A stretch of DNA of 64,000 nt from Thermoguttaceae bacterium (GTDB taxonomy: Bacteria > Planctomycetota > Planctomycetia > Pirellulales > Thermoguttaceae), in contig JARKPK010000098.1 in the NCBI GenBank assembly GCA_029975295.1, forward strand, positions 1-64,000, read 5' to 3'. The notes below the pieces were generated by a model. That model searched no databases. It saw nothing but the letters and a program-made list of their open reading frames with translations, and was not told the origin of the DNA. Shown piece by piece: positions 1 through 64,000 of this stretch; positions within the stretch are counted from its first letter, which is position 1, and the number at the start of each line of letters is the position of its first letter. The position numbers and the translations under genes are program-made.

Positions 1-501
1 TTCGCCGAAGATGTACGCCTGGTCCGCCGAGCCAGTGGCCAAGTTGCGGAAGCCCAGCGGGCCGTTGCTTTCGTCGCCATAGGCGTTGACGAACAGGCCG
101 CCGCTGAGCCAACCGCCGACGGTGATGTCGCGCGAACGCAGGGCGCAGGGCAGCGGCAGCGTCCACGGATCGGCCAGCGTGCCGCAACGGCACCAACGGC
201 AGGTCCGCTCGCGGCAGCCCGCGCCGCCGCAGCCCGCCTCGCCGCACGTCGGATCGCAGGAAATGGCGCAGCCGCCGCCGTTTGCCGCGGGCGCAGGGGC
301 TTTTTGCGGGGCGGCTTGCTGGTCGCTGGGCGAGGGGCTGGCGGCGCTTTCGCCGGCCCATGACATGTAATCGTCGTACTGAAACGCGGTGCGTTGGATC
401 GTCGACGGTTGACGAACCGGGGCGCTCTGTTGCGCCAACGCAGTCCCGGCCAGCATTAATGCGATAACGCTGCCGGCGAGCCATGTGTTCGCAAGTCTCA
501 T
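1..501 (-). CDS. Beta-barrel porin (BBP2/OmpL-like), 5' part, runs off the left edge
   Basis: The first 167 codons of a secreted outer-membrane protein are visible. The protein starts at an ATG at 501 with GGAG eight bases upstream. Residues 1-23 form a signal peptide ending ALA-QQ. A low-complexity Ala/Pro/Gln stretch follows, then an unusual cysteine cluster at about residues 75-102 (motifs CDPTCGEAGC and CRWCRCG). The start of a barrel domain follows with GWLSGGLF and NGPLGFRN, which resembles the opening of the planctomycetal porin family BBP2. The barrel itself lies outside the window. The role, passive diffusion across the outer membrane, is inferred from family resemblance. The cysteine-rich linker between signal and barrel is not a normal porin feature. 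A different cysteine-rich secreted barrel protein remains possible. Confidence 0.7.
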   Translation of the reverse strand, partial: MRLANTWLAGSVIALMLAGTALAQQSAPVRQPSTIQRTAFQYDDYMSWAGESAASPSPSDQQAAPQKAPAPAANGGGCAISCDPTCGEAGCGGAGCRERTCRWCRCGTLADPWTLPLPCALRSRDITVGGWLSGGLFVNAYGDESNGPLGFRNLATGSADQAYIFGE

Positions 502-1329
502 CGTGTTCACTCCGTTGCGAAAGAAGTTGGGGTGGTGGGTGGTTTCGACGGGCAACGCTCCCCGACGCACGAGGACGCTGCCAACGGGTTGGATGCTCTT
601 CGCTCTTCTTGGCAGACCGCAGCCGGCCCGAAGGCTTTCGGGCGAATCGCGGCTTTGGCAGACATGCTCCGGGCATGTCTTTGGTTAGGGTCGAAACGGC
701 AATGCTTGGCGTGCCGAAAAAGCATGGCGCGCCCCTCGCTGCCGGTCCTAACAGTCTTGCTATCGGACGGTGAATATCCGTCAATTCAAGTCAAATCGCG
801 ACGAACAATCCCCGTCGGAAAAAGCCGTACGCGATTTTGAGAAAGGGTGACGGCTGCGCAGACCTTGCGCGTGAAAAGATGGAGCGAGTTTGCGGGCTAT
901 TCCGCCTGGGAAACCGCTGCGTTGGCGCGGTAGAGCATCGCGCAGGCTTGCCGCAAGATACGCAGAAGAGTGAAGGAGCGGTTTCGCTGGGCCGTTTCGG
1001 TCGGCGAATCGCGGTTCTTCGTATCGATCGGTGGCGCGGCTCTTACCGGAAGACTACGGCATGAAAGCCGCCAATAAGCCGCGAGGGGCCAGTCCGGCGT
1101 CTTTGGGATACGAGTAGCGCCGTGCCAGTCGCTTTGCCCGCGAGAAAACGCCTTGATTGGTGCAAGAGGCTCGATCGCTGAGTTGAACAGCCGAGTTTCG
1201 CCGACGAGATCGCGGCATCATCCTTGGCGCGCGGCGGTGCGATCGCTGGTGCCGTTGGGCGAACGACACCTGGGCAGATGCCAGCTTCAGCCGGCGAAAC
1301 CAATACTCCCCGGGGGGCCGTGGCGGAGC
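502..1329. other. Intergenic region, porin leader side
   Basis: No convincing coding frame is seen on either strand. The part next to the porin start carries two strong hairpins (626-643 and 660-680), listed separately. The rest looks like ordinary noncoding GC-rich DNA, including the downstream side of the TraB-like gene. Confidence 0.5.
626..680 (-). promoter_or_regulatory. Two consecutive hairpins in the likely porin leader
   Basis: GCCCGAA at 626-632 pairs with TTCGGGC at 637-643 across a 4-base loop. AGACATGC at 660-667 pairs with GCATGTCT at 673-680 across a 5-base loop. Both lie 125-180 bases upstream of the porin start on its strand. They could be leader structures that affect mRNA stability or attenuation, or terminators for an unseen transcript. 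Neither is followed by a T-run. The function is inferred. Confidence 0.3.
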
Positions 1330-2418
1330 TCACTGGTTTGCCGGCGATTCAACGGCCGCAGCTCGCTTTGCTTCGGGCGTTTTCGCTTGCAGGTTCCAGG
1401 CCTCGATCCAATCCGTTCCTTCGGGGCGGAGATCAAACTGCTTGGAAAGCCGCGCGAGGAAATCAGGCATGTGGGCCGCGCCGTAAAAGATCGCTACGTT
1501 CCGTTTGCCCTGAGCGAGCGTCTTCTCCAGAACTTCCAACGCCTTGCCGTTTCGGCCGCTGACCAGGGCCGACCCATTAGGGCCTTCCAACGCGGTAGTC
1601 ATGCCGTCGAGATCGATCATTTGCTCGGCCAGCATGCGTTTGAGCACATGCGACCGTTTGCGATCGAAAAGGGCGGAAATCAGCTCCCAATCGTTCGGCA
1701 TGCGCCCAGCCGATTTGGCCTGCTGCGCCATTGCGTGGTTCATCATCCGCCAGAAAAGCGTCCAGAAGCTTTCGCCCCGTTCTTTCATAGCCCGCGAAAA
1801 CTCGTCGGGAGACATGTCGGCATGGACCATATTCGCCGCTTTGTAGTCGATCAGGTCGAGTTGAAACTCGAGGTCGAGCATCTGCTTCATTCCTCGCTGC
1901 AACAGCGAAACGGGATGACTGCTCTTCTGACCTTTGACCGGAACCTGCGCCTCGGGCGGCGCAACCAACTCGTACAGCACCGCATCGTACTGTTTGAAAC
2001 GCCGATTCAATTCGGTGTAGTAACCATGCTCGGCCACGTGAATGGCTGCCACAAGGGCCACCCGCACACCACCCGGTTTCCCATCGCTCAGACGCACAAC
2101 GGCCGTTTCCAGCGATACGGGCTGCTTCGCATCATCTCGAACAATGCGAATGAACTCGACCGCCGGGGCGGCTTGCTTCGCCTCGGCAACAGGCTTCTCG
2201 ACGGGCGCGGCCTTTCCGTTCTCGGCGGCGAGCGAGCCCACGGCCATCGCCGCGGCAAACCAAAGCGTCGCCACGGCTGCCGCCGCGCAGCGGGCAGCAG
2301 AACGCGGACGAGGGCACGGGCTTTCGCGTTGCGGCCCTACGACACGTTGCGGCCCTTCGACAAGGCTGACCGCTGGCGAAGCGTGCCTTCTGACGAATCG
2401 ATCGGCATGGCGGAGCAT
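1330..2418 (-). CDS. Secreted TraB/GumN-like family protein
   Basis: A 362-residue protein. An Arg-rich N-region is followed by a hydrophobic stretch (AAVATLWFAAAMAVGSLAA, about residues 45-63) that reads as a signal peptide or membrane anchor. The mature part contains the TraB-type motif VAAIHVAEHGYYTELNRR with VLYELVAP shortly after, and near the C-terminus AIFYGAAHMPDF, matching the paired His-containing motifs (GTxHxG and YGAAHxP) typical of TraB/GumN proteins. Members are proposed to be metal-dependent proteases or esterases, but function is poorly established. The ATG at 2418 is chosen because it puts the hydrophobic segment near the N-terminus. It has only a weak GAG upstream. A shorter start just before the hydrophobic core is possible. 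Confidence 0.72.
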   Translation of the reverse strand: MLRHADRFVRRHASPAVSLVEGPQRVVGPQRESPCPRPRSAARCAAAAVATLWFAAAMAVGSLAAENGKAAPVEKPVAEAKQAAPAVEFIRIVRDDAKQPVSLETAVVRLSDGKPGGVRVALVAAIHVAEHGYYTELNRRFKQYDAVLYELVAPPEAQVPVKGQKSSHPVSLLQRGMKQMLDLEFQLDLIDYKAANMVHADMSPDEFSRAMKERGESFWTLFWRMMNHAMAQQAKSAGRMPNDWELISALFDRKRSHVLKRMLAEQMIDLDGMTTALEGPNGSALVSGRNGKALEVLEKTLAQGKRNVAIFYGAAHMPDFLARLSKQFDLRPEGTDWIEAWNLQAKTPEAKRAAAVESPANQ

Positions 2419-2630
2419 GGCATTCTCGATATCCGATAGAGTTGACTGGTGATATAGACGGCCGCGGCCGACCGCCGCGGTGTTCCCGACGCGCTGGGGA
2501 CACCGTTTCCCAGACGCGGGCAAAAGATTTTGCAACCGGCCGACATTGCTTGAAGTATAGGAGTGCGCCGGGGGGCTGAGCAACATTGCCCATTGGCAAA
2601 AACTCCCGCCGGATGCGGTGGCAGGCCCGA

Positions 2631-3611
2631 TCACATCAGCAAAAGGGCTGCCGTCAGGCTCGTGGCGTTTAGAGCCATGTGGCTTACCAACGAGGGCCCG
2701 ATGCGGTGCGTTTGCCGATAGAGGTGGCCCCAAACCAGGGCGAAAAGGAATATGCCCAGCGGGTCGGGCGCGACACCCTTGGGCATCAGGGCCGTCAACG
2801 CGAGTTGGAGAGAGTAGATGGGGATGGCCAAGGCGGCGAACGACGCGAGGCCAAAGACGACATCGGATTTCCATCGCACGGTGGAGAATCCCAGATCAGA
2901 CCAAGTTGCCCGTCGCACCAGTTTGAGCCAACCGAGGGCGAAGACCAGGGCGGCCGATGCCCCAGCTGCCACCCCCGACAGCATATTGACGTAGAACTGC
3001 TCCGGATACTCTTGGCTGTCCGAGTTCCAATGCAGCAGGCCGAACACGAGCGCGGGCGTGAAAATCGGCGGCCAGCGGCGCAACCACCGCACCGGCGCGC
3101 GGCGCCGGCGGGCCATCGCTTCCAATCCGCCCTGCATCACCACGCGGAAGATGAATTCTTCGCTCAACGGTGCAATTATAAGGGCCAGCGTTACGGCCAG
3201 CATCATGGCCGCCAGCGAACGGCTCCTGATCAGATGAACAATCGGATGGAGTACTTGGCCATCGCTTTCGCCGACGGTCTCCTGCTCTTTCACATCGGGC
3301 ACGCCTGGCTGCACCATATTCGGCGCAAGTTGTGTCGGCGGACGTTTTTCCAGCGGGCGCCTCTGTTCCGGGGGAAGCAGCTCCAGGGCCAAACTCGGGA
3401 TTATCGCCGTGAGGAGAAGATAGCCCCCGAAAACGAGGGCGATGTCGAGAGCGCCCCAGGGGACAGGCCGGCGGCGCTCATAGCTTGCCAGCGACCGGCC
3501 GTGCGCCCAACGGGAGAAAATCGTCATCCAAACGACGATCGCCGCGCTCAACAGCAGGGCGACCAGCGCAACGACTCCCACCAATGACGACGAATTGATC
3601 TCAGCGAGCAT
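2631..3611 (-). CDS. CPBP-family intramembrane metalloprotease
   Basis: A 326-residue polytopic membrane protein. It carries the CPBP (Abi, CAAX protease and bacteriocin-processing) signature: the EExxxR motif at Glu151-Glu152 and Arg156 (APLSEEFIFRVVMQG), a second His motif FGLLHW near residue 197 and a third SHMALN near residue 309. Hydrophobic segments cover about 10-30, 55-80, 132-150, 185-225 and 260-320. A Pro- and charge-rich loop at about 80-125 lies between helices. The family cleaves membrane or prenylated substrates through glutamate/His chemistry; this protein's substrate cannot be told from sequence. It is on the same strand as the TraB-like gene downstream and pgsA upstream, with about 210-225 bases to each, so co-transcription is possible but not shown. 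No SD is visible. Confidence 0.85.
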   Translation of the reverse strand: MLAEINSSSLVGVVALVALLLSAAIVVWMTIFSRWAHGRSLASYERRRPVPWGALDIALVFGGYLLLTAIIPSLALELLPPEQRRPLEKRPPTQLAPNMVQPGVPDVKEQETVGESDGQVLHPIVHLIRSRSLAAMMLAVTLALIIAPLSEEFIFRVVMQGGLEAMARRRRAPVRWLRRWPPIFTPALVFGLLHWNSDSQEYPEQFYVNMLSGVAAGASAALVFALGWLKLVRRATWSDLGFSTVRWKSDVVFGLASFAALAIPIYSLQLALTALMPKGVAPDPLGIFLFALVWGHLYRQTHRIGPSLVSHMALNATSLTAALLLM

Positions 3612-3836
3612 GATTTTTGCTGCCGTGGTGAAATCGCTGCGCGCGGCCCGGGCTCTTATTTCGGTTGCTGTCGATGCGCAGTCAACGCCGTCAACACTGG
3701 GATCGTGGTTCGATTTCGGATCGCCCGTCCGAGCGGCGACGCAACCGGTTCTGTCAAGGGGTGATCAGTTGTTCCGGAGAACCGCGAACGCAGCCCGGCA
3801 TCTCGTGCGACGATCGCGGTTGTCGTTAAGAGCGAG

Positions 3837-4472
3837 TCAGCGGTCGAGCCTCATCGATCGCAACAGTCGGACGGCGACAACCACATAAATCGCGCCGGAG
3901 TAAATCGTTGACAGCACGGCGGCCCACGTCGTGGCTGCCATCGTCACATAGGCCCAAAGCGGCGGCGGGGCGGATTGGGCCATCCAAACGTAGGTCAGCA
4001 GGGCCACGGCGGCCACGCACTGCAAAAGCATTTTCCACTTGCCGGCCCAATTGGCCGAAAAATCGGCCCCGCGATCCTCCAAGAAGCTTCTCAGCGCGGT
4101 GACCAGCAATTCACGTCCCACGATCACCACCACCATCCAGGGTTGCAGTCCCCATTTCCAAGCGGGCAGCGATACTGCGGCGTCGGCCGGCGGCAGCGCG
4201 CCCGTCAACGGCGCAATGGTGGCCAAGAAGATGAATGTGCCGCATACAATCACTTTATCGGCAAAGGGGTCGAGGATGCGGCCGAGCGTGGTGACTTGGC
4301 CGTACTTTCGGGCGAAGTAGCCGTCGAGCCAATCCGTGCCCGCCGCCACGATGAACAGAACCATCGAGGTGAAGTAGAACTCGGCATGCAGGAAGCCGAA
4401 CATCACTACGGCCAACAGCAACCGCAGCGTTGTCAGTTGATTGGGCAGATTGAATATGCTTTGCGACGCCAT
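3837..4472 (-). CDS. pgsA: CDP-diacylglycerol-glycerol-3-phosphate 3-phosphatidyltransferase
   Basis: A 211-residue membrane enzyme that joins CDP-diacylglycerol to glycerol 3-phosphate, the committed step of phosphatidylglycerol synthesis at the inner membrane. The complete CDP-alcohol phosphotransferase motif is present: Asp47, Asp50-Gly51, Ala54-Arg55, Gly64, Asp68 and Asp72 with canonical spacing. The first 25 residues (FNLPNQLTTLRLLLAVVMF) match the usual PgsA N-terminus with the N-LT-LR pattern. About five hydrophobic helices follow. Length fits the family (180-215). Other CDP-alcohol transferases (PssA, Cls) share the motif, but the N-terminal region and length favour PgsA. The ATG start is chosen by this N-terminal match, without an SD. 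Confidence 0.9.
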   Translation of the reverse strand: MASQSIFNLPNQLTTLRLLLAVVMFGFLHAEFYFTSMVLFIVAAGTDWLDGYFARKYGQVTTLGRILDPFADKVIVCGTFIFLATIAPLTGALPPADAAVSLPAWKWGLQPWMVVVIVGRELLVTALRSFLEDRGADFSANWAGKWKMLLQCVAAVALLTYVWMAQSAPPPLWAYVTMAATTWAAVLSTIYSGAIYVVVAVRLLRSMRLDR

Positions 4473-4722
4473 TGACGACTATGCGACTTCGACAGTTGCG
4501 AACACCCCGGCAGCCTGAATCCTTCTGCCGAATTGTAGCAGATGGGGGCCGGTTGCGGGCAGGGCCATCGGGCGATGAAAGTGCAAATGCCTCCAACGCG
4601 GCTCTTGATGCTCGGCACAACTGCACCGTCGTGCCGATCAACGGCAGGCCGACTGCGATGGCTCAGTCCTGTGCAGCGCGAGCTTCTGCGGGCCGAAGGC
4701 TGCCGGGCAATTCCGCCAATGG

Positions 4723-6201
4723 TCAAGAACTCCGTCGCCGATTCGCTCCCTTCCGTTGGTCGCGTGCCGTTGGACTGCGCGTTTTGCGCGGCTTTTGTGC
4801 GGTAATTGCGGGGCGATCCGGCGGGCTTTCCGCATCGGCAAGCGGAATGGCGATCAGATCGTACTGCCGGGCCATGACGATCTGACAGGGGACGATCTGG
4901 CCGGCGCGCAGCGATTCGCCAGTCACATAGACCGCGCCATCGATCTCGGGCGCATCGGCCCAACTGCGACCGACGAACGAATCTGGGTTGTCGGGCACGG
5001 GCGAGTCTAGGATCACATCGCAAGATTGCCCAACCTGCGCCTCGCTCCAGGCGTAGGCGATCTTCTGTTGCACCTCCTGCAATCGGCGGCAACGTTCTTG
5101 CTTCACCGGCTCGGGCACGGGGTTATCCAGTTCGGCCGCCGGTGTGCCCGGTTCGGGGCAGAAGGCAAACACGCCGAGGCGCTGGAAACGCTGTTGTTCG
5201 ACGAATTGCACTAGTTCCTCGAACTGCCGTTCTGTTTCGCCGGGGAAACCGACGAGCATCGTCGTTCGCAATACAAGCCGTTCGATCCGCGTTCGCAATC
5301 GGTCGAGCAACCGCTCGGTGTCGGCGCGCGTAACCCGGCGGCGCATGGCGGCCAGAATGTCGTCGTTGATATGTTGCAAGGGCAGATCGAGGTAGGGCAG
5401 CACCTTGCCGCAAGCGGCCAACCGTTCGACCAAACGGTCGTCAATGTGCTGCGGATAGAGGTACATCAATCGGATCCATCGCAATCGCTCGATCGATTCG
5501 AGACGGTCGAGCAACTGCGACAAGCTGGGCCGGCCGTACAAGTCGATTCCATAGAAACTCGTGTCTTGTGCGACGAGAATCAATTCGATCGCGCCGCCCG
5601 CGACCAACTCGCGAGCCTCTTCGACCACCATCTCGATCGGTTTGCTGGCATACGGGCCGCGCATCAACGGGATGGAACAAAACGAACAGGTGCGATTGCA
5701 GCCCTCCGAAATCTTGAGGTAGGCCAAGTGAGGCGGCGTGAGCCGCAAACGTTGGGTGTCGGGCAGAGGGCGGATCGGCGCAGGAAGGAACTCGGCTTGT
5801 TGATCGACCAGCGGCAGCGAGAGCCGATCGACGGCCGCTGCGATGTGGTCGCGGGCGAACACGCCGAGTACGTGGTCGATCTCCGGGTATTGCGCGAGCA
5901 AGGCCTCACGATCGCGCTGGGCCAGACAGCCTGTAACTACCACGTTGCGCAACAGCCCCCGACGCTTGCGTTCGACCATCTCCGCGATGGCATCGTGCGA
6001 TTCGGTGCGGGCATCGGCAATGAACCCGCAGGTGTTGATCACCGCCAAGTCAGCCGACTCGATCTGACCGACCAACTGATGTCCGCGCTCTTGCAGCAGC
6101 CCGGCCATCCGTTCGCTATCCACTAAGTTCTTCGGACAGCCCAAGCTGATCAGGTAGTAGCGCAGAGGTCGCTGCAACGGTGGGCAGGGATTTGGTTCCA
6201 T
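4723..6201 (-). CDS. rimO: Ribosomal protein uS12 methylthiotransferase RimO
   Basis: A 492-residue radical SAM enzyme that adds a methylthio group to an aspartate of ribosomal protein S12. The N-terminal UPF0004 domain has the first cluster cysteines (SLGCPKN with Cys22, then INTCGF). The radical SAM core has CNRTCSFCSIP (CxxxCxxC). RimO-typical LVAQDTSFYGIDLYG follows, which separates it from MiaB/MtaB. The TRAM domain precedes a basic tail of about 40 residues (KPRKTRSP, GANRRRSS) that is longer than usual. The ATG at 6201 is preferred over an upstream extension because alignment to RimO begins with YYLISLGCPKN. Same strand as pgsA, 250 bases upstream of it. Confidence 0.92.
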   Translation of the reverse strand: MEPNPCPPLQRPLRYYLISLGCPKNLVDSERMAGLLQERGHQLVGQIESADLAVINTCGFIADARTESHDAIAEMVERKRRGLLRNVVVTGCLAQRDREALLAQYPEIDHVLGVFARDHIAAAVDRLSLPLVDQQAEFLPAPIRPLPDTQRLRLTPPHLAYLKISEGCNRTCSFCSIPLMRGPYASKPIEMVVEEARELVAGGAIELILVAQDTSFYGIDLYGRPSLSQLLDRLESIERLRWIRLMYLYPQHIDDRLVERLAACGKVLPYLDLPLQHINDDILAAMRRRVTRADTERLLDRLRTRIERLVLRTTMLVGFPGETERQFEELVQFVEQQRFQRLGVFAFCPEPGTPAAELDNPVPEPVKQERCRRLQEVQQKIAYAWSEAQVGQSCDVILDSPVPDNPDSFVGRSWADAPEIDGAVYVTGESLRAGQIVPCQIVMARQYDLIAIPLADAESPPDRPAITAQKPRKTRSPTARDQRKGANRRRSS

Positions 6202-6466
6202 GCCCGAATCGTAGCCGATTCGGGCGGACGGCGCAAGGGGCGTCGGCCGGGCCGGGGGGTGCAAGATGTGGGGCCGCAACGAGTTATCGCCTGTCTGAAA
6301 GACAAGGCAATCGCGAGTCACCGTGTCCTAGAACAGCAGTGTCCAATGGCCGACCAACGGTGCCCGAATTGCGCCGCACCATAGGCCACACTGAGCATGG
6401 CCGATCTCGGGCTCGATCACCAAGTCAACACAACAGGGGCCGTAGGTGGGCACAAGATCGGGGCAA

Positions 6467-7627
6467 TCACGCGCCGCCTTGAAGAATCGAGCCGGGCTGC
6501 GATTCGACGCCCGAATCGCTTGGCAGGTCACGGCCGACCTGTTCGAGCCAGGCGAAGAGATCATCGAGGTCGAACGGCTTTGCCATCACGGCTGCTGCGC
6601 CCACCGCCACGGCTGCCGCGGCTTGATCGATCCGTGGGAAGTTCGCCAGAACCGCCAACGGCGCCGGCGCGACGGCTGAAGCCAATTGGGCAACCAGCGA
6701 TCGAGCTTGGCCGTCGAGCGGTGCGGCTTCCACGAACACGCCGCGAAGCAGCCGCGGGCATCGCGCCGGGCGATGCGTTGGGACTTTTTCGCCCACATCT
6801 TCTTCCGTTGCCCGAGGGCTTGCTGTCGCAGCGGGTTCGGCGCGCAGAAAGACGCCGGTGGCGCCGCGGGCCGCACAGGCATCGTGCAGCAACCGGCACG
6901 CGGCCTGGCCGGGCGAAGGGGGGGCGTCCGTTTCGGTCCACCGAACGGGCCAGGAATTGCTGCGCGGCGCGAGTTTGCCGTTGTGTTGCGCGAGCACGGC
7001 TCGGGCCTGTTCGATCGAAGCGATGCCCACCGCGCCGGTCAGGCGGCGCCGCGGCCGAGCCGCTCGGGCGAGCAGATGCTCGTCGGGCGTGGCCGTCGGC
7101 GGCAGGGCCAAGGGCCCGGACTGAGTGTCGGTCAATGCTGCGAGCTGTTCATCTTGTTGATGCGGCCAACGGTGCCAAGGGATTCGAAAAACGCCGTTGA
7201 GCGGCCGTCCCGATCGCGATTCGCCTTCGCACCATGATCCGGCCAGGCTGACCAATCGCACAAGTGGGAACTGTCGCCGAAAATCTTCGACGGATTTCTG
7301 TTCGATGCAGCTCGGGTAGGGCTGAATCAGTACGACAACATCGGGAATCGGTGCGCCGGCTTCAATCAGTCGGATCGCCGTGGGCAAGTCGGCTGTTTGT
7401 TGCCAACAGACCGAAACGCCCGGGCCGACGCGCGCTCGAAGCGACCGCTCTGGGCCAGAAACGGCGATTGAAGGCCGCCTCTTTCGAGGAGGGATTGCCC
7501 AGGCCGCTTCGGGGCGATCGGCATTGCCGACCAGCAGAACGTGAATCGCGGCATTGGGCGAAGGATTCCCGACGGGTTCGGTCGGCCCGAGGTTGGTCGC
7601 TCTCACCGAGACGGTCGGCTTGGTCAT
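6467..7627 (-). CDS. Protein with degenerate receiver-like domains
   Basis: A 386-residue protein without a recognised function. An N-terminal alpha/beta region has AIHVLLVGNADRPE and DVVVLIQPYPS, giving a receiver-like strand pattern. A less conserved middle follows. A C-terminal region ends in LAVLANFPRI, AAVAVGAAAVMAKPFDLDDLFAWLEQV, which resembles the second half of a response-regulator receiver including the KPF lysine. The acidic cluster and phospho-acceptor Asp are not evident, so it is more likely a pseudo-receiver. Its start lies next to the stop of the upstream HTH-EIIA gene (7635-8345): the ATG at 7627 leaves seven bases between them, while a start at 7663 would overlap it. That tight spacing argues for one transcript. 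The role is likely regulatory, by inference. Confidence 0.6.
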   Translation of the reverse strand: MTKPTVSVRATNLGPTEPVGNPSPNAAIHVLLVGNADRPEAAWAIPPRKRRPSIAVSGPERSLRARVGPGVSVCWQQTADLPTAIRLIEAGAPIPDVVVLIQPYPSCIEQKSVEDFRRQFPLVRLVSLAGSWCEGESRSGRPLNGVFRIPWHRWPHQQDEQLAALTDTQSGPLALPPTATPDEHLLARAARPRRRLTGAVGIASIEQARAVLAQHNGKLAPRSNSWPVRWTETDAPPSPGQAACRLLHDACAARGATGVFLRAEPAATASPRATEEDVGEKVPTHRPARCPRLLRGVFVEAAPLDGQARSLVAQLASAVAPAPLAVLANFPRIDQAAAAVAVGAAAVMAKPFDLDDLFAWLEQVGRDLPSDSGVESQPGSILQGGA

Positions 7628-7634
7628 CGCGGCG

Positions 7635-8345
7635 TCAGGAAAGCTTATTCTCGATATCGACAATCAATTCGTGGGCGGCGCGGGCGTCCTCGGCTTGGTG
7701 CAATGCATTGAGGAAGCCGCGCGACGCGAGAACTCGGCTCAGCCGCGCCAAGATGCGCAAATGGCCGCGGTCTTCCATCGAACAGATCAGGAAGAACACA
7801 TCGGTCAGCGGCACATCGTGGCCGAACGGAATGCCGCAGGTCGTGCAGCCCATCGCCAAGAACGGTTGGCTGAGGATATGGGGCATGGGCCGACGAGGAT
7901 GCAGAAGGGCAACGCCATTTTCCATGGCGGTAGGATGCATTTCTTCACGCGCGCGGACGGCGTCGGTCATGGCTTTCGGATCCCAGAGCCAGCCGGTGGA
8001 TGCCGCCAGCGCGACCATCGACTCGACGACCGAGACGCGAGTTCGTGCCGCCAGCGGAATGGCGATGGCTTCGACCGGCAGAAGATCGGCGATCCGAATC
8101 TCCGCCGCCTGATCGGCCGATGCCTTGCGGAGCACCGCCTCCACTTCGACCAGTTCGTTGGCGTCGCTCACACCGATCCGTTGTTCGAACCATTCATGAA
8201 TGTCGGGGCGCGCAAACCGCCATTGACCGCTGACCTTGCGGCCCGGCAGTTTGCCGCGTTCGGCCAGCCGGACAATCTGATGCGGCGCCAAGTGCAGGAA
8301 TCGCGCCAACGATTCCACGTCGAAGTCGGAATAAGGATTGGACAT
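7635..8345 (-). CDS. Excisionase-type HTH fused to PTS EIIA (PtsN-like) domain
   Basis: A 236-residue protein. Residues 8-57 form a MerR/excisionase-type winged helix (LARFLHLAPHQIVRLAERG, PGRKVSGQWRFARPDIHEWF). Residues about 80-235 form a PTS EIIA type-2 domain. Its likely phospho-His is His149 in GVALLHPRR, corresponding to the GIAxPHxR motif, followed by FGHDVPLTDVFFLICSMEDRGHLRILARLS. Family knowledge: PtsN-type EIIA domains act in regulatory phosphotransfer rather than sugar import. The DNA-binding fusion suggests a phosphorylation-sensitive regulator, which is inference. No EI or HPr gene is in the window. GGAAG precedes the ATG at a short spacing. The pseudo-receiver gene follows directly. 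Confidence 0.82.
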   Translation of the reverse strand: MSNPYSDFDVESLARFLHLAPHQIVRLAERGKLPGRKVSGQWRFARPDIHEWFEQRIGVSDANELVEVEAVLRKASADQAAEIRIADLLPVEAIAIPLAARTRVSVVESMVALAASTGWLWDPKAMTDAVRAREEMHPTAMENGVALLHPRRPMPHILSQPFLAMGCTTCGIPFGHDVPLTDVFFLICSMEDRGHLRILARLSRVLASRGFLNALHQAEDARAAHELIVDIENKLS

Positions 8346-8864
8346 GGCTTCCAGTCACCCCCAAAAGTGACGCAACGCCCACAGTCTGACCGACGGGAGC
8401 GGCTCTATACAGTAAAGGTCCTTATCCTGCGTTGCGTTCTTGCCGGGGATCAACAACGGCTCTCTGTATCGTGTCTGAAAGGGGGCGATTTGTCCAGCGG
8501 GTGAAGGGCGTTGTCGTGATGAGAACGCTTGGTTTCCCGTTCAAGACGCTGCGGAATCAGGGGCGGTTTTCGAGCCAGCGGCGCGTCGCGCCGTTGGGCG
8601 GGCGCCGGCAGCCGTTTTGTCGATGGAGGGAAACGGTTTCGGCCGACATTTGGAGGATTTGCCGATGGGGCACGGGCGCGAATCCGTTCGCTGCCGTCGA
8701 AATCGACAGATCGCGCGACCTGTTGCGGACGACGTGCAGATCATGGGCGCATTCCGGCGATGGTTGCCTGAAACGAAAGCTCAGGCCAGAATGACGACCT
8801 GTCGTTGTTTGTTGGGGGGGACGCCGCTCAATCGCGGCCCGACTTGCCGCCAAAGTGGAAAATC
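8346..8864. other. Divergent intergenic region between HTH-EIIA and nucleoside transporter
   Basis: Both flanking genes are transcribed outward, so promoters for both must lie here. I cannot place a convincing -35/-10 pair. No coding frame or repeat stands out. Confidence 0.45.
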
Positions 8865-10067
8865 ATGGAACGAATCATCGGCTTCTTTGGATTGATTGTC
8901 ATCTTGGCCTTGGCTTGGCTGTTGTCGGAGAACCGCCGACGAATGAACTGGCGGTTGATCTTCAGCGGCTTGTTGCTGCAATTCGCCATTGCGGTCGCCC
9001 TCTTGAAGACGGCGGCCGGACAGCGTTTGTTCGTTTCGTTCCAATCGCTCGTTGAGCAGCTTCTGGGGTTCTCCGATCGCGGGGCGGAGTTCGTTTTCGG
9101 CGCCCACTTTCGCGAGCATTACTTCGCCTTCTCGGTTCTGCCGACGATCATCTTCGTGGCCTCGGCCACGGCGGTGCTCTTTCATCTGGGGATTATTCAA
9201 TGGGTCGTCCGCGGAATGGCCTGGGTTATGTTGCGGGTGATGAATGTGTCGGGGACCGAATCACTGGCCGCCGCCGCCGAAGTGTTCGTGGGAATGACCG
9301 AGTCGCCGCTGGTGATTCGACCGTACTTGGCCAGCATGACGCGCTCGGAGATCATGGCTATGATGACCGCCGGCATGGGCACCGTGGCCGGTGGCGTGTT
9401 GGCCGTTTACGTGGCGATGGGCGTGCCGGCGGGCCACCTTCTGGCCGCTTCGTTGATGGCTGCGCCGGCCTCGTTGGTCGTGGCCAAGATGATGGTGCCC
9501 GAGACCGAGGATTCGCCGACCAAGGGCACGGTTCGCATCGAGGTGCCTCGCACCGACCGCAATGTGCTCGATGCGGCCTGTCGCGGGGCGGGCGACGGTT
9601 TGAAGCTGGCGTTGAACGTCGGCGCGATGCTCATTGCCCTGATCGGCTTGGTGGCTTGCGCCAACACGTTGCTTGGCCTGTTGGGCAATTGGGGCGGCGC
9701 GCCGTTGTCGTTGGAACGGCTGTTGGGATGGGGGTTCGCACCGTTGGCTTGGTCGCTGGGCGTCGAATGGTCGGAAGCCCGCACTGTGGGAATGCTGATG
9801 GGCAAAAAGACCATCCTCAACGAGATGCTCGCCTACCAGGATTTGGTGGCCGTGTCTGATCAGCTCTCCAGCCGCACGAGAGTGATTGCCACTTTCGCAT
9901 TGTGCGGATTTGCCAATCTGGGATCGGTCGCGGTGCAAATCGGCGGCATCAGCGGATTGGCGCCGGAACGCCGTCCGATCTTTGCGCAGTACGGTTTGAA
10001 AGCGATGATCGGCGGAACGCTGGCCACGTTTATGACCGCCGCGATTGCCGGCATTCTGGTGGACTGA
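8865..10067 (+). CDS. NupC-type concentrative nucleoside transporter
   Basis: A 400-residue inner-membrane protein, the usual length for bacterial NupC/CNT transporters. N-terminal helices (IIGFFGLIVILALAWLLSENRRRMNWR) are followed by the CNT core with VFVGMTESPLVIRPYL, corresponding to the G-Q-(S/T)-E-(A/S)-P-L substrate-binding motif. Then come MTAGMGTVAGGVLAVYVAMG, and late in the protein the second half-site FALCGFANLGSVAVQIGGISGLAPERR. The family takes up nucleosides with Na+ or H+. The ATG at 8865 follows a GGAAAATC weak SD and starts directly before the first helix; upstream in-frame sequence is not membrane-like. A terminator candidate lies at 10218-10244. Confidence 0.9.
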   Translation: MERIIGFFGLIVILALAWLLSENRRRMNWRLIFSGLLLQFAIAVALLKTAAGQRLFVSFQSLVEQLLGFSDRGAEFVFGAHFREHYFAFSVLPTIIFVASATAVLFHLGIIQWVVRGMAWVMLRVMNVSGTESLAAAAEVFVGMTESPLVIRPYLASMTRSEIMAMMTAGMGTVAGGVLAVYVAMGVPAGHLLAASLMAAPASLVVAKMMVPETEDSPTKGTVRIEVPRTDRNVLDAACRGAGDGLKLALNVGAMLIALIGLVACANTLLGLLGNWGGAPLSLERLLGWGFAPLAWSLGVEWSEARTVGMLMGKKTILNEMLAYQDLVAVSDQLSSRTRVIATFALCGFANLGSVAVQIGGISGLAPERRPIFAQYGLKAMIGGTLATFMTAAIAGILVD

Positions 10068-10217
10068 GTTGTTGGCGCCGGGCCGAAGACGCGATCTCCG
10101 CAGATCGAACGTGCAAGACCGCATGTCAAACCAGGTTGGTGGGGCGGGTCGGCGTCGCGATCGTCGCGGCGAACTCGCCCGGGCGATGGGCGTCAGGACA
10201 CTTCACGGAAAAAGCTT

Positions 10218-10244
10218 GCATCCCCATGTTGGGTGCTTTTGTTT
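10218..10244 (+). terminator. Candidate Rho-independent terminator after the nucleoside transporter
   Basis: GCATCC at 10218-10223 pairs with GGGTGC at 10231-10236 (one G-T pair) over a 7-base loop, immediately followed by TTTTGTTT. This is the best stem plus T-tract in the window. It lies 150 bases after the transporter stop and before the kinase-like gene. Confidence 0.5.
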
Positions 10245-10337
10245 ACTTCGCAGGGATGGTACGATGCCAGTGGAGGAGTGCGCCGGGGATGGCCTCATGG
10301 ACGGGTGGTCTCTTTTACTTTGATGGGAGGACCGGCC

Positions 10338-11054
10338 ATGAAAGAGCAAGTGCGCGAAGAACCAGGCGTGATGGCTGCCTCGGAACGCTCGATGCGTCAG
10401 TGGGCCATCAAAGAGGAATTGGCCGAACGGGTTGCTCAACAGCGACTGTCGGCTGCGCCGGTGGCAAAACCCTACCATTATGTCTCGATTTCGCGCGAGG
10501 CCGGCGCCGGCGGCGGCGAGGTGGCCGCCCAAGTGGCTGCGCGGCTCGGCTGGGACTGCTTCGACCGGAATCTGCTCGACGACGTGGCGCAACGTTGCCA
10601 TTCCGATCGTCAGATGCTGGAACTGGTTGACGAAACGGAGAGCAACTGGGTGTTCGACGTGCTGGGCACCTGGATGGATCGCCGACTCGTTCCGCACGAG
10701 AAGTACATTGTGGCTCTGGTACGATCGATCGTTTGCGCGGCCCAGTGCGCTCAAGCGGTGTTCGTCGGCCGCGGAGCGCAATTCATTTTGCCTGCCGATC
10801 GAACTCTGGCCGTCCGTTTGGTGGCGAACGAGGCTTTCCGCTTAGCCCGTCTCACGCGGCTCTACGGCTGGTCGCCCGCCGACGCGAGGCAGAAGATGAT
10901 CGAAATGGACCGCGGGCGGGCGGAGCTGGTGAGCCGGCATTTTCATCACGACGTGTCGGACCCCCACCTTTACGACCTGGTGATCAACACCGGCCGACTG
11001 GGGATTGACGGGGCGGCCGAGCTGATCGTCGCCGCGGTTCGCCGTCAGGGCTGA
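10338..11054 (+). CDS. Cytidylate kinase-like family protein
   Basis: A 238-residue soluble protein. After about 48 variable residues it has a P-loop-like segment SREAGAGGGEVAAQVAARLGWD, then FDRNLLDDVAQRC, VFVGRGAQFIL and YGWSPADARQKMIEMDRGRAELVSRHF. The SREAGAGG and GRGAQFIL blocks are typical of the cytidylate kinase-like (AAA_17/Cytidylate_kin2) family rather than the core Cmk enzyme. Phosphoryl transfer to a nucleotide is plausible but the substrate is unknown. The ATG at 10338 is decided by a strong SD, GGGAGG at 10325-10330, seven bases upstream. It follows a nucleoside transporter, which fits a nucleotide salvage role, but a terminator-like hairpin separates them. Confidence 0.82.
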   Translation: MKEQVREEPGVMAASERSMRQWAIKEELAERVAQQRLSAAPVAKPYHYVSISREAGAGGGEVAAQVAARLGWDCFDRNLLDDVAQRCHSDRQMLELVDETESNWVFDVLGTWMDRRLVPHEKYIVALVRSIVCAAQCAQAVFVGRGAQFILPADRTLAVRLVANEAFRLARLTRLYGWSPADARQKMIEMDRGRAELVSRHFHHDVSDPHLYDLVINTGRLGIDGAAELIVAAVRRQG

Positions 11055-11114
11055 GCGTGTTGCTTGGGCGGCTTCGGGCCGTTCTGCTGCCCCAATCTGC
11101 CCCGGGCGCTGCGG

Positions 11115-13934
11115 CTACAATGACTCGACGGCAGCTCCCTGCGCCGCATTGAACCGGTAGTTGAGGATCCGCGGTCCGCCGATCTCTTCTGCCCGAAGCC
11201 AGAGCTGTCGGCCGAGCACTTCGCGACCGTCTTCGATCGAATAGTTCTTCAGGTCTTGCCCGCGTCCGAGCCCGATAATCTGGCTGCGCAGCGAGCGACG
11301 GCCGGGAATGAACAGCTCGCAGCGGAAGCTGGCGGGCTGGTCTGTTTCGTTGATGGTGCGTTGAATCACTTCGAGCCTTCCTTGCTCGTCGATTCGGCTG
11401 GTCAGTTCGATCATTACGTCGCCCAGCCCGATCTCAAGGGCGCGATAGACGCTCAGCCGGATCGGCTGCTCTGATTGCAGATCGAAATCGAAACGCAGAA
11501 ACCGTTTGCCGCTGCCTGCGGTGCTGGGAATGCGCAGATCGAAGGGCAAACGCCACTGTTCGCCCGCTGCCAAACGGAAGTCGGCCTCGCGGGGAACGGC
11601 TTGCCATTGGTCGGGAGCGACGATTTGCACTCGGCCCTGAATGCCTTGCGGAAACGGATTGACCAGCTCGATGGCGTTGGAATGCGGCTTGTCGAACTCG
11701 GCGGGAATGCGGCGTTTTTGCAGGACGAGGTCGAGCTGCCAGCGAGCGGCCGCCGGCGGAACGCCTTCGAGGAAGACGGGCAGCGGCCCGACCTCAATCG
11801 GGCGCGGACCCGCCGGGGCGCTGAAGCGTTCGGTCCGACCCCAAGCGTCGGTGAGCGTCGCACCGGCCGTGACGTTGATCGTTTCCACGGCAGCGGCGTT
11901 GCGACGTACGACGAGAACGGTGGACTCTCCCTTGGCGAACAGGTCGTTGTCGCTGTCGGCGGGCAACTCCAATCGACCAAGGTGCTCGGCCCCACCCAAT
12001 GCGTAGGCGGTCGTTCGCCACAGCACGAAGAACGGATTGGGAGCGCCGTCGTGCGCGAGCAGCCCTTCTTGGGGATCGAAAGGATCAGCGGCGAATATCC
12101 ACTGGGCCCCATACACTTTGGCGGCGATCATTCGTTCGACGTAATCTGCCCATCGGGCCGTTTTCGCATATTGATCAGCCGGCAATGGGGCCAGCATGAT
12201 GGCTCGCCGCGGTGCTGCATGGCCGCCCGCCGGCGATTTCGACAGGCCAGCCGTTTTCATTCCGTTTGATGCGACAGGCCGAGCGGGCGATTGGGCGCCG
12301 GCAGCCACGATGGAGGGGGCATCGGCGAGCAGCCAAGCCAGTTCCGGGGCCGACATCGGTGGCTGCGATGAGAGGGCGACGAATCCCACCGACGCGGTCG
12401 ATTCGGAAGACGATTGGCCGCTCGACGGGGGCCAGCTTCGCGGCGGGGCATAAGAGCCGTCCCAGGGCAGGCCCAGTTCGGCATTGGGCGCCAGCCGCGT
12501 GAACAAATCGGCAACCAGTTGCGCCCGCTTCAACGCCGCCGGCCGACCGACGAAGCTCATGTCTCGATCTTCGCCCAATTGCCAGTGACGCACCTGCATG
12601 GAGAAGCGGGTGATGGAGGCCGTGACGCTGGGCAGCCACAGTTGTTGATCGGCGGCCAACACGTCGGCCAGCGCGGCAAGATCGGTGGTGCGATCGAACT
12701 GCCGCGCCACGCGAGAGGGCGGCGAGGCCAGCAACCCGATGGTTCGGATGCCGCGGTCTTCCAGAGAGTCGAGCAACTGCGCAATCCGTTCGACGTGGGC
12801 TTCCGACGTTTCGTCGTCGATCCAAAGAGGCAGCTTTACCCAACCCACCCCGGCGCAGTCGATTAGCTCTTCCAACGTGTGATGCCTTAACGGCAGCCGT
12901 CCTCGCGGCAGCGACCACCCGAAGCAGGTGTCGGGCGAGCGTTCTGCCGGGTGAATCACTGCCAGCGCGAGCTGTTTTTCCAGCATGATTCCGCCGGCGG
13001 TCGAGAGCTTGGCGCAAACGCGATACCATCCCGGCGGCAACGGCGGCGCGGTCCAACGAGCCGTTGCCTGACCCATCGCGCGGGGGCCGTCGGGACGATC
13101 GTCGGGAACCGCGCCGATCGACTTCGGCGGTTCGGCGACCGGCTTTCCGCTGGAACGGCGCGGCGCGGGCATGGGCTTCAATTCCAGGTCGATGCCGCCC
13201 TGGGCCACGGAGCGATCCTCATGATCGAGCACGGTGAATGCGATCCTCGGATCGGCGTCGAACTGGCCGGCGGCCATGCACTCGATAACCAGTCGTTTGT
13301 CCGGCGCGAGCAGTCGGCCCGCCCCGACAGTTTCCATTCGCAAATGGGGCAAACGTCCGAGCCAGAGGTCCCCGAATCGAACTGCTCCGTTCAGATCGGG
13401 ACGGTCGCCGGGCTGCACGTTGAGCGTGATCATGGCGAAGCGCGCTTTGGGATCGATCGGCGTCGGCCCGACGCTCAGTCGCTGCCAGCCGTTGACGCTG
13501 CCGACCATCGGCGAGGATAGTGTTTGCACAGGCCGGCGCTCTTCGTCGAGCAATAGCAGAGCTATTCCCGCTCGGCTCGTCCCCAGATTCTCCGCGGCAA
13601 GATCGACTTGAAGAAGGTATTCGAAAAGCGGATCGACGGCGATCAGTGGGCTTTGCGCCGAGGCGGCTGCGCCGTTGAGGTCGACGCGCAGCGAACGTCC
13701 GCCGCCGGGAGGCCCCGACTCGTCGATCTCGATGCGAATGAAGTGGGGATAGCCGCGGCCGTCGCGACGGGTCCAATCCGTGGGCCATCCGTCGAAGTTG
13801 GCGTCCCACGATTGATCGAAATTGCAACGGAAAACGCAGCGCGCCAATGTCGGTCGCTCAAGATCGGCCGGCGCCCGGCCCGAATCAGCCGTGGCAAACA
13901 GGACCAGCGAGATTGAAGCGGCAAGATGAAGCAT
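11115..13934 (-). CDS. Large secreted glycosidase-like protein of unknown specificity
   Basis: A 939-residue protein with a signal peptide (MLHLAASISLVLFATADSGRA). Residues about 30-210 look like a beta-sandwich carbohydrate-binding module (FDQSWDANFDGWPTDW, RSLRVDLNGAAAS, SVNGWQRLSVG). A central part at about 330-650 has a TIM-barrel-like pattern: CFGWSLPRGRLPLRH, GVGWVKLPLWIDDE, IRTIGLLASPP, VRHWQLGEDRDMSF and then LGLPWDGSYAPP. The C-terminal 250 residues are again beta-rich (ELVNPFPQGIQGRVQI, RSLRSQIIGLGRG). VRHWQLGED is in the place where retaining glycosidases carry the acid/base Glu, but I cannot assign a GH family. An SD is not visible. It is convergent with the kinase-like gene. Confidence 0.72.
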   Translation of the reverse strand: MLHLAASISLVLFATADSGRAPADLERPTLARCVFRCNFDQSWDANFDGWPTDWTRRDGRGYPHFIRIEIDESGPPGGGRSLRVDLNGAAASAQSPLIAVDPLFEYLLQVDLAAENLGTSRAGIALLLLDEERRPVQTLSSPMVGSVNGWQRLSVGPTPIDPKARFAMITLNVQPGDRPDLNGAVRFGDLWLGRLPHLRMETVGAGRLLAPDKRLVIECMAAGQFDADPRIAFTVLDHEDRSVAQGGIDLELKPMPAPRRSSGKPVAEPPKSIGAVPDDRPDGPRAMGQATARWTAPPLPPGWYRVCAKLSTAGGIMLEKQLALAVIHPAERSPDTCFGWSLPRGRLPLRHHTLEELIDCAGVGWVKLPLWIDDETSEAHVERIAQLLDSLEDRGIRTIGLLASPPSRVARQFDRTTDLAALADVLAADQQLWLPSVTASITRFSMQVRHWQLGEDRDMSFVGRPAALKRAQLVADLFTRLAPNAELGLPWDGSYAPPRSWPPSSGQSSSESTASVGFVALSSQPPMSAPELAWLLADAPSIVAAGAQSPARPVASNGMKTAGLSKSPAGGHAAPRRAIMLAPLPADQYAKTARWADYVERMIAAKVYGAQWIFAADPFDPQEGLLAHDGAPNPFFVLWRTTAYALGGAEHLGRLELPADSDNDLFAKGESTVLVVRRNAAAVETINVTAGATLTDAWGRTERFSAPAGPRPIEVGPLPVFLEGVPPAAARWQLDLVLQKRRIPAEFDKPHSNAIELVNPFPQGIQGRVQIVAPDQWQAVPREADFRLAAGEQWRLPFDLRIPSTAGSGKRFLRFDFDLQSEQPIRLSVYRALEIGLGDVMIELTSRIDEQGRLEVIQRTINETDQPASFRCELFIPGRRSLRSQIIGLGRGQDLKNYSIEDGREVLGRQLWLRAEEIGGPRILNYRFNAAQGAAVESL

Positions 13935-14297
13935 GATGGCGTTGGCGGAACTAACGGTCTTGGTTGCGAACTGGGGGACGAGATTCGCAGTTTGTTAGTG
14001 GAACAATGCTGAAAGGTTGGTTCTCGGCGATCCAGCTTGCGCAGACAGGATGCCAGCCGTGCTCGACGTTGTTCGTCTGGGGTTCCATGCCTCAGACGAT
14101 TGTGCCTTGGAAAAAACCGCTTCTCGAAAGACCACTGTTGATTGCTCGCTACGACCGCGAGCTTGGAACGCGCCAAAGAGAACTCATTGACGTTCTATTT
14201 CGGTCCGCGCACCAGCCGCAGCGGCCGCGGACATGGCCGCAAGGCGAAGACGCTTGCAACGTTCGTTTAAGCCGCTTTTCACAGAGCACCGGGCCAT
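13935..14297. other. Intergenic region
   Basis: Lies upstream of the large secreted protein and downstream of the PilZ protein on the minus strand, so it should hold the promoter of the former. I see no coding frame, repeat or clear terminator. Confidence 0.4.
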
Positions 14298-15059
14298 TTA
14301 GCGGTCCTTCACAAGGTTCAGCCAGCGGGCCTTCTGTTCGTCGGTGAGCATTCGCATGATTTCCTGGTTGGCCGCCTCGATCAACAAGGCTTGTTTGATT
14401 CGGCGATCCTCGGCCGAGTCGTTTTTCCACATTTCGTCAAGTTCTTGCAGCAATCGCACGGTTTGGTCGGCTGTCTGGGCCAGCCGCTCTTGCTGTTGGC
14501 GGTTGAGCCCCACCTGGCGCATCACCGTCAAGAAAGCGGGACTCGACGCCAGAGGCGCGGGCGCGCTGGTTGACGCCTGCGCCTTGGGCGGTCCATCGGA
14601 CCAAAAACCTTCGAGGAAATGCGAGATGGCCGCCCCGCCCAAGGCGACGAGCAAGACGACTCCCGCGATCGCGGCGATGGAGAAGGATCGTTTCTCGTCG
14701 GGATGGGTTGGCGCCTTCGCGGCGGCGTTTTGCGGTTCGATGGCGAAACCTTCGAGCCGTTCGAATCCGATGCGGTAGCCGGCCGTTTCGGCGCCGGCGT
14801 CTTGGTCCACGATAATCGGTTCGATATAGGCCACGCGCACGAGGAAGCGCCCCACGGCCGTGGCCAACTCGATCGTCTCGTTCACTTGCAAATCGGCTGC
14901 ATCGCACACGACTCCGCCAAAACCGCCGGCCGACTCGTTGAACAGTCGGGCCGGCACCGCGCGGGCGCGAAAACGCAGTTCCGCCTCTTGATGGGCGTCG
15001 GCCACGGGAATGCGGTACGTTTTGCGCTGATTGACTTGGGCTTGTTGCGGCGTCATCAT
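14298..15059 (-). CDS. PilZ-domain membrane protein with LTxxQ-like C-terminal region
   Basis: A 253-residue protein in three parts. Residues 10-105 form a PilZ domain with both c-di-GMP contact motifs: RxxxR at Arg12-Arg16 (RKTYR) and N/DxSxxG at Asn41-Gly46 (NESAGG). A single membrane helix lies at about 125-147 (FSIAAIAGVVLLVALGGAAISHFL). The C-terminal ~85 residues are helical and charged, ending MLTDEQKARWLNLV, similar to LTxxQ repeats of Spy/CpxP-type periplasmic proteins. This suggests cytoplasmic c-di-GMP sensing linked to an extracytoplasmic helical tail, which is inference. The start at 15059 is set by GGGAG six bases upstream; a second ATG follows immediately. Confidence 0.78.
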   Translation of the reverse strand: MMTPQQAQVNQRKTYRIPVADAHQEAELRFRARAVPARLFNESAGGFGGVVCDAADLQVNETIELATAVGRFLVRVAYIEPIIVDQDAGAETAGYRIGFERLEGFAIEPQNAAAKAPTHPDEKRSFSIAAIAGVVLLVALGGAAISHFLEGFWSDGPPKAQASTSAPAPLASSPAFLTVMRQVGLNRQQQERLAQTADQTVRLLQELDEMWKNDSAEDRRIKQALLIEAANQEIMRMLTDEQKARWLNLVKDR

Positions 15060-15310
15060 TTCGGCTCCCAGTAAAGGGAGATCGCCCGATCGATCCACAA
15101 CCGTCGGGCGTTCATCGCCTTCTGCCGAAATGTAGCATTATCCCGAGAGCGGGGATGCCGTCGCGGCGTGTACGTCGGCAGAGAACCGACGCTATGGAAC
15201 CATTCGTCGCCGCAAGCCCGTGCGAATAATTGGTCCGCAGCTCGGCACGCCGGGCGCGATTGCTACAACCGGCAATTGCGGCACAATCGGGCCGGCTTGC
15301 GCCTGCGGGA

Positions 15311-16600
15311 TCAGCTCGACTTGAACGGATGCTCCCAAGGCTTCCGATACTCGCGGCGCAAGAGATCGGCGGCCTTGGGGTGATCGATGATCCGTTCGGC
15401 GTCGTCGTCCCACTCGATGACCGAGGAGGTGTCGTAAGCGATCATCGCCAGTTGGACCGACTTGGTCGATTGATAGGCGTCGGCCACGGAGCACGAGGGC
15501 GGCCGCCGCGTGCGGACGGCGTCGAGGAATTCGGCCATGTGGGCTGTGCCTGCATCTGTGTCGGCTTTGAACTCCTCTCGCTGTTTATTCTTGCCGGACG
15601 GAATGACCACCCAGCGATTGTCCGAAACAAAGATCGTGCCCTTGTCGCCGTAAAGAAAGATGCCGTTATTCACCTCGGGAGTGAACTCCTCTGCGCCCCA
15701 AAGCCGATGCCGCCAAACGACCGGGCAACGGGCGAACTCGAAGTGAACCGTTAGAGTGTCGGGCGTGGTGATCTTGCCCGCAAGTTGGTACAAACCGCCG
15801 GCCGCCGTGAGCCGTTTCGGCGCTGACTCGCCGAGAATCACCCGCGTGGCGTCGATTAGGTGGATCCCCCAATCGACCAAATGACCGTGCCCGCTGGTCT
15901 TCTCCAATCGCCAATTGAAATGCCCAACTTGCGGGCTGTAGGGAATCTTCGGCCCCGGGCCGCACCATAAATCCCAATCGAGCGTGGCCGGGGGATCCTG
16001 CGGCGTCGGGTCGAGGGTGCCGGCGCGATAGTGAATCTGCACATCCACCTGAACAACCCGGCCGATGGCGCCTTCGGCCACCAGCTTCTTGACGGCCTGA
16101 AACGCTTTGCTTTGCCGCCGCTGAAAACCAACCTGCACGATTCGGCCGGCCTTGGCGGCTGCATCGACCATCGCTCGCCCCTCGCGCACGTCGTAGGAGA
16201 TGGGCTTCTCCAAGTAAACATCGACCCCTCGTTGCAGGGCGGCAATAAATTGAAGCGCGTGCCATTGCGGCGGAGTGGCGATGATCACCGCGTCGAGATC
16301 GTCGGACGCAAGCAGATCGGTGTAAAGCTTGAACGTCTTGGGCTTCTTCCCTTGCAGACGTTCCAGTTCCGCCGCGTTCTTCTCCAAATGGGCGCTGTCC
16401 ACATCGCAAATCGCCGTTACTTCGGCGCCGCCTGCTTTCAGCGCCGCTTTCGCATCGACCATGCCGTACCACCCGACGCCGATCACTCCTAAACGCACGG
16501 GCTTGCTCGATGCCGCCTCGCCCGCCGCGGCGCGTTGCATCGCCCCCCAGGGAACGGTTGCGGCCGCTGCCGCCAGAAACGATCTCCGATCAGTCATCAT
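15311..16600 (-). CDS. Secreted Gfo/Idh/MocA family oxidoreductase (Tat signal)
   Basis: A 429-residue NAD(P)-dependent oxidoreductase. The N-terminus has a twin-arginine-type leader (TDRRSFLAAAAATVPWGAM). The Rossmann domain begins VRLGVIGVGWYG with GxGxxG, then VTAICDVDSAHL, AVIIATPPQWHALQFIAAL, and the diagnostic DVYLEKPISYDVREGR whose Lys is the usual catalytic or binding lysine. The C-terminal Gfo/Idh domain contains HGHLVDWGIHLIDATRVIL, with the DxxxHxxD-like pattern. Length and leader match the expanded periplasmic Gfo/Idh group of Planctomycetes, commonly linked to sugar breakdown; the substrate is unknown. It starts with a double ATG at 16600/16597. It is on the same strand as the PilZ gene, with 250 bases between them. 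Confidence 0.88.
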   Translation of the reverse strand: MMTDRRSFLAAAAATVPWGAMQRAAAGEAASSKPVRLGVIGVGWYGMVDAKAALKAGGAEVTAICDVDSAHLEKNAAELERLQGKKPKTFKLYTDLLASDDLDAVIIATPPQWHALQFIAALQRGVDVYLEKPISYDVREGRAMVDAAAKAGRIVQVGFQRRQSKAFQAVKKLVAEGAIGRVVQVDVQIHYRAGTLDPTPQDPPATLDWDLWCGPGPKIPYSPQVGHFNWRLEKTSGHGHLVDWGIHLIDATRVILGESAPKRLTAAGGLYQLAGKITTPDTLTVHFEFARCPVVWRHRLWGAEEFTPEVNNGIFLYGDKGTIFVSDNRWVVIPSGKNKQREEFKADTDAGTAHMAEFLDAVRTRRPPSCSVADAYQSTKSVQLAMIAYDTSSVIEWDDDAERIIDHPKAADLLRREYRKPWEHPFKSS

Positions 16601-17243
16601 GGCCTCATCCTCGTCGATGCGTGTGAACGATTGCTGCCAAGAATCTCAAACGTGTGACCACAAAAACAAACATGGCGCCGATACGAGCAAGATTTGCATG
16701 CGGCTTCCGATGTTAGCCGTCGTCGATGCCCCGTTGTCGCTCGGTCGGCCTCAATCTTGTCCGTCCTCCGATCTGCGCCGAAGCAACCGCTGTGCGCCGA
16801 CGGCAATGTGCGCCGACAGCGACACGTCGATGCAATCCTCTGGCGCTGGCGGCCTCGCGACGGCTGCCTGATGCGCTTCGCGATCGGCACTGTCGGCGGG
16901 CGGTGATCTTTTGCCGGCCGATTGTGCGAATCACTGGAATCGAAAGACGCAAAAAACGATAGGCAATCGCCGGTTCGAAGTCAAGCGATTCGCCGTTTCC
17001 GCGTGAGGGCACCTGCGCCAGGCGACGGCGAGCGCCAGGCGGCCGGCAATCGGTGGCGCAGTCGGCCGGACAGCACGGCGAAAACTCGCAACTGTAGAAA
17101 CAGTGATCGCGCACCGCCGGCACGAGGCTGATTTTGCGGAAAATTGAGCCGTTGCCGCTTCGCGCCAGGGCAATTACTATGGAAGTAAGGAGTTCCGAAC
17201 GTGGCGGAACGGTTGTCTCTACTCAGTGTTTTCACCTCATCTG
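16601..17243. other. Divergent intergenic region upstream of the NagB/PIG-L fusion
   Basis: Holds a well-spaced promoter for the rightward gene at 17152-17180 (listed separately). Otherwise no coding frame, RNA or repeat could be supported. Confidence 0.45.
17152..17180 (+). promoter_or_regulatory. Predicted sigma70-type promoter for the NagB/PIG-L gene
   Basis: TTGCCG at 17152-17157 and TACTAT at 17175-17180 are separated by exactly 17 bases, giving 4/6 or better matches to both consensus boxes. The predicted transcript would start near 17187, about 57 bases before the ATG at 17244. An AAGGAG follows at about 17186-17191, but it is best placed for a GTG at 17201 in another frame. Confidence 0.42.
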
Positions 17244-19601
17244 ATGAACGAAACGACAGTCGCGCTGACCCCTGTGGAACAGGCCGCCTTGGCCGCTTCG
17301 CCGTTTGGAGCAATCTATCCGCCGACGGAGAAGATTCCGGTGATCACCGTGGCCAACTTCCCGGCGTTGGGCAAGCTGGCCGCCATGCGGTTCTTGGAAT
17401 GGGTGCAAGACCATCCGGAGGGCGTCATCTCGTTGCCCACGGGAAAAACGCCGGAGCATTTCATCTACTGGGTCGGCCATTTGCTCAACTCATGGGATGC
17501 GCCGACCACGCGAGCCGTGCTGGAGCAGAGCGGCGTCGATCCGGGGCGGCGGCCGGAGATGCGCGGCCTGCGTTTCGTGCAGATCGACGAGTTCTACCCG
17601 ATTGATCCCTCTCAGCGCAACAGCTTCTATCACTACGTCAATAAGTTCTATATCGAAGGATTCGGTTTGGATCGCGGGCGGGCGCTGCTGATGAACTGCC
17701 GCGAGATCGGCCTCCGCGGCGACGAGTCGTTGGAGGACGTTTGGCCCGACTGGCAAGTGGACCTGAGCTTGCGGACGCGTCGCCCCGTTTCGGAACGGGA
17801 ACGCCGGCAGCAAGACGTTTTGCTGCGGATCGATGATTGGTGCCGCTGCTACGAAGATCGGATCAGCGAGTTGGGCGGCATCGGTTTCTTCATGGGCGGC
17901 ATCGGGCCCGACGGCCATATCGGATTCAACATCTTCGGCTCGGATCACCACAGCACCACGCGGCTGACGGCGACCAACTACGAAACCCAGGCGGCGGCGG
18001 CCGGCGACCTGGGCGGCATCGAGGTTTCGCGGCGGCGGTTGGTGATTACCATCGGTCTGAAGACAATCACGCGCAACCCCCAGTGCGCTGCCATCGTTCT
18101 GGCCGCCGGAGAAGCCAAGGCGGGGGTGATCGAATCGGCGGTGCAGGCGCCGTCGGGCGTGGCGGTGCCGGCCAGCGCGCTGAGGGCATTGCCGTACGCG
18201 CGGTTCTACATCACCTTGGGCGCCGCGAAACGGTTGTCGCAACGACAGCTCCGTTTGTTGGAAAAAAGCGAAACCATCAGCGACGAGCAAGTGGAGAAGG
18301 CCCTGGTCGATTTGGCCCTGGCCAAACAAAAGCGGTTGACCGACTTGCGCGACTGCGACTTGGCCGGCGACGAACGGGCCGCCCTGGTGGTGCAACGTCG
18401 CGGGCAGGCGCTGGCGGCGCTGGCCGCGATGGTTCGCGACCGGATGATCGCCAAGATCGAGGCCGGCAGCCGCCGCGAGGAAAACACGCGGTTCCTTCAC
18501 ACCGAGCCGCACCACGACGATCTGATGCTCGGCTATCTGCCCGCTATCGTCCGCAACGTGCGCAGCGCCACGAATGTTCATCATTTCGTCACTCTGACCA
18601 GCGGGTTCACCGCGGTGACGAATCAGTACATGCTCGATCAGTTGGGCCTGTTGAGCCGATTCATCGACTCGCCCGCCTTTGCCGCCCTGCATGCCGAGAA
18701 CTACTTCGATCCGCACAATCGCCATGCGCGCAACCGCGACACCTGGCAGTATCTCGACGGAATCGCGGCCAGCAACGCCGAAATGCGCGACCAGGGCGCC
18801 GCCCGACGCCTGCTCCGCAATCTGATGGAAATCCACGACGAGACGGACCTGCGGGCGATCAAGGACCGCATCGAGGAAACGGTTCATTACTTCCGCACGG
18901 TCTATCCGGGCAAGAAGGACCCCGACGCCATACAGAAGCTCAAAGGCATGTGCCGCGAGTGGGAAGCCGAGTGTCTGTGGGGCTATTTCGGCTGGCAGTC
19001 GTCGCACATCCATCACCTTCGGCTGGGGTTCTACACGGGCGACATTTTCACGCCGTCGCCGACGATCGAACGCGATGTGGTGCCGATCCTCAAGCTGCTG
19101 GAGTTCACCCAGCCCGATATTGTCTCGGTCGCCCTCGACCCCGAGGCCTCGGGCCCCGATACGCACTACAAAGTTCTTCAGGCGATCAACGAGGCGGCCT
19201 TGCGCTACAGCGAGGCCACGGGCCGCACCGAGTTGCGCATCTGGGGATACCGCAATGTGTGGTTCCGCTATCATCCGAGCGAGGCGAATCTCTATGTGCC
19301 CGTTTCGTTGAACATGTTTTCTGTGATGGAAAGCGCGTTTCTCAATACGTTCGTTTCGCAGCGAGAAGCGTCGTTTCCGAGCTACGAACACGACGGGCCG
19401 TTCTGCCAATTGGCCCAACGCATTCAGGTTGAACAGTACGCAATGCTCAAAACCTGTTTGGGGCGAGAGTGGTTTGCCGAGCATCCCAGCCCGCTGATCC
19501 GCGCGGCCCGCGGCATGGTCTTTCTCCGGGAGATGAATCTCGACGAGTTCCGGCAAACGGCCCGGCTGCTGAGGCAGTCGGCCGAAGCGGCCGCCGAGTA
19601 G
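17244..19601 (+). CDS. NagB-like glucosamine-6-phosphate deaminase domain fused to PIG-L/LmbE deacetylase domain
   Basis: A 785-residue two-domain protein. Residues about 30-345 match NagB: VISLPTGKTPEHF, FVQIDEFYPI and MGGIGPDGHIGFN with Asp223 and His225 equivalent to E. coli Asp141 and His143. The next position, normally Glu148 of FNEP, is Ile230 here. Residues about 415-700 match the PIG-L zinc deacetylase fold: EPHHDDLMLGY (His423-His424-Asp425-Asp426, in place of HPDD) and DPEASGPDTHYK with His641. Long NagB proteins with a PIG-L half are known in other phyla; the combination suggests amino-sugar deacetylation plus deamination. The missing Glu makes deaminase activity uncertain. The ATG at 17244 is preferred to a GTG at 17226; neither has an SD. 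Confidence 0.85.
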   Translation: MNETTVALTPVEQAALAASPFGAIYPPTEKIPVITVANFPALGKLAAMRFLEWVQDHPEGVISLPTGKTPEHFIYWVGHLLNSWDAPTTRAVLEQSGVDPGRRPEMRGLRFVQIDEFYPIDPSQRNSFYHYVNKFYIEGFGLDRGRALLMNCREIGLRGDESLEDVWPDWQVDLSLRTRRPVSERERRQQDVLLRIDDWCRCYEDRISELGGIGFFMGGIGPDGHIGFNIFGSDHHSTTRLTATNYETQAAAAGDLGGIEVSRRRLVITIGLKTITRNPQCAAIVLAAGEAKAGVIESAVQAPSGVAVPASALRALPYARFYITLGAAKRLSQRQLRLLEKSETISDEQVEKALVDLALAKQKRLTDLRDCDLAGDERAALVVQRRGQALAALAAMVRDRMIAKIEAGSRREENTRFLHTEPHHDDLMLGYLPAIVRNVRSATNVHHFVTLTSGFTAVTNQYMLDQLGLLSRFIDSPAFAALHAENYFDPHNRHARNRDTWQYLDGIAASNAEMRDQGAARRLLRNLMEIHDETDLRAIKDRIEETVHYFRTVYPGKKDPDAIQKLKGMCREWEAECLWGYFGWQSSHIHHLRLGFYTGDIFTPSPTIERDVVPILKLLEFTQPDIVSVALDPEASGPDTHYKVLQAINEAALRYSEATGRTELRIWGYRNVWFRYHPSEANLYVPVSLNMFSVMESAFLNTFVSQREASFPSYEHDGPFCQLAQRIQVEQYAMLKTCLGREWFAEHPSPLIRAARGMVFLREMNLDEFRQTARLLRQSAEAAAE

Positions 19602-19764
19602 CTTTTCGGCAAGGAAGCGGCGCGCCGCAGACAGACGGCTTTGCACAGACGATGAGCTTGCGCGGCCAATGATTCGGCAAGGCCGGTGGAGAGAAGGCCG
19701 GCAGGTCGATGGGCGCGTGGCTGGTTGCGCAGCGAGGTTCCGCCGGCTCGACGTGCGGAACGAA

Positions 19765-20313
19765 CTATTGCGGCCCCAACGGCATCATCTGGCGACCGCC
19801 GTATATCGGTTGCCCGGGAGCGACAACCTCGGGGCCGCTCGGGGCGCCGGACGGCGGCCCGATCCGCACAGGCGGCGGGGCGCTGCCTGCGCTGGCATGA
19901 ACGCCGCGTCGCAGTTCTTCGGCGCGGCCGAGAAGCTGATCGGGCGGCACCATCACCTGGGGCGACAAGTTGAAGTTCAAATCGCGCTCGTCTCGAATTT
20001 CGCCCGGCCAAAGATTTTCGGCGAAGAAATCGACCACGGGGTATTGGTACCAAGGCGGGCGGATGTTCTGCATGACGGTGAGCGTTTCGTAACCGTCTTT
20101 CACCAGCCGAATCTTTCGTTGCCCATAGTAGGTGAACGTATGGCTTACCGGAGTGACACCGATTTCGTAGTCGTCCACATAGACGAGCGCCCCGGGCGGG
20201 TTGCTGCGGATGGTCATTCGCCGCTGCACGCAGCCGATTGAGGCGGCTACGAGCACGAGCAGCAATGCGGTGAAGCTGCCGCAACGAACCCAATGCGCGC
20301 GCGATCGAATCAT
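19765..20313 (-). CDS. PEGA-domain lipoprotein
   Basis: A 182-residue lipoprotein. Hydrophobic residues 12-27 end in a lipobox, AASIGC with Cys28. A PEGA domain follows immediately: MTIRSNPPGALVYVDDYEIGVTPVSHTFTYYGQRKIRLVKDGYETL. The next block (PPWYQYPVVDFFAENLWPGEIRDERDLNFNLSPQ) recurs in planctomycetal lipoproteins. The tail is Pro/Gly-rich. PEGA domains are surface beta-sandwich modules, often in proteins tied to the cell wall; no enzymatic role is expected. The ATG at 20313 is chosen for the leader; upstream in-frame sequence is not protein-like. It is divergent from the TPR gene at 21101. Confidence 0.82.
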   Translation of the reverse strand: MIRSRAHWVRCGSFTALLLVLVAASIGCVQRRMTIRSNPPGALVYVDDYEIGVTPVSHTFTYYGQRKIRLVKDGYETLTVMQNIRPPWYQYPVVDFFAENLWPGEIRDERDLNFNLSPQVMVPPDQLLGRAEELRRGVHASAGSAPPPVRIGPPSGAPSGPEVVAPGQPIYGGRQMMPLGPQ

Positions 20314-21100
20314 TGGGGCGTGTCCTGCCGGATGCCGCAACCGGGCGCAAGAAACGCGATCGGGGCGCATTCGGTTTGCCGTCGTCTTGCCGAAGACCAC
20401 CGTATCGCCGTGTTGATCGTTCGTCAGTCGTTCCATCTGCCGAATCCGCTGCCATGCGATCGGCCCGACGGTGCTCCGATCGCCGCGCGGAGTATAAGCA
20501 ATCGTCGCCATCGGCTTCCAGGCCAAAATACCGACGCTGCAATAATCCCTGAAGGCAGAACTGGGAGGGATGGCGAAGATGGGGTGGGTTGCGGGGCGGT
20601 GGAATAGCCGCTTCTGGCCGCTTGACGCCCATCGGGCCGTCTTTCTCGGGCGGCGCATGGCGAAGCCGAGCGGCGCGGCACCAGCAATTCCAATCTGCCG
20701 GCATTGCAGCGCCAACATCATCTGCTCGCTGAGCCGTACGCGGGCGCCGCTGCTGGCTGGCCCGGCAGTGGGGGAGTTCCGCCGAGGACATACACGACCG
20801 GACGAGTGCGCCGTTGCCCCCAGTGACGGAGCGTATCCCTCGATTCGGCGGTCACAGAGAGCCAACGCGGCATGCCCCTTCGATCGTTGCGGCTCCGGCG
20901 CAAACCCAGCGTCCCATGGTTGCACCACCGCGCACTAGTCCTTTGCCTGCAAGCCACTTGCGGCATTCGGCCTGTGCCGCCGCAGCGGAGCGGGCGTACA
21001 AATGGTCGCACGAATCCGTCTTGCGCGGGATGCAGGCGACGGCTATCATTAATCCTAGGGGAGAACCATCCTCCGCGGTGCATGGGTGATTTGAGGATCG
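20314..21100. other. Long divergent intergenic region
   Basis: 787 bases between the PEGA lipoprotein and the TPR gene, transcribed outward. Open frames here have no recognisable protein features and shift between strands. No RNA gene or repeat found; promoters are expected but not placed. Confidence 0.4.
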
Positions 21101-24100
21101 ATGAACTCACGTTGCTGTCAACCGTTGATCGCTGTACGTTCGCAGGCGGCAACCGCCCCGCAAGTGCGCGTTTGCGAGCGGCGCTCAATACCAAGGGACG
21201 TGGTTGTGCGGAATGGCTCCGTCTCAGCCGCGCTCCCACCGTCGTCGTTCGCGCGACTCTGGCGGCACATTTGGGCGGCATGCGTTCTCCTAACGGTTAT
21301 CCCGGCAACGCCGCCGAGCATTTCGGCCGACACCGTGACGATGGCGGCGGCCGGCGGGGCGATGCGTCTTTCGGGACGAATCGTTGACTACACAGGTGAA
21401 AAACTGGAGTTGGAAACGCCCGAAGGCGGGCTGCGCACAATCAAGGCCTCGCAAGTCGTTGGTTTCTCCACCGATTTGGTTGCCGATCAGTCGGCGGCCG
21501 ACCAGGCTTTCGCCAGTGGCCGTTATGCCGAAGCGCTGGCGCTCTATGGGCGGGCGATCGAGGCCGAACGCCGGCCATGGGTTCGCCGTCTTGCCCTGGC
21601 GCAGATCGTCCGTTGTCGCCGCTCGCTGGGCCACACGGAGCAGGCTGTCGAGAGTTTTTTAGTTCTGGTTCAGTCTGATCCTGCAACCCCGCTGTTCGAC
21701 TGCATTCCCCTAGCCTGGCTTTCGTGGCCGCCGGAACCGAACGTCGAGTTGGCGGCGCAACGCTGGAGGGCCCGGCGCGAACCGGTGGCGCGCTTGCTCG
21801 GTGCGAGTCATTTGCTCACGTCGCCGCAACAAGTGGACGCTGCGACGATCCTCGACGAGCTTGCCCGCGACACGGACCCGCGGGTGGCTTGGGCGGCGCG
21901 GGCTCAACAGCTCCGCGGCCGGCCGACGGCCCTGCGGAGCGACGCGATCGAACAGCAGCAGGCCGTGTTCGCCGAAGCGCCGGGATGGCTGCAACCGGGG
22001 TTATCGTTCACTTTCGGTCGGGCTTGGGCAGCGGGCAATCAGCCCGACCGAGCGGCAGTGGCATTTCTTCGCTGCGGATTGACCGAGCCGTACGACCGTG
22101 TGTTGGCCGCCCAATCGCTGCTCGAAGCGGGCCTTGTGCTGAGCCAAGCCGGCCGCCAGCGCGAAACGGAGACGATTTGGCGCGAAATCGCCGCCAAGCT
22201 CGGCGACCAGCGCAGGGTGATGGCCGAGTTGGCGGCGCGAGATCCGCAGCGGTGGGGTCAGGCCGGGGGGGCCCGCTCGGATTCCGAACTTGGCCCCCTG
22301 CCGCTTTCGCGCCCAGTGCGAATGGGAACGGTCGGTGCTAAGACGAACGACGAAGGCGATTTCCTGGGCGCCCTTCGCGACCGCGGGCTGAGCCGCTTGG
22401 CGGTTGGTTACTGCGACTCGGCCTTGGCCCAACCCGGACTGTCGCCGCAGCGCCGCGCTGAATTGAGCATCGAACTGGCGCGTTCGTTGACCATCGAAGC
22501 CCTCGGCGCCCCGGCCGCGGAGCGCGCGCCGATCTGGGATCGCGTCGATCAAACGATTGCCCGATTCATCGATGCGCATGCCGACCATCCTTGGGCCCTG
22601 CCTGTGCGAGTTCAAGGGCTGATGGCCCGCTCGGCTCGGGCGGAGTTGGCGTTTCACGAAGCAGCCGCCCGGAACATGGCTCCGACATGGCTCGACCAGG
22701 CCAAGGAATTGTTGCGCGCCGCGCTGCGGCAATGGGAACTGCTTTCCGCCGAACTGGAGGAGCGACAACGGGCGGCGGTCGCTGGCGCGTCGCGCGAATC
22801 GGCACCGCCGTCGCCGCTTGCCGCGTTGCGGCGAACGGCCGCGTGCGAAATCGCGCGCATCTATCGACTTCAAGCGGAATGCTATCCGGCCGACAGCGAC
22901 GATCGCGCGCATGCGCTGCTGATGGCGGCTAAGCTCTTGCTGCCGCTGGCGCAGTCCGAAGGCGACGAACTCTTGCGTTGGCGCAGCCGCTTGAGTTTGG
23001 TCGCATGCTACCGCATGTTGAACGACTTCGATTCCGCCGCCAAGGCGATCGAAACAATGCGTCAATCCGCGATTGGCGATCGGCAAGAGTTGGCTCTGTG
23101 CGCCGAAGAGATTCGGCTGGCACTGGCCCGAAAACGCCTGGACGAGGCTTTGGCTCTGGCCGACGGCGACGTTGTTCGGCGCGATGGTTCGGAACCGGAG
23201 TACGACTTGGCGCGACTCGAAGCGTATCTGCTTGCGCGTCGGCAGGCCGCCGACGCAGGCAATGCCGCCAAGGCTGCTCAGTGGCTTCAGCGAGCCGACT
23301 CTCTTCTCCGCGACATCGAACAACAGCACGGTCCTGCCTGGCGTCGCCGCGGCGAAATGCTGTTGACCGCGGCCGTGGGCTCGGGCGAGGCCGCCGATGC
23401 CGCGATGCTCGTCCGAATTGCCGAAAACGCTTATCATTCCGAACAATTCGACGAAGCGATTGCCGCCTACGATCGCGCTGGCTCGGCCTTGCGCGACGCC
23501 AACGACCTCGACCGGGCGTTCGAGATCGGGTTCACGGCCGCAACGATCGCCCATCGGCTCTCCCGCCACGAAGACGCCTGCGCGCGCTATCAGCAGATCG
23601 CCCGCACGCATCCGCGCCATGCCAAGGCGGCCGAGGCGCACCTGCTTGCGGCGGGGCATGCCGCGGAGCTTGCCCGCAGCAACGAGGAGGAGCCGCTGCA
23701 ACGGTATTGCGCGCTGCTCGAAGAACACATTCAACGTTGGCCCGACAGCCCGACGGCCGATGAGGCCCGCTGGCGACTGGCGCGATTGTTCGAGTATCAA
23801 CAGCGATGGCAGGAGGCGGCCGACGCTTATCGGGCGATTTCCGACGAGTCGCGGCGTCCGGCCGCCGTGGCCTCGGTCGAGCGGTGCGTGAACATGCTGG
23901 TGGCACGGTTGAACGACCCGGCAAAGCGGGCCGCTGCGGCCGCAAGAGCCGCGGAATGGTTCGAATCGATCGCGGCAGAATCCCAGCGCACATCGCCGCC
24001 CCACTGGCGCCCGGAGCACTCATCGGCTGCCTTGGCCGCCACGCGGATTCGTCTGGCCCAACTGCCGAGCCAAGAGCAAAAGGCGGCCACGTTGCTCTAC

Positions 24101-24766
24101 CAAGCCCTTCGCGAAAGCAACGAGGCTGACACTGCTTGGCGGTCGGCGGCCGAATCGGCGCTGATCGTCGCCTCGGCCGGGGCCGGCCGCGGCGAACAGG
24201 CGATCGAGGTGCTTTCCGGTTGGGCTGCTCGTCCGGCGACCGAATTGGAATCGCTGCTCGACAGTCTGGCCGAGCTGGGAAGACGCAGCCCGCCCGACGC
24301 GCGCCGCGCCGTGGCCGCCGTGCAACTCAAGGCGATCGATCTGTTGCAATCGCGCCGCGGCGAACTTTCGGCCGAAGCCCGACGACGGCTCGACCAAATG
24401 CGCGCCGACGCGCTTCTCTCAGCCGGCCGCCGTGAGGAGGCCTTGGCAGCCTATGCTTCATTGGTTGCAGCCGATGATTCCGATGCCGCGGCGCACGAGG
24501 GCTGCGCCCGGGCGCTTTCGGCCGGCAGCCAAGCGCCCGATTGGGAGCGGGCGATCAAGCATTGGGGCGCTGCGCAAAAAGGGCGCCGGCAAGGTTCGCC
24601 CGAGTGGCTCGAAGCGCAATTGGCGATGGCCGAACTCGAACTGCGACTCGGCCGCAAAGCCGCGGGCGGGCAACGGCTGCGATTGATTGATCGTCAGTAT
24701 CCCGATTCGGGCGCCCCGGAAATGCGCGCCGAGTTGCAGCGACTGCTCCGCCAGGCCGGTTTGTAA
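21101..24766 (+). CDS. Giant secreted tetratricopeptide-repeat protein
   Basis: A 1221-residue protein. After a long N-region, residues about 53-77 form a signal or anchor helix (RLWRHIWAACVLLTVIPATPPSISA). Next is a short beta segment MRLSGRIVDYTGEKLELET, which resembles the small domain in front of TPRs in other secreted planctomycetal proteins. Helical repeats fill the rest: AFASGRYAEALALYGRAIEAE, AYHSEQFDEAIAAYDRAGSAL, YQQIARTHPRHAKAAEAHLLAA and LFEYQQRWQEAADAYRAI all show the TPR pattern. TPR arrays bind proteins or peptides; the partner is unknown. GAGG precedes the ATG by five bases. The repeats argue against an enzyme. Possible outer-membrane or periplasmic scaffold. Confidence 0.78.
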   Translation: MNSRCCQPLIAVRSQAATAPQVRVCERRSIPRDVVVRNGSVSAALPPSSFARLWRHIWAACVLLTVIPATPPSISADTVTMAAAGGAMRLSGRIVDYTGEKLELETPEGGLRTIKASQVVGFSTDLVADQSAADQAFASGRYAEALALYGRAIEAERRPWVRRLALAQIVRCRRSLGHTEQAVESFLVLVQSDPATPLFDCIPLAWLSWPPEPNVELAAQRWRARREPVARLLGASHLLTSPQQVDAATILDELARDTDPRVAWAARAQQLRGRPTALRSDAIEQQQAVFAEAPGWLQPGLSFTFGRAWAAGNQPDRAAVAFLRCGLTEPYDRVLAAQSLLEAGLVLSQAGRQRETETIWREIAAKLGDQRRVMAELAARDPQRWGQAGGARSDSELGPLPLSRPVRMGTVGAKTNDEGDFLGALRDRGLSRLAVGYCDSALAQPGLSPQRRAELSIELARSLTIEALGAPAAERAPIWDRVDQTIARFIDAHADHPWALPVRVQGLMARSARAELAFHEAAARNMAPTWLDQAKELLRAALRQWELLSAELEERQRAAVAGASRESAPPSPLAALRRTAACEIARIYRLQAECYPADSDDRAHALLMAAKLLLPLAQSEGDELLRWRSRLSLVACYRMLNDFDSAAKAIETMRQSAIGDRQELALCAEEIRLALARKRLDEALALADGDVVRRDGSEPEYDLARLEAYLLARRQAADAGNAAKAAQWLQRADSLLRDIEQQHGPAWRRRGEMLLTAAVGSGEAADAAMLVRIAENAYHSEQFDEAIAAYDRAGSALRDANDLDRAFEIGFTAATIAHRLSRHEDACARYQQIARTHPRHAKAAEAHLLAAGHAAELARSNEEEPLQRYCALLEEHIQRWPDSPTADEARWRLARLFEYQQRWQEAADAYRAISDESRRPAAVASVERCVNMLVARLNDPAKRAAAAARAAEWFESIAAESQRTSPPHWRPEHSSAALAATRIRLAQLPSQEQKAATLLYQALRESNEADTAWRSAAESALIVASAGAGRGEQAIEVLSGWAARPATELESLLDSLAELGRRSPPDARRAVAAVQLKAIDLLQSRRGELSAEARRRLDQMRADALLSAGRREEALAAYASLVAADDSDAAAHEGCARALSAGSQAPDWERAIKHWGAAQKGRRQGSPEWLEAQLAMAELELRLGRKAAGGQRLRLIDRQYPDSGAPEMRAELQRLLRQAGL

Positions 24767-24864
24767 CGGTTGGGCGGCGCCTGGCGACAGAAGGGCGCGT
24801 TCCTGCCGAGCCGGCATTTGCGAAACGCTGGGGCGAGGCGGGCAGTTCCGGCCGCGACTCGAGA

Positions 24865-26868
24865 CTATCGGGCCGCCCGCTTGCTTTCGCGGCCGCGGCC
24901 TCGCTGGGGCGGCACGGTTTGGTCCACAACGTGGCTTTTCGCTTTCTCGTAATTGGGACTTTGAGCCTTGCCGGTCAGTTCGAACAGAAAGCGGCTCGGC
25001 ACCGTCGGACGCGGTTTCCCCCATTTCATTCGCGACAACGCGAGTGTCAACGTCAATCGGCTTTGCGCGCGCGTCACGCCCACATAGCACAATCGCCGCT
25101 CTTCATCGACCGCCGTCTCGCTTTCTTTCACCGCGCGGTGATGCGGAAGAATCCCTTCCTCCATCCCCACGACATAAACCTCGGGAAACTCCAGCCCTTT
25201 CGCGGCATGCATGGTCATCAAGGCAACCGCGTTCTTTTCCAATTGGTCTTCTTTATCGTCGGTGGAAGTCAGGGCGAGCTCCTGGAGGAAGCCGCTGAGA
25301 TCGTGCTTGGGGTTCTTCTTGGCGAACTGCGCCGCCGCGTTGACCAACTCCTCGACGCTGGCCCAACGGGCGTCGCGCTCGGAGGGATCGTCGTACGTTC
25401 GCTGAAGCTCGCCGCGATAGTCGATCGCAGACAACAGATTGGACAGCAGGCGGTCCACCGGCAAACGCGCCGCGTCGGTTCGCAGCCCCTGAATCAGCCG
25501 CCGGAACGCCACTGCCCCGTCGAGGGCCGCCCGAGAAAGGCCGTTCTGCGATTCCACCCGCTCCAACAACTCCCAAAGGCCAATGCCCTCGGCGACGGCC
25601 ATTTCATTGAGCCGCCGCACGGCGGTCGGCCCCAATCCGCGGGGCGGCACGTTGATCACCCGCAGCAGCGAAGCCTCATCGTGCGGGTGGACGGCCGCCT
25701 TCAGATAGGCCAGCACGTCGCGGACTTCCTTGCGATCAAAAAAGGACCTTCCGCCGAGAATGACGTAGGGAATCCTCGCCCGACGCAATTCGGTTTCGAA
25801 CGCGCGCGGCTGCTCGTTCGTCCGGCAGAGAATCGCGAAGTCGCTCGGCTTTCTTTCGCGCCTTTCCAAACGCGCCGCGATTTCCTGAACGACGGTTTCC
25901 GCCTCGGCCTGCTCGTCTTCAAGCTGCAACACCCGCGGCGGCTCGCCGGCGCGCGTCGCCCGCAACGTCTTTCCATGGCGCAGGCGATTGAAGGCGATCA
26001 GCCGGTTCGCCCAAGAGACGATTTCGTGGGTCGAGCGGTAGTTGGTTTCCAACCGAACCACCTTCGCGTCGGGCCAATCGCGTTTGAAGTTCAAAATGTG
26101 CGTCACCTCGGCCCCGCGCCAACCGTAGATCGACTGATCGTCGTCGCCGACTACGCAGAGGTTTCGATGGCCCAACGCCAAAGCCTTGATGATTCGATAC
26201 TGCGGTCCATTGGTGTCTTGGTATTCGTCAACCAACACATGATCGAATCGGCCGGCCTCCGCTTTGAGCGACGCGGGATGCGAGAGGAACAACTCTTCGG
26301 TGCAGAGCAGCAAGTCGTCGAAATCCAGCGCGCCGGTCGCCCGCAGCCGATCTTGATAGCGCCGATAGGCGGAAGCAGCCAAATGCTCTTTGTCGGTCTC
26401 GGCCATCTGGACGGCCTGGGCGGGGCGCACGCCGGCGCTCTTCCAGCGGCCAATCAGGTAGAGCAGGTCGCCCGGGCTCAAGACGGCCTCGGCCATGCGC
26501 AATTCGCGCAGCGCCGCCCGGGCCACGCTTTCCTGGTCGCCGCGGTCGCAAATGGCGAATTCCGCCGGATACCCAAGCACTTTGATCCCGCGGCGGAGAA
26601 TGCGAACGCACAGCGAATGGAACGTTGATATCTCGGGGCGCTGCTTCGACCGTTTGCCCAGCAGCGATGCGGCCCGCTGCTGCATTTCATCGGCCGCCTT
26701 ATTGGTGAACGTAACGGCCAAAATTCTCTGCGGCGCAATGCCCGTTCGAATCAATTCGGCAATCCGGTAGGTAACCACACGTGTTTTGCCCGTACCGGCG
26801 CCGGCCAGCACGAGCAGCGGGCCGCGCAATGTGTAAACCGCTTCGCGTTGGGCTTGGTTCAAATCCAT
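24865..26868 (-). CDS. UvrD/PcrA/Rep-type ATP-dependent 3'-5' DNA helicase
   Basis: A 667-residue superfamily 1A helicase. It starts MDLNQAQREAV, the Q-motif region, followed by Walker A AGAGTGKT (residues 22-29). Motif Ia (AVTFTNKAADEM), motif II DEYQDTN, motif III VVGDDDQSIYGWRGA, motif IV LETNYRS, motif V MTMHAAKGLEFPEVYVVGMEEGILPH and motif VI EERRLCYVGVTRA are all present. It unwinds DNA in nucleotide excision and mismatch repair or in replication restart. Length is close to Rep and PcrA; the C-terminal ~40 residues are basic and short, so a paralogue assignment among uvrD, pcrA and rep is not possible. The ATG at 26868 is chosen because homology begins there. Confidence 0.93.
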   Translation of the reverse strand: MDLNQAQREAVYTLRGPLLVLAGAGTGKTRVVTYRIAELIRTGIAPQRILAVTFTNKAADEMQQRAASLLGKRSKQRPEISTFHSLCVRILRRGIKVLGYPAEFAICDRGDQESVARAALRELRMAEAVLSPGDLLYLIGRWKSAGVRPAQAVQMAETDKEHLAASAYRRYQDRLRATGALDFDDLLLCTEELFLSHPASLKAEAGRFDHVLVDEYQDTNGPQYRIIKALALGHRNLCVVGDDDQSIYGWRGAEVTHILNFKRDWPDAKVVRLETNYRSTHEIVSWANRLIAFNRLRHGKTLRATRAGEPPRVLQLEDEQAEAETVVQEIAARLERRERKPSDFAILCRTNEQPRAFETELRRARIPYVILGGRSFFDRKEVRDVLAYLKAAVHPHDEASLLRVINVPPRGLGPTAVRRLNEMAVAEGIGLWELLERVESQNGLSRAALDGAVAFRRLIQGLRTDAARLPVDRLLSNLLSAIDYRGELQRTYDDPSERDARWASVEELVNAAAQFAKKNPKHDLSGFLQELALTSTDDKEDQLEKNAVALMTMHAAKGLEFPEVYVVGMEEGILPHHRAVKESETAVDEERRLCYVGVTRAQSRLTLTLALSRMKWGKPRPTVPSRFLFELTGKAQSPNYEKAKSHVVDQTVPPQRGRGRESKRAAR

Positions 26869-27217
26869 CCGTGGCTGCGTAATAGCCGAGGAACCCAGAG
26901 AAGGCGAAGCCCCGAAAAGGCCGGTCGCCCACAATGCCAGGAGCTGCCCGGCGACCAAATCGGCCGAAAAGGGGCAACATTACCCCTGCCTGAGATGCAA
27001 CATCGTATGCGATTACCCACCGAAACGAAAGGGCCAATCGCAAATAGTTGCGATGTATGATTTTACAGACATGCTAACCATTTCCGCGCCGATGCGCAAA
27101 CGGCTCGCTGGCCGAACGCCGCGTGATGGCGCCCCAGAGCAACCGCCAACGGCGGGCGTCGGCGCGGCACGTGCTGCCGACCGACGAGAACGAGACGATC
27201 GGCAGATCGGCTTTCGG
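26869..27217. other. Intergenic region with a minus-strand terminator candidate
   Basis: Lies between the DUF11 gene end and the helicase start, both on the minus strand. It carries a hairpin plus T-run at 26967-26987 (listed separately). No coding frame supported. Confidence 0.4.
26967..26987 (-). terminator. Candidate terminator downstream of the DUF11 gene
   Basis: Read on the minus strand, AGGGG (26987-26983) pairs with CCCCT (26974-26970) over an 8-base loop, followed by further T residues. The stem is short. It is placed between the DUF11 gene end (27218) and the helicase start (26868), where a transcript end is expected. Confidence 0.35.
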
Positions 27218-28897
27218 TTAACGCCTCATGGGCTGCGCGCTCGGAGCGCTGGGCGATAGCGAAGGCGGGGCGTACTGCTCGGCTGTTCGTGCGGCGGGCT
27301 CGCCCCGGGCGGGCGAGGCCATCATTGGGGCCGATGCAGGGCCGTCTTGATAGAAATGCGTGGTCTCTTCGCTGACCAATCTCGATGCCAGTTCGCGGCA
27401 GTGAACCTCGGCCCGAAACACATGGGCTCCGGCCGATTCGGCTCTGGCCCGAACGCGGAGCACCACCTCGGCCCCGGGGGCCACCGCCGCGATCGGTTGG
27501 AACACGACTTGTCCCGGCTGAATCCGATGCGGTCCGCCTTCAACGGCCACCGGCTCGATCCCGTTGGAGAAGAAAGCCAGCACCTCGACGTTCTCGGCTG
27601 TTTTGCTCCCGCGGTTCCGCACTTTCAACTCGTACACCGCTTCTTCGCCGACGAGAACCGGCCCCTGCGGATCCTTGACTTCCAATCGCAAATCGGCAAT
27701 GGCCTCCACGCGAGTGGTGGTGGTGGCCGCGGCTGTCAACTCGTCGTCGGCAGTGGTCGCCAATTCGAACCGATTTTGGCCCGGGGCGCTCAGAAGACAT
27801 CGCAGGTCGAACACCCTTTCCGTCCCGGCGGGCAACGCCTCGATGACCCACACCACGCGGCTGTCGCCCGCATCGAGACGAGCGCCATCGATGCCGGAGA
27901 GATATTTCGCCCCGGCGGGCAGTGCAAGCTGCATTCGCACTTGGCGGGCCGGCGCGTTGCCGGGATTCGCCACCCGAACGCGATACAAGGCCGCCGCATT
28001 GACGAACTGCACTTGCGGACCTTGCATCTCGACCTGGAGGGCGGCGCGGCGCACAAGCACCTTTTCCGACAGTTCCGCGCGCACTCCATGATCGGCCTGT
28101 GTTTTCACATGGATCAGCAACTCGCCCGTCTGGCGGGCAGTCAGTTCAATCTCAATAGCCCGCTCTTCGCCGGCTCTGAGGGTTCCCACGCGGTGTGTGG
28201 CCGGCGGATTGTCGCTCGATCCGATCGGCATGAGGGTGATCAGCACGTTCTCCGCATCGCCGGTGCCGGAGTTCATCAACCGCAACGCAAACAGTTCCTT
28301 GCGCCCGTAGAAGACCTCGCGCGGCCCGTCCATTTGCATGCTCAGCTTGGCCTCTTGCACCTCGATTTGCGCCTGAGCAGCCGCCGGTTGGTAATCCCAG
28401 CGAACGGCCAGGTCGAAGGGGCGGCTTTCGCGGGGAACCAACCGCAGGGTCAACCGTTCGCGACCGCCGGCCGGCAGAGTGCCGACACGCCACGACAACG
28501 GGCGGGCGGCCTCGGTGGCCTGGTCGTATTGAGCGCTGCCGACGCTGCTTTCAGCGCCGGCCAAGTCGGCCCACGCCGGAAGTTGAACATGAACAACCAC
28601 CCCGTCCGCTGAAACTTCGCCGCTGTTGACCAAATGCAGTTGATAAACCGCTTCCTTGCCCACGGTGATCTTGCGCGGACCCAAGGTTTCGACGCTGATC
28701 ACCGGACTTTTTCGCACCATGAGCAAATGATCGCCTGCGGCCGCGGGCGCAGCCGGTGCCGGAGTTCTCATTGCGTTCTGCGGCGAAACTGTGTCTGCCG
28801 CCGGCCGCGCCATTGGCGAGGCCAATGATTGAATCATTCGGCTGCGTGCCGACGATTCCTCTACGCCCGAGGCGCCCGTATGCGGCGGAGTTGCCAT
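27218..28897 (-). CDS. C-terminal part of a DUF11-type surface protein, separated by an in-frame amber codon
   Basis: A 559-codon frame with four repeats of about 110 residues, each a DUF11/CARDB-like beta-sandwich: ISVETLGPRKITVGKEAVYQ, MQMDGPREVFYGRKEL, VEMQGPQVQFVNAAALYRVR and LEVKDPQGPVLVGEEAVYEL. It has no signal peptide and no SD before its first ATG. The same frame continues upstream without a stop for 41 codons to a TAG at 29021-29023, which ends the secreted N-terminal half (29021-29737). Joined, the two halves would give a product of about 839 residues with a signal peptide, a disordered linker and the repeats. I therefore read it as the 3' part of an interrupted gene rather than an independent one. 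Confidence 0.75.
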   Translation of the reverse strand: MATPPHTGASGVEESSARSRMIQSLASPMARPAADTVSPQNAMRTPAPAAPAAAGDHLLMVRKSPVISVETLGPRKITVGKEAVYQLHLVNSGEVSADGVVVHVQLPAWADLAGAESSVGSAQYDQATEAARPLSWRVGTLPAGGRERLTLRLVPRESRPFDLAVRWDYQPAAAQAQIEVQEAKLSMQMDGPREVFYGRKELFALRLMNSGTGDAENVLITLMPIGSSDNPPATHRVGTLRAGEERAIEIELTARQTGELLIHVKTQADHGVRAELSEKVLVRRAALQVEMQGPQVQFVNAAALYRVRVANPGNAPARQVRMQLALPAGAKYLSGIDGARLDAGDSRVVWVIEALPAGTERVFDLRCLLSAPGQNRFELATTADDELTAAATTTTRVEAIADLRLEVKDPQGPVLVGEEAVYELKVRNRGSKTAENVEVLAFFSNGIEPVAVEGGPHRIQPGQVVFQPIAAVAPGAEVVLRVRARAESAGAHVFRAEVHCRELASRLVSEETTHFYQDGPASAPMMASPARGEPAARTAEQYAPPSLSPSAPSAQPMRR

Positions 28898-29020
28898 GGC
28901 CGGTGCGTGTTCGACGACGGAAGGCCGCGTAACCAGCGCACGCGCCGGCGTGGGGCCGGCGGCCCCCGTTTCGCGTCGCGGGGTCGGCTCGGCAGGGTTG
29001 CTGGCGTCGCGAGAAGGCCC

Positions 29021-29737
29021 CTAAGCGGCCACTGCCGGACCGGCAGCCGCGCCGTCCTCGCCCGTTTGTCGGAAATTCGTCATCCGTTGATGGAGCGGCC
29101 GGTTCGGCACTCCCATCGCAGGGATGTTTTCTTCCGCCGGAGTCTCCATGCCGGGCGAACCCGATGCGCGTCGGGCTGAAATTGATGGCAAGGTCGGAGT
29201 CCCTCGTTCGTACGCGCCCGATCGTCCGGTTCCGCTCGACGGAACGGAATTCGGTCCGGAACGGCGAAAACCGCCTTCCTGCGGCTCGTCCAAGTCACTG
29301 TCTCCGGCGGCGAGCGAACGATCGGCTGGATAGCGATTTGCCGGCGTCGAAGCGTTCGAGGGCGCGCCCAGCGGACGGCTCTCGCCGCGCGAATAGCCGT
29401 AATTGATCGCTGCGTTGGGCTCACGGTCGGCGCCTGCTTGGCCTGTTGCCGATGTGCGGGGAACACTCAAAATGCTTCCTGCGCGAGCCTGGGGCTGGGG
29501 TTGAACAGCTTCGGATCTGGGGTGCCCGACGGTCGCCGTCGGCTTGCCCGATTTCTCTTTGCCGCTGCTGTTAAACAGATTGCGTCCGAAGTTGTTGATG
29601 TCGTCAAGGATCGGCGTTTTCCGGGCCGAAGCCCGCGACGGCTCGGAGTAGTCGTAGTCTTCGTTTCCCCACGCGGGGAATCCGGCGCCAACGACCGCAC
29701 CGACGAGCACCACCAGACGAGCGAACTTCCGACACAT
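29021..29737 (-). CDS. N-terminal, signal-peptide half of the amber-split DUF11-type protein
   Basis: A 238-residue product starting at an ATG at 29737 with AGGTGG just upstream. A signal peptide (MCRKFARLVVLVGAVVGAGFPAWG) is followed by an acidic DYDYSEPS stretch, ILDDINNFGRNLFN, and a Ser/Pro/Gly/Arg-rich low-complexity region up to AAAGPAVAA and the TAG codon. On its own it has no folded domain, which is unusual. The reading frame after the TAG continues as GPSRDASNPAEPTPRR and on into the DUF11 repeats. Either a recent nonsense mutation, a sequencing or assembly error, or unusual amber decoding is responsible. If translated as drawn, a secreted disordered stub results. Confidence 0.72.
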   Translation of the reverse strand: MCRKFARLVVLVGAVVGAGFPAWGNEDYDYSEPSRASARKTPILDDINNFGRNLFNSSGKEKSGKPTATVGHPRSEAVQPQPQARAGSILSVPRTSATGQAGADREPNAAINYGYSRGESRPLGAPSNASTPANRYPADRSLAAGDSDLDEPQEGGFRRSGPNSVPSSGTGRSGAYERGTPTLPSISARRASGSPGMETPAEENIPAMGVPNRPLHQRMTNFRQTGEDGAAAGPAVAA

Positions 29738-30429
29738 ATCGCCACCTGCACCTGATACGGTGAATCCGAGATTCGGACCAAGACTCGTCGTCTTTATCGG
29801 TTGAACCGGATATCGGGGATTAGGCAACTTTGCCGGTGCGGCAAAATGTAGCGACCAAGAGAGGCGTCGGCTTCACACTGGATAGAGTCGGGAAAATTCT
29901 TGGACGGGCGAAACCCAACTCGATGCGCCCAATGATTGCGAAAATCTTGAGCTGCTCGAAGGATCGCAACTCGTTATGTCATTGTTGTTTAAGGGAATAG
30001 AGATTGCCGGCAGACGTTTTTGTGCGGCCCGCTGGCATCAGCCCCGGTGAGAGTTGGCCGGGGTTCGCCCCGAAGTTGCCCAAAATGCCTGATTACTCGG
30101 CCGCGCGCTGGCGATGCGTCGAGAAATGATCTTTCAAGAAACGCCGTCGGCCGCGAAGCCAGAGGAAACGCTGGCAACGCGGCCGATGGCCAACTATCGG
30201 ATCGGATAACTACCGAGACGGCGTCTAAACCCGAAACGCGGGAACGGACAACGGAATCATTCGCCACATGGGCGGCTTGCCTGGGCCGCGGTGCCTTGGC
30301 GGCAAACGGGTCGCCGCAAAGCCCCGCATGTTTACGGAAAAGCACGCCGGCGTACGAATCGGCTCACTTGGTCGCACGCAGCACAATCCTGCGGGGCTAT
30401 TCGTTGCCAGCGGTTGGATCTAGCAGCGG
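29738..30429. other. Intergenic region between scpB and the DUF11-type gene
   Basis: 692 bases, both neighbours on the minus strand. It should hold the promoter of the DUF11-type gene. Open frames here lack recognisable domains. No RNA gene or repeat identified. Confidence 0.4.
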
Positions 30430-31575
30430 CTATTCTTCGTCTTCCTCGTCTTCTTCATCGAAGTCATCGTCATCGTCATCCCAATCCTCGTCGTCGTCCC
30501 AATCCTCGTCGTCATCGTCCCAATCTTCGTCATCGAGGTCGTCGTCATCGTCCTCGTCGTCGTCCAACTCTTCCTCGTCGTCTTCGACTTCTTCCCAAGT
30601 GTCTTCGTCTTCGTCGTCGAAGTCGTCGTAGTCGTCGTCTTCGTCATCGAAGTCTTCGTCTTCGTCGTCGCCCTCTTCCTCGACGTCATCGTCTTCAAAT
30701 TCGTCGTCGCGCTTCGCGGCCCGTTCCGCCAACGCGACTGTCTGTTCGGCCGTCACGTCGAACGGGTCAAACGGTTGGTTTCGCAGGGTGTGTTTCACGT
30801 CAGTCTCCTCTTCCGCTAAAGGGGAATCCTGTATGGTCAATGACTGATTATCGGTTGCAGGCAAGGCTACAGACAATCTCGTCGTCCGAAAAACCTCGAC
30901 CTGCGGAAGCTCATCGAGATGGCGCAACCCGAACAACTGTAGAAACCTTCGCGTAGTCCCGTACAGCAACGGTCGGCCAAGTTCCTCTGCGCGCCCCACA
31001 ACGCGCACCAAATCGCGTTCGATCAATTGCCGCAGCACTTCGTCGCACTGAACGCCGCGGATCGATTCGATTTCTACTCGAAGCACCGGTTGACGATACG
31101 CAACGACTGCCAGCGTTTCCAGCACCGGGGCGGAAAATCGCAAGTCGTCGGCCGGACAAAGCCGCCGCAACCAGGGCGCAAACTTCGTCCTCGAAAGCAA
31201 CTGAAACCCGCCGGCCACCTCCTCGACTCGAAATGCCGAACCCTGCTGATCGAAAAATCGATTCAACGTTCGAACTAGTGTACGCGCTTTCGTGCCGTCC
31301 GCCAAGCCGGCCAATTGAGCCAACTTACGACTGCTCAACGGCGACCGGGCAAGCAACAGAACAGCCTCGATCCGCGCTAGTTCCGCCGACCGAAAATAGG
31401 GCCCTTTCGCCGAATCCGCCTCGGAATCGACACGGCCGAGGCGATCTATTGCCCACACATTACCGGAAAACCACCAAACTGGATTGGTCAGCCCCCCCAT
31501 GCCCGACATCGGGTAAACGTACCGTGTCGCCGGACTGATCGACCACAACGGATTACCCCACGCCCATTGCTTCAT
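30430..31575 (-). CDS. scpB: Segregation and condensation protein B with long acidic tail
   Basis: About 381 residues. The core at about 60-235 is ScpB: LARIEAVLLLARSPLSSRKLAQLAG, AFRVEEVAGGFQLLSR, VLETLAVVAYRQPVLRVEIESIRG and LIERDLVRVVGRAEELGRPLLYGTT form the paired winged-helix domains that bind ScpA in the SMC condensin complex, which compacts and segregates chromosomes. A linker at about 235-300 (FDPFDVTAEQTVALAERAAKR) leads into a tail of about 80 residues that is nearly all Asp/Glu, with repeated DEDW/DDDEDW and a few Phe and Tyr. Typical ScpB is about 180-280 residues. scpA is not adjacent. The N-terminal 50 residues are Trp-rich and unlike ScpB, so the true start is uncertain; an alternative ATG is at 31509. 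Confidence 0.85.
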   Translation of the reverse strand: MKQWAWGNPLWSISPATRYVYPMSGMGGLTNPVWWFSGNVWAIDRLGRVDSEADSAKGPYFRSAELARIEAVLLLARSPLSSRKLAQLAGLADGTKARTLVRTLNRFFDQQGSAFRVEEVAGGFQLLSRTKFAPWLRRLCPADDLRFSAPVLETLAVVAYRQPVLRVEIESIRGVQCDEVLRQLIERDLVRVVGRAEELGRPLLYGTTRRFLQLFGLRHLDELPQVEVFRTTRLSVALPATDNQSLTIQDSPLAEEETDVKHTLRNQPFDPFDVTAEQTVALAERAAKRDDEFEDDDVEEEGDDEDEDFDDEDDDYDDFDDEDEDTWEEVEDDEEELDDDEDDDDDLDDEDWDDDDEDWDDDEDWDDDDDDFDEEDEEDEE

Positions 31576-32060
31576 CGCGTCACGCAGACGAACCCAGCGG
31601 GCTCCCGCCCAACCGCCTTTGCGTTTCCTCTGAACCCCATCCCAGGAGGACACCTTATCCCAGGAGGACACCTTCTATTATGAGAAGCTCGCTGCCGGTT
31701 CAACAAGACGGGCCAGCGATGGCCAAGACCGATTTTATTGATCACCGCCCCTGCTCGGCAACAACGGGTTGGCATTTTCTGCGGTGGTAAACGACGGTCG
31801 GTCGGGTTGAACCGGACGGCCCATCCCGATACGATGGTGCCTGCACGTCGGGCCGCCAAGAAAGGCAATGCGGCTTGCGGCGAGGCGCGTCGGCTGCCGT
31901 CCCTGATGACGGCAGAGAGCGATCGCGGCCGCATGTTCGCCTCGCCACCACCCGTGAGGCGCATTCACCATCGACCGTCAGTCGTTGCGCCCCCGTTCCG
32001 TCGGGTGGACGCAACGCCGTTTCCGCTCCCTGCTCGCACCTTCAAAGCACTCGATCATTA
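31576..32060. other. Divergent intergenic region with an 18-bp tandem repeat
   Basis: Separates scpB (leftward) and an SDR gene (rightward). It contains a perfect two-copy 18-bp tandem repeat at 31639-31674. No other feature supported. If scpB starts further upstream, this repeat would be coding. Confidence 0.45.
31639..31674. repeat. Perfect 18-bp tandem duplication
   Basis: The unit ATCCCAGGAGGACACCTT occurs twice in tandem (31639-31656 and 31657-31674) without mismatch. It lies just upstream of scpB. Read leftward it could encode a repeated VSSWDK if scpB began further upstream. Its perfect identity points to a recent duplication or a selected element. Confidence 0.85.
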
Positions 32061-32864
32061 ATGACTTATTGGACTGGCAAAGTGGCCGTCGTAACGGGCG
32101 GATCGAGCGGTTTGGGCCGGAACATTGCCGATGCTTTTGCCGGCGCTGGGGCGCGACTGGCGATTGTCGGGTTGGAAGAAGACGCCGTGCGGCGCACCGA
32201 AGACGAACTTCGCCGCACCGGCGCCGACGCCGTGGGCATCACCGCCGACATCACCCGACAGCCTGAAGTTGATCGGTGTTTTTCCGAATTGATCGCCCGC
32301 TTCGGCCGAATCGACGTTCTGGTGAATAATGCCGGCCGTTCGATGCGCGGCAAAGTCCTTGACACCACGCCCGAACAGTTCCGCGACTTGCTCGAACTGA
32401 ACCTGCTCGCGTTGGTGCGTTGCACGCGCGCCGCGGCCGAACACTTGATTGCCGCGCGCGGGCACGTCGTCAACATCGGTTCGCTCGCTGCCAAAGCCGC
32501 CTCGCGCTGGGTTGGCGCCTATCCGGCCAGCAAGCATGCCGTTGCGGCCTATTCGCAACAACTGCGTTTGGAACTTGGGCCGGCGGGCTTGCACGTGCTG
32601 TTGGTATGCCCCGGGCCGATTGCCCGGAAAGACGCAAGGCTCTATCCGCTCGAAGGTCTCGAAGACATCCCCGAACGCGCCCGGCGGCCCGGCGGAGGCG
32701 TGAAGACCTCGGCCATCGATCCGCAGAGGCTCGCCCATCTTATCCTTAAAGCCTGCCAGAAGCGGAAGCCCGAGTTGGTCGTGCCGGGCAGGGCGCGCCT
32801 ATTATTCGCGATTAGCCAGCTTTGGCCCAAATTGGGTGATTGGCTGATTCTGCGCTTCACCTGA
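32061..32864 (+). CDS. Short-chain dehydrogenase/reductase
   Basis: A 267-residue classical SDR. Residues 7-30 are the NAD(P)-binding Rossmann motif VAVVTGGSSGLGRNIADAF with TGxxxGxG. IDVLVNNAGRS contains the NNAG motif, HVVNIGSLAAKAASR holds the catalytic Ser, and GAYPASKHAV gives the YxxxK catalytic pair, followed by PGPIA. The C-terminal residues (LLFAISQLWPKLGDWLILRF) are hydrophobic and may dock on a membrane, as in DltE/SDR family members that act on lipid substrates. The substrate is unknown. The ATG at 32061 is chosen because the fold begins there; no SD is seen. A small lipoprotein gene follows after 337 bases. Confidence 0.9.
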   Translation: MTYWTGKVAVVTGGSSGLGRNIADAFAGAGARLAIVGLEEDAVRRTEDELRRTGADAVGITADITRQPEVDRCFSELIARFGRIDVLVNNAGRSMRGKVLDTTPEQFRDLLELNLLALVRCTRAAAEHLIAARGHVVNIGSLAAKAASRWVGAYPASKHAVAAYSQQLRLELGPAGLHVLLVCPGPIARKDARLYPLEGLEDIPERARRPGGGVKTSAIDPQRLAHLILKACQKRKPELVVPGRARLLFAISQLWPKLGDWLILRFT

Positions 32865-33201
32865 GTCGCCGCTGCCAAGGCTATTGATTGCCGGCCTGAG
32901 GGGCAATGCCCACGCGAAGCCGTTCTCTATCCGCGGGCCCCAGCGTCTGGCTCGCCGGCTTGGTCGTGATGCGGCACTGAACGTCAACGAATGCCGCTAG
33001 CCGTTCGAGGCCGCCCACCGGTCGCAGCAATGCCCGGCCGACGAGGCAAACAGAGGTCGTGCGGCGCTTGCGGCGGCAACGGGGCCGAGGTGGTTTCCGA
33101 TGGGGAGGCGTGCTATTCTGGAAGGGTTCGAGTTTGATTGCCGAAGGACGATTGCGGCCAAGGGCTGTTGCCAGGTGCTTTCTTTTTCCGGGATTAATGC
33201 C
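32865..33201. other. Intergenic region
   Basis: Between the SDR and the SHD1 lipoprotein, same strand. A minus-strand open frame covers part of it but has no protein features. No terminator or promoter is convincing. Confidence 0.35.
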
Positions 33202-33528
33202 ATGCGAAAGCTGATTTCCTGCCTGTCGGTAGCAGCGGTTATTTTGGGCGTATCCGCCGGTTGTCGGCCGAAGCCGGTTTTCGACGAATCGGAAGTGGAG
33301 AGCTTCCGTCCGCAGCTCGATCCCGTTGAGGAGGTGGAGACGATCGGAGAGATGCGCACGTGGACTCCCGCGTCGGGCGGCAAACAGTTCGAGGGTGCGC
33401 TCATCAAGGTGGAAGACGGCAAGATCTTCATCAAGAAGAAGGACGGTCACATTTTCGGCGTACCACCGAATCGCCTCAGCGATGAAGACCAGAACTACGC
33501 GCGGCAAGCGGCTGCGGCGGCCCGCTAG
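33202..33528 (+). CDS. Small SHD1-domain lipoprotein
   Basis: A 108-residue lipoprotein. Residues 1-20 form the leader and Cys21 in GVSAGC is the lipobox cysteine. After an acidic linker, residues about 50-102 (RTWTPASGGKQFEGALIKV, GKIFIKKKDGHIFGVPPNRLSDEDQNYAR) match the SHD1 (SLA1 homology 1) domain: a short beta fold with R-W-T-G and the closing LSxxDQxY. SHD1 domains are frequent in secreted planctomycetal proteins and are thought to mediate protein binding; a specific partner is not known. Ends 32 bases before the xylR start, so the two may share a transcript. Confidence 0.85.
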   Translation: MRKLISCLSVAAVILGVSAGCRPKPVFDESEVESFRPQLDPVEEVETIGEMRTWTPASGGKQFEGALIKVEDGKIFIKKKDGHIFGVPPNRLSDEDQNYARQAAAAAR

Positions 33529-33560
33529 CAGCGCAAGCGGGCAAGGAGACGGCAACCACT

Positions 33561-34739
33561 ATGTCGTGCGTGGCGAAGGTCGCATTGTTGATCGAAACGG
33601 CTCGCGGCTATGGTCGGGGCATTCTTCGCGGCATCGTGCGCTACGCGCGGTTGCACGGCCCCTGGGCCTTCTACGTTACTCCGGGCGACTTTGAGCAAGA
33701 ACTGCCCAAGATGGAGCGATGGGGCGGCACGGGCATCATCGCCCGAATCGAAAACCAGAAAGTGGCCGAGGCCATCCTCGCCACCAAACTGCCGCTGGTC
33801 GCTCTCGATCTTAGCCCGACGCAGCTTCAGCCCGGCCATCCGTTGGCCGACGTCAGCGAGGTTCGTTCCGATTCGCATAGCGCCGCCGCGTTGGCGGCCG
33901 AGCACTTGCTCGACCGCGGGTTTCGGCATTACGCCTTCGTCGGCATTCCGCATCGTGTTTGGTCGGAGCGGCGGCAAGAGGGATTCTGCCGGCGCCTTGC
34001 CGAGGCGGGGTTCTCTGTTCATCTCTACCCGGCCAAGGCAAGGAATTACCAAGATTGGGGCAAGGAACAGGCGATCCTCGCCCGCTGGCTGCAAGGCCTG
34101 CCCAAACCTGTCGGCGTGATGGCCTGCAACGACGACCGCGGCCGCGAGGTTCTGGCCGCATGCCGCTTGGCCGAACTCCAAGTGCCCGAGCAACTCGCCG
34201 TTGTCGGCGTAGACAACGATTCGCTGCTGTGCGAGCTTTCCGATCCGCCGTTGTCGAGCGTGGCTCTGAACACCGAACGGGGCGGGTACGAGGCGGCGGC
34301 CCTGCTCGACGAGATGATGCAACGCCGCCGCGGCCCGCATCCGCCCAAGCGGATCGTCGTTCCGCCCCTGCACGTGGTCACGCGACGATCCACCGACATC
34401 TTGGCGCTCGACGATCCCGAGATCGCCTCGGCGCTTAGGTTCATCCACGACAACGCCGGCCGCCCGATCCAGGTCGAAGACGTCGTCCGCCAGATGAACT
34501 GGTCGCGACGAACGTTGGAAATGCGGTTCCAGCGGGCGGTTGGGCGTTCGATTCGGGCCGAAATCGAGCGCGTCCGCCTCGAACGCGCAAAACGGCTTCT
34601 CCAAGAGACCGATTTGACCGTGCCGAAGATCGCCTCCGCCTCGGGCTTCAACAACCCGAACTACTTCGGGCTCGTCTTCCGGCGAATCGTCGGCGTATCG
34701 CCCTCGCATTACCGTCGGCAAGTCCGCGGCAATTATTGA
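33561..34739 (+). CDS. XylR-type AraC family transcriptional regulator
   Basis: A 392-residue regulator. The N-terminal part is a LacI-like periplasmic-binding domain (VALLIETARGYGRGILRGIVRYAR, GIIARIENQKVAE, ADVSEVRSDSHSAAALAAEHLLDRGFRHYAFVG, GVMACNDDRGREVLAACR, LAVVGVDNDSLLCELSDPPLSSV). The C-terminal ~100 residues form an AraC double helix-turn-helix (IQVEDVVRQMNWSRRTLEMRFQRAVGRSIRAEI, VPKIASASGFNNPNYFGLVFRRIVGVSPSHYRR). This domain order is that of XylR, which senses sugars such as xylose. The sugar recognised here is unknown. No sugar-uptake operon adjoins it, only the convergent unknown gene and the secreted oxidoreductase. Confidence 0.92.
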   Translation: MSCVAKVALLIETARGYGRGILRGIVRYARLHGPWAFYVTPGDFEQELPKMERWGGTGIIARIENQKVAEAILATKLPLVALDLSPTQLQPGHPLADVSEVRSDSHSAAALAAEHLLDRGFRHYAFVGIPHRVWSERRQEGFCRRLAEAGFSVHLYPAKARNYQDWGKEQAILARWLQGLPKPVGVMACNDDRGREVLAACRLAELQVPEQLAVVGVDNDSLLCELSDPPLSSVALNTERGGYEAAALLDEMMQRRRGPHPPKRIVVPPLHVVTRRSTDILALDDPEIASALRFIHDNAGRPIQVEDVVRQMNWSRRTLEMRFQRAVGRSIRAEIERVRLERAKRLLQETDLTVPKIASASGFNNPNYFGLVFRRIVGVSPSHYRRQVRGNY

Positions 34740-34768
34740 CTCTCGCCAACGCGATCGAACGACGGGCT

Positions 34769-34789
34769 CGATTTCTTCGTGAGAAATCG
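34769..34789. terminator. Possible bidirectional terminator hairpin
   Basis: CGATTTCT at 34769-34776 pairs perfectly with AGAAATCG at 34782-34789 over a 5-base loop. It lies between the convergent xylR and the 158-residue gene, where a shared transcript end is expected. No flanking T-run, so Rho-independent action is unproven. Confidence 0.35.
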
Positions 34790-34828
34790 GCGTTCCTCGC
34801 TGACAAGTCGGTCGCTGAACCGTCGGCC

Positions 34829-35305
34829 TTACACCTCGGCTAAAACGACCACGTAGTTCTTGCCATATTCTCGCGCGCACTTGGGGCATGTGGTGTAGAA
34901 GACGTACAGCCTGCGCATCTCCTTGCCTCGGCTGCGGACGAATTCTTTCATCGTGCCGATCCACGTCCGCATGTTCCGGTATGGTCCTTCGAACACCTTG
35001 CTCAGGAACCTGCCCGAAATGGTCGCCATCTTTGCGCCGGGCACGTCCTTGGTCACTTCGATATAGACATCGGCGCCCCAAAGCGAAGTGTCATCGGCGA
35101 GAATCACATTCTGATCCGAGGCGGCGCCGGCAGCCTCGATTCGGGTCATGTTGCGCTTCATCACCGCGCCGAAGTTCAGCGGGATATGCAGGAAGCACCT
35201 CACTCGGTCTTTGACGAATCGCTTCCCCTGCCAATGGATTTCCGTCTCGTCCCAGGGAACAGGATCGAAACGCGGACAACACTGGTCGCCGGACGGCTCA
35301 TTCAT
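34829..35305 (-). CDS. Conserved protein of unknown function with a CxxC motif
   Basis: A 158-residue protein that I do not recognise. It is rich in conserved-looking blocks: HWQGKRFVKDRVRCFLHIPLNFGAVMKRNM, VILADDTSLWGADVYIEV, AKMATISGRFLSKVFEGPYRNM and KEMRRLYVFYTTCPKCAREYGKNYVVVLAEV. The last block holds a CxxC that could bind metal or form a redox pair. The acidic and Trp-rich N-terminus is not a signal peptide, so it is probably cytoplasmic. An AAAGGA-type SD lies eight bases before the ATG. It is convergent with xylR. The density of charged and aromatic motifs suggests a real, conserved enzyme-like protein, but no function is assigned. Confidence 0.72.
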   Translation of the reverse strand: MNEPSGDQCCPRFDPVPWDETEIHWQGKRFVKDRVRCFLHIPLNFGAVMKRNMTRIEAAGAASDQNVILADDTSLWGADVYIEVTKDVPGAKMATISGRFLSKVFEGPYRNMRTWIGTMKEFVRSRGKEMRRLYVFYTTCPKCAREYGKNYVVVLAEV

Positions 35306-35761
35306 CGATCACCATCCTTTGCTCGAAATACGGACGAACACTGCGCCGCTCACTCCTCGACCGAGCGAAATCGCAAGCGTCGCCACTCGACCGCGCTTTG
35401 CACGTCCGTCTTCCGGGGCATGTTTTTTCGGGCCTATTGAACCATTTCACTCGCAATCACTGGGGGAGAGCGGTGATGCCTGCCCAGACGGTGCGAACCA
35501 CTGAGAGACCGGCCGAATATCAAACAGTCGATTACGCGCTTCACATGCCGCCGCCGCGCATCAGCTATTCATTGACTTTAGTCGCTCGGGGTTGCCCGTC
35601 ACGCCTCGGCGGCACGATCGGCTGCCGCGGCTTCGGCCATCAATAAGCGCCGGCCGGTTGATGCGCCCCAGTCGCTTGCGTCGGCCGCACCTGCCCTGGA
35701 AAAACAACGCAACTTCATTGGGCGATCTTCGGCCGAATCAAAATGCAGGCTGGCGGAGCGA
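35306..35761. other. Intergenic region
   Basis: 456 bases, both neighbours on the minus strand. It should hold the promoter of the CxxC gene. No coding frame, repeat or RNA could be supported. Confidence 0.35.
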
Positions 35762-37003
35762 TCAAAGGACATACTGCGGCACCTTCATCAGCTCCCCGTT
35801 TTTCAGCGCCGATTGGTGCGCCACGATGCCGGCAACGGTCATGTTCAACGCTTGGGCCGCGTCCACAGCGGGCTGACGGTCGCGCAACACGGCCTCGACG
35901 AAATCGCACATCAAGTAGCCGTGCGATCCGCCGTGCCCGCCGGCATCGACCCCCGGAGGCAGCGGCGGCCTCTCGATCTTCGCCGCTTTGGCTTGCCGTT
36001 GCCCATAAACCCGGCCTTGCTCGCCGCCGGCGGCAGGCATGTCCCAACACACCGCCATGCGGGCCATGCCGCCCTCGCTGGTTCGAAAAAGCGCGATCTC
36101 CGACCCGAACGGATTCTTATAAGCGTTGTTCTCCGCCTGCAAATGGGGAACGATGCTCGGCATGCCCATGCAAGAAACCTCCGTGAAGCTCCCGCCGGTG
36201 ATCCCGATGTAGTAGGCGTTCGAGTGGGTTGGATACCACTGCGGCGGCAGCCCTTTGCGCCATCCGTCGGTGTCCACGTTTTTGGTTGTCGGGTTGTAGC
36301 CGGCCAGCGGCGAGCCGAAGTAGTGGTAGTACTCGCCTTCGGCGTAGATCAGTTTTCCCAATTCTCCGGCCAAATACTGCCGCCGCCAGGTGTACAGTTC
36401 TGCGTGAAAGCAGGAAGTCTCGAACATCATGTATTTCAAACCGCGGTTCTTCTTCACTGCCTCGAACAACCGGTCCGCGTCGTCGAGCGAACCGAAGACG
36501 GCGGGCACGGCCGAGGCGACATGCTTCCCCTTCTCTAAGGCCGCGATGGCCAGCCGGGCATGACTTGGCGCGTCGGTTGCGACGAACACGGCCTCGATCC
36601 GGTCGTCCTTAATCATCTCCTCGCACGATGGATAGGTTTTCTCGCAACGACATGCCTTCGCCAAAGCGGCGCATCGGGCCGCAATCAAATCGGCGACTGC
36701 AACAACCTCGACGTTCGGATGATTCTGAAACCCGAATGCCGCTCCGAACTGGCATAAACCGTATCCGGCAATGCCGACGCGAAGCTTGCGATCGGAGAAT
36801 GGTTGCCAGGGGCGGGCGGAACTCGATTCGGCTTTTGCCGGTTCGAAGCCGGGGATGACCTTGCCGCCGGCGTCAACCGGGGGCCGGTCTGGTTCGGCAG
36901 CGCCGCCAGCGCTCCCGCGGCTCATGCCCCACACAACGCCTGCCGTGCCCGCCAGTCTGAGGAACTCTCGCCGCGTGCCCCCTGGTCTTGCTTCGTCGCC
37001 CAT
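35762..37003 (-). CDS. Secreted Gfo/Idh/MocA family oxidoreductase (Tat signal)
   Basis: A 413-residue oxidoreductase. A twin-arginine leader (TRREFLRLAGTAGVVWG) is followed by a Pro-rich spacer. The Rossmann domain begins LRVGIAGYGLCQFG, then VEVVAVADL, AVFVATDAPSHARLAIAALEKGKHVASAVP. The usual EKP is replaced by AVP (HVASAVPAVFGS), so the canonical lysine of the family is missing. C-terminal conserved blocks include EGEYYHYFGSPLAG, WYPTHSNAYYIGITGGSFTEVSCMG and HGGSHGYLMCDFVEAVL. This belongs to the group in which binding is retained but catalysis may differ. The SD GGGAGG sits eight bases upstream of the ATG at 37003. Likely periplasmic sugar-related role; substrate unknown. Confidence 0.87.
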   Translation of the reverse strand: MGDEARPGGTRREFLRLAGTAGVVWGMSRGSAGGAAEPDRPPVDAGGKVIPGFEPAKAESSSARPWQPFSDRKLRVGIAGYGLCQFGAAFGFQNHPNVEVVAVADLIAARCAALAKACRCEKTYPSCEEMIKDDRIEAVFVATDAPSHARLAIAALEKGKHVASAVPAVFGSLDDADRLFEAVKKNRGLKYMMFETSCFHAELYTWRRQYLAGELGKLIYAEGEYYHYFGSPLAGYNPTTKNVDTDGWRKGLPPQWYPTHSNAYYIGITGGSFTEVSCMGMPSIVPHLQAENNAYKNPFGSEIALFRTSEGGMARMAVCWDMPAAGGEQGRVYGQRQAKAAKIERPPLPPGVDAGGHGGSHGYLMCDFVEAVLRDRQPAVDAAQALNMTVAGIVAHQSALKNGELMKVPQYVL

Positions 37004-37631
37004 TGCTTTTTCCTCCCAAGTCCGCCGCTAACAGCCCAAAATATGCCGACCCTCTATGTAGTTCCTCGGTCCTTTGAGAAGAACTGCGAACCCGCGTTCG
37101 CAGTCCTGCCAAGGTTTAGGCATCTCGTCGGTCGCCCGTGCCGTGTTGCAGATCTAAAGGGGATATGGCACCCCCATGATGAGCGTGATTTATTATCGTC
37201 GCGATCGACAGGGCGTCAATTGCCGCACCACGTGGCGGCCTTTCGACATGCCACGCAGGAAGGAGACTCGCTACGGTGCCGCGGGCTTTGGCAATATGTC
37301 CCGTTGAAACCCGATCGCCACGTCACAGCCCGGCCTGCCCTATTCACCCAGCGATGGCTCGAAGGTTGCGATCTTTAGTGGAACATCTTTACCCCATTGC
37401 CCCAAATAGCCCTGTTGCCCAGAAATCACCAAAACATCTCTGGACACCAAAGTATTTATTGTTATCCTTTGCCCCACGCGGGTGCAGACCGCATTTCTTG
37501 ACTTGGTATTGGCCCCATTGGGGCTTGGCTTGGCACGAGCGGCTTGTTCCCGTTTTTCGGTGCAGCGAACCTGTCCGTTGGACGGACAGATGCTGCGAGT
37601 TGGTTGTTGCGTTGGCTGGAGGATCGGTCGC
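37004..37631. other. Divergent intergenic region with a predicted rightward promoter
   Basis: 628 bases between two outward-reading genes. An AT-richer stretch around 37380-37470 contains the predicted promoter at 37441-37468. The leader to the lipoprotein would be about 155 bases. No coding frame supported. Confidence 0.4.
37441..37468 (+). promoter_or_regulatory. Predicted sigma70-type promoter for the low-complexity lipoprotein
   Basis: TGGACA at 37441-37446 (one mismatch to TTGACA) and TATCCT at 37463-37468 are 16 bases apart, preceded by an AT-rich stretch. Spacing is one base short of ideal. Expected start near 37475. Confidence 0.35.
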
Positions 37632-39329
37632 ATGATCCGTCGCTTGGCGTGGCTCGCTCTGACTGCCGCGCTTTTGGGCTGCAAGAGCGCAGCCCCGCCC
37701 GGAACTGATCCCTTCTTCGGACGGACCACCGTGCCGCCACCGGCCACTGGCGCTGCGGCGCCACCAGGTTTTGCCCAGCCCGGGGCGATGCAACCCGGCC
37801 TCTCGCCAGCATCACCAATCGGCGGCGGCCCTATAGCCGGCAGTTCACCGAGTTGGGGCAGTCCGGCAGCCGGCGCGCCGGCAGGGAACTCGCCCTACGC
37901 CAACGGCCTGCCGTATGGCAACAGCGCCGGGGCGCCCACATCGCCCTCGGGAGGATACCCACAACCTTCGACCAACGCCTCGACATGGCCGTGGGCTCCG
38001 CCTTCATCGAACGCGGGCGCACCGACGGCCGCAACACCGAACAACAGCGGAGCATGGGGCGGGCAAGCGGCCAATCCCAACGCGCCAAGCTGGGGCCAGG
38101 CGGGGCAGCCGGTTTCCGGCAGCGGCACCTGGAACGGGAATGGCCATCCCGGGACTGGCACTCCCTGGAATGGCAATTCGTGGACACAAACGCCGACCAA
38201 CCGCCTGGGCACAACACCACCGGCAACCCAGCAGGGCGGATCGTTGGGCCCGGCATCACCACCGGCAGGCGCCTGGCCGCAGGGGAACTCCGGGGCGGGC
38301 GTCTCGCCTCCGGGTGCGAATCCGTGGCCAGGCGGGCTGGCGCCTTACTCGCCGCCAGCGAACGGAATGCGCGGGGCGTCGTCGGCGCCGCCGTATGGCC
38401 AGAACAACGCCAGCCCATTGTCGGCTCCGGCCTGGAACCAAAACACGACTTCAAACGATCTGCGTCAGCCGCCGTTGCCGTCCCAACAGGCCGCAGCCGT
38501 TCCGGCGCGCCCGCTGGGTTCGTTTGCCGGAGCGCCGGTCGAGGCTGCCGCCGAGACAGGGACGCCGCCGACGGGCATGGCCGGCCGGCCGGTGACAAAC
38601 GATCCGGCTTCGGTCGTGCTGAGCCGTGATCCGATCGTGCGGACCATATCGCCACCGCCACGCGATGCCAGTCGCGCAGCCAGCGGGCCGGGCGATGCCG
38701 CGGGCCAGAACGCCGGCGCTTGGGCAGCGACGACCCCTTCGCAACCGTCCGTTCCGACAGCAAACGCGGCGCGAGCGACGCCGACCCGAATGAACATCCT
38801 CGACTTGCCCGATGTTGATGGCGCCCCGTCTTCAACTCGGGCCGGAGCGATCGAAAGCAACTACCGTTCGGCGGCAACCACTCCGGCCTATGGCGCAAGC
38901 GTGGGTCCGCGGACCTCGTCCGAGCCCGCAACAGGATCGGACCTTCGAGGTGCTGCGGCAACCACTCAAGCAGCCGGCCCGAGCCCCCAAACCACCGCGG
39001 GGGGCAGCGCCCAAGCGACGGCGCCGGGATGGCAGAAGACGAACTTCAAGGCCGACGCGCCCTTCGGATACGACACGAACTATCAATGGCTCCGCGGCCG
39101 ACTGGAGAACAATGGTTCGTCTTCAACATGGCGCGTCGCCTATGTGCCGCCGTACGCGCCGGCCGACCAGTATGGCGGCGTGCTGCCGATAGCCAACCCG
39201 ACGGCCTTGGGCGGGTACTCGCCCGGGCAGCAGGTCGAGGTGCGCGGGCGTTTGGTGCGCGTGTGGTCGCGCGGCGCACTGACTCACGCATTCTATGTCG
39301 CTGAAGCCCAGCGAATCGACGCTCAATGA
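37632..39329 (+). CDS. Low-complexity lipoprotein with conserved C-terminal domain
   Basis: A 565-residue lipoprotein. The leader ends in TAALLGC, placing the lipidated Cys at residue 17. Residues about 25-450 are a Gly/Pro/Ala/Ser/Asn/Gln-rich region with recurring PPGA, NGN and WG motifs that looks disordered. The C-terminal ~90 residues form a compact conserved segment: FGYDTNYQWLRGRLENNGSSSTWRVAYVPP, DQYGGVLPIANPTALGGYSPGQQVEVRGRLVR and THAFYVAEAQRI, a beta-rich pattern that resembles an OB-like fold. A surface-anchored linker protein is likely; function unknown. The ATG is chosen for the lipobox. It precedes the secA-like gene by 334 bases. Confidence 0.8.
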   Translation: MIRRLAWLALTAALLGCKSAAPPGTDPFFGRTTVPPPATGAAAPPGFAQPGAMQPGLSPASPIGGGPIAGSSPSWGSPAAGAPAGNSPYANGLPYGNSAGAPTSPSGGYPQPSTNASTWPWAPPSSNAGAPTAATPNNSGAWGGQAANPNAPSWGQAGQPVSGSGTWNGNGHPGTGTPWNGNSWTQTPTNRLGTTPPATQQGGSLGPASPPAGAWPQGNSGAGVSPPGANPWPGGLAPYSPPANGMRGASSAPPYGQNNASPLSAPAWNQNTTSNDLRQPPLPSQQAAAVPARPLGSFAGAPVEAAAETGTPPTGMAGRPVTNDPASVVLSRDPIVRTISPPPRDASRAASGPGDAAGQNAGAWAATTPSQPSVPTANAARATPTRMNILDLPDVDGAPSSTRAGAIESNYRSAATTPAYGASVGPRTSSEPATGSDLRGAAATTQAAGPSPQTTAGGSAQATAPGWQKTNFKADAPFGYDTNYQWLRGRLENNGSSSTWRVAYVPPYAPADQYGGVLPIANPTALGGYSPGQQVEVRGRLVRVWSRGALTHAFYVAEAQRIDAQ

Positions 39330-39663
39330 CCGCCCCACGGCGCGCAAGGCAACCGCGCGAGGCGGAACGCGGCTCATTAGCGAAGCGGGCTTGCCGGCCG
39401 ATCCTTGGGCGAACGCAATTGCTTTCCCGGCCTCGCGATTCGATTCCGCCCGCTGTCCGTCTGGGGGCCGAAGCAAACACGCGGTGCAACCGCCGTGTCT
39501 TCCGCGCGGGGCGATCGATTGCTTTTCAGAACAATGGTGTTCGGCGCGTCGGCTGCTTTCTCCGCGAAATCCGGCTGTCCGCCCGCCGGTCGTCTTGCAT
39601 CGCCATTGGAAAAGAACATAGATTGAGATCACCAACAGTTTATTGCGCAGGATTTGCGATACC
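39330..39663. other. Intergenic region upstream of the SecA paralogue
   Basis: 334 bases on the rightward strand. No recognisable terminator, promoter or coding frame. Confidence 0.35.
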
Positions 39664-41586
39664 ATGCTGACCGCTTGGCGCGCCATCGTGAACCGCTGGC
39701 GACTCGATCGCTGGCGCGGCCTATTGCCGGTTTGTGCCGCGCACGAGCCGCAGATGCAGCAGCTCGACGACGTGCGGCTTCGCAAACACGGTTTGGCATT
39801 GCGCTATCGAGCCAAGCGTGGAGAGCCGCTGACGGAACTGATGCCGGAGGTGTTCGCGCTGGTGCGCGAGGCGGCCCGCCGCAAGCTCGACATGCGCCAT
39901 TTCGACGTGCAACTGCTGGGCGGAATGGCGATGTGCCATCGATCCGTGGTCGAAATGCAAACCGGCGAGGGCAAGACTCTGACGGCCACGCTGCCGATGG
40001 CCCTGTACGCCCTGGTGGGCAAAGGCTGCCATTTGGCCACGGTGAACGACTATCTGGCCCGACGCGACGCCGAATGGATGCGCCCGATTTACGAGGCAAT
40101 CGGGCTTACGGTCGGCGTTGTCGAGACTCAGATGTCGCCGGCCCAGCGGCGGCAGGCTTACGCTTGCGATGTCACTTACGGGACTGCCAAGGAATTCGGT
40201 TTCGATTTTCTCCGCGACCGTCTGCTGCTGAGGAGCATTAGCGAGGGGCGCAGCGACCTGATTGGCAGCATGATCGCGGGCGAAGGGGTGCAGCACGAGC
40301 AACCGGTGCAACGCAATGCTTTCTTTGCGTTGGTGGACGAAGCCGACAGCATTTTGATCGACGAGGCCCGCACGCCGCTCATCATCAGCGCCTTGCCGAC
40401 AGCCGAGCAAGAACTGGCCGTCGAGTGCTTCAAGTGGAGCGCAGCGGTCGCCGGGCAGTTCACAGAAAGCGACGATTACGAATACGACCACGAAAAACGG
40501 ACGGCCACCCTGACCGCCGGGGGCCGAAAAAAGGCTCGGCTGCTCGCCAAACCGCCGGAGCTCGACGCGGTGGGCATGGTGAGCATCTACCAGTATTTGG
40601 AACAGGCGATCATGGTGGCCCGCGAGTATCACCGCGATCGGCAATACGTCGTGCGCGACGACGAAATTGTGATCGTCGATGAGTTCACGGGCCGTTTGTC
40701 TGAAGGTCGGAAATGGCGCGACGGCATTCACCAGGCCGTCGAGGCGAAAGAGGGAGTGACCGTTACCGTAGCCACCGGCCAGGCCGCCCGAGTCACCATC
40801 CAAGACTTTTTTCTCCGCTACGAACATTTGGCCGGCATGACGGGCACGGCGATGAACTCAGCCGGCGAGCTTACTTCGATCTACCGTTGCCCGGTGATGG
40901 CCATTCCCACGCACCGCCCGGCGATCCGAGAAGCCTGGCCGACGAAAGTATTCGCCACCGACGAGGCGAAATGGAACGCGGTGGCCGACGAAGTGTGCGC
41001 CATTCACGAACTGGGCCGGCCGGTGCTGATCGGCACCCGATCGATCGACAAGTCGGAGCGGCTTTCTCAGCTTTTGCATCAGCGCGGGATCGAGCATCAG
41101 GTGCTCAATGCGCACAAGATCGCCGCCGAGGCCGACATCGTCGCCCGCGCCGGGCAACGGGGGCGAGTAACAGTTTCGACGAACATGGCCGGCCGAGGCA
41201 CCGACATTCGCTTGGGCGAAGGCGTGGCCGAATTGGGCGGCCTGCACGTGATTTGCACCGAGATGCACGATGCGGGCCGAATCGACCGCCAGTTGATCGG
41301 ACGTTGCGGACGGCAGGGCGATCCGGGCAGCTACCGCCAGTTTCTCTCGCTCGACGACGACCTGCTGTTCCATGCCTTCGGGCCGAATCGCGTAAAGCGA
41401 TGGAAGGCGGCCGTAGGCGGCGACGACTCGCGGGCGCAGCAGTTCGCGGCCCGCTTCCGCGCCGCTCAGCGCCGCATCGAACGCCGCCACTACCGCCAGC
41501 GGCGCTCGTTGCTCTATGGCGAACGCGAGCGCAAGAAGATGCAGATTCAGATGGGCCAAGACCCGTATCTCGACTCGCCGCACTGA
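39664..41586 (+). CDS. Short SecA-like preprotein translocase ATPase
   Basis: A 640-residue SecA homologue. The ATPase motor is complete: Walker A TGEGKT (residues 100-105), VNDYLARRDAEWM, VTYGTAKEFGFDFLRD, Walker B DEAD at 225-228 (VDEADSILIDEART), GTAMNSAGEL, STNMAGRGTDI and GRCGRQGDPGSYRQFLSLDDDLL. The preprotein-binding domain lies between (ESDDYEYDHEKRTATLTAGGRKKARLL). After residue 590 it ends in a basic helix (RRHYRQRRSLLYGERERKKMQIQMG) and lacks most of the helical wing and scaffold domains and the zinc-binding tail of full-length SecA (about 850-1000). This suggests a second SecA specialised for a subset of exports, by family knowledge. No secY or accessory Sec gene is adjacent. Confidence 0.88.
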   Translation: MLTAWRAIVNRWRLDRWRGLLPVCAAHEPQMQQLDDVRLRKHGLALRYRAKRGEPLTELMPEVFALVREAARRKLDMRHFDVQLLGGMAMCHRSVVEMQTGEGKTLTATLPMALYALVGKGCHLATVNDYLARRDAEWMRPIYEAIGLTVGVVETQMSPAQRRQAYACDVTYGTAKEFGFDFLRDRLLLRSISEGRSDLIGSMIAGEGVQHEQPVQRNAFFALVDEADSILIDEARTPLIISALPTAEQELAVECFKWSAAVAGQFTESDDYEYDHEKRTATLTAGGRKKARLLAKPPELDAVGMVSIYQYLEQAIMVAREYHRDRQYVVRDDEIVIVDEFTGRLSEGRKWRDGIHQAVEAKEGVTVTVATGQAARVTIQDFFLRYEHLAGMTGTAMNSAGELTSIYRCPVMAIPTHRPAIREAWPTKVFATDEAKWNAVADEVCAIHELGRPVLIGTRSIDKSERLSQLLHQRGIEHQVLNAHKIAAEADIVARAGQRGRVTVSTNMAGRGTDIRLGEGVAELGGLHVICTEMHDAGRIDRQLIGRCGRQGDPGSYRQFLSLDDDLLFHAFGPNRVKRWKAAVGGDDSRAQQFAARFRAAQRRIERRHYRQRRSLLYGERERKKMQIQMGQDPYLDSPH

Positions 41587-41687
41587 CCGGCGCAATCGCT
41601 TCGGCCGACTGTACGGCCGCCGCGCATTAGCGCACCTCGCGATCGTGGCGGGCAGCGGCCACCGGTTGAACAACGAACCTACCGGCC

Positions 41688-41759
41688 GGTTGCCAGCGCC
41701 GGCAGCCCGGCGCGTTTCAACGATGACAGCCCGGTACGTGTTAACGCTGATAGCTCGGC
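41688..41759. repeat. Degenerate 24-bp tandem repeat at the end of the LysM gene
   Basis: Three copies at 41688-41711, 41712-41735 and 41736-41759, about 60-70% identical to the next. On the minus strand the copy nearest the gene holds the last codons and stop (APSYQR), and the next repeats PGCHR plus stop. It looks like decayed duplication of the 3' end of the coding sequence. Confidence 0.55.
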
Positions 41760-43240
41760 GCGACATCGCCCGGCTGCGGCCGCCGCGTCATCGAATCGGT
41801 CTGTTGACGCTGGTCGGGCAGCACCAGCTTCAATCCGGGCGGCACGAAGTTATAGTCGTTGCCGATCTGCGCGCGATTCAGTTCGTAAATCTCCGTCCAA
41901 CGCGACGCTTTGCCCAACTCGCGGCGGGCGATTTCGTACAGAGTGTCGCCGTGCTGCGTTACATAGACCCGGCCGCCCGCGGTACGAGGCGCGCTGACGT
42001 ATTGAGCCCCATCGGGCGTGCCCGGTTTGCGTCCGGGCTTCGGGCACAGATCGGGGTAACGCGATTCCAAATCGCTGACCGAGGGCACCTCGATCAGGTC
42101 ACCCACCTTCAAGTCGTCTTGATGCGTAACGCGGCGACGATTGTGTTCGGCCAGCGCTTTGAAGTAGTTGCCCGTGCCGTAGCACTTCTCTGAGATCACC
42201 CAAAAACTATCGTTGGGTTGGATTTCGTAGGTTCCATCGCCGCGCAGCCCGGCCGCCGGCCTATGGAAAGAACCGAACTGATCGTCGGCCGCAGAGCGCG
42301 CCGTCCGAGAGTACCCGCCCGAGTCGATCCCCGCCCGAGTTCCGCCGTAACCGCTTGACGGGGCGGCGCCGGCGTAACCGCGATAATCATCGGGGTATCC
42401 GCGGGTTGGCGTTCGGGCGGCGCCGGCGTCGGCCGCATAGCGTCCGGTTGGGCCCGCCTGACCACTATTAGGATTCATCCGAGGATCATAAGCCGCGGCG
42501 GAGTTTTCGCGTCCGGTCGGAACGGGCGCGCCGGCATAGGCGGGAGCACTGGGCGGCGGAGGCGCCGGCATCGCGCGAGGTTCTGCCTCGCCGGCGCGCG
42601 AAACAACCGAACCTGGGCCCGCCGCTCCGGGAAACCTCGTCGCTGCCGACGCGTCGGACCGCGCGGCCACACGCTCTGGCTCGTTCTTTGCCCAGGCCTC
42701 GGCCGGCAAGGGACGGCCTGATGCCGGAGGCTGGGCCGCGGGCGGGGCTGGCAACGGTGGGATGTCCGACGAAGCCACCGCACCGCCAGCCGCCTCGCTT
42801 GCGCCTACGACATTGCGGCCGTGAAATGGATCGTACGCATCGGCTACAGTGCCGGCTGCGTCTCTCGTAGCGCGCGAACCCGATGGGCCGGCGGCAGTCT
42901 GCGAGGCCGTCAGGGCGGGCTTTTCGCCTTGCGGCGAGAGTTCACGGCCGGCCCCATCTCCCGAAGCCCGAGCCGTTCCGGCAGCGCCCCACGCCGCCCG
43001 TGGCGTTTTCTCATTGCCGGGCCGAGCCGCGGCCCCGCTTGCAACAGCCGTGCCGGAAACGCCGGCGCCCGCGGCGTTGGCGCCCGGCGTGTTTGGGCCG
43101 GGGACGGGCGGCGTTGCCTCGGTCATTGGTTGGTCCACCGTGCCCGGTCGCACCATTCGCCATACGACCACGGCCGCCAAGACCAGACTCAGAGCGAACA
43201 AAACGGCCACGCCCAGTTTGGCTTCCTTGCCGAAACTCAT
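41741..43240 (-). CDS. Membrane-anchored LysM protein
   Basis: A 499-residue protein. Residues 9-29 form one membrane helix (LGVAVLFALSLVLAAVVVW) with a cytoplasmic N-terminus. Residues 30-375 are a Pro/Ala/Gly-rich linker. Two LysM domains close the protein: TYEIQPNDSFWVISEKCYGTGNYFKALAEHNRRRV with LKVGDLIEVPS, and VYVTQHGDTLYEIARRELGKASRWTEIYELNRAQIG with VPPGLKLVLP. LysM modules bind N-acetylglucosamine in peptidoglycan, so the protein probably tethers the inner membrane to the wall. AGGAG sits seven bases before the ATG. It follows rsmH by 270 bases on the same strand, an arrangement also known in planctomycetal division-gene remnants. Confidence 0.85.
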   Translation of the reverse strand: MSFGKEAKLGVAVLFALSLVLAAVVVWRMVRPGTVDQPMTEATPPVPGPNTPGANAAGAGVSGTAVASGAAARPGNEKTPRAAWGAAGTARASGDGAGRELSPQGEKPALTASQTAAGPSGSRATRDAAGTVADAYDPFHGRNVVGASEAAGGAVASSDIPPLPAPPAAQPPASGRPLPAEAWAKNEPERVAARSDASAATRFPGAAGPGSVVSRAGEAEPRAMPAPPPPSAPAYAGAPVPTGRENSAAAYDPRMNPNSGQAGPTGRYAADAGAARTPTRGYPDDYRGYAGAAPSSGYGGTRAGIDSGGYSRTARSAADDQFGSFHRPAAGLRGDGTYEIQPNDSFWVISEKCYGTGNYFKALAEHNRRRVTHQDDLKVGDLIEVPSVSDLESRYPDLCPKPGRKPGTPDGAQYVSAPRTAGGRVYVTQHGDTLYEIARRELGKASRWTEIYELNRAQIGNDYNFVPPGLKLVLPDQRQQTDSMTRRPQPGDVAPSYQR

Positions 43241-43510
43241 CTCATTCTCTCCTTTATCGCGCCCCCCACACGAGCAATGCGCCAAGGCCGACGGGCGGCA
43301 GGCCGACCTCGCACCACAACCGCATTGCCAAGCAGGCAACCCGGCCATCTGTTGTGCGCGGTTAAGCCGACGAGCCGACGGGCGTTGCTCTTGGTCGGTT
43401 TACTGATCGTGCCGACCTGGTTATGACAACTCACGGGTTCGATTCGGCTGTGTTCTTTCAAAAATCCTCATGGGCGCCGCAAACAGCGGATCGCCGGCAA
43501 CCGTTGTCTC

Positions 43511-44401
43511 TCACGAGCGCCTTGCGGCAACGCGAAGCTTGGCGCTGCGGGCACGCGGGTTGACGGCCAACTCTTGCCCGGAGGCAATAATCGGCTTGCG
43601 CGTCAGCACTTCCAACCGTGCATCGTCGCGAAACGCTTCCTTGACACGACGGTCTTCCAACGAATGAAAACTGATGATCGCCATGCGGCCGCCCGGTCGC
43701 AGGCGGTCGGGCAATCGCCGCAATGCCACGTCAAGCCATTTGAGCTCCTGATTAACCGCAATCCGCAGCGCCTGAAACGTGCGCGTCGCCGGATCGATCC
43801 GCTCGCCGTGCGGGGGCCGCGGCACGCTTCGGCGGACCACCTCGGCCAGTTCGCCCGAGGTCTCGATCGTCTTCCGTTGCCGATACTCGACAATGGCTCG
43901 GGCGATGCGTTTCGAGAAACGCTCTTCACCAAAGGCCCAAATCAGCTCGGCCAAGTGCTGTTCGCTCAGGCGGTTCACCAGCCGGGTCGCCGGTTCGCCG
44001 CCGGTCGGATCGAAACGCAGATCGAGCGGCCCATCCAAACCGAAACTGAACCCTCGCTGCCGATCGGCCAACTGATCGCTCGACAGGCCCAAATCGAGCA
44101 AAATCCCGTCCACAAATTCAATGCCTTCACTGTCGAGCACTTCGGGCAGGTCGGCATAGTTGGCGTGAACAACGCGCACCGGCAAACCTCGCAGCAATTC
44201 CGACGCCCGGGCCACCGCAGCCGGATCGCGATCGACCGCCACGACACAGCCTCGCGGCCCAACCGCCTCGGCCAACGCCCTCGCGTGACCGCCTCCGCCC
44301 AATGTGCCATCGGCAAACACCCCGCTCTCGCTGGGAGCCAGTGCCGCAATGACCTCGGCCCTCAGCACGGGCACATGGATTGTTTCGTCCTGCTGGTCCA
44401 T
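43511..44401 (-). CDS. rsmH: 16S rRNA (cytosine1402-N4)-methyltransferase
   Basis: A 296-residue SAM-dependent enzyme that methylates N4 of C1402 in the ribosomal P site of 16S rRNA. It starts with the RsmH N-terminus MDQQDETIHVPVLRAEVIAAL, then the SAM motif FADGTLGGGGHARALAE, VVAVDRDPAAV and DGILLDLGLSSDQL, and RGFSFGLDGPLDLRFDP, GEERFSKRIARAIVE, FQALRIAVNQEL, IISFHSLEDRRVKEAF and NPRARSAKLRVAARR, all signature RsmH blocks. Length fits. It is usually in the mra/dcw cluster; here only a LysM gene follows and mraZ or ftsI is absent. The ATG at 44401 is preferred to a GTG three bases upstream. Confidence 0.95.
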   Translation of the reverse strand: MDQQDETIHVPVLRAEVIAALAPSESGVFADGTLGGGGHARALAEAVGPRGCVVAVDRDPAAVARASELLRGLPVRVVHANYADLPEVLDSEGIEFVDGILLDLGLSSDQLADRQRGFSFGLDGPLDLRFDPTGGEPATRLVNRLSEQHLAELIWAFGEERFSKRIARAIVEYRQRKTIETSGELAEVVRRSVPRPPHGERIDPATRTFQALRIAVNQELKWLDVALRRLPDRLRPGGRMAIISFHSLEDRRVKEAFRDDARLEVLTRKPIIASGQELAVNPRARSAKLRVAARRS

Positions 44402-44797
44402 CACAACACGTCACTCGGCCTGGCGGGGCAACTGCTTCGTGTTATCTCGGCGACGGTCGAAAAAGGAGAACGCCGCCGAAAATGCTCGCCGATTGCGGCT
44501 GCCCCGCGGAACACCGGTACGACCCTGTATTCCGCGCGCTATGGCGGCCATCATCGAATGCGGGCGCGGAGAATACGAGAAAACCGCCGCTGCGCCAAGA
44601 CTTATTGTTTGCCGCCAGCACGTCGGCTTTGGGGGGCGGGCGGCATCGAACCGCAATAACTGAGGCCCAGCCGTGAACGCCGTAACACGCAATGTGTCAA
44701 TGTGTTACACCGCTGCAATCGAGTCGGTCTTAGCGGCGGGTCCGCGGAGTGGTCGGTTCGTTTTCCTCCGCATGAGCCTGTTGTACAATATTCGGCG
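44402..44797. other. Divergent intergenic region with an inverted repeat
   Basis: Between rsmH (leftward) and the 5-formyl-THF cyclo-ligase (rightward). It contains the inverted repeat at 44682-44708. No coding frame supported. Confidence 0.4.
44682..44708. promoter_or_regulatory. Inverted repeat GTAACAC-N13-GTGTTAC
   Basis: Perfect 7-base arms at 44682-44688 and 44702-44708 with 13 bases between, about 90 bases before the cyclo-ligase start. The spacing of half-sites (20 bases centre to centre) is compatible with a dimeric regulator on one DNA face. A similar GTGTTACG/CGTAACA inverted repeat is at 50663-50688. The role is inferred. Confidence 0.28.
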
Positions 44798-45472
44798 ATG
44801 ATCAACCCGCTCCCAACTCCGCCGCCGCAGCCGAGCGTTGACGACGCGATTCGCTCCCAGAAGTCGCGATGCCGGCACGCGGCGTTGGCGGCGCGCCGCG
44901 AGTTGCGCCATCGGTCGGCTGCCGACCGCGCAATCACTTCAACGGTCGTCGGGCTCGACGAATATCAGCGGGCGAAAACGGTGCTTTGCTATGTTTCGCT
45001 GCCCGAAGAAGTGGCCACCGATGAAATCATCGCCATCAGTCGTCAGTCGGGCAAACAGATCGTCGTTCCGTACTGCCACGAGGGCATTGACCTGAAGCTG
45101 TTCCGGCTCGACGATCTCTCCGAACTGATTCCCGGAACATTCAACGTGCGCGAGCCCCTTTGGGAACTCCGCCGCGACCCCGCCCGCCATGTCGAGCCGC
45201 TCCAACTCGACTTGGTGCTTGCCCCGGGCGTGGCGTTTGATGCGCATGGGGGACGAATCGGCTTCGGCAAAGGGTACTTTGATCGGCTGTTGCTCAAGGC
45301 GACACGAGCGGCCTTCGTCGGCCTGGCCTACGAAGCGCAACTCTTGCCCGCCGTGCCGATCTTGGACCATGATGTCCGCGTGCATTACGTGGTGACCGAA
45401 CGGGCCGTCTATCGCCAGGGGCGGCGGCACCCAACTCATTGGCTCAGCGCAGATCATCACCCAACGTCGTAA
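44798..45472 (+). CDS. 5-formyltetrahydrofolate cyclo-ligase
   Basis: A 224-residue ATP-dependent enzyme that converts 5-formyl-THF to 5,10-methenyl-THF, returning folate to the one-carbon pool. Features: SQKSRCRHAALAARREL near the N-terminus, TVLCYVSLPEEVATDEI (substrate pocket region), QIVVPYCHEGIDLKLFRL, LDLVLAPGVAFDAHGGRIGFGKGYFDRLL, which carries the glycine-rich ATP/phosphate loop (GGRxGxGxGYxDR) and tyrosine, and VGLAYEAQLLPAVP. The C-terminal tail of about 25 residues is longer than usual. The ATG is chosen by homology; no clear SD. The family name ygfA/MTHFS is common. Confidence 0.92.
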   Translation: MINPLPTPPPQPSVDDAIRSQKSRCRHAALAARRELRHRSAADRAITSTVVGLDEYQRAKTVLCYVSLPEEVATDEIIAISRQSGKQIVVPYCHEGIDLKLFRLDDLSELIPGTFNVREPLWELRRDPARHVEPLQLDLVLAPGVAFDAHGGRIGFGKGYFDRLLLKATRAAFVGLAYEAQLLPAVPILDHDVRVHYVVTERAVYRQGRRHPTHWLSADHHPTS

Positions 45473-45706
45473 TGCGGCATAGCCACCGCAAACCTGCCGA
45501 TCGTCAGAATCGCGGCACGACCGCAAAATCGCAGTACGACCGTGCCGCCGGTGTTTGCCTGCGGGCTTCGCACGGGAGTCTCGATCTCCCGTTGAACACC
45601 GTGGTCGTATTGCCAATGTGAGTGTCCGCGGATAACACAGCGGAGAACTGAAGGCCGTTCGATCAACCGATCTCGTGTTTCGTTGCCTCAGTGCGGGAAA
45701 TCATCG

Positions 45707-48463
45707 ATGGTTCGCATCTTCGCTATTGTGGCCGCCGCTCTTTTATTTATCGAAGCGATGCCGCGCAACGCCCGATCCGACTGGCCCACGCTGCACGGCG
45801 ACTTGCAGCGATCGGGCTACTCGGCGCGGCCCATCGCGCAGCCGGTCAGCCGCAAGTGGTATCGCAGCTTTGTCGATGAGATGATCGGACCGCGATGCGA
45901 AGCGATCGTGGCCGAGCAACTCTGTTTTGTCGGAACCTACGCCGGCCGGCTGTACGCCTTGAACGTTGACAACGGCGAAACAGCCTGGCAATCGCAACTC
46001 GATGGACCGATTGGTCATTCGCCCTGCTACTGCGACGGCGCGGTGTACGTGGCTGCCGACGTGGCCGCCGACCGCGGCGAACTGCGCGCCCTCCGGGCCG
46101 CCGACGGTTCCGTCATCTGGCGTTACGCGGCTGCGGCCGGCTTTTGGAATTCGCCCGCCTGCGACGGGAAGCGGGTTTACATCGGCGATCGGGCCGGCGT
46201 GTTTCACGCTGTCGATACTGTCTCGGGCAAAGCCGTTTGGACCTTTCGCACCGGAGCGATGATTCTCAAGCCCGCATCGATCAGCGCCGACGGGCAGCGG
46301 ATTGTCGTTGGCTCCGAAGACATGCACGTGTACTGTCTTTCGCCCGAGGGCCGATTGATCTGGAAGTCGGATAAACTCAACGGTCTGTCGCAACGCGACG
46401 CGGCGCCGACGATTTGGGCCGACAAAGTTGTGATTCGCACCAGCCCGCCCATCTCATTCCATCAAGCACTCTACGAAAGCCGACGCCTGCTCAGCGAAGC
46501 CCAGCGCGGTGTTCCTGTTCTGCCCGACGAGGATGCTGTTTTCGCCCAAGCGCAAGCGGCCCAATTCCTGGTTCGTCACACGGCGCGCCGCGCGGCGATC
46601 GAAGCCGAGGCCGTCGTCAAGCATCTGACGCGGCAGCGTGAGCATCGCACGTGGCACACCCTGAACTTGGCCGACGGCAAAGAGCCCTGGCTGCCTCCCG
46701 TGCTCTACACGGGCGGATTGCACAACCCGCCTTCGCCGCCGACCTTCAACCCTGCCACCGGCGAGTTGTACACGATCATCCCCACCGCCTTGTCGCCGTA
46801 TTGCGACGGAGTCAGTCAACTGGGCATCGGCATCGGCAAGCTCAAGCCGCAGTCGGCCGAGATCGCGCACGTAACCCACCGCGCCGGCGACCGCGTGCCG
46901 GGCTACTACTCGGGCATGACGATGATCGCCGACGAAACCAGCGCGTTGAGCCTGATTGGCGATTATCTGATGACAACGCATCAGGGCGCGCTCGGCGGCG
47001 TTGACTTGGCCTCGCGTCGGATCGGGCCGACGATCGGCGTCCGCGACAGCTACGGCGGTCTCTTTGGCCCCGGAGTTCACGGCGGCTGGAACGCGGCCAA
47101 ACGACTGGCTGCCGAAGGATTTGTGCAATACATCGTCAACGAATGGCACGGCCCCGACCGTTCCATCGCCGCAGTTGACAACGGCCGGCTGTTTTGGATC
47201 GTCGGCGGGTGCGTCGTCTGTCTGGGAGGGCCCGGCCTGCCCGAGGGCCCGGGCGGCGGCGGGAAACCGCCTGCGCCGTGGCGCTGGTCCGCCCCGCGCC
47301 GTATGATCGGGGGCAACATCATCGACGCAGCGCCCGGTGCGAGACTCCGTCGGACACCCGTTATTCTGACCGCCGCAGCATGCGAACCCTATTTCGCCGA
47401 GCCGCCGCGAGTTTCAGCCGCCGCTCGCCGTTCCGCGGCCGGCCATCGCCAAACGTCTGTCGAGGGAAATCGGGAGCCTGCCTCGGCCTGGAACGATGCG
47501 CGAAGGGAAGCGTTCCGTGCCCGCCTCGAACACGCAGTGGGCGAGTTGACGGAAGGCTCCTCTTGGGCGCCTTGGTTCGTGCAGTTGGGCATCAGCGGGC
47601 ACGAATACCATTTCACCCGAAAAGCGGAAACGCTCGCCATTGTCGCTGCAAGCCTGCCGCATCTTTCCCCCGAAAGCCGAAGTCTCGCCGCAGCATGGCT
47701 CGACGACCTATTCACGGCCGAGGACATTCTTGGTCGTCCGTGCTTCGGCCATGCCGAGCGGCGGCGCGAGTTCTACGACGTGCCCGAGAACCTCCGGCAA
47801 GCCCGCGTAACTGATGAGCAACCCTTGCTGGAAGATTGCTACGGCCTGTGGGCCTACGCGCACTACGCCGACCGCTGGGATCGTGTATTGCCGATGGCCG
47901 AGCGACTGCATCAGCGATTCAGCGAACGGCTCAACGGTCGGATTCCGAGCCTCGACGGCATGGAAGCGGCCGAGATGAATCGTTGCCTGGCCGGTTTGAT
48001 CGGATATGTCCGAATCATGCGCAGGGCCCAGCGATCTGCCGCTGCTGCGAAAGCGGCCGAAGCCTTCGCCAATTCGGCCGCCGAACGGATCGAACTTGAG
48101 CGAACCGATGGCCAACTGCACCGGCGATCGAACAAGCGATTGCACTATGGCAACGTGCCGCGCTACATCGGGCTTGCGCCGGAAGTCGGCCGCTTGCTCC
48201 GCGATCATGCAGCCGATGCGCTTGCCGAGAACTTGGCCGCTATCGACCGCGAGTTGCCCGTTTGGCGCCAAGCCTGGGCCGAACGATTGGTGGGCGGCGA
48301 GAACTATACGAACCCGCCCGATTTCGCCCGGGGCGTCTTTTCCGCTACCGCCTACGGCCAAGCGGCATCGCCGAGCGCACTGGCCCGGCAACTCGATCAA
48401 CCGTGGTGCCGAGCCGACCTGTACTACATCGAGAAGTTGACCGCCTTGCTTGCCGCCCAATGA
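45707..48463 (+). CDS. Secreted PQQ-type beta-propeller protein
   Basis: A 918-residue secreted protein. A signal peptide (MVRIFAIVAAALLFIEAMPRNARS) precedes DWPTLHGDLQRSGYSA, the usual opening of PQQ-like propellers. Repeats with A-x-D-x-x-xG-xxxW follow: LYALNVDNGETAWQSQLDG, LRALRAADGSVIWRYAA, FHAVDTVSGKAVWTFR and VYCLSPEGRLIWKS. After about residue 280 the propeller pattern becomes irregular, ending near GGPGLPEGPGGG. The last ~380 residues are helical (ELTEGSSWAPWFVQLG, EDCYGLWAYAHYADRWDRVLPMAERLHQRF, EMNRCLAGLIGYVRIMRR), an alpha-barrel-like fold. Family knowledge gives no enzymatic proof; many planctomycetal PQQ-like proteins are structural or bind no cofactor. Confidence 0.8.
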   Translation: MVRIFAIVAAALLFIEAMPRNARSDWPTLHGDLQRSGYSARPIAQPVSRKWYRSFVDEMIGPRCEAIVAEQLCFVGTYAGRLYALNVDNGETAWQSQLDGPIGHSPCYCDGAVYVAADVAADRGELRALRAADGSVIWRYAAAAGFWNSPACDGKRVYIGDRAGVFHAVDTVSGKAVWTFRTGAMILKPASISADGQRIVVGSEDMHVYCLSPEGRLIWKSDKLNGLSQRDAAPTIWADKVVIRTSPPISFHQALYESRRLLSEAQRGVPVLPDEDAVFAQAQAAQFLVRHTARRAAIEAEAVVKHLTRQREHRTWHTLNLADGKEPWLPPVLYTGGLHNPPSPPTFNPATGELYTIIPTALSPYCDGVSQLGIGIGKLKPQSAEIAHVTHRAGDRVPGYYSGMTMIADETSALSLIGDYLMTTHQGALGGVDLASRRIGPTIGVRDSYGGLFGPGVHGGWNAAKRLAAEGFVQYIVNEWHGPDRSIAAVDNGRLFWIVGGCVVCLGGPGLPEGPGGGGKPPAPWRWSAPRRMIGGNIIDAAPGARLRRTPVILTAAACEPYFAEPPRVSAAARRSAAGHRQTSVEGNREPASAWNDARREAFRARLEHAVGELTEGSSWAPWFVQLGISGHEYHFTRKAETLAIVAASLPHLSPESRSLAAAWLDDLFTAEDILGRPCFGHAERRREFYDVPENLRQARVTDEQPLLEDCYGLWAYAHYADRWDRVLPMAERLHQRFSERLNGRIPSLDGMEAAEMNRCLAGLIGYVRIMRRAQRSAAAAKAAEAFANSAAERIELERTDGQLHRRSNKRLHYGNVPRYIGLAPEVGRLLRDHAADALAENLAAIDRELPVWRQAWAERLVGGENYTNPPDFARGVFSATAYGQAASPSALARQLDQPWCRADLYYIEKLTALLAAQ

Positions 48464-48478
48464 CCCGGCAGAAGCAGC

Positions 48479-48497
48479 GGCCCGCAAGCCTGCGGCC
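48479..48497. terminator. Possible terminator hairpin between convergent genes
   Basis: GGCC-GCA pairs with TGC-GGCC with one bulged C (48479-48497), between the PQQ gene stop and the bacterioferritin stop. GC-rich, without a T-run. Confidence 0.25.
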
Positions 48498-48589
48498 AAC
48501 CGCCCCAAGGAGAAACGGTCTCCGCGACCGTCGCGCCGCCGGCGCAATCAGCCGGCTGCGCGAGCAACACAGGCGACGTGCGGCAGGGC

Positions 48590-49060
48590 CTATTCTTTCA
48601 CCTGTTGCGACAGGTAAAGCTGGACGCCCATCTGTTCGATCTGGTCGAGTTGTTCTTCCAACCAGTCCACGTGGTCGTCTTCATCCTCGAGAATATCTTC
48701 GAGCAACTCCCGGGTGGCCGAGTCTTTCACTTGCGCGGCCAGTTCGATGGCGGCGTTGTACGCCCGCACCGCTTCGGCCTCGGCCTGCAGGTCCGACTTG
48801 AGTTGCTTGGCCACATCGGAACCGACATGAATGTCGTTCAACCGCGAGACGGTGGGCGTTCCTTCGAGGAACAAGATGCGGCCGATCAATTTCTCGGCAT
48901 GTTTCATCTCTTGAATCGCCCGGTGTTCGATCTTCTTGTGCAACCGCTCGTAGCCCCAGTTGTCGCACATCTCGCTGTGGACCATGTATTGGTTGATGGC
49001 GGTCAGTTCCTCGGCCAGCAAATCGTTCAGCGTTTTGATCAGTTCCGGGTTGCCCTTCAT
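48590..49060 (-). CDS. bfr: Bacterioferritin
   Basis: A 156-residue four-helix iron-storage subunit; 24 form a cage that oxidises Fe2+ and stores it. All ferroxidase ligands align to E. coli numbering: Glu18, Glu51, His54, Glu94, Glu127 and His130. Met52, the haem-binding residue between subunits, is present (IQEMKHAEKLIGRILFLEG), so this is a haem-binding type rather than a plain ferritin. Length equals the family standard. AAAGGA precedes the ATG at 49060. A single gene without a neighbouring bfd ferredoxin. Upstream in-frame sequence is not homologous. Confidence 0.95.
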   Translation of the reverse strand: MKGNPELIKTLNDLLAEELTAINQYMVHSEMCDNWGYERLHKKIEHRAIQEMKHAEKLIGRILFLEGTPTVSRLNDIHVGSDVAKQLKSDLQAEAEAVRAYNAAIELAAQVKDSATRELLEDILEDEDDHVDWLEEQLDQIEQMGVQLYLSQQVKE

Positions 49061-49350
49061 AACACATCCTTTCGTAGCCGTTGTCGTCGGTCGATCGCAA
49101 GCCCCGCGGGCGCGCAACCGCTGCCGCACGGCGCATATTGTGACACGATGACCCGCTGTTGACAACAGGCGCAGCGCGCCGTTTGCAAGTGCGGGAATGG
49201 CCCCAGCCGGCTGCTGGCGATTGTTGCGGCCGAGTTCGTCACGTCTGAACGCGAGAATGCAGCAAGGGATGCCCGCGGGCGGCCGGCCTTTGCGGAAAGC
49301 CGCGGTGTTGCGAAGTCGCGTTGATCGGCGGAAAGCAGAGCGGAGAATCG

Positions 49351-50265
49351 TCAGGCCGTGACTGCGGCCATGTGCTTCAACGTGTCGTCCACTTCTTCGA
49401 CCTTCAGCATGCCGATTGTGACGGCATCAACCAGGTCGTTCTTGAACACGTAGTCGAGCGAAGCCTGCTTTTCCTCGGGCTTCACCAATTTGCCGGCGCC
49501 GAAGATCTTCATGCCCACAACACACTTCTTGTTGTTGCGCGCTGCGCGAAGCGTTTCAGACACTTCCTCGACCGAGGCGTCGCAGGCGAATTCCTTGCCG
49601 CCCTTGTGATTGATCCGCGCGAAGATCACTTCGACCCAGGGATGCTCGGCCGCCACTTTCAGCGCCCCGAAGTCGTGGCACGAGACGCCCACCGCCCGCA
49701 CCACGCCTTTCTCTTTTAGCGACGAAAGCTCGTCGCGAATCCGTTCGAACTCCGTGGGCCATTTGTCGTTGGTCATGCAATGGATCAGACAAACGTCGAT
49801 GGTTTCCGCGTCGAGCTCCTTCCGGAATCGATCGATCTCTTCTTTCGCTCCGCCCGAAGGCGTGACCCAATCGGCCTTGCGCGGCCAGATCTTCGTCAGC
49901 AACACGTATTTTTCACGCGGCAACGATTTGACCACATCGCGAACGAACGGATGCGAGCCGTACAGATCGGCCATATCGATGAAGTTGACTCCTTCATCCA
50001 AGCTGTGCCGCATCAATTTATCGAAGGCCGCCTTGCCCGCGCGCGTGTGCGCCGAAGACCGGTTGTAGCCGTTGTAGCCCGTGCCCTGAGCCAGCCGCGA
50101 GGCTTTGATGCCGGTCTTGCCCAGCTCGATGATGTCGCTGCCCTTGAACGACCGATTCGCGCCGGCGGCCGACGACGCCGTTGGGCCTACCACCAAAGCG
50201 CCCGCCCCGGCGGCCAACGATCCGACGAACTGTCGCCGCGAAAAACCTTGAATGCCATCGACCAT
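49351..50265 (-). CDS. Aldo/keto reductase with Tat leader
   Basis: A 304-residue protein. A twin-arginine leader (FSRRQFVGSLAAGAGALVVG) suggests export. The AKR barrel begins IIELGKTGIKASRLAQGTGYN; the catalytic tetrad appears as Asp and Tyr in NFIDMADLYGSHPFVRDV, Lys in YVLLTKIWPRK and His in DVCLIHCMTNDKW. EFERIRDELSSLKEKGVVRAVGVSCHDF is the next block. Export is unusual for an NADPH enzyme but common among planctomycetal AKRs, where cofactor may be carried folded through Tat. Substrate unknown. The start at 50265 is chosen because the Tat motif is close; an upstream extension has no features. Confidence 0.88.
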   Translation of the reverse strand: MVDGIQGFSRRQFVGSLAAGAGALVVGPTASSAAGANRSFKGSDIIELGKTGIKASRLAQGTGYNGYNRSSAHTRAGKAAFDKLMRHSLDEGVNFIDMADLYGSHPFVRDVVKSLPREKYVLLTKIWPRKADWVTPSGGAKEEIDRFRKELDAETIDVCLIHCMTNDKWPTEFERIRDELSSLKEKGVVRAVGVSCHDFGALKVAAEHPWVEVIFARINHKGGKEFACDASVEEVSETLRAARNNKKCVVGMKIFGAGKLVKPEEKQASLDYVFKNDLVDAVTIGMLKVEEVDDTLKHMAAVTA

Positions 50266-51017
50266 CGCATTTGCTCCTGTGCCAATCGTGTCGGGAGACG
50301 ACCCGAAAAAGCTCGCGTTTACTGATCGTCCGAATAATACAGCCGCGAGACGGCTCATTGCTTGCCGAAATCAGCTCATCGCCCTTCGGCCTTGTTGGAT
50401 TGCCACTGCTCGCTCCGACGACAAATGTGCCGCTTCCCGGCCGCAGTGCCGTGCTCGACCGAGCATTCGCCAGCGACACTGAAACCGGGCAGCCGCTTGC
50501 TGCGTCTTGTCAGCGGGTTTGGGAAGCCACGAATGCCCTCGGACAATGCAGGTCACAACGAATCGCGATCGCGTGCAACTCCACTGGTTATCGACCACCC
50601 GGCTCGGTCGATTCTAGAGGCGGCGGGAAAAAAAGGCAAACAACGCAGAGCCGCGCGCCAGGGTGTTACGCTAGCCGTTATCGTAACAACACGGTGGCCG
50701 ACGGCGACGATCCCTTTCACGCCGGACCCGTGGGGCACACAAAGCATTCCGACGCCATTGGCGCGAAGCGACCGGGGCGTGAAGCGATCGGGGTGTAAAG
50801 GGCAGCTCATTGAGCCGCGCCCCGTGAACCGTCGGGGGCGATCGACTTGTGCTGGGCCGCGATGCCGGAACGAGATGTCCGATTTTTCGAACTGGCGACG
50901 AGGCCGCGCGCAGCACTCCCTTCACCCCTTCTGGGGACCGGCGTCTGGAGGCCCTTCCTCCAGCGCCTTCGCGACCTCTGCGCCCGTAAAGAATGTGCGC
51001 AGACGTCGCAGAACCCT
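50266..51017. other. Long intergenic region
   Basis: 752 bases upstream of the aldo/keto reductase and downstream of argJ. It carries the inverted repeat GTGTTACG/CGTAACA at 50663-50688. No coding frame with protein features, RNA gene or clear terminator was found. Confidence 0.4.
50663..50688. promoter_or_regulatory. Inverted repeat GTTACG-type in the argJ/AKR gap
   Basis: TGTTACG at 50664-50670 pairs with CGTAACA at 50682-50688 over 11 bases. Same core as the repeat at 44682-44708. Possible operator; function inferred only. Confidence 0.22.
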
Positions 51018-52211
51018 TCAGGTGTGGTAGTCGGCGTTCAGCCGAACGTACTCGGTGGTCAGATCAGTCGTCCAGAAACGGATGGACGCATTGCCTTCGC
51101 CGAATCGCAAAACGATATGCACGTCTTTGCCGTCGCGGATCGATTGCGAAACCGCTTTTTGATCGAAGGGAACCGGGGCGCCATTCTCGTACAGCAGAGT
51201 CCCGTTCAAATGCAAACATACCTGCGACGGATCGAAGGGAACCCCCGCATAACCGGCAGCCGACACGATTCGGCCCCAGTTCGGATCGGCGCCGGCGATG
51301 GCCGTCTTCACCAGCACGCTGTTGGCCACGGTGCGGGCCAGACGCCGCGCCGATTCTCGATCGGCGCAGCCCTCAACATCCAGCGTCACCAAATGCGTGC
51401 ATCCCTCGCCATCGGCCGGAATGGAACGGGCCAAGTCCTCGCAAACCTCTTCAAACGCCTTGCGGAACTCCTCCAACGCCGCGCCCTCGAGCAGGTCGCC
51501 CCCCACCGCGCCATTGGCCAAGAAAAGCACGGTGTCGTTGGTGCTCATGTGGCCGTCCACGCTCATGCAATTGAACGTCTTATCCGTAGTGGTCGAAAGC
51601 AGTTCCTGAACCGTGTCGGGATCGAGCGGCGCATCGGTCATCACTACCGCGAGCATCGTGGCCATGTTCGGCCCCATCATGGCCGCTCCTTTGGCCATGC
51701 CCAAAATCGAGACCTCGCGACCGTCAATCGTCACGGTCTGCCCGGCGACCTTATGCACGGTGTCCGTGGTGAGCATGCCGCGCGCCGCAGAGAGCAAACA
51801 CGCCTCGGACCGGCCCAGTTTGACTGCGGCGGCCGCGATGCCCTGCTCGATCTTGTCCATCGGCATGAACTCGCCGATGATGCCCGTCGAAAGAACCAGC
51901 GCCTGGTGCGCCTTGGCGCCCACCGACTCGGCGGCAAGACGGGCCATCTCTTGGGCGTCGCGCATGCCGCGTTCGCCCGTGCAGGCATTGGCGTTTCCCG
52001 AGTTGACGACAACAACGCGGATTTGATCGCTGGGCGTTCGGCTGGAATCGAGGGCCACCGGCGCCGCGAACACCAAATTGCGGGTGTACACGCCGGCTGC
52101 CGCGCACGGCCGATCGGACACGATCAGCGTCAGATCGGGCTTTTGCGGATCCCGCTTGATCCGACAATGCACGCCCGCCATCTCAAACCCCAACGGAATG
52201 CGAATGTCCAT
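51018..52211 (-). CDS. argJ: Bifunctional glutamate N-acetyltransferase/ornithine acetyltransferase
   Basis: A 397-residue self-cleaving enzyme of arginine synthesis that moves the acetyl group from N-acetylornithine to glutamate. The autocleavage site is visible: GPNMATML with Ala184-Thr185, Thr185 being the nucleophile. Other hallmark blocks are VVNSGNANACTGERG, VLSTGIIGEFMPM, FNCMSVDGHMSTNDTVLFLANG and AIAGADPNWGRIVSAAGYAG. Length matches. AGGA lies five bases before the ATG. It follows argC on the same strand, with a GC-rich hairpin between them. Whether it also makes N-acetylglutamate from acetyl-CoA (bifunctional) cannot be decided from sequence alone. Confidence 0.95.
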   Translation of the reverse strand: MDIRIPLGFEMAGVHCRIKRDPQKPDLTLIVSDRPCAAAGVYTRNLVFAAPVALDSSRTPSDQIRVVVVNSGNANACTGERGMRDAQEMARLAAESVGAKAHQALVLSTGIIGEFMPMDKIEQGIAAAAVKLGRSEACLLSAARGMLTTDTVHKVAGQTVTIDGREVSILGMAKGAAMMGPNMATMLAVVMTDAPLDPDTVQELLSTTTDKTFNCMSVDGHMSTNDTVLFLANGAVGGDLLEGAALEEFRKAFEEVCEDLARSIPADGEGCTHLVTLDVEGCADRESARRLARTVANSVLVKTAIAGADPNWGRIVSAAGYAGVPFDPSQVCLHLNGTLLYENGAPVPFDQKAVSQSIRDGKDVHIVLRFGEGNASIRFWTTDLTTEYVRLNADYHT

Positions 52212-52310
52212 CGTTTCCTAACCTGCCTGCATCAGTTCAAAAATCGTAGTCCAAGAGTCCGGAAAATCGGGATCGCAAAATAAGCCGAAAAAGACTGCCT
52301 CGCGAGCCGA

Positions 52311-52326
52311 GCCGGCGCGGGCCGGC
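52311..52326. terminator. GC-rich hairpin between argC and argJ
   Basis: GCCGGC at 52311-52316 and GCCGGC at 52321-52326 form a 6-bp stem with a 4-base loop. On the minus strand a T-run occurs about 20 bases further. It could attenuate or end the argC transcript before argJ, or merely be a GC-rich palindrome. Confidence 0.28.
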
Positions 52327-52462
52327 CCTACCGCCGTTCGTTTTGCGATCCGACCCGACGGCCCCTTCTCAGCCGTTGCTTGGCACGTATCGCCGCAAAA
52401 GACTTGGGCCGCCGATCAGCATTCGCCTCGCTTGGCCGGCGACCCGCATGCCGTACGCGCCG

Positions 52463-53473
52463 TTAGAGCAACGCCTGCGTCTCGTCGAAGCCATACATAA
52501 GGTTGAAGTTCTGAACGGCCGCCCCCGACGCCCCCTTCACCAAATTGTCGAGGCAACTGATTGTCAACAGACGCCCGCGCACCACTCGCGCCGTCACGTC
52601 GCAGAAGTTGGTGTTCATCGAGTCCTTGGTCCCCGGCAAGTGATCGACGACGCGGACAAACGGCTCGTCCGCGTAGAAATCGCGGAGCATCTGCATTGCG
52701 CGTTCCTCGCTCATTTCCGTGATCGGCTGCGAGTAGGTCGTGGTCAGAATGCCGCGGTCCATTGGAGTCAGATGCGGCGTGAAAATCACTTCCACGGTCT
52801 TTCCCCCCGCCGTGGTGAGCACCTGCTCGATCTCCGGCGTGTGCCGATGCCGCCCGACGTTGTACACGGAAATGCTCTCGTTGCACTCGGGGTAATGGGT
52901 TGTCAACTTGGGCGTTCTGCCCGCGCCCGACACGCCGCTTTTGCTATCGACGATGATTGTTCGCGGATCGACAGCGCCGGCCTTGAGAAACGGCGCCAAC
53001 GCCAAAATCGCCGAGGTGGGATAGCACCCAGGGTTCGCCACCAGCGACGAGGGAGGAATCTGGTCGCGAAACAGCTCGGGCAATCCGTAAACGACTTTGC
53101 CCAGCCGATCGGCGTCGGGGTGTTTCTGCCCGTACCATTGGGCATAGACCTCGGCGTTGTTCAACCGATAATCTGCGCTGAAATCAATCACACGGCATCC
53201 GCCGGCCAACAACGCGGGAATCACCGAGGCCGAGGCCCCATGCGGCAAGCAACTGAACACGCACTGGGCGCGGGCAGCCACTTCGGCCGGGCTCAGGTCC
53301 TCGAGGCGCAGGTCCAATCGTCCATTGAGCGAAGGGTGAACCATGGACACCGGCGGCTGACCTTCCTGACGGCTGGTCAGGGCCACGATTTCGGCCTCAG
53401 GATGCCGCAACAGAATCTTGATCAACTCCAGGGCCGTGTAGCCCGTGGCACCCAAAACGGCAACTCTTGGCAT
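52463..53473 (-). CDS. argC: N-acetyl-gamma-glutamyl-phosphate reductase
   Basis: A 336-residue NADPH-dependent enzyme for the third step of arginine synthesis, forming N-acetylglutamate semialdehyde. The Rossmann start [18 protein letters not shown] is followed by [25 protein letters not shown], the catalytic Cys150 in [44 protein letters not shown] and [15 protein letters not shown]. Length fits the family (about 340). The ATG at 53473 is preferred because homology begins there. It heads the argC-argJ pair; argB, argD and argF are not in the window. Confidence 0.95.
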
Positions 53474-53943
53474 AGCCCTCTCCGCAAACACCATGCCGGA
53501 TGAACCGAACCGCCATCCGCACCCAAGGCAGAACCGCCGACCGCTGGCCAAAAATGCCCGCTGCGAATCGGCCCGTTCAAAAACCATTCGCCTGCCGAGC
53601 GGCCGGGCGACTCGAAGATCGCTCGAGGACCGCTATTTTATCACCGGCTTTCCCGGCGGTGTAGGGGACGGCTCGGGCGGCCGAACTCCCGCCCCGACCG
53701 AGGCCTGCGGCCGATGGCTCGTCGCTCCGTTGCTCCGTCGCTCCAAACAACTTGCTAACCAGGGACGCTGCAAACTATAGTGGAGACCGCACACCACGAC
53801 CGCCGGGCGGCGTCGTGCCCACACCAAAGACTCCGCAGCGGGCTACAACCGTTGCAAATGCGTTGCGTCGATCGGTCGCCCCCCCAAGAGCCAATCGCCG
53901 AGCCGGCGCGGCCGCAGAATCATCTTGTGGGAGAAACAGCCAA
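53474..53943. other. Divergent intergenic region with a short tandem repeat
   Basis: Lies between argC (leftward) and the GH5 gene (rightward). It includes the 8-base tandem repeat at 53722-53745. No further feature supported. Confidence 0.4.
53722..53745. repeat. Three-copy 8-bp tandem repeat
   Basis: TCGCTCCG, TTGCTCCG and TCGCTCCA follow one another at 53722-53745. Likely slippage product in noncoding DNA. Confidence 0.7.
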
Positions 53944-55623
53944 ATGACACGACTGCGTTCTGATGTTCAACCACTGGGGCTGTCTGCGGGCAGTCCGACC
54001 ATTGCCTTCCGCCCGAGCATCGAGGCGGCCGGGCTCCGCTGGGCAGGGCTGTTTGCGGTCGTCTGGGCGCTGGCAGCCTGCACAGGGGCCGAAGCCGCCG
54101 AGGCGGCGACCGGTACGTCGCGGGCTGCACTGGGCGAGGTGGTGCTGCGAACCGATTTCACGGCCACCGACGCTCTGGCCGGTTGGCAATGGCGCGAGCA
54201 GGCGGGCGTGTCGCTCGACAAGAAAGGCGACCGCCAGATGGTGCGCATCGAACAGCCCGAGGTCGGCGCACAGCGATCGATCTCGATCCGTCGCCTGTTG
54301 CCGGTAGAACGCTTGCGCGGAGTTCGCTTGGCCGTCGAGGCGCGTTGCTGGGCCGAGGGCGTGAGCGAGCCGCCGAAGCCGTGGAACGGAATCAAGTGCA
54401 TGATTCATACGGTCGGGCCGAGCGGCCCCAAATGGCAACAGCAGAACAACGTCTCGGGCACATTCGACGACCGCCGCTTGACCTTCTTTGCCGTGATCCC
54501 GGAAGACGCCACCGAGGCCTATTTGATTCTCGGATTGGAAGCGGTGAGCGGCCGAGTGTGGTTTGATCAGGTCTCGGCCAGAGTGGTTGGCGCTAAGCGC
54601 AGCCGCCCGGCGGTCGCGCCATCGGGGCCCGTGTACAAAGGACACGACCTGCCCCGCCTTCGGGGCGCGATGATCGGCACGAAGGTGGACGAAGCCGATC
54701 TCGAAGTCCTCGGCGGCCAATGGGGCGCCAATCACGTTCGTTGGCAATTGCTTTGGGGAGGCTTTCCGCACAGCCCCGCCGACAAAGCGGATACCAAAGC
54801 GTACGACGCCTGGCTCGACTCCGAGTTCCAGCGGCTCGACCGACTGCTTCCGGTTTGCCGCAGGTTGGGAATTCGCGTGGTGATCGACTTGCACACCCCG
54901 CCGGGCGGCCGAGCCGCCGACAAACACTGCCGCATCTTTTCCGATCGTCAGATGCAGGATCATTTCGTTGTCGTGTGGGAACGAATCGCACGGCGTTATA
55001 AAGATCAAGAAATGGTTTGGGGCTACGATCTGGTGAACGAACCGGTGGAGTCGCCCGAGGCGAACGACCTGCTCGATTGGCGGTCGCTGGCCCTGAAGAC
55101 GGCCCGCCGTGTGCGGGAAATCGACCCCGACACGGCCATCATCATCGAGCCCGCCCCGTGGGGGTCCGTCGATGCGCTCGATTGGTTCGAACCGCTCGAT
55201 GTTCCCAAAGTGGTGTACAGCGTGCATTTCTATACGCCGGGCGAGTTCACTCATCAGGGAGTGTACGACACTCCGGTCGGCATCGAGTACCCGGGCACGA
55301 TTCACGGCGTGCGATGGGACAAAGAACGCTTGCGCAAGGCGCTGCAACCGGCCGTTGAATTTCAACGCGATTACAACGTGCATATCTACCTCGGGGAGTT
55401 CAGCGCCATTCGCTGGGCGCCCAACGACAGCGCCGAACGCTACCTGCGCGACTGCATCGAACTGTTCGAGGAATACGGCTGGGACTGGGCTTATCATGCC
55501 TTCCGCGAATGGGATGGCTGGAGCGTCGAACACGGGCCCGACCGAAACGACCGGCGCCCCGCGGCCGAACCGACGGCCCGCCAATTGCTCCTTCAGAAGT
55601 GGTTCAAAAAGAATCATCGCTGA
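53944..55623 (+). CDS. Secreted GH5-family glycoside hydrolase
   Basis: A 559-residue enzyme. A long N-region and the hydrophobic stretch LRWAGLFAVVWALAACTGAEA (about residues 30-50) act as signal or anchor. Residues about 65-215 form a beta-sandwich (VVLRTDFTATDALAGWQW, GRVWFDQVSARVVG) likely to bind carbohydrate. Residues 235-559 form a (beta/alpha)8 GH5 catalytic domain: ANHVRWQLLWGGFP, GIRVVIDLHTPPGG, YDLVNEP with acid/base Glu366 and HIYLGEFSAI with nucleophile Glu485. GH5 enzymes cut beta-1,4-glucans, mannans and similar; subfamily not assigned. GGGAGA precedes the ATG at a suitable distance. Confidence 0.87.
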   Translation: MTRLRSDVQPLGLSAGSPTIAFRPSIEAAGLRWAGLFAVVWALAACTGAEAAEAATGTSRAALGEVVLRTDFTATDALAGWQWREQAGVSLDKKGDRQMVRIEQPEVGAQRSISIRRLLPVERLRGVRLAVEARCWAEGVSEPPKPWNGIKCMIHTVGPSGPKWQQQNNVSGTFDDRRLTFFAVIPEDATEAYLILGLEAVSGRVWFDQVSARVVGAKRSRPAVAPSGPVYKGHDLPRLRGAMIGTKVDEADLEVLGGQWGANHVRWQLLWGGFPHSPADKADTKAYDAWLDSEFQRLDRLLPVCRRLGIRVVIDLHTPPGGRAADKHCRIFSDRQMQDHFVVVWERIARRYKDQEMVWGYDLVNEPVESPEANDLLDWRSLALKTARRVREIDPDTAIIIEPAPWGSVDALDWFEPLDVPKVVYSVHFYTPGEFTHQGVYDTPVGIEYPGTIHGVRWDKERLRKALQPAVEFQRDYNVHIYLGEFSAIRWAPNDSAERYLRDCIELFEEYGWDWAYHAFREWDGWSVEHGPDRNDRRPAAEPTARQLLLQKWFKKNHR

Positions 55624-56094
55624 CGCCTTTTCGCATAGAAGCGATGGAAGACGGGCGGTCAAGGGTCAACGATGAGCTACGGCCGCCGCGACAGCCGGGA
55701 GACGGAAAGGGATTGTCTCGGCGGCCGAGAAAGCGAAAAATAGTTCCAGCCGTTGTCGATCCTCGGAAAAATAAGCGAATTGGCAAGATGGCAACGGCGT
55801 CTGCCGCCGGGCGGCGGGTTGCCGCGGATCGACGACCTGTTCGCCAGTGAACAGTTTCTTCCACAAGGCCGAACGAGCGACTTTGGCGGGCCGGCGCCAT
55901 TGCGAGATTCTGTCGGCGACTTGCACGAACTCGTTCGGAAAAATACGTTGCACTGGCGGAGGAGCGGCACGGGTGGCTGTTGCCTCGCGGCCCGACCGGT
56001 CGCGTCGTCGCAATATACGGTGACGGCGTCGCTCAGTGAATGGAATGCGTTCAGAATAAATCACTCGCTTGAAGACTTGGAGATTTGCCGATCA
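55624..56094. other. Intergenic region upstream of the M28 peptidase
   Basis: 471 bases between two rightward genes. The peptidase frame stays open through most of it, but the translated sequence has no protein character, so it is treated as noncoding. No repeat or RNA found. Confidence 0.35.
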
Positions 56095-58287
56095 ATGTCG
56101 CGCGCGATAAGAAACGAACCGTCCATTCACCCGAACCTCAACACCGTGCCACGACGATGCGATGGCGATTCGCTGTTGCCGCGGCGTGTTCGCCGCTCAG
56201 ATTGGCGGCACCGGTTTGCCGGCATGGCCCGAGCCGTTGCCTGCATCACCGGCTTTCTGGCGGCGATTTCGGCCGCCTCGGGACGGGTTTCGGCTGCCGA
56301 CGACGCGGCCGCCGTTGAACAACGGTTGGCCGGCGCGGTGCAGCATCTTGCATCGCCGGCGTGCGAGGGAAGGGCGATCGGCGGCAAAGGAATCGACCGG
56401 GCGGCCGAGTATATCGCCGAGCAATTTGCCGCCATCGGACTGAAGACCGACCTGATCGACGGCAAGCCGTATCAGTCGTTCTCGGTCTCCCTAGGCAATC
56501 GCCTTGGGCCGAACAACCGACTCGCCTTTCTTGGTCCGACCGAGCCGGCAGCCGCGAAGCAAGAGGCCTCTGCCGCGTCGCAGAACGAGCCGCAAACTGC
56601 ATCGTCCAAGCAGCCGAAGAAAGTGGACGCCGTCAGTGGGCGCGATTTCCTCACCACCGGGCTAAGCGCCGCGACCGAGTTCGACGCCCCGCTCGTGTTT
56701 GCCGGGTACGGCATTGCCGCCGAAAAGGAAGGCTACGATGACTTCGCCGGCATCGACGTCAAAGGCAAGATTTTGATCGTTCTGAGGCATGAACCCCGCC
56801 AAGACGACCCCGACAGCCCATTGGACGGCACGCGCGACTCGATTCATGCCACCATTGGCCGGAAGCTGGCCCATGCCGAATCGCGAGGCGCCGCCGGCGT
56901 CATTTTCGTAACCGACGAAGTGGAGGTTCGGCGTAATCTCGCCGCTTTGCGCGCCCAATGGGTGCAGACGGCCGATCGACTCTCGAAGGTCCTGAGCGAG
57001 GCGCAGAAACTCGTTGACGCCCCTGCGGCCGACTTCGATCGGCAGCGGGCGAAGGCGGCGTCGCTGGCCGAAGAACTGGCGCAAATCGGCTCGCGATTCG
57101 AGGCCGACTCCGATCCGTTGCTGAAATTCTCCATGGCGAGGTCGGGCGAAAAGAAACTGGTCGTTTTGCACTGCCGGCGCAGCGCGATCGACCCGATTGT
57201 TCGCGCTGCCTTGGGAAAAGGGTTGACCGAGCTCGAAACGGAAATTGACCGCGATTTTAAACCGCGGTCGGCCGAACTGGCTGGCTGGCGGGCAATCGGA
57301 AGGGCCGACCTGGGCCGTCAACAGGCCGAGGCCAAGAATGTACTTGGTCTGTTGCCGGGCGACGGGCCGTTGGCCGACGAAACGATTGTCGTCGGCGCCC
57401 ATTACGACCATCTGGGCTTCGGCGATTACGGTTCGCTTGATCGGCGTCCGGGGTTGCTCCATCCCGGCGCCGACGACAACGCTTCGGGCGTGGCGGCGAT
57501 GATTGAAATCGCCCGTCAATTGGCGGCACGCCCCGGCCGCTTGCCGCGAAGCGTGCTGTTTATTGCGTTCAGCGCCGAGGAATTGGGGCTGTTGGGGAGC
57601 AAACACTACGCCGCGCACCCCGTGATTCCCTTGGAAAAGACCGTTGCGATGATCAACTTCGACATGGTCGGTCGGTTGCGCAACAACCGTCTGACGGTGT
57701 TTGGCGTGGGCACGAGCGACCATTGGCCGCGGCTGCTCGATCAGATTGCGATTGAAGAACTGAACGTGGCGCGGCTGCCCGGCGGCGCCGGTTCGAGCGA
57801 TCAGTTGCCCTTCTATCTTCAGAAGATTCCGGCATTGCACATCTATACGGGGATGCACGGCGAATACCATCGCTCGACCGACACGTTCGAAACGCTCAAC
57901 GTGCCGGGCATGCGGCGAGTGGTTGAGCTTGCCGTGCGTTTGATCGAGGGCCTTGCGGCCGAAAAGGAACGGCCGACGTTTCACGACGGACAAACGCTCT
58001 TTCCGGCCGCCAAGCGCCGCGTAACGTTTGGCGCTGTGCCCGAGGCGCACGACACCGACGAGAAGAACGGCTTCCGGCTGGCAGGGATCGTTGTCGGGGG
58101 GCCCGCCGAAAGGGCTGGCCTGAAGACAGGCGACATTGTCGTTGAATTCGGCGGTCAGAAGGTGGGCAATTTCTTCGATTTCGTCAGTCAGCTTTCCAAG
58201 TACGAAGGCGGCGAAAAGGTGAAAACCGTGGTGCGCCGCGGGGATCAAACGTTGACGGTCGAAGTGGAACTCGAAAAGCGGCAGTAG
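56095..58287 (+). CDS. Secreted M28-family metallopeptidase with PDZ domain
   Basis: About 730 residues. The hydrophobic leader (ARAVACITGFLAAISAASGRVSA) sits about 44 residues in; an ATG at 56224 directly before it is an equally good start. The core has two parts split by a PA-like insert (FAGYGIAAEKEGYDDFAGIDVKGKILIVLRH, AHAESRGAAGVIFV). The M28 zinc ligands appear in order: His in VVGAHYDHLGFG, Asp in HPGADDNASGVAAM, Glu-Glu in FIAFSAEELGLLGS, Asp in MINFDMVGRL and His in YTGMHGEYHRSTD. A C-terminal PDZ domain follows (FRLAGIVVGGPAERAGLKTGDIVVEFGGQ). It is likely an aminopeptidase acting outside the cytoplasm; the PDZ may select substrates. Confidence 0.86.
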   Translation: MSRAIRNEPSIHPNLNTVPRRCDGDSLLPRRVRRSDWRHRFAGMARAVACITGFLAAISAASGRVSAADDAAAVEQRLAGAVQHLASPACEGRAIGGKGIDRAAEYIAEQFAAIGLKTDLIDGKPYQSFSVSLGNRLGPNNRLAFLGPTEPAAAKQEASAASQNEPQTASSKQPKKVDAVSGRDFLTTGLSAATEFDAPLVFAGYGIAAEKEGYDDFAGIDVKGKILIVLRHEPRQDDPDSPLDGTRDSIHATIGRKLAHAESRGAAGVIFVTDEVEVRRNLAALRAQWVQTADRLSKVLSEAQKLVDAPAADFDRQRAKAASLAEELAQIGSRFEADSDPLLKFSMARSGEKKLVVLHCRRSAIDPIVRAALGKGLTELETEIDRDFKPRSAELAGWRAIGRADLGRQQAEAKNVLGLLPGDGPLADETIVVGAHYDHLGFGDYGSLDRRPGLLHPGADDNASGVAAMIEIARQLAARPGRLPRSVLFIAFSAEELGLLGSKHYAAHPVIPLEKTVAMINFDMVGRLRNNRLTVFGVGTSDHWPRLLDQIAIEELNVARLPGGAGSSDQLPFYLQKIPALHIYTGMHGEYHRSTDTFETLNVPGMRRVVELAVRLIEGLAAEKERPTFHDGQTLFPAAKRRVTFGAVPEAHDTDEKNGFRLAGIVVGGPAERAGLKTGDIVVEFGGQKVGNFFDFVSQLSKYEGGEKVKTVVRRGDQTLTVEVELEKRQ

Positions 58288-58590
58288 CGGCGCGTCAGGC
58301 GTCCGACCGGAGCGTCCACCGATGGGCCTGCCGAATCGGCCGGCCCGTCGTTCCATCGCCATGGATGGGAACACGCCGCAAGCTGTTTTCGGCAAAGGTC
58401 TTCCGGTTTTCGCTCGGTTGAGCTTTCGTTTCCCATTTTCTGATCTTTACGCAAGCCGGGCGAATCGTCAGAATACGCCATCCCTGGGAGCCGATCTTGA
58501 GCACTCGACCGAGATGCTCCCGACGGTTTTCGCGCCAAGCGGTGGCGGCGCGGGTCAGGGAAGACCCTCAAGCAGCAAGGAGTGCTGAAC
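58288..58590. other. Intergenic region upstream of skp
   Basis: 303 bases, carrying the SD for skp at its right end. No clear promoter boxes, hairpin or coding frame. Confidence 0.35.
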
Positions 58591-59271
58591 GTGAAGAACG
58601 CTTGTCTTTGGGCCGTCTCGGCCGCTTTGATGTTGGTGACCGCCTCCCCGGCCCCGGCCCAAGTCGGCACGGCTCCGGCGGCCGGCCGGCCGATGGCCGC
58701 GCCGCGGTCGTCGAGCGTTGCCCTGCTCAACGTGGCCTACCTTTTCGACAATCATCCCCGCCTGAAGCAGATGCGCGATGAGATGAAGGCGGATGTCGAG
58801 CGGGCCGACGCCGCTGTCAAGGCGGAACAAGAGAACATCAAGCGGCTGGCCGAAAAGCTCGAACAGTATCGGGGCACGCCCGAGTTCAAGGCCATCGAGG
58901 AAGAAGTGGCCAAGCGCAGCAACGATCTGAAACTGCAAATCGCCCTGCAACGCAAAGAGTTCATGCTCCGCGAAGCGCGGATGTACCACCAGACCTATCA
59001 AGAGATTGCCGACGAGGTGAAGTACTACTGCGAACAGAACGGGATCGATGTTGTGCTGCGGTTCAACGCCGACAAGGTCGACTTGGAGAACCCGGAAAGC
59101 GTGTTGATCCATGTGAACAAGCCGGTGGTGTACTACGCCACTGAGCGCGACATCACCGGCATCGTGCTGACGACGATTTACCGCCGCTACGGCATCGATC
59201 CGGCCAATCCGGAGCGGGCGGCCACGCGCCCGACGACGCCGGGGCGTCCGGCCGTGCCGTTCAACCGTTAG
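58591..59271 (+). CDS. OmpH/Skp-family periplasmic chaperone
   Basis: A 226-residue secreted protein. The leader (KNACLWAVSAALMLVTASPAPA) is followed by VALLNVAYLFDNHPRLKQMRDEM, the Skp-type beginning, and then a long coiled coil (ERADAAVKAEQENIKRLAEKLEQ, FKAIEEEVAKRSNDLKLQIALQR) and DVVLRFNADKVDLENPESVL near the C-terminus. Skp trimers carry unfolded outer-membrane proteins through the periplasm. The start is GTG at 58591, decided by AAGGAG at the ideal eight-base spacing; a GTG three codons upstream lacks an SD. It heads the run leading into lpxC and lpxA, as in many Gram-negative bacteria, where skp sits among lpx genes. Confidence 0.88.
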   Translation: MKNACLWAVSAALMLVTASPAPAQVGTAPAAGRPMAAPRSSSVALLNVAYLFDNHPRLKQMRDEMKADVERADAAVKAEQENIKRLAEKLEQYRGTPEFKAIEEEVAKRSNDLKLQIALQRKEFMLREARMYHQTYQEIADEVKYYCEQNGIDVVLRFNADKVDLENPESVLIHVNKPVVYYATERDITGIVLTTIYRRYGIDPANPERAATRPTTPGRPAVPFNR

Positions 59272-59477
59272 TTTTCCGAGGAGTATTGGACTGGCGGCGT
59301 CGGCGGTTCGAGTTGCTCAAACGCTCGCTTCCGTCGGCGCCGGCATGGGTCTTGGGCGCCGATCAACGATCCTAGGGAGCCTGTGGCGGATTCAAGCCGC
59401 TCGTGCGAAACGGATAGCGCCGAGCGGCACCGAAACGAACCGATGCCCGCGTGCCCGCGGATCGCCAGCTTCAAGTC

Positions 59478-60374
59478 ATGGATGACGAGCCGGCTGCGAT
59501 GTACCGCTTTCGACGACAACAAACGCTTGCCTCTTCAGCCTTGGTCGAGGGCATCGGCTATTGGAGCGGGCAGAAGGTTCGGGTGGAATGCCGCCCCGCC
59601 CCGCCCGACTCGGGCGTCGTCTTCGTCCGCTCCGATCTGCCCGAGCAACCGCGCGTTCCCGCGGTGATCGACTACCGAATCGACGCCGCGCGGCGAACCG
59701 TGTTGCAAAACGGCGCAGCACGCGTCGAAATGGTCGAACACCTTTTGGCCGCCTTGGCCGGATTGCAGATCGACAACTGCGAAGTGTGGATCGACCACTC
59801 AGAACTGCCCGGCTGCGACGGTTCGGCGAAACCGTTTGTCGACGCATTCGACGCGGCGGGGATCGTTGCTCAATCGGCCACCCGCACTGCCCGCTTCGTA
59901 ACCAAACCGCTGCGGCTTTGCCGCGAGGGAAGCTGGATCGAAGCCCTGCCCAGCGCCGACGGCCGAACCACGCTGCATTACGTGCTCGATTACGGGATCG
60001 GCGGACCGATCGGACGCCAGGAGCTGGAAGTGGTGCTCAAGCCACAGCGTTTTCGCCAGGGCTTGGCGCCCAGCCGCACCTTCTTGCTTGCCGCCGAAGC
60101 CGAGGCGTTGCGAGCCCAGGGATTGGCCGGCTGCACCACCACCCGCGACTTGCTAGTGTTCGATCAGCGCGGGCCGATCGACAACTCGTTGCGTTTTCCC
60201 GACGAATGCGTCCGCCACAAGCTGCTCGATCTGGTCGGCGATCTTGCCCTGGCCGGGGCAGACCTGATCGGCAAGTTCCGGGCCTACCGCAGCGGACATA
60301 AGCTCAATGCCGAATTGGTGCGGCAACTGGCGGCCGAGGTCGAAACTGTCTGCGATGTTCGCCATGCCGCTTGA
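59478..60374 (+). CDS. lpxC: UDP-3-O-acyl-N-acetylglucosamine deacetylase
   Basis: A 298-residue zinc deacetylase, the committed step of lipid A synthesis in the cytoplasm. The metal and catalytic residues are intact: Glu87-His88 (VEMVEHLLAAL), His247 and Asp251 (VRHKLLDLVGDL) and His274 (RSGHKLN), with spacing equal to E. coli Glu78/His79, His238, Asp242 and His265. Near the N-terminus RRQQTLASSALVEGIGYWSGQKV matches the LpxC start, and APSRTFLL, IDNSLRFPDE are also present. It is not fused to FabZ as in Bacteroidetes. The ATG at 59478 is used; ATG at 59499 would also fit. lpxA follows after 88 bases. Confidence 0.94.
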   Translation: MDDEPAAMYRFRRQQTLASSALVEGIGYWSGQKVRVECRPAPPDSGVVFVRSDLPEQPRVPAVIDYRIDAARRTVLQNGAARVEMVEHLLAALAGLQIDNCEVWIDHSELPGCDGSAKPFVDAFDAAGIVAQSATRTARFVTKPLRLCREGSWIEALPSADGRTTLHYVLDYGIGGPIGRQELEVVLKPQRFRQGLAPSRTFLLAAEAEALRAQGLAGCTTTRDLLVFDQRGPIDNSLRFPDECVRHKLLDLVGDLALAGADLIGKFRAYRSGHKLNAELVRQLAAEVETVCDVRHAA

Positions 60375-60462
60375 ATCCGCCGTTCTCCAACGAATGTAGA
60401 AAGCGCCGTTCCAACCCCACAACCACCACGCCGTTTTCGGCAAACATGGAAGGAACCCGTCG

Positions 60463-61269
60463 ATGGCTGTTTATCTCGCTCCGCATGCCGTGGTTGATCC
60501 TCGCGCCGAGATCGAGGACGATGTTCAGATCGGTCCGTTCTGCGTCGTCGGACCGCACGTTCGCATCGGCCGCGGAACCAGATTGGAGAACAACGTCACC
60601 CTGATGGGGCGAGTAACGCTCGGCGAAGGCAATCATGTCTTCCCCGGCGCGGTGATCGGCGGCGAACCTCAAGACATCAGCTACGGCGGCACCGAAACGG
60701 AAGTCATCATCGGCAGCAACAACATCATTCGTGAGTGCGTTACGATCAACCGCGCCTCGGAGAAGGAAGACGGCATCACCCGGCTGGGCGACCACAACTT
60801 CCTGATGGCTTGCTCCCACGTCGCTCACGACTGCAAGATCGGCAGCCATGTCATCGTTTCCAACGGAACGCTGCTGGCCGGCCACGTTCATGTTCACGAC
60901 CATGCCTGGCTTTCGGGCGCTGTCGCGGTTCACCACTTTGCAACGATCGGGGCGTACAGCTTCGTGGCCGGTTGCAGCGCCGTGCGGCATGATGTGCCGC
61001 CCTACATGCTCGTGGAAGGGTTCCCGGCCCGGCCGCGCTGCATCAACAGCGTGGGGCTGAAACGCAACAACTTCGCCCCCGAGGTGATTCGCGCGCTGGC
61101 CGAAACCCATCGCTTGCTCTTCCGCGCCCGCGTCGGGCTGGAACATGCTTGGGAAATCTTGCGCGGCAACGGGCAACTCTTCCCGCAGGTGAATCATCTG
61201 CTCAGCTTCGTCCAGGGACAGCACGAAGGCGACCACGGCCGCGCTCGCGAACGCCGCCGTGCGGCCTGA
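60463..61269 (+). CDS. lpxA: Acyl-[ACP]-UDP-N-acetylglucosamine O-acyltransferase
   Basis: A 268-residue trimeric acyltransferase that starts lipid A synthesis. Left-handed beta-helix hexapeptides fill residues 1-190 (VVDPRAEIEDDVQIGPFCVVGPHVRIG, GRGTRLENNVTLMG). The catalytic His122 lies in CSHVAHDCKIG, equal to E. coli His125. IIRECVTINRASEKEDGITRLGDHN is the substrate-binding stretch. The C-terminal helical domain begins at about 195 (NSVGLKRNNFAPEVIRALAETHRLLFR). Length is as expected. A UDP-GlcNAc or UDP-GlcNAc3N substrate choice cannot be read directly, but the following oxidoreductase raises the second possibility. Confidence 0.95.
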   Translation: MAVYLAPHAVVDPRAEIEDDVQIGPFCVVGPHVRIGRGTRLENNVTLMGRVTLGEGNHVFPGAVIGGEPQDISYGGTETEVIIGSNNIIRECVTINRASEKEDGITRLGDHNFLMACSHVAHDCKIGSHVIVSNGTLLAGHVHVHDHAWLSGAVAVHHFATIGAYSFVAGCSAVRHDVPPYMLVEGFPARPRCINSVGLKRNNFAPEVIRALAETHRLLFRARVGLEHAWEILRGNGQLFPQVNHLLSFVQGQHEGDHGRARERRRAA

Positions 61270-61424
61270 CCAATCGGCGAAAACTCCTCGGGCGGAGCGG
61301 CCGCGACCAGCATCGCATCACGAACAGAACCGCCGCTGCCGGCCGGCCGACTGCCATCGGCCTTGCGTGCCCGCCGCTGCCCCTGCGAAACGGACCCATT
61401 GAACGCAAATCTTGGAGAGCCATC

Positions 61425-62531
61425 ATGACCAAGCTGCGATTCGCCGTGATCGGCGCCGGACGGATGGGCGCATTCCACGCCAAGAAGCTCGCCTCGATGG
61501 CCGACGTGGAGCTTGCCGCCGTCATCGATCCCAACGCCGATGCGGCGGAATCGTTGGCCCGATCGCTGGGCACTGTCGCCCGCACCGACTATCGTCCGGT
61601 GTTGCGCGCCCTCGATGCCGCTGTGGTCGCCGCGCCGTCGCTGGCCCATCACGCCATCGCTTCCGACTTGTTGGCCGCGGGCGTTCATGTGCTGGTGGAA
61701 AAGCCCATGTGCCCGCGCCGCGACGAAGCAGACGAACTCACGGCGCTGGCTCGCCGGCGGGGGCTTGTGCTGCAAACCGGACACGTCGAGCGGTTCAACC
61801 CTGCGTTTGCCGCGGCCCGCCGCGAGGTCGGCAATCCGACGTTCATTTCCGCCCGCCGCGAAAGCCCTTACACCTTTCGCTCGACCGACGTGGGCGTTGT
61901 GTTCGACCTGATGATCCACGATCTCGATCTGGTTCTTCAACTGGTCGGCGGGCCGGTGCAGCGAGTGGACGCGCTGGGCTTGTCGGTGATTGGGCCGCAC
62001 GAAGACTTTGCCGAAGCGAGAATCGTCTTCCAAAACGGTTGCACGGCCGCGCTGACCGCTTCGCGCGTCAGCCATGAAGCGGTCCGCCGCATGCAGCTTT
62101 GGCAGGCCGATCGGTTCGCGACGGTCGATTTCGCGGCAAGAACGGCCCGCGTAGTGCGGCCCAAATCGGCCGATGAGGCAGGCATCGCCGTTTCCAAGTT
62201 TTCTCCAGCCGAAGTGGAACAGCATAAGGCCCGATGGCTTTCGGATTTGTTGCCTGCCGAAGAGCTGGCCTTCGAGCCGTTCGACGCCCTGACCCTCGAA
62301 CTGCGCCAATTCATCGACTCGGTACGAACGCCGCGCTCGCAACTGGCCGCCCGCGAAACCGGACGCGACGCAGTGGCGTTGGCCGAGCAAATCGTCGCGG
62401 AAATCGCCCGTCACGCCTGGGACGACAAGATCGACGGCGCCGTTGGGCCGCACGCCCGCCCCGCCGCGCCGTTCGTGCCGCAACCTCGGTTCTCCTCCGA
62501 AATTGCCATCGAGCCTCGCAAGGCCGGTTGA
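61425..62531 (+). CDS. Gfo/Idh/MocA oxidoreductase of the lipid A cluster
   Basis: A 368-residue cytoplasmic NAD-dependent oxidoreductase without a Tat leader. Rossmann start LRFAVIGAGRMGAFHAKKL, then VELAAVIDPNADAAES, AVVAAPSLAHHAIASDLL, HVLVEKPMCPRRDEAD with the conserved Lys, and GLVLQTGHVERFNPAF, a block characteristic of oxidoreductases acting on UDP-sugars next to lpx genes. VFDLMIHDLDLVLQLVG completes the C-terminal domain. In other bacteria a homologue (GnnA) oxidises UDP-GlcNAc at C3 before amination by GnnB, giving amide-linked lipid A. No gnnB-like aminotransferase is adjacent, so this activity is inference. GGAG sits seven bases before the ATG. Confidence 0.85.
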   Translation: MTKLRFAVIGAGRMGAFHAKKLASMADVELAAVIDPNADAAESLARSLGTVARTDYRPVLRALDAAVVAAPSLAHHAIASDLLAAGVHVLVEKPMCPRRDEADELTALARRRGLVLQTGHVERFNPAFAAARREVGNPTFISARRESPYTFRSTDVGVVFDLMIHDLDLVLQLVGGPVQRVDALGLSVIGPHEDFAEARIVFQNGCTAALTASRVSHEAVRRMQLWQADRFATVDFAARTARVVRPKSADEAGIAVSKFSPAEVEQHKARWLSDLLPAEELAFEPFDALTLELRQFIDSVRTPRSQLAARETGRDAVALAEQIVAEIARHAWDDKIDGAVGPHARPAAPFVPQPRFSSEIAIEPRKAG

Positions 62532-62535
62532 TCGG

Positions 62536-62555
62536 CGCGGCCGTCTGGCCGCGTT
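62536..62555. terminator. Hairpin between convergent oxidoreductase and ABC permease genes
   Basis: CGCGGCC at 62536-62542 pairs perfectly with GGCCGCG at 62547-62553 over a 4-base loop, followed by TT. Its position five bases after the oxidoreductase stop, with the convergent permease stop 40 bases on, suggests a shared terminator. Confidence 0.45.
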
Positions 62556-62591
62556 CATCCGCGGCAAACCTTCGCGCGCATTCGCGGTGGG

Positions 62592-63542
62592 TCAGGCCAA
62601 ATCCCGGTCTTCAAAAAGCAGCAGCGCCAGCAGCAGCGCCAGGCTCGTGTACAGAGCCGAGTAGAGCGCCGCCCATGCCAGGTAATCAAGCGGGATCGGG
62701 CGGCTGGCCGAGATGGCCGTATACATGCTGAAATAGTCCAGCATCGGCAGAACAGCCGCGAAAAGCTGCGCCATGAAGTAGGGTAGGGCTTGCTGCTGCG
62801 ACGCCACATGAACGAGAGTCGGCATCAGGTGACCCAACGCATAGATTGAGGCGCAGATCATCAGATTCGGAATCAGCGGCAAGCGGGTGGAGATCGCCAG
62901 AGCGATTGCCGCAAGAACAACGACTTCCATCATTCCCAGCGCCAAACCGGGGGCAGTCTCGACGATTTGTTGCAGGCAGTCGGCCGCTGTCGGGTCGGGA
63001 GAGGAGGTCTCGCGGGCTTCGTAAACCGTTTTGTACGAAACGGTCGCCAAGAACAAGCCGCCCAACAGCACGAACATCAACGCCGAGGGCGCCAAGACCC
63101 CGAGAAACTTGCTGACAACAAACTCCAGACGCCCGATCGGCTTTGACAAGACGGTCACGGCAATTCGGCCTTCAATCTCTTCGGCCACCGAATAACTGGC
63201 CGACCAGACCGCCACGATCACGGCCAACAGCATGATCATGGTCAGCCCGCCGTCCTTGAGCATTTTGATGTCTTCGCCGAGCGTGTTGTACGAAATGAAC
63301 GGCGAGAGCATCAGAAAGAACGCGCCAATCGTCAACAATACCCAGAATAGGGGTTGGAGAAGCCCTTCCTTGGCCGTCACTTCCACTACGGCCGCCAGGC
63401 GCGGCGCCGCCAACCGAAGCACCCCGGCGAGCAATGCTCCAGCCGCAAGCACCGCCAACATGCCCAACCCAACGACCCATAGCGGACGGATCCAGGCCGG
63501 CCACACCGCCATCAACAACGCCTGCTGGACCATCAACTCCAT
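62592..63542 (-). CDS. ABC-2 type transporter permease
   Basis: A 316-residue membrane protein. At least six hydrophobic helices: about 20-50 (VVGLGMLAVLAAGALLAGVLRL), 67-85 (LFWVLLTIGAFFLML), 105-120, 150-172 (LAPSALMFVLLGGLFLATVS), 205-222 and 285-312 (LAWAALYSALYTSLALLLALLLF). EEIEGRIAVTVLSKPIGRLEFVVSKFLGV is the cytoplasmic segment typical of ABC-2 permeases of the NosY/YhaP type. The cognate ATPase gene is not in view and may lie beyond the right edge, upstream on this strand. GGAG precedes the ATG at 63542 by eight bases. Cargo unknown. Confidence 0.8.
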   Translation of the reverse strand: MELMVQQALLMAVWPAWIRPLWVVGLGMLAVLAAGALLAGVLRLAAPRLAAVVEVTAKEGLLQPLFWVLLTIGAFFLMLSPFISYNTLGEDIKMLKDGGLTMIMLLAVIVAVWSASYSVAEEIEGRIAVTVLSKPIGRLEFVVSKFLGVLAPSALMFVLLGGLFLATVSYKTVYEARETSSPDPTAADCLQQIVETAPGLALGMMEVVVLAAIALAISTRLPLIPNLMICASIYALGHLMPTLVHVASQQQALPYFMAQLFAAVLPMLDYFSMYTAISASRPIPLDYLAWAALYSALYTSLALLLALLLFEDRDLA

Positions 63543-64000
63543 AGGAACCACTCCGTCCAACCTAACGAACCGAAAACCGGCTCGACCAAGCGACGATCAA
63601 CACCGCTCCCCGCTGCTCATTGCGCCCACACACGCAATAGAGCCACGCGCCGCGGTTGTCGGCCCATGCGGGAAGAAACACATCAATCGGTTTCCTTTTC
63701 GATCCAAACCGCGGAAAACGGCAAGCAGTCTGGTCGCGTCGTACGCGGCCGTCGGCTGATTCGCGCTGCGTATAGCCGCCTTCTCTTGGGCGGCCCAATT
63801 CGGCCCATCAGCGAGCGTCTGTATGCCGTTGATTGGGTTGCCCTCCGAACCCGACGAACGATGCCGAACCGACCGATTGTGGATCGTTCACCGCATCAAT
63901 ACGCATTCTCGCCCGCAACGGATTGTTAGCATCCCGATAAGCCCGCGAAAACTCGAGTTGGCTCAACCGCGCAACCCGAACGCTCGGCACGGGATTGCGG
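63543..64000. other. Right-edge region without a supported gene
   Basis: 458 bases upstream of the ABC permease on its strand. Open frames on both strands lack protein features. Nothing can be assigned. Confidence 0.35.

Follow-up and report, generated by a model that had tools for sequence, protein, structure and literature searches.

A predicted secreted DUF11-repeat gene of a planctomycete, interrupted in its assembly by a single in-frame amber codon

The closest described counterparts of the gene analysed here are the DUF11 (PF01345 / TIGR01451) repeat surface proteins, in which a signal peptide is followed by several Ig-like repeats of the DUF11 or CARDB type, and, with regard to its lesion, single-nonsense pseudogenes or null alleles, in which one in-frame stop breaks an otherwise intact frame while the orthologues are intact. 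A search of the literature on DUF11 in planctomycetes gave seven hits, with no paper directly on the predicted secreted repeat family among them. In the case of an archaeal surface protein, cell aggregation was judged not to require the DUF11 repeats (PMC6759345), and a passage of PMC3711429 treats DUF111, a family different from DUF11. The gene, located in a stretch of 64,000 nucleotides (the window), shares the arrangement of the DUF11 repeat surface proteins; however, it is broken in the assembly by one in-frame TAG, and the motifs of its N-terminal linker are those of a planctomycete subfamily. It likewise resembles a single-nonsense allele, but here the stop may also be a base error in the assembly.

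Translation of the minus strand from 29737 to 27218 yields a single frame of 839 codons followed by TAA (840 codons including the terminal stop), the lone internal stop of which is a TAG at codon 239 (29021-29023, minus strand). The first in-frame start codon past this stop is an ATG (28895-28897, minus strand), 42 codons 3' of the TAG and with no ATG, GTG or TTG in between, in agreement with a previous sequence-only reading that had placed the TAG and ATG 28897 in the same minus-strand frame, 42 codons apart and with no other stop. The 5' part of the gene (29024-29737, minus strand) opens with the signal-peptide-like MCRKFARLVVLVGAVVGAGFPAWGN, which is in register with the orthologues' leaders, and continues as a disordered linker in which the motifs ILDDINNFGRNLF, RAGSI and PLHQRMTNFRQ are conserved; no family in Pfam or NCBIfam was matched by this N-terminal part. 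The 3' part (27218-29020, minus strand) comprises the remaining linker, four Ig-like repeats, a C-terminal tail and the TAA. Three stretches of the repeat region correspond to DUF11 (PF01345, 1.1e-28), and one repeat to CARDB (PF07705), with the DUF11 domains scoring over the curated cut-offs (PF01345, 100.3 bits against 24.6; TIGR01451, 44.1 against 24). Judging from these domains, the protein is probably displayed on the surface of the cell or within its envelope. ATG 29737 is associated with a Shine-Dalgarno-like site of -9.0 kcal/mol, approximately within the best 5% of random 19-mers. At ATG 28897 a Shine-Dalgarno site is lacking, as the value of -2.8 kcal/mol does not even reach the random median (-3.7), and the product begun there is without a signal peptide; hence, a restart at this poor site would not yield a secreted protein, and rescue of the secreted protein in this manner is unlikely. 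The previous description of the two parts, the upstream one with a signal peptide but no folded domain and the downstream one with four DUF11-like repeats but neither signal peptide nor Shine-Dalgarno site, is borne out, with one of the repeats being CARDB. In the adjoining ScpB gene (30430-30750, minus strand), the C-terminal tail is long, of low complexity and nearly all acidic (D/E).

That the two parts belong together emerges from the relatives. The repeat part was matched in all 60 of the relatives' whole genomes counted, the window's own included and with some of the weaker matches being paralogues. Of the 119 genomes of the family, 85 contained a close match, with an E-value no greater than 1e-70. 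When the open frame was rebuilt at each locus fetched, all 40 orthologous loci without a contig-end cut on the 5' side, at least two of which duplicate others from a second collection, consisted of a single uninterrupted frame of 687-1070 residues, and at none of them were the halves encoded as separate genes. Shorter frames in the family survey (G013, G077, one G036 match and G034, where the gene is split over two contigs) resemble contig-edge cases, as confirmed by frame reconstruction for G013 and G077, and besides these apparent contig-edge cases the survey contained no further interrupted copy. Alignment of the joined protein with 22 orthologues, a comparison with related DUF11 proteins that the sequence-only reading had proposed, revealed that the leader and the motifs L.D.LD.FGR.LFGG, RAGSI and PLHERL..FRQS of the orthologues are shared by the upstream half in conserved order. 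Against a profile built solely from the N-terminal regions of 36 orthologues, the upstream half reaches 63 bits (8.6e-19), and 125 bits when the stretch past the stop is included, compared to a best score of 11 bits in 400 shuffles. As the two halves form one protein in relatives, the joined reading is beyond chance, and on these comparisons the two halves are a single ancestral gene, with a TAG that, of the genomes examined, only this one carries. The proposal of a secreted DUF11-type gene broken by a single amber codon is thereby supported by orthologues of the same family and order. Synteny around the orthologues is not conserved, save for single matches to the AraC-like, the SDR and one other window gene, and a scan of genome contigs for sister genomes returned four related loci, none near-identical to the window. 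Across the orthologues (L007-L035 and L091-L102), the motif set (L.D.LD.FGR.LF, RAGSI, PLHERL..FRQS) is conserved in an otherwise disordered linker. The predicted secreted protein with these N-terminal motifs occurs across the order, and the libraries searched name no function for it. Two further DUF11 repeat genes of the same genome, on contigs C74 (L002, L089) and C44 (L003, L090) and with frames of 818 and 838 residues, were rejected as second copies, being distant paralogues, and no second, intact copy of the gene was found in the assembly.

Several other readings of the interrupted frame were weighed against these data. Each half is an open frame with a possible start codon, as would be expected if the locus consisted of two separate genes, one for a small peptide that is secreted and the other for a DUF11 protein of the cytoplasm; however, relatives possess a single protein, the first half matches the N-termini of one-piece orthologues, and the second half lacks both a Shine-Dalgarno site and a signal peptide. 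With one-frame orthologues, an N-terminal profile match and a poor second start, two genes are rejected as the ancestral state, and we regard this arrangement as highly improbable. The frame is also open and coding both before and after the TAG, in line with genome-wide reading of TAG as an amino acid, which the sequence-only reading had listed as an option. This is contradicted by the presence of RF1 (460 bits, over the cut-off), by the lack of a CUA anticodon among the 43 tRNA genes of the genome, by the lack of a PylS match over the cut-off, and by TAG ending ordinary genes, among them uvrD (UvrD helicase), scpB (ScpB) and an M28 peptidase gene in the window. Of 166 long frames in 464 kb that look coding, 48 end in TAG. 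A weak PylS-family match, present likewise in 12 control genomes without an over-cut-off match, is probably another class II synthetase. Amber recoding was consequently rejected and is barely credible here. Programmed or leaky readthrough of the lone TAG, generating both a short secreted product and a long one with the repeats, would be compatible with the undecayed downstream part and with the location of the stop, since a disordered linker would accommodate an inserted residue. However, a stop conserved among relatives, as used to recognise readthrough, is absent, since no testable orthologue is interrupted, and no stable RNA fold is present 3' of the TAG, the RNA folding less stably than shuffles (z +1.5). 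We consider such readthrough quite improbable, and a lineage-specific variant, in which low-level readthrough or strain-level switching at the amber codon provides the short disordered secreted form next to the long repeat-bearing one, very improbable.

An ordinary single-nonsense allele or assembly error in the gene of a conserved, predicted secreted protein, rather than a change of the code, is instead very probably the explanation. Compared to 28 family orthologues (29 in all), the repeat region takes a middle rank by leave-one-out profile score and is free of gaps at well-occupied columns. Its changes at near-invariant sites, 4 of 79, lie in the range found for the other orthologues. As the repeat region is undecayed, the lesion must be recent, or not real; the nonsense mutation and the assembly error put forward in the sequence-only reading hence both stand, in contrast to its third option, amber recoding. 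A consensus or assembly error, with the gene intact in real cells, would agree with the undecayed remainder of the gene, the intact relatives and the draft state of the genome (190 contigs), as well as with the wide conservation of the gene at the level of both family and order, which makes a null allele somewhat unexpected. However, no other interrupted gene, i.e. no further in-frame stop between coding frames, was recognised in the 464 kb formed by the window and a further 400 kb, and the assembly is not visibly rich in errors of this kind, as far as can be judged from a codon-usage scan so insensitive that the N-terminal half of the 29737-27218 gene itself scores too low to enter its top 40. 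Candidates checked within the window, like the single one from elsewhere to pass the frame test, proved to be different adjacent genes or non-coding frames and were rejected as interrupted genes. Taken by itself, an assembly error is possible but unlikely; we estimate, by judgement and not by measurement, that a recent or strain-level nonsense mutation is about twice as probable as a base error.

Based on these comparisons, we propose that the locus represents one gene, conserved among Pirellulales-like planctomycetes, whose secreted product consists of a signal peptide followed by a long disordered linker and by four Ig-like repeats of the DUF11/CARDB type, and that it carries one in-frame TAG within the linker in the assembly. 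RF1 should halt translation at this codon, leaving a disordered fragment, secreted and 238 residues long, while no secreted product would contain the repeat domains, presumably amounting to loss of function of the repeat-protein gene. The lesion would then be recent, i.e. a young null allele, perhaps of the sampled strain only, or else a base error in the consensus.

In conclusion, the case matters little in itself. It serves as a warning that annotation will list the gene as two, one for a hypothetical secreted peptide and one for a DUF11 protein without a leader. Comparison with the relatives also outlines a predicted secreted family that is widely conserved in a planctomycete order, and that is characterised by a signal peptide, the RAGSI and PLHERL..FRQS motifs, and four Ig-like repeats.
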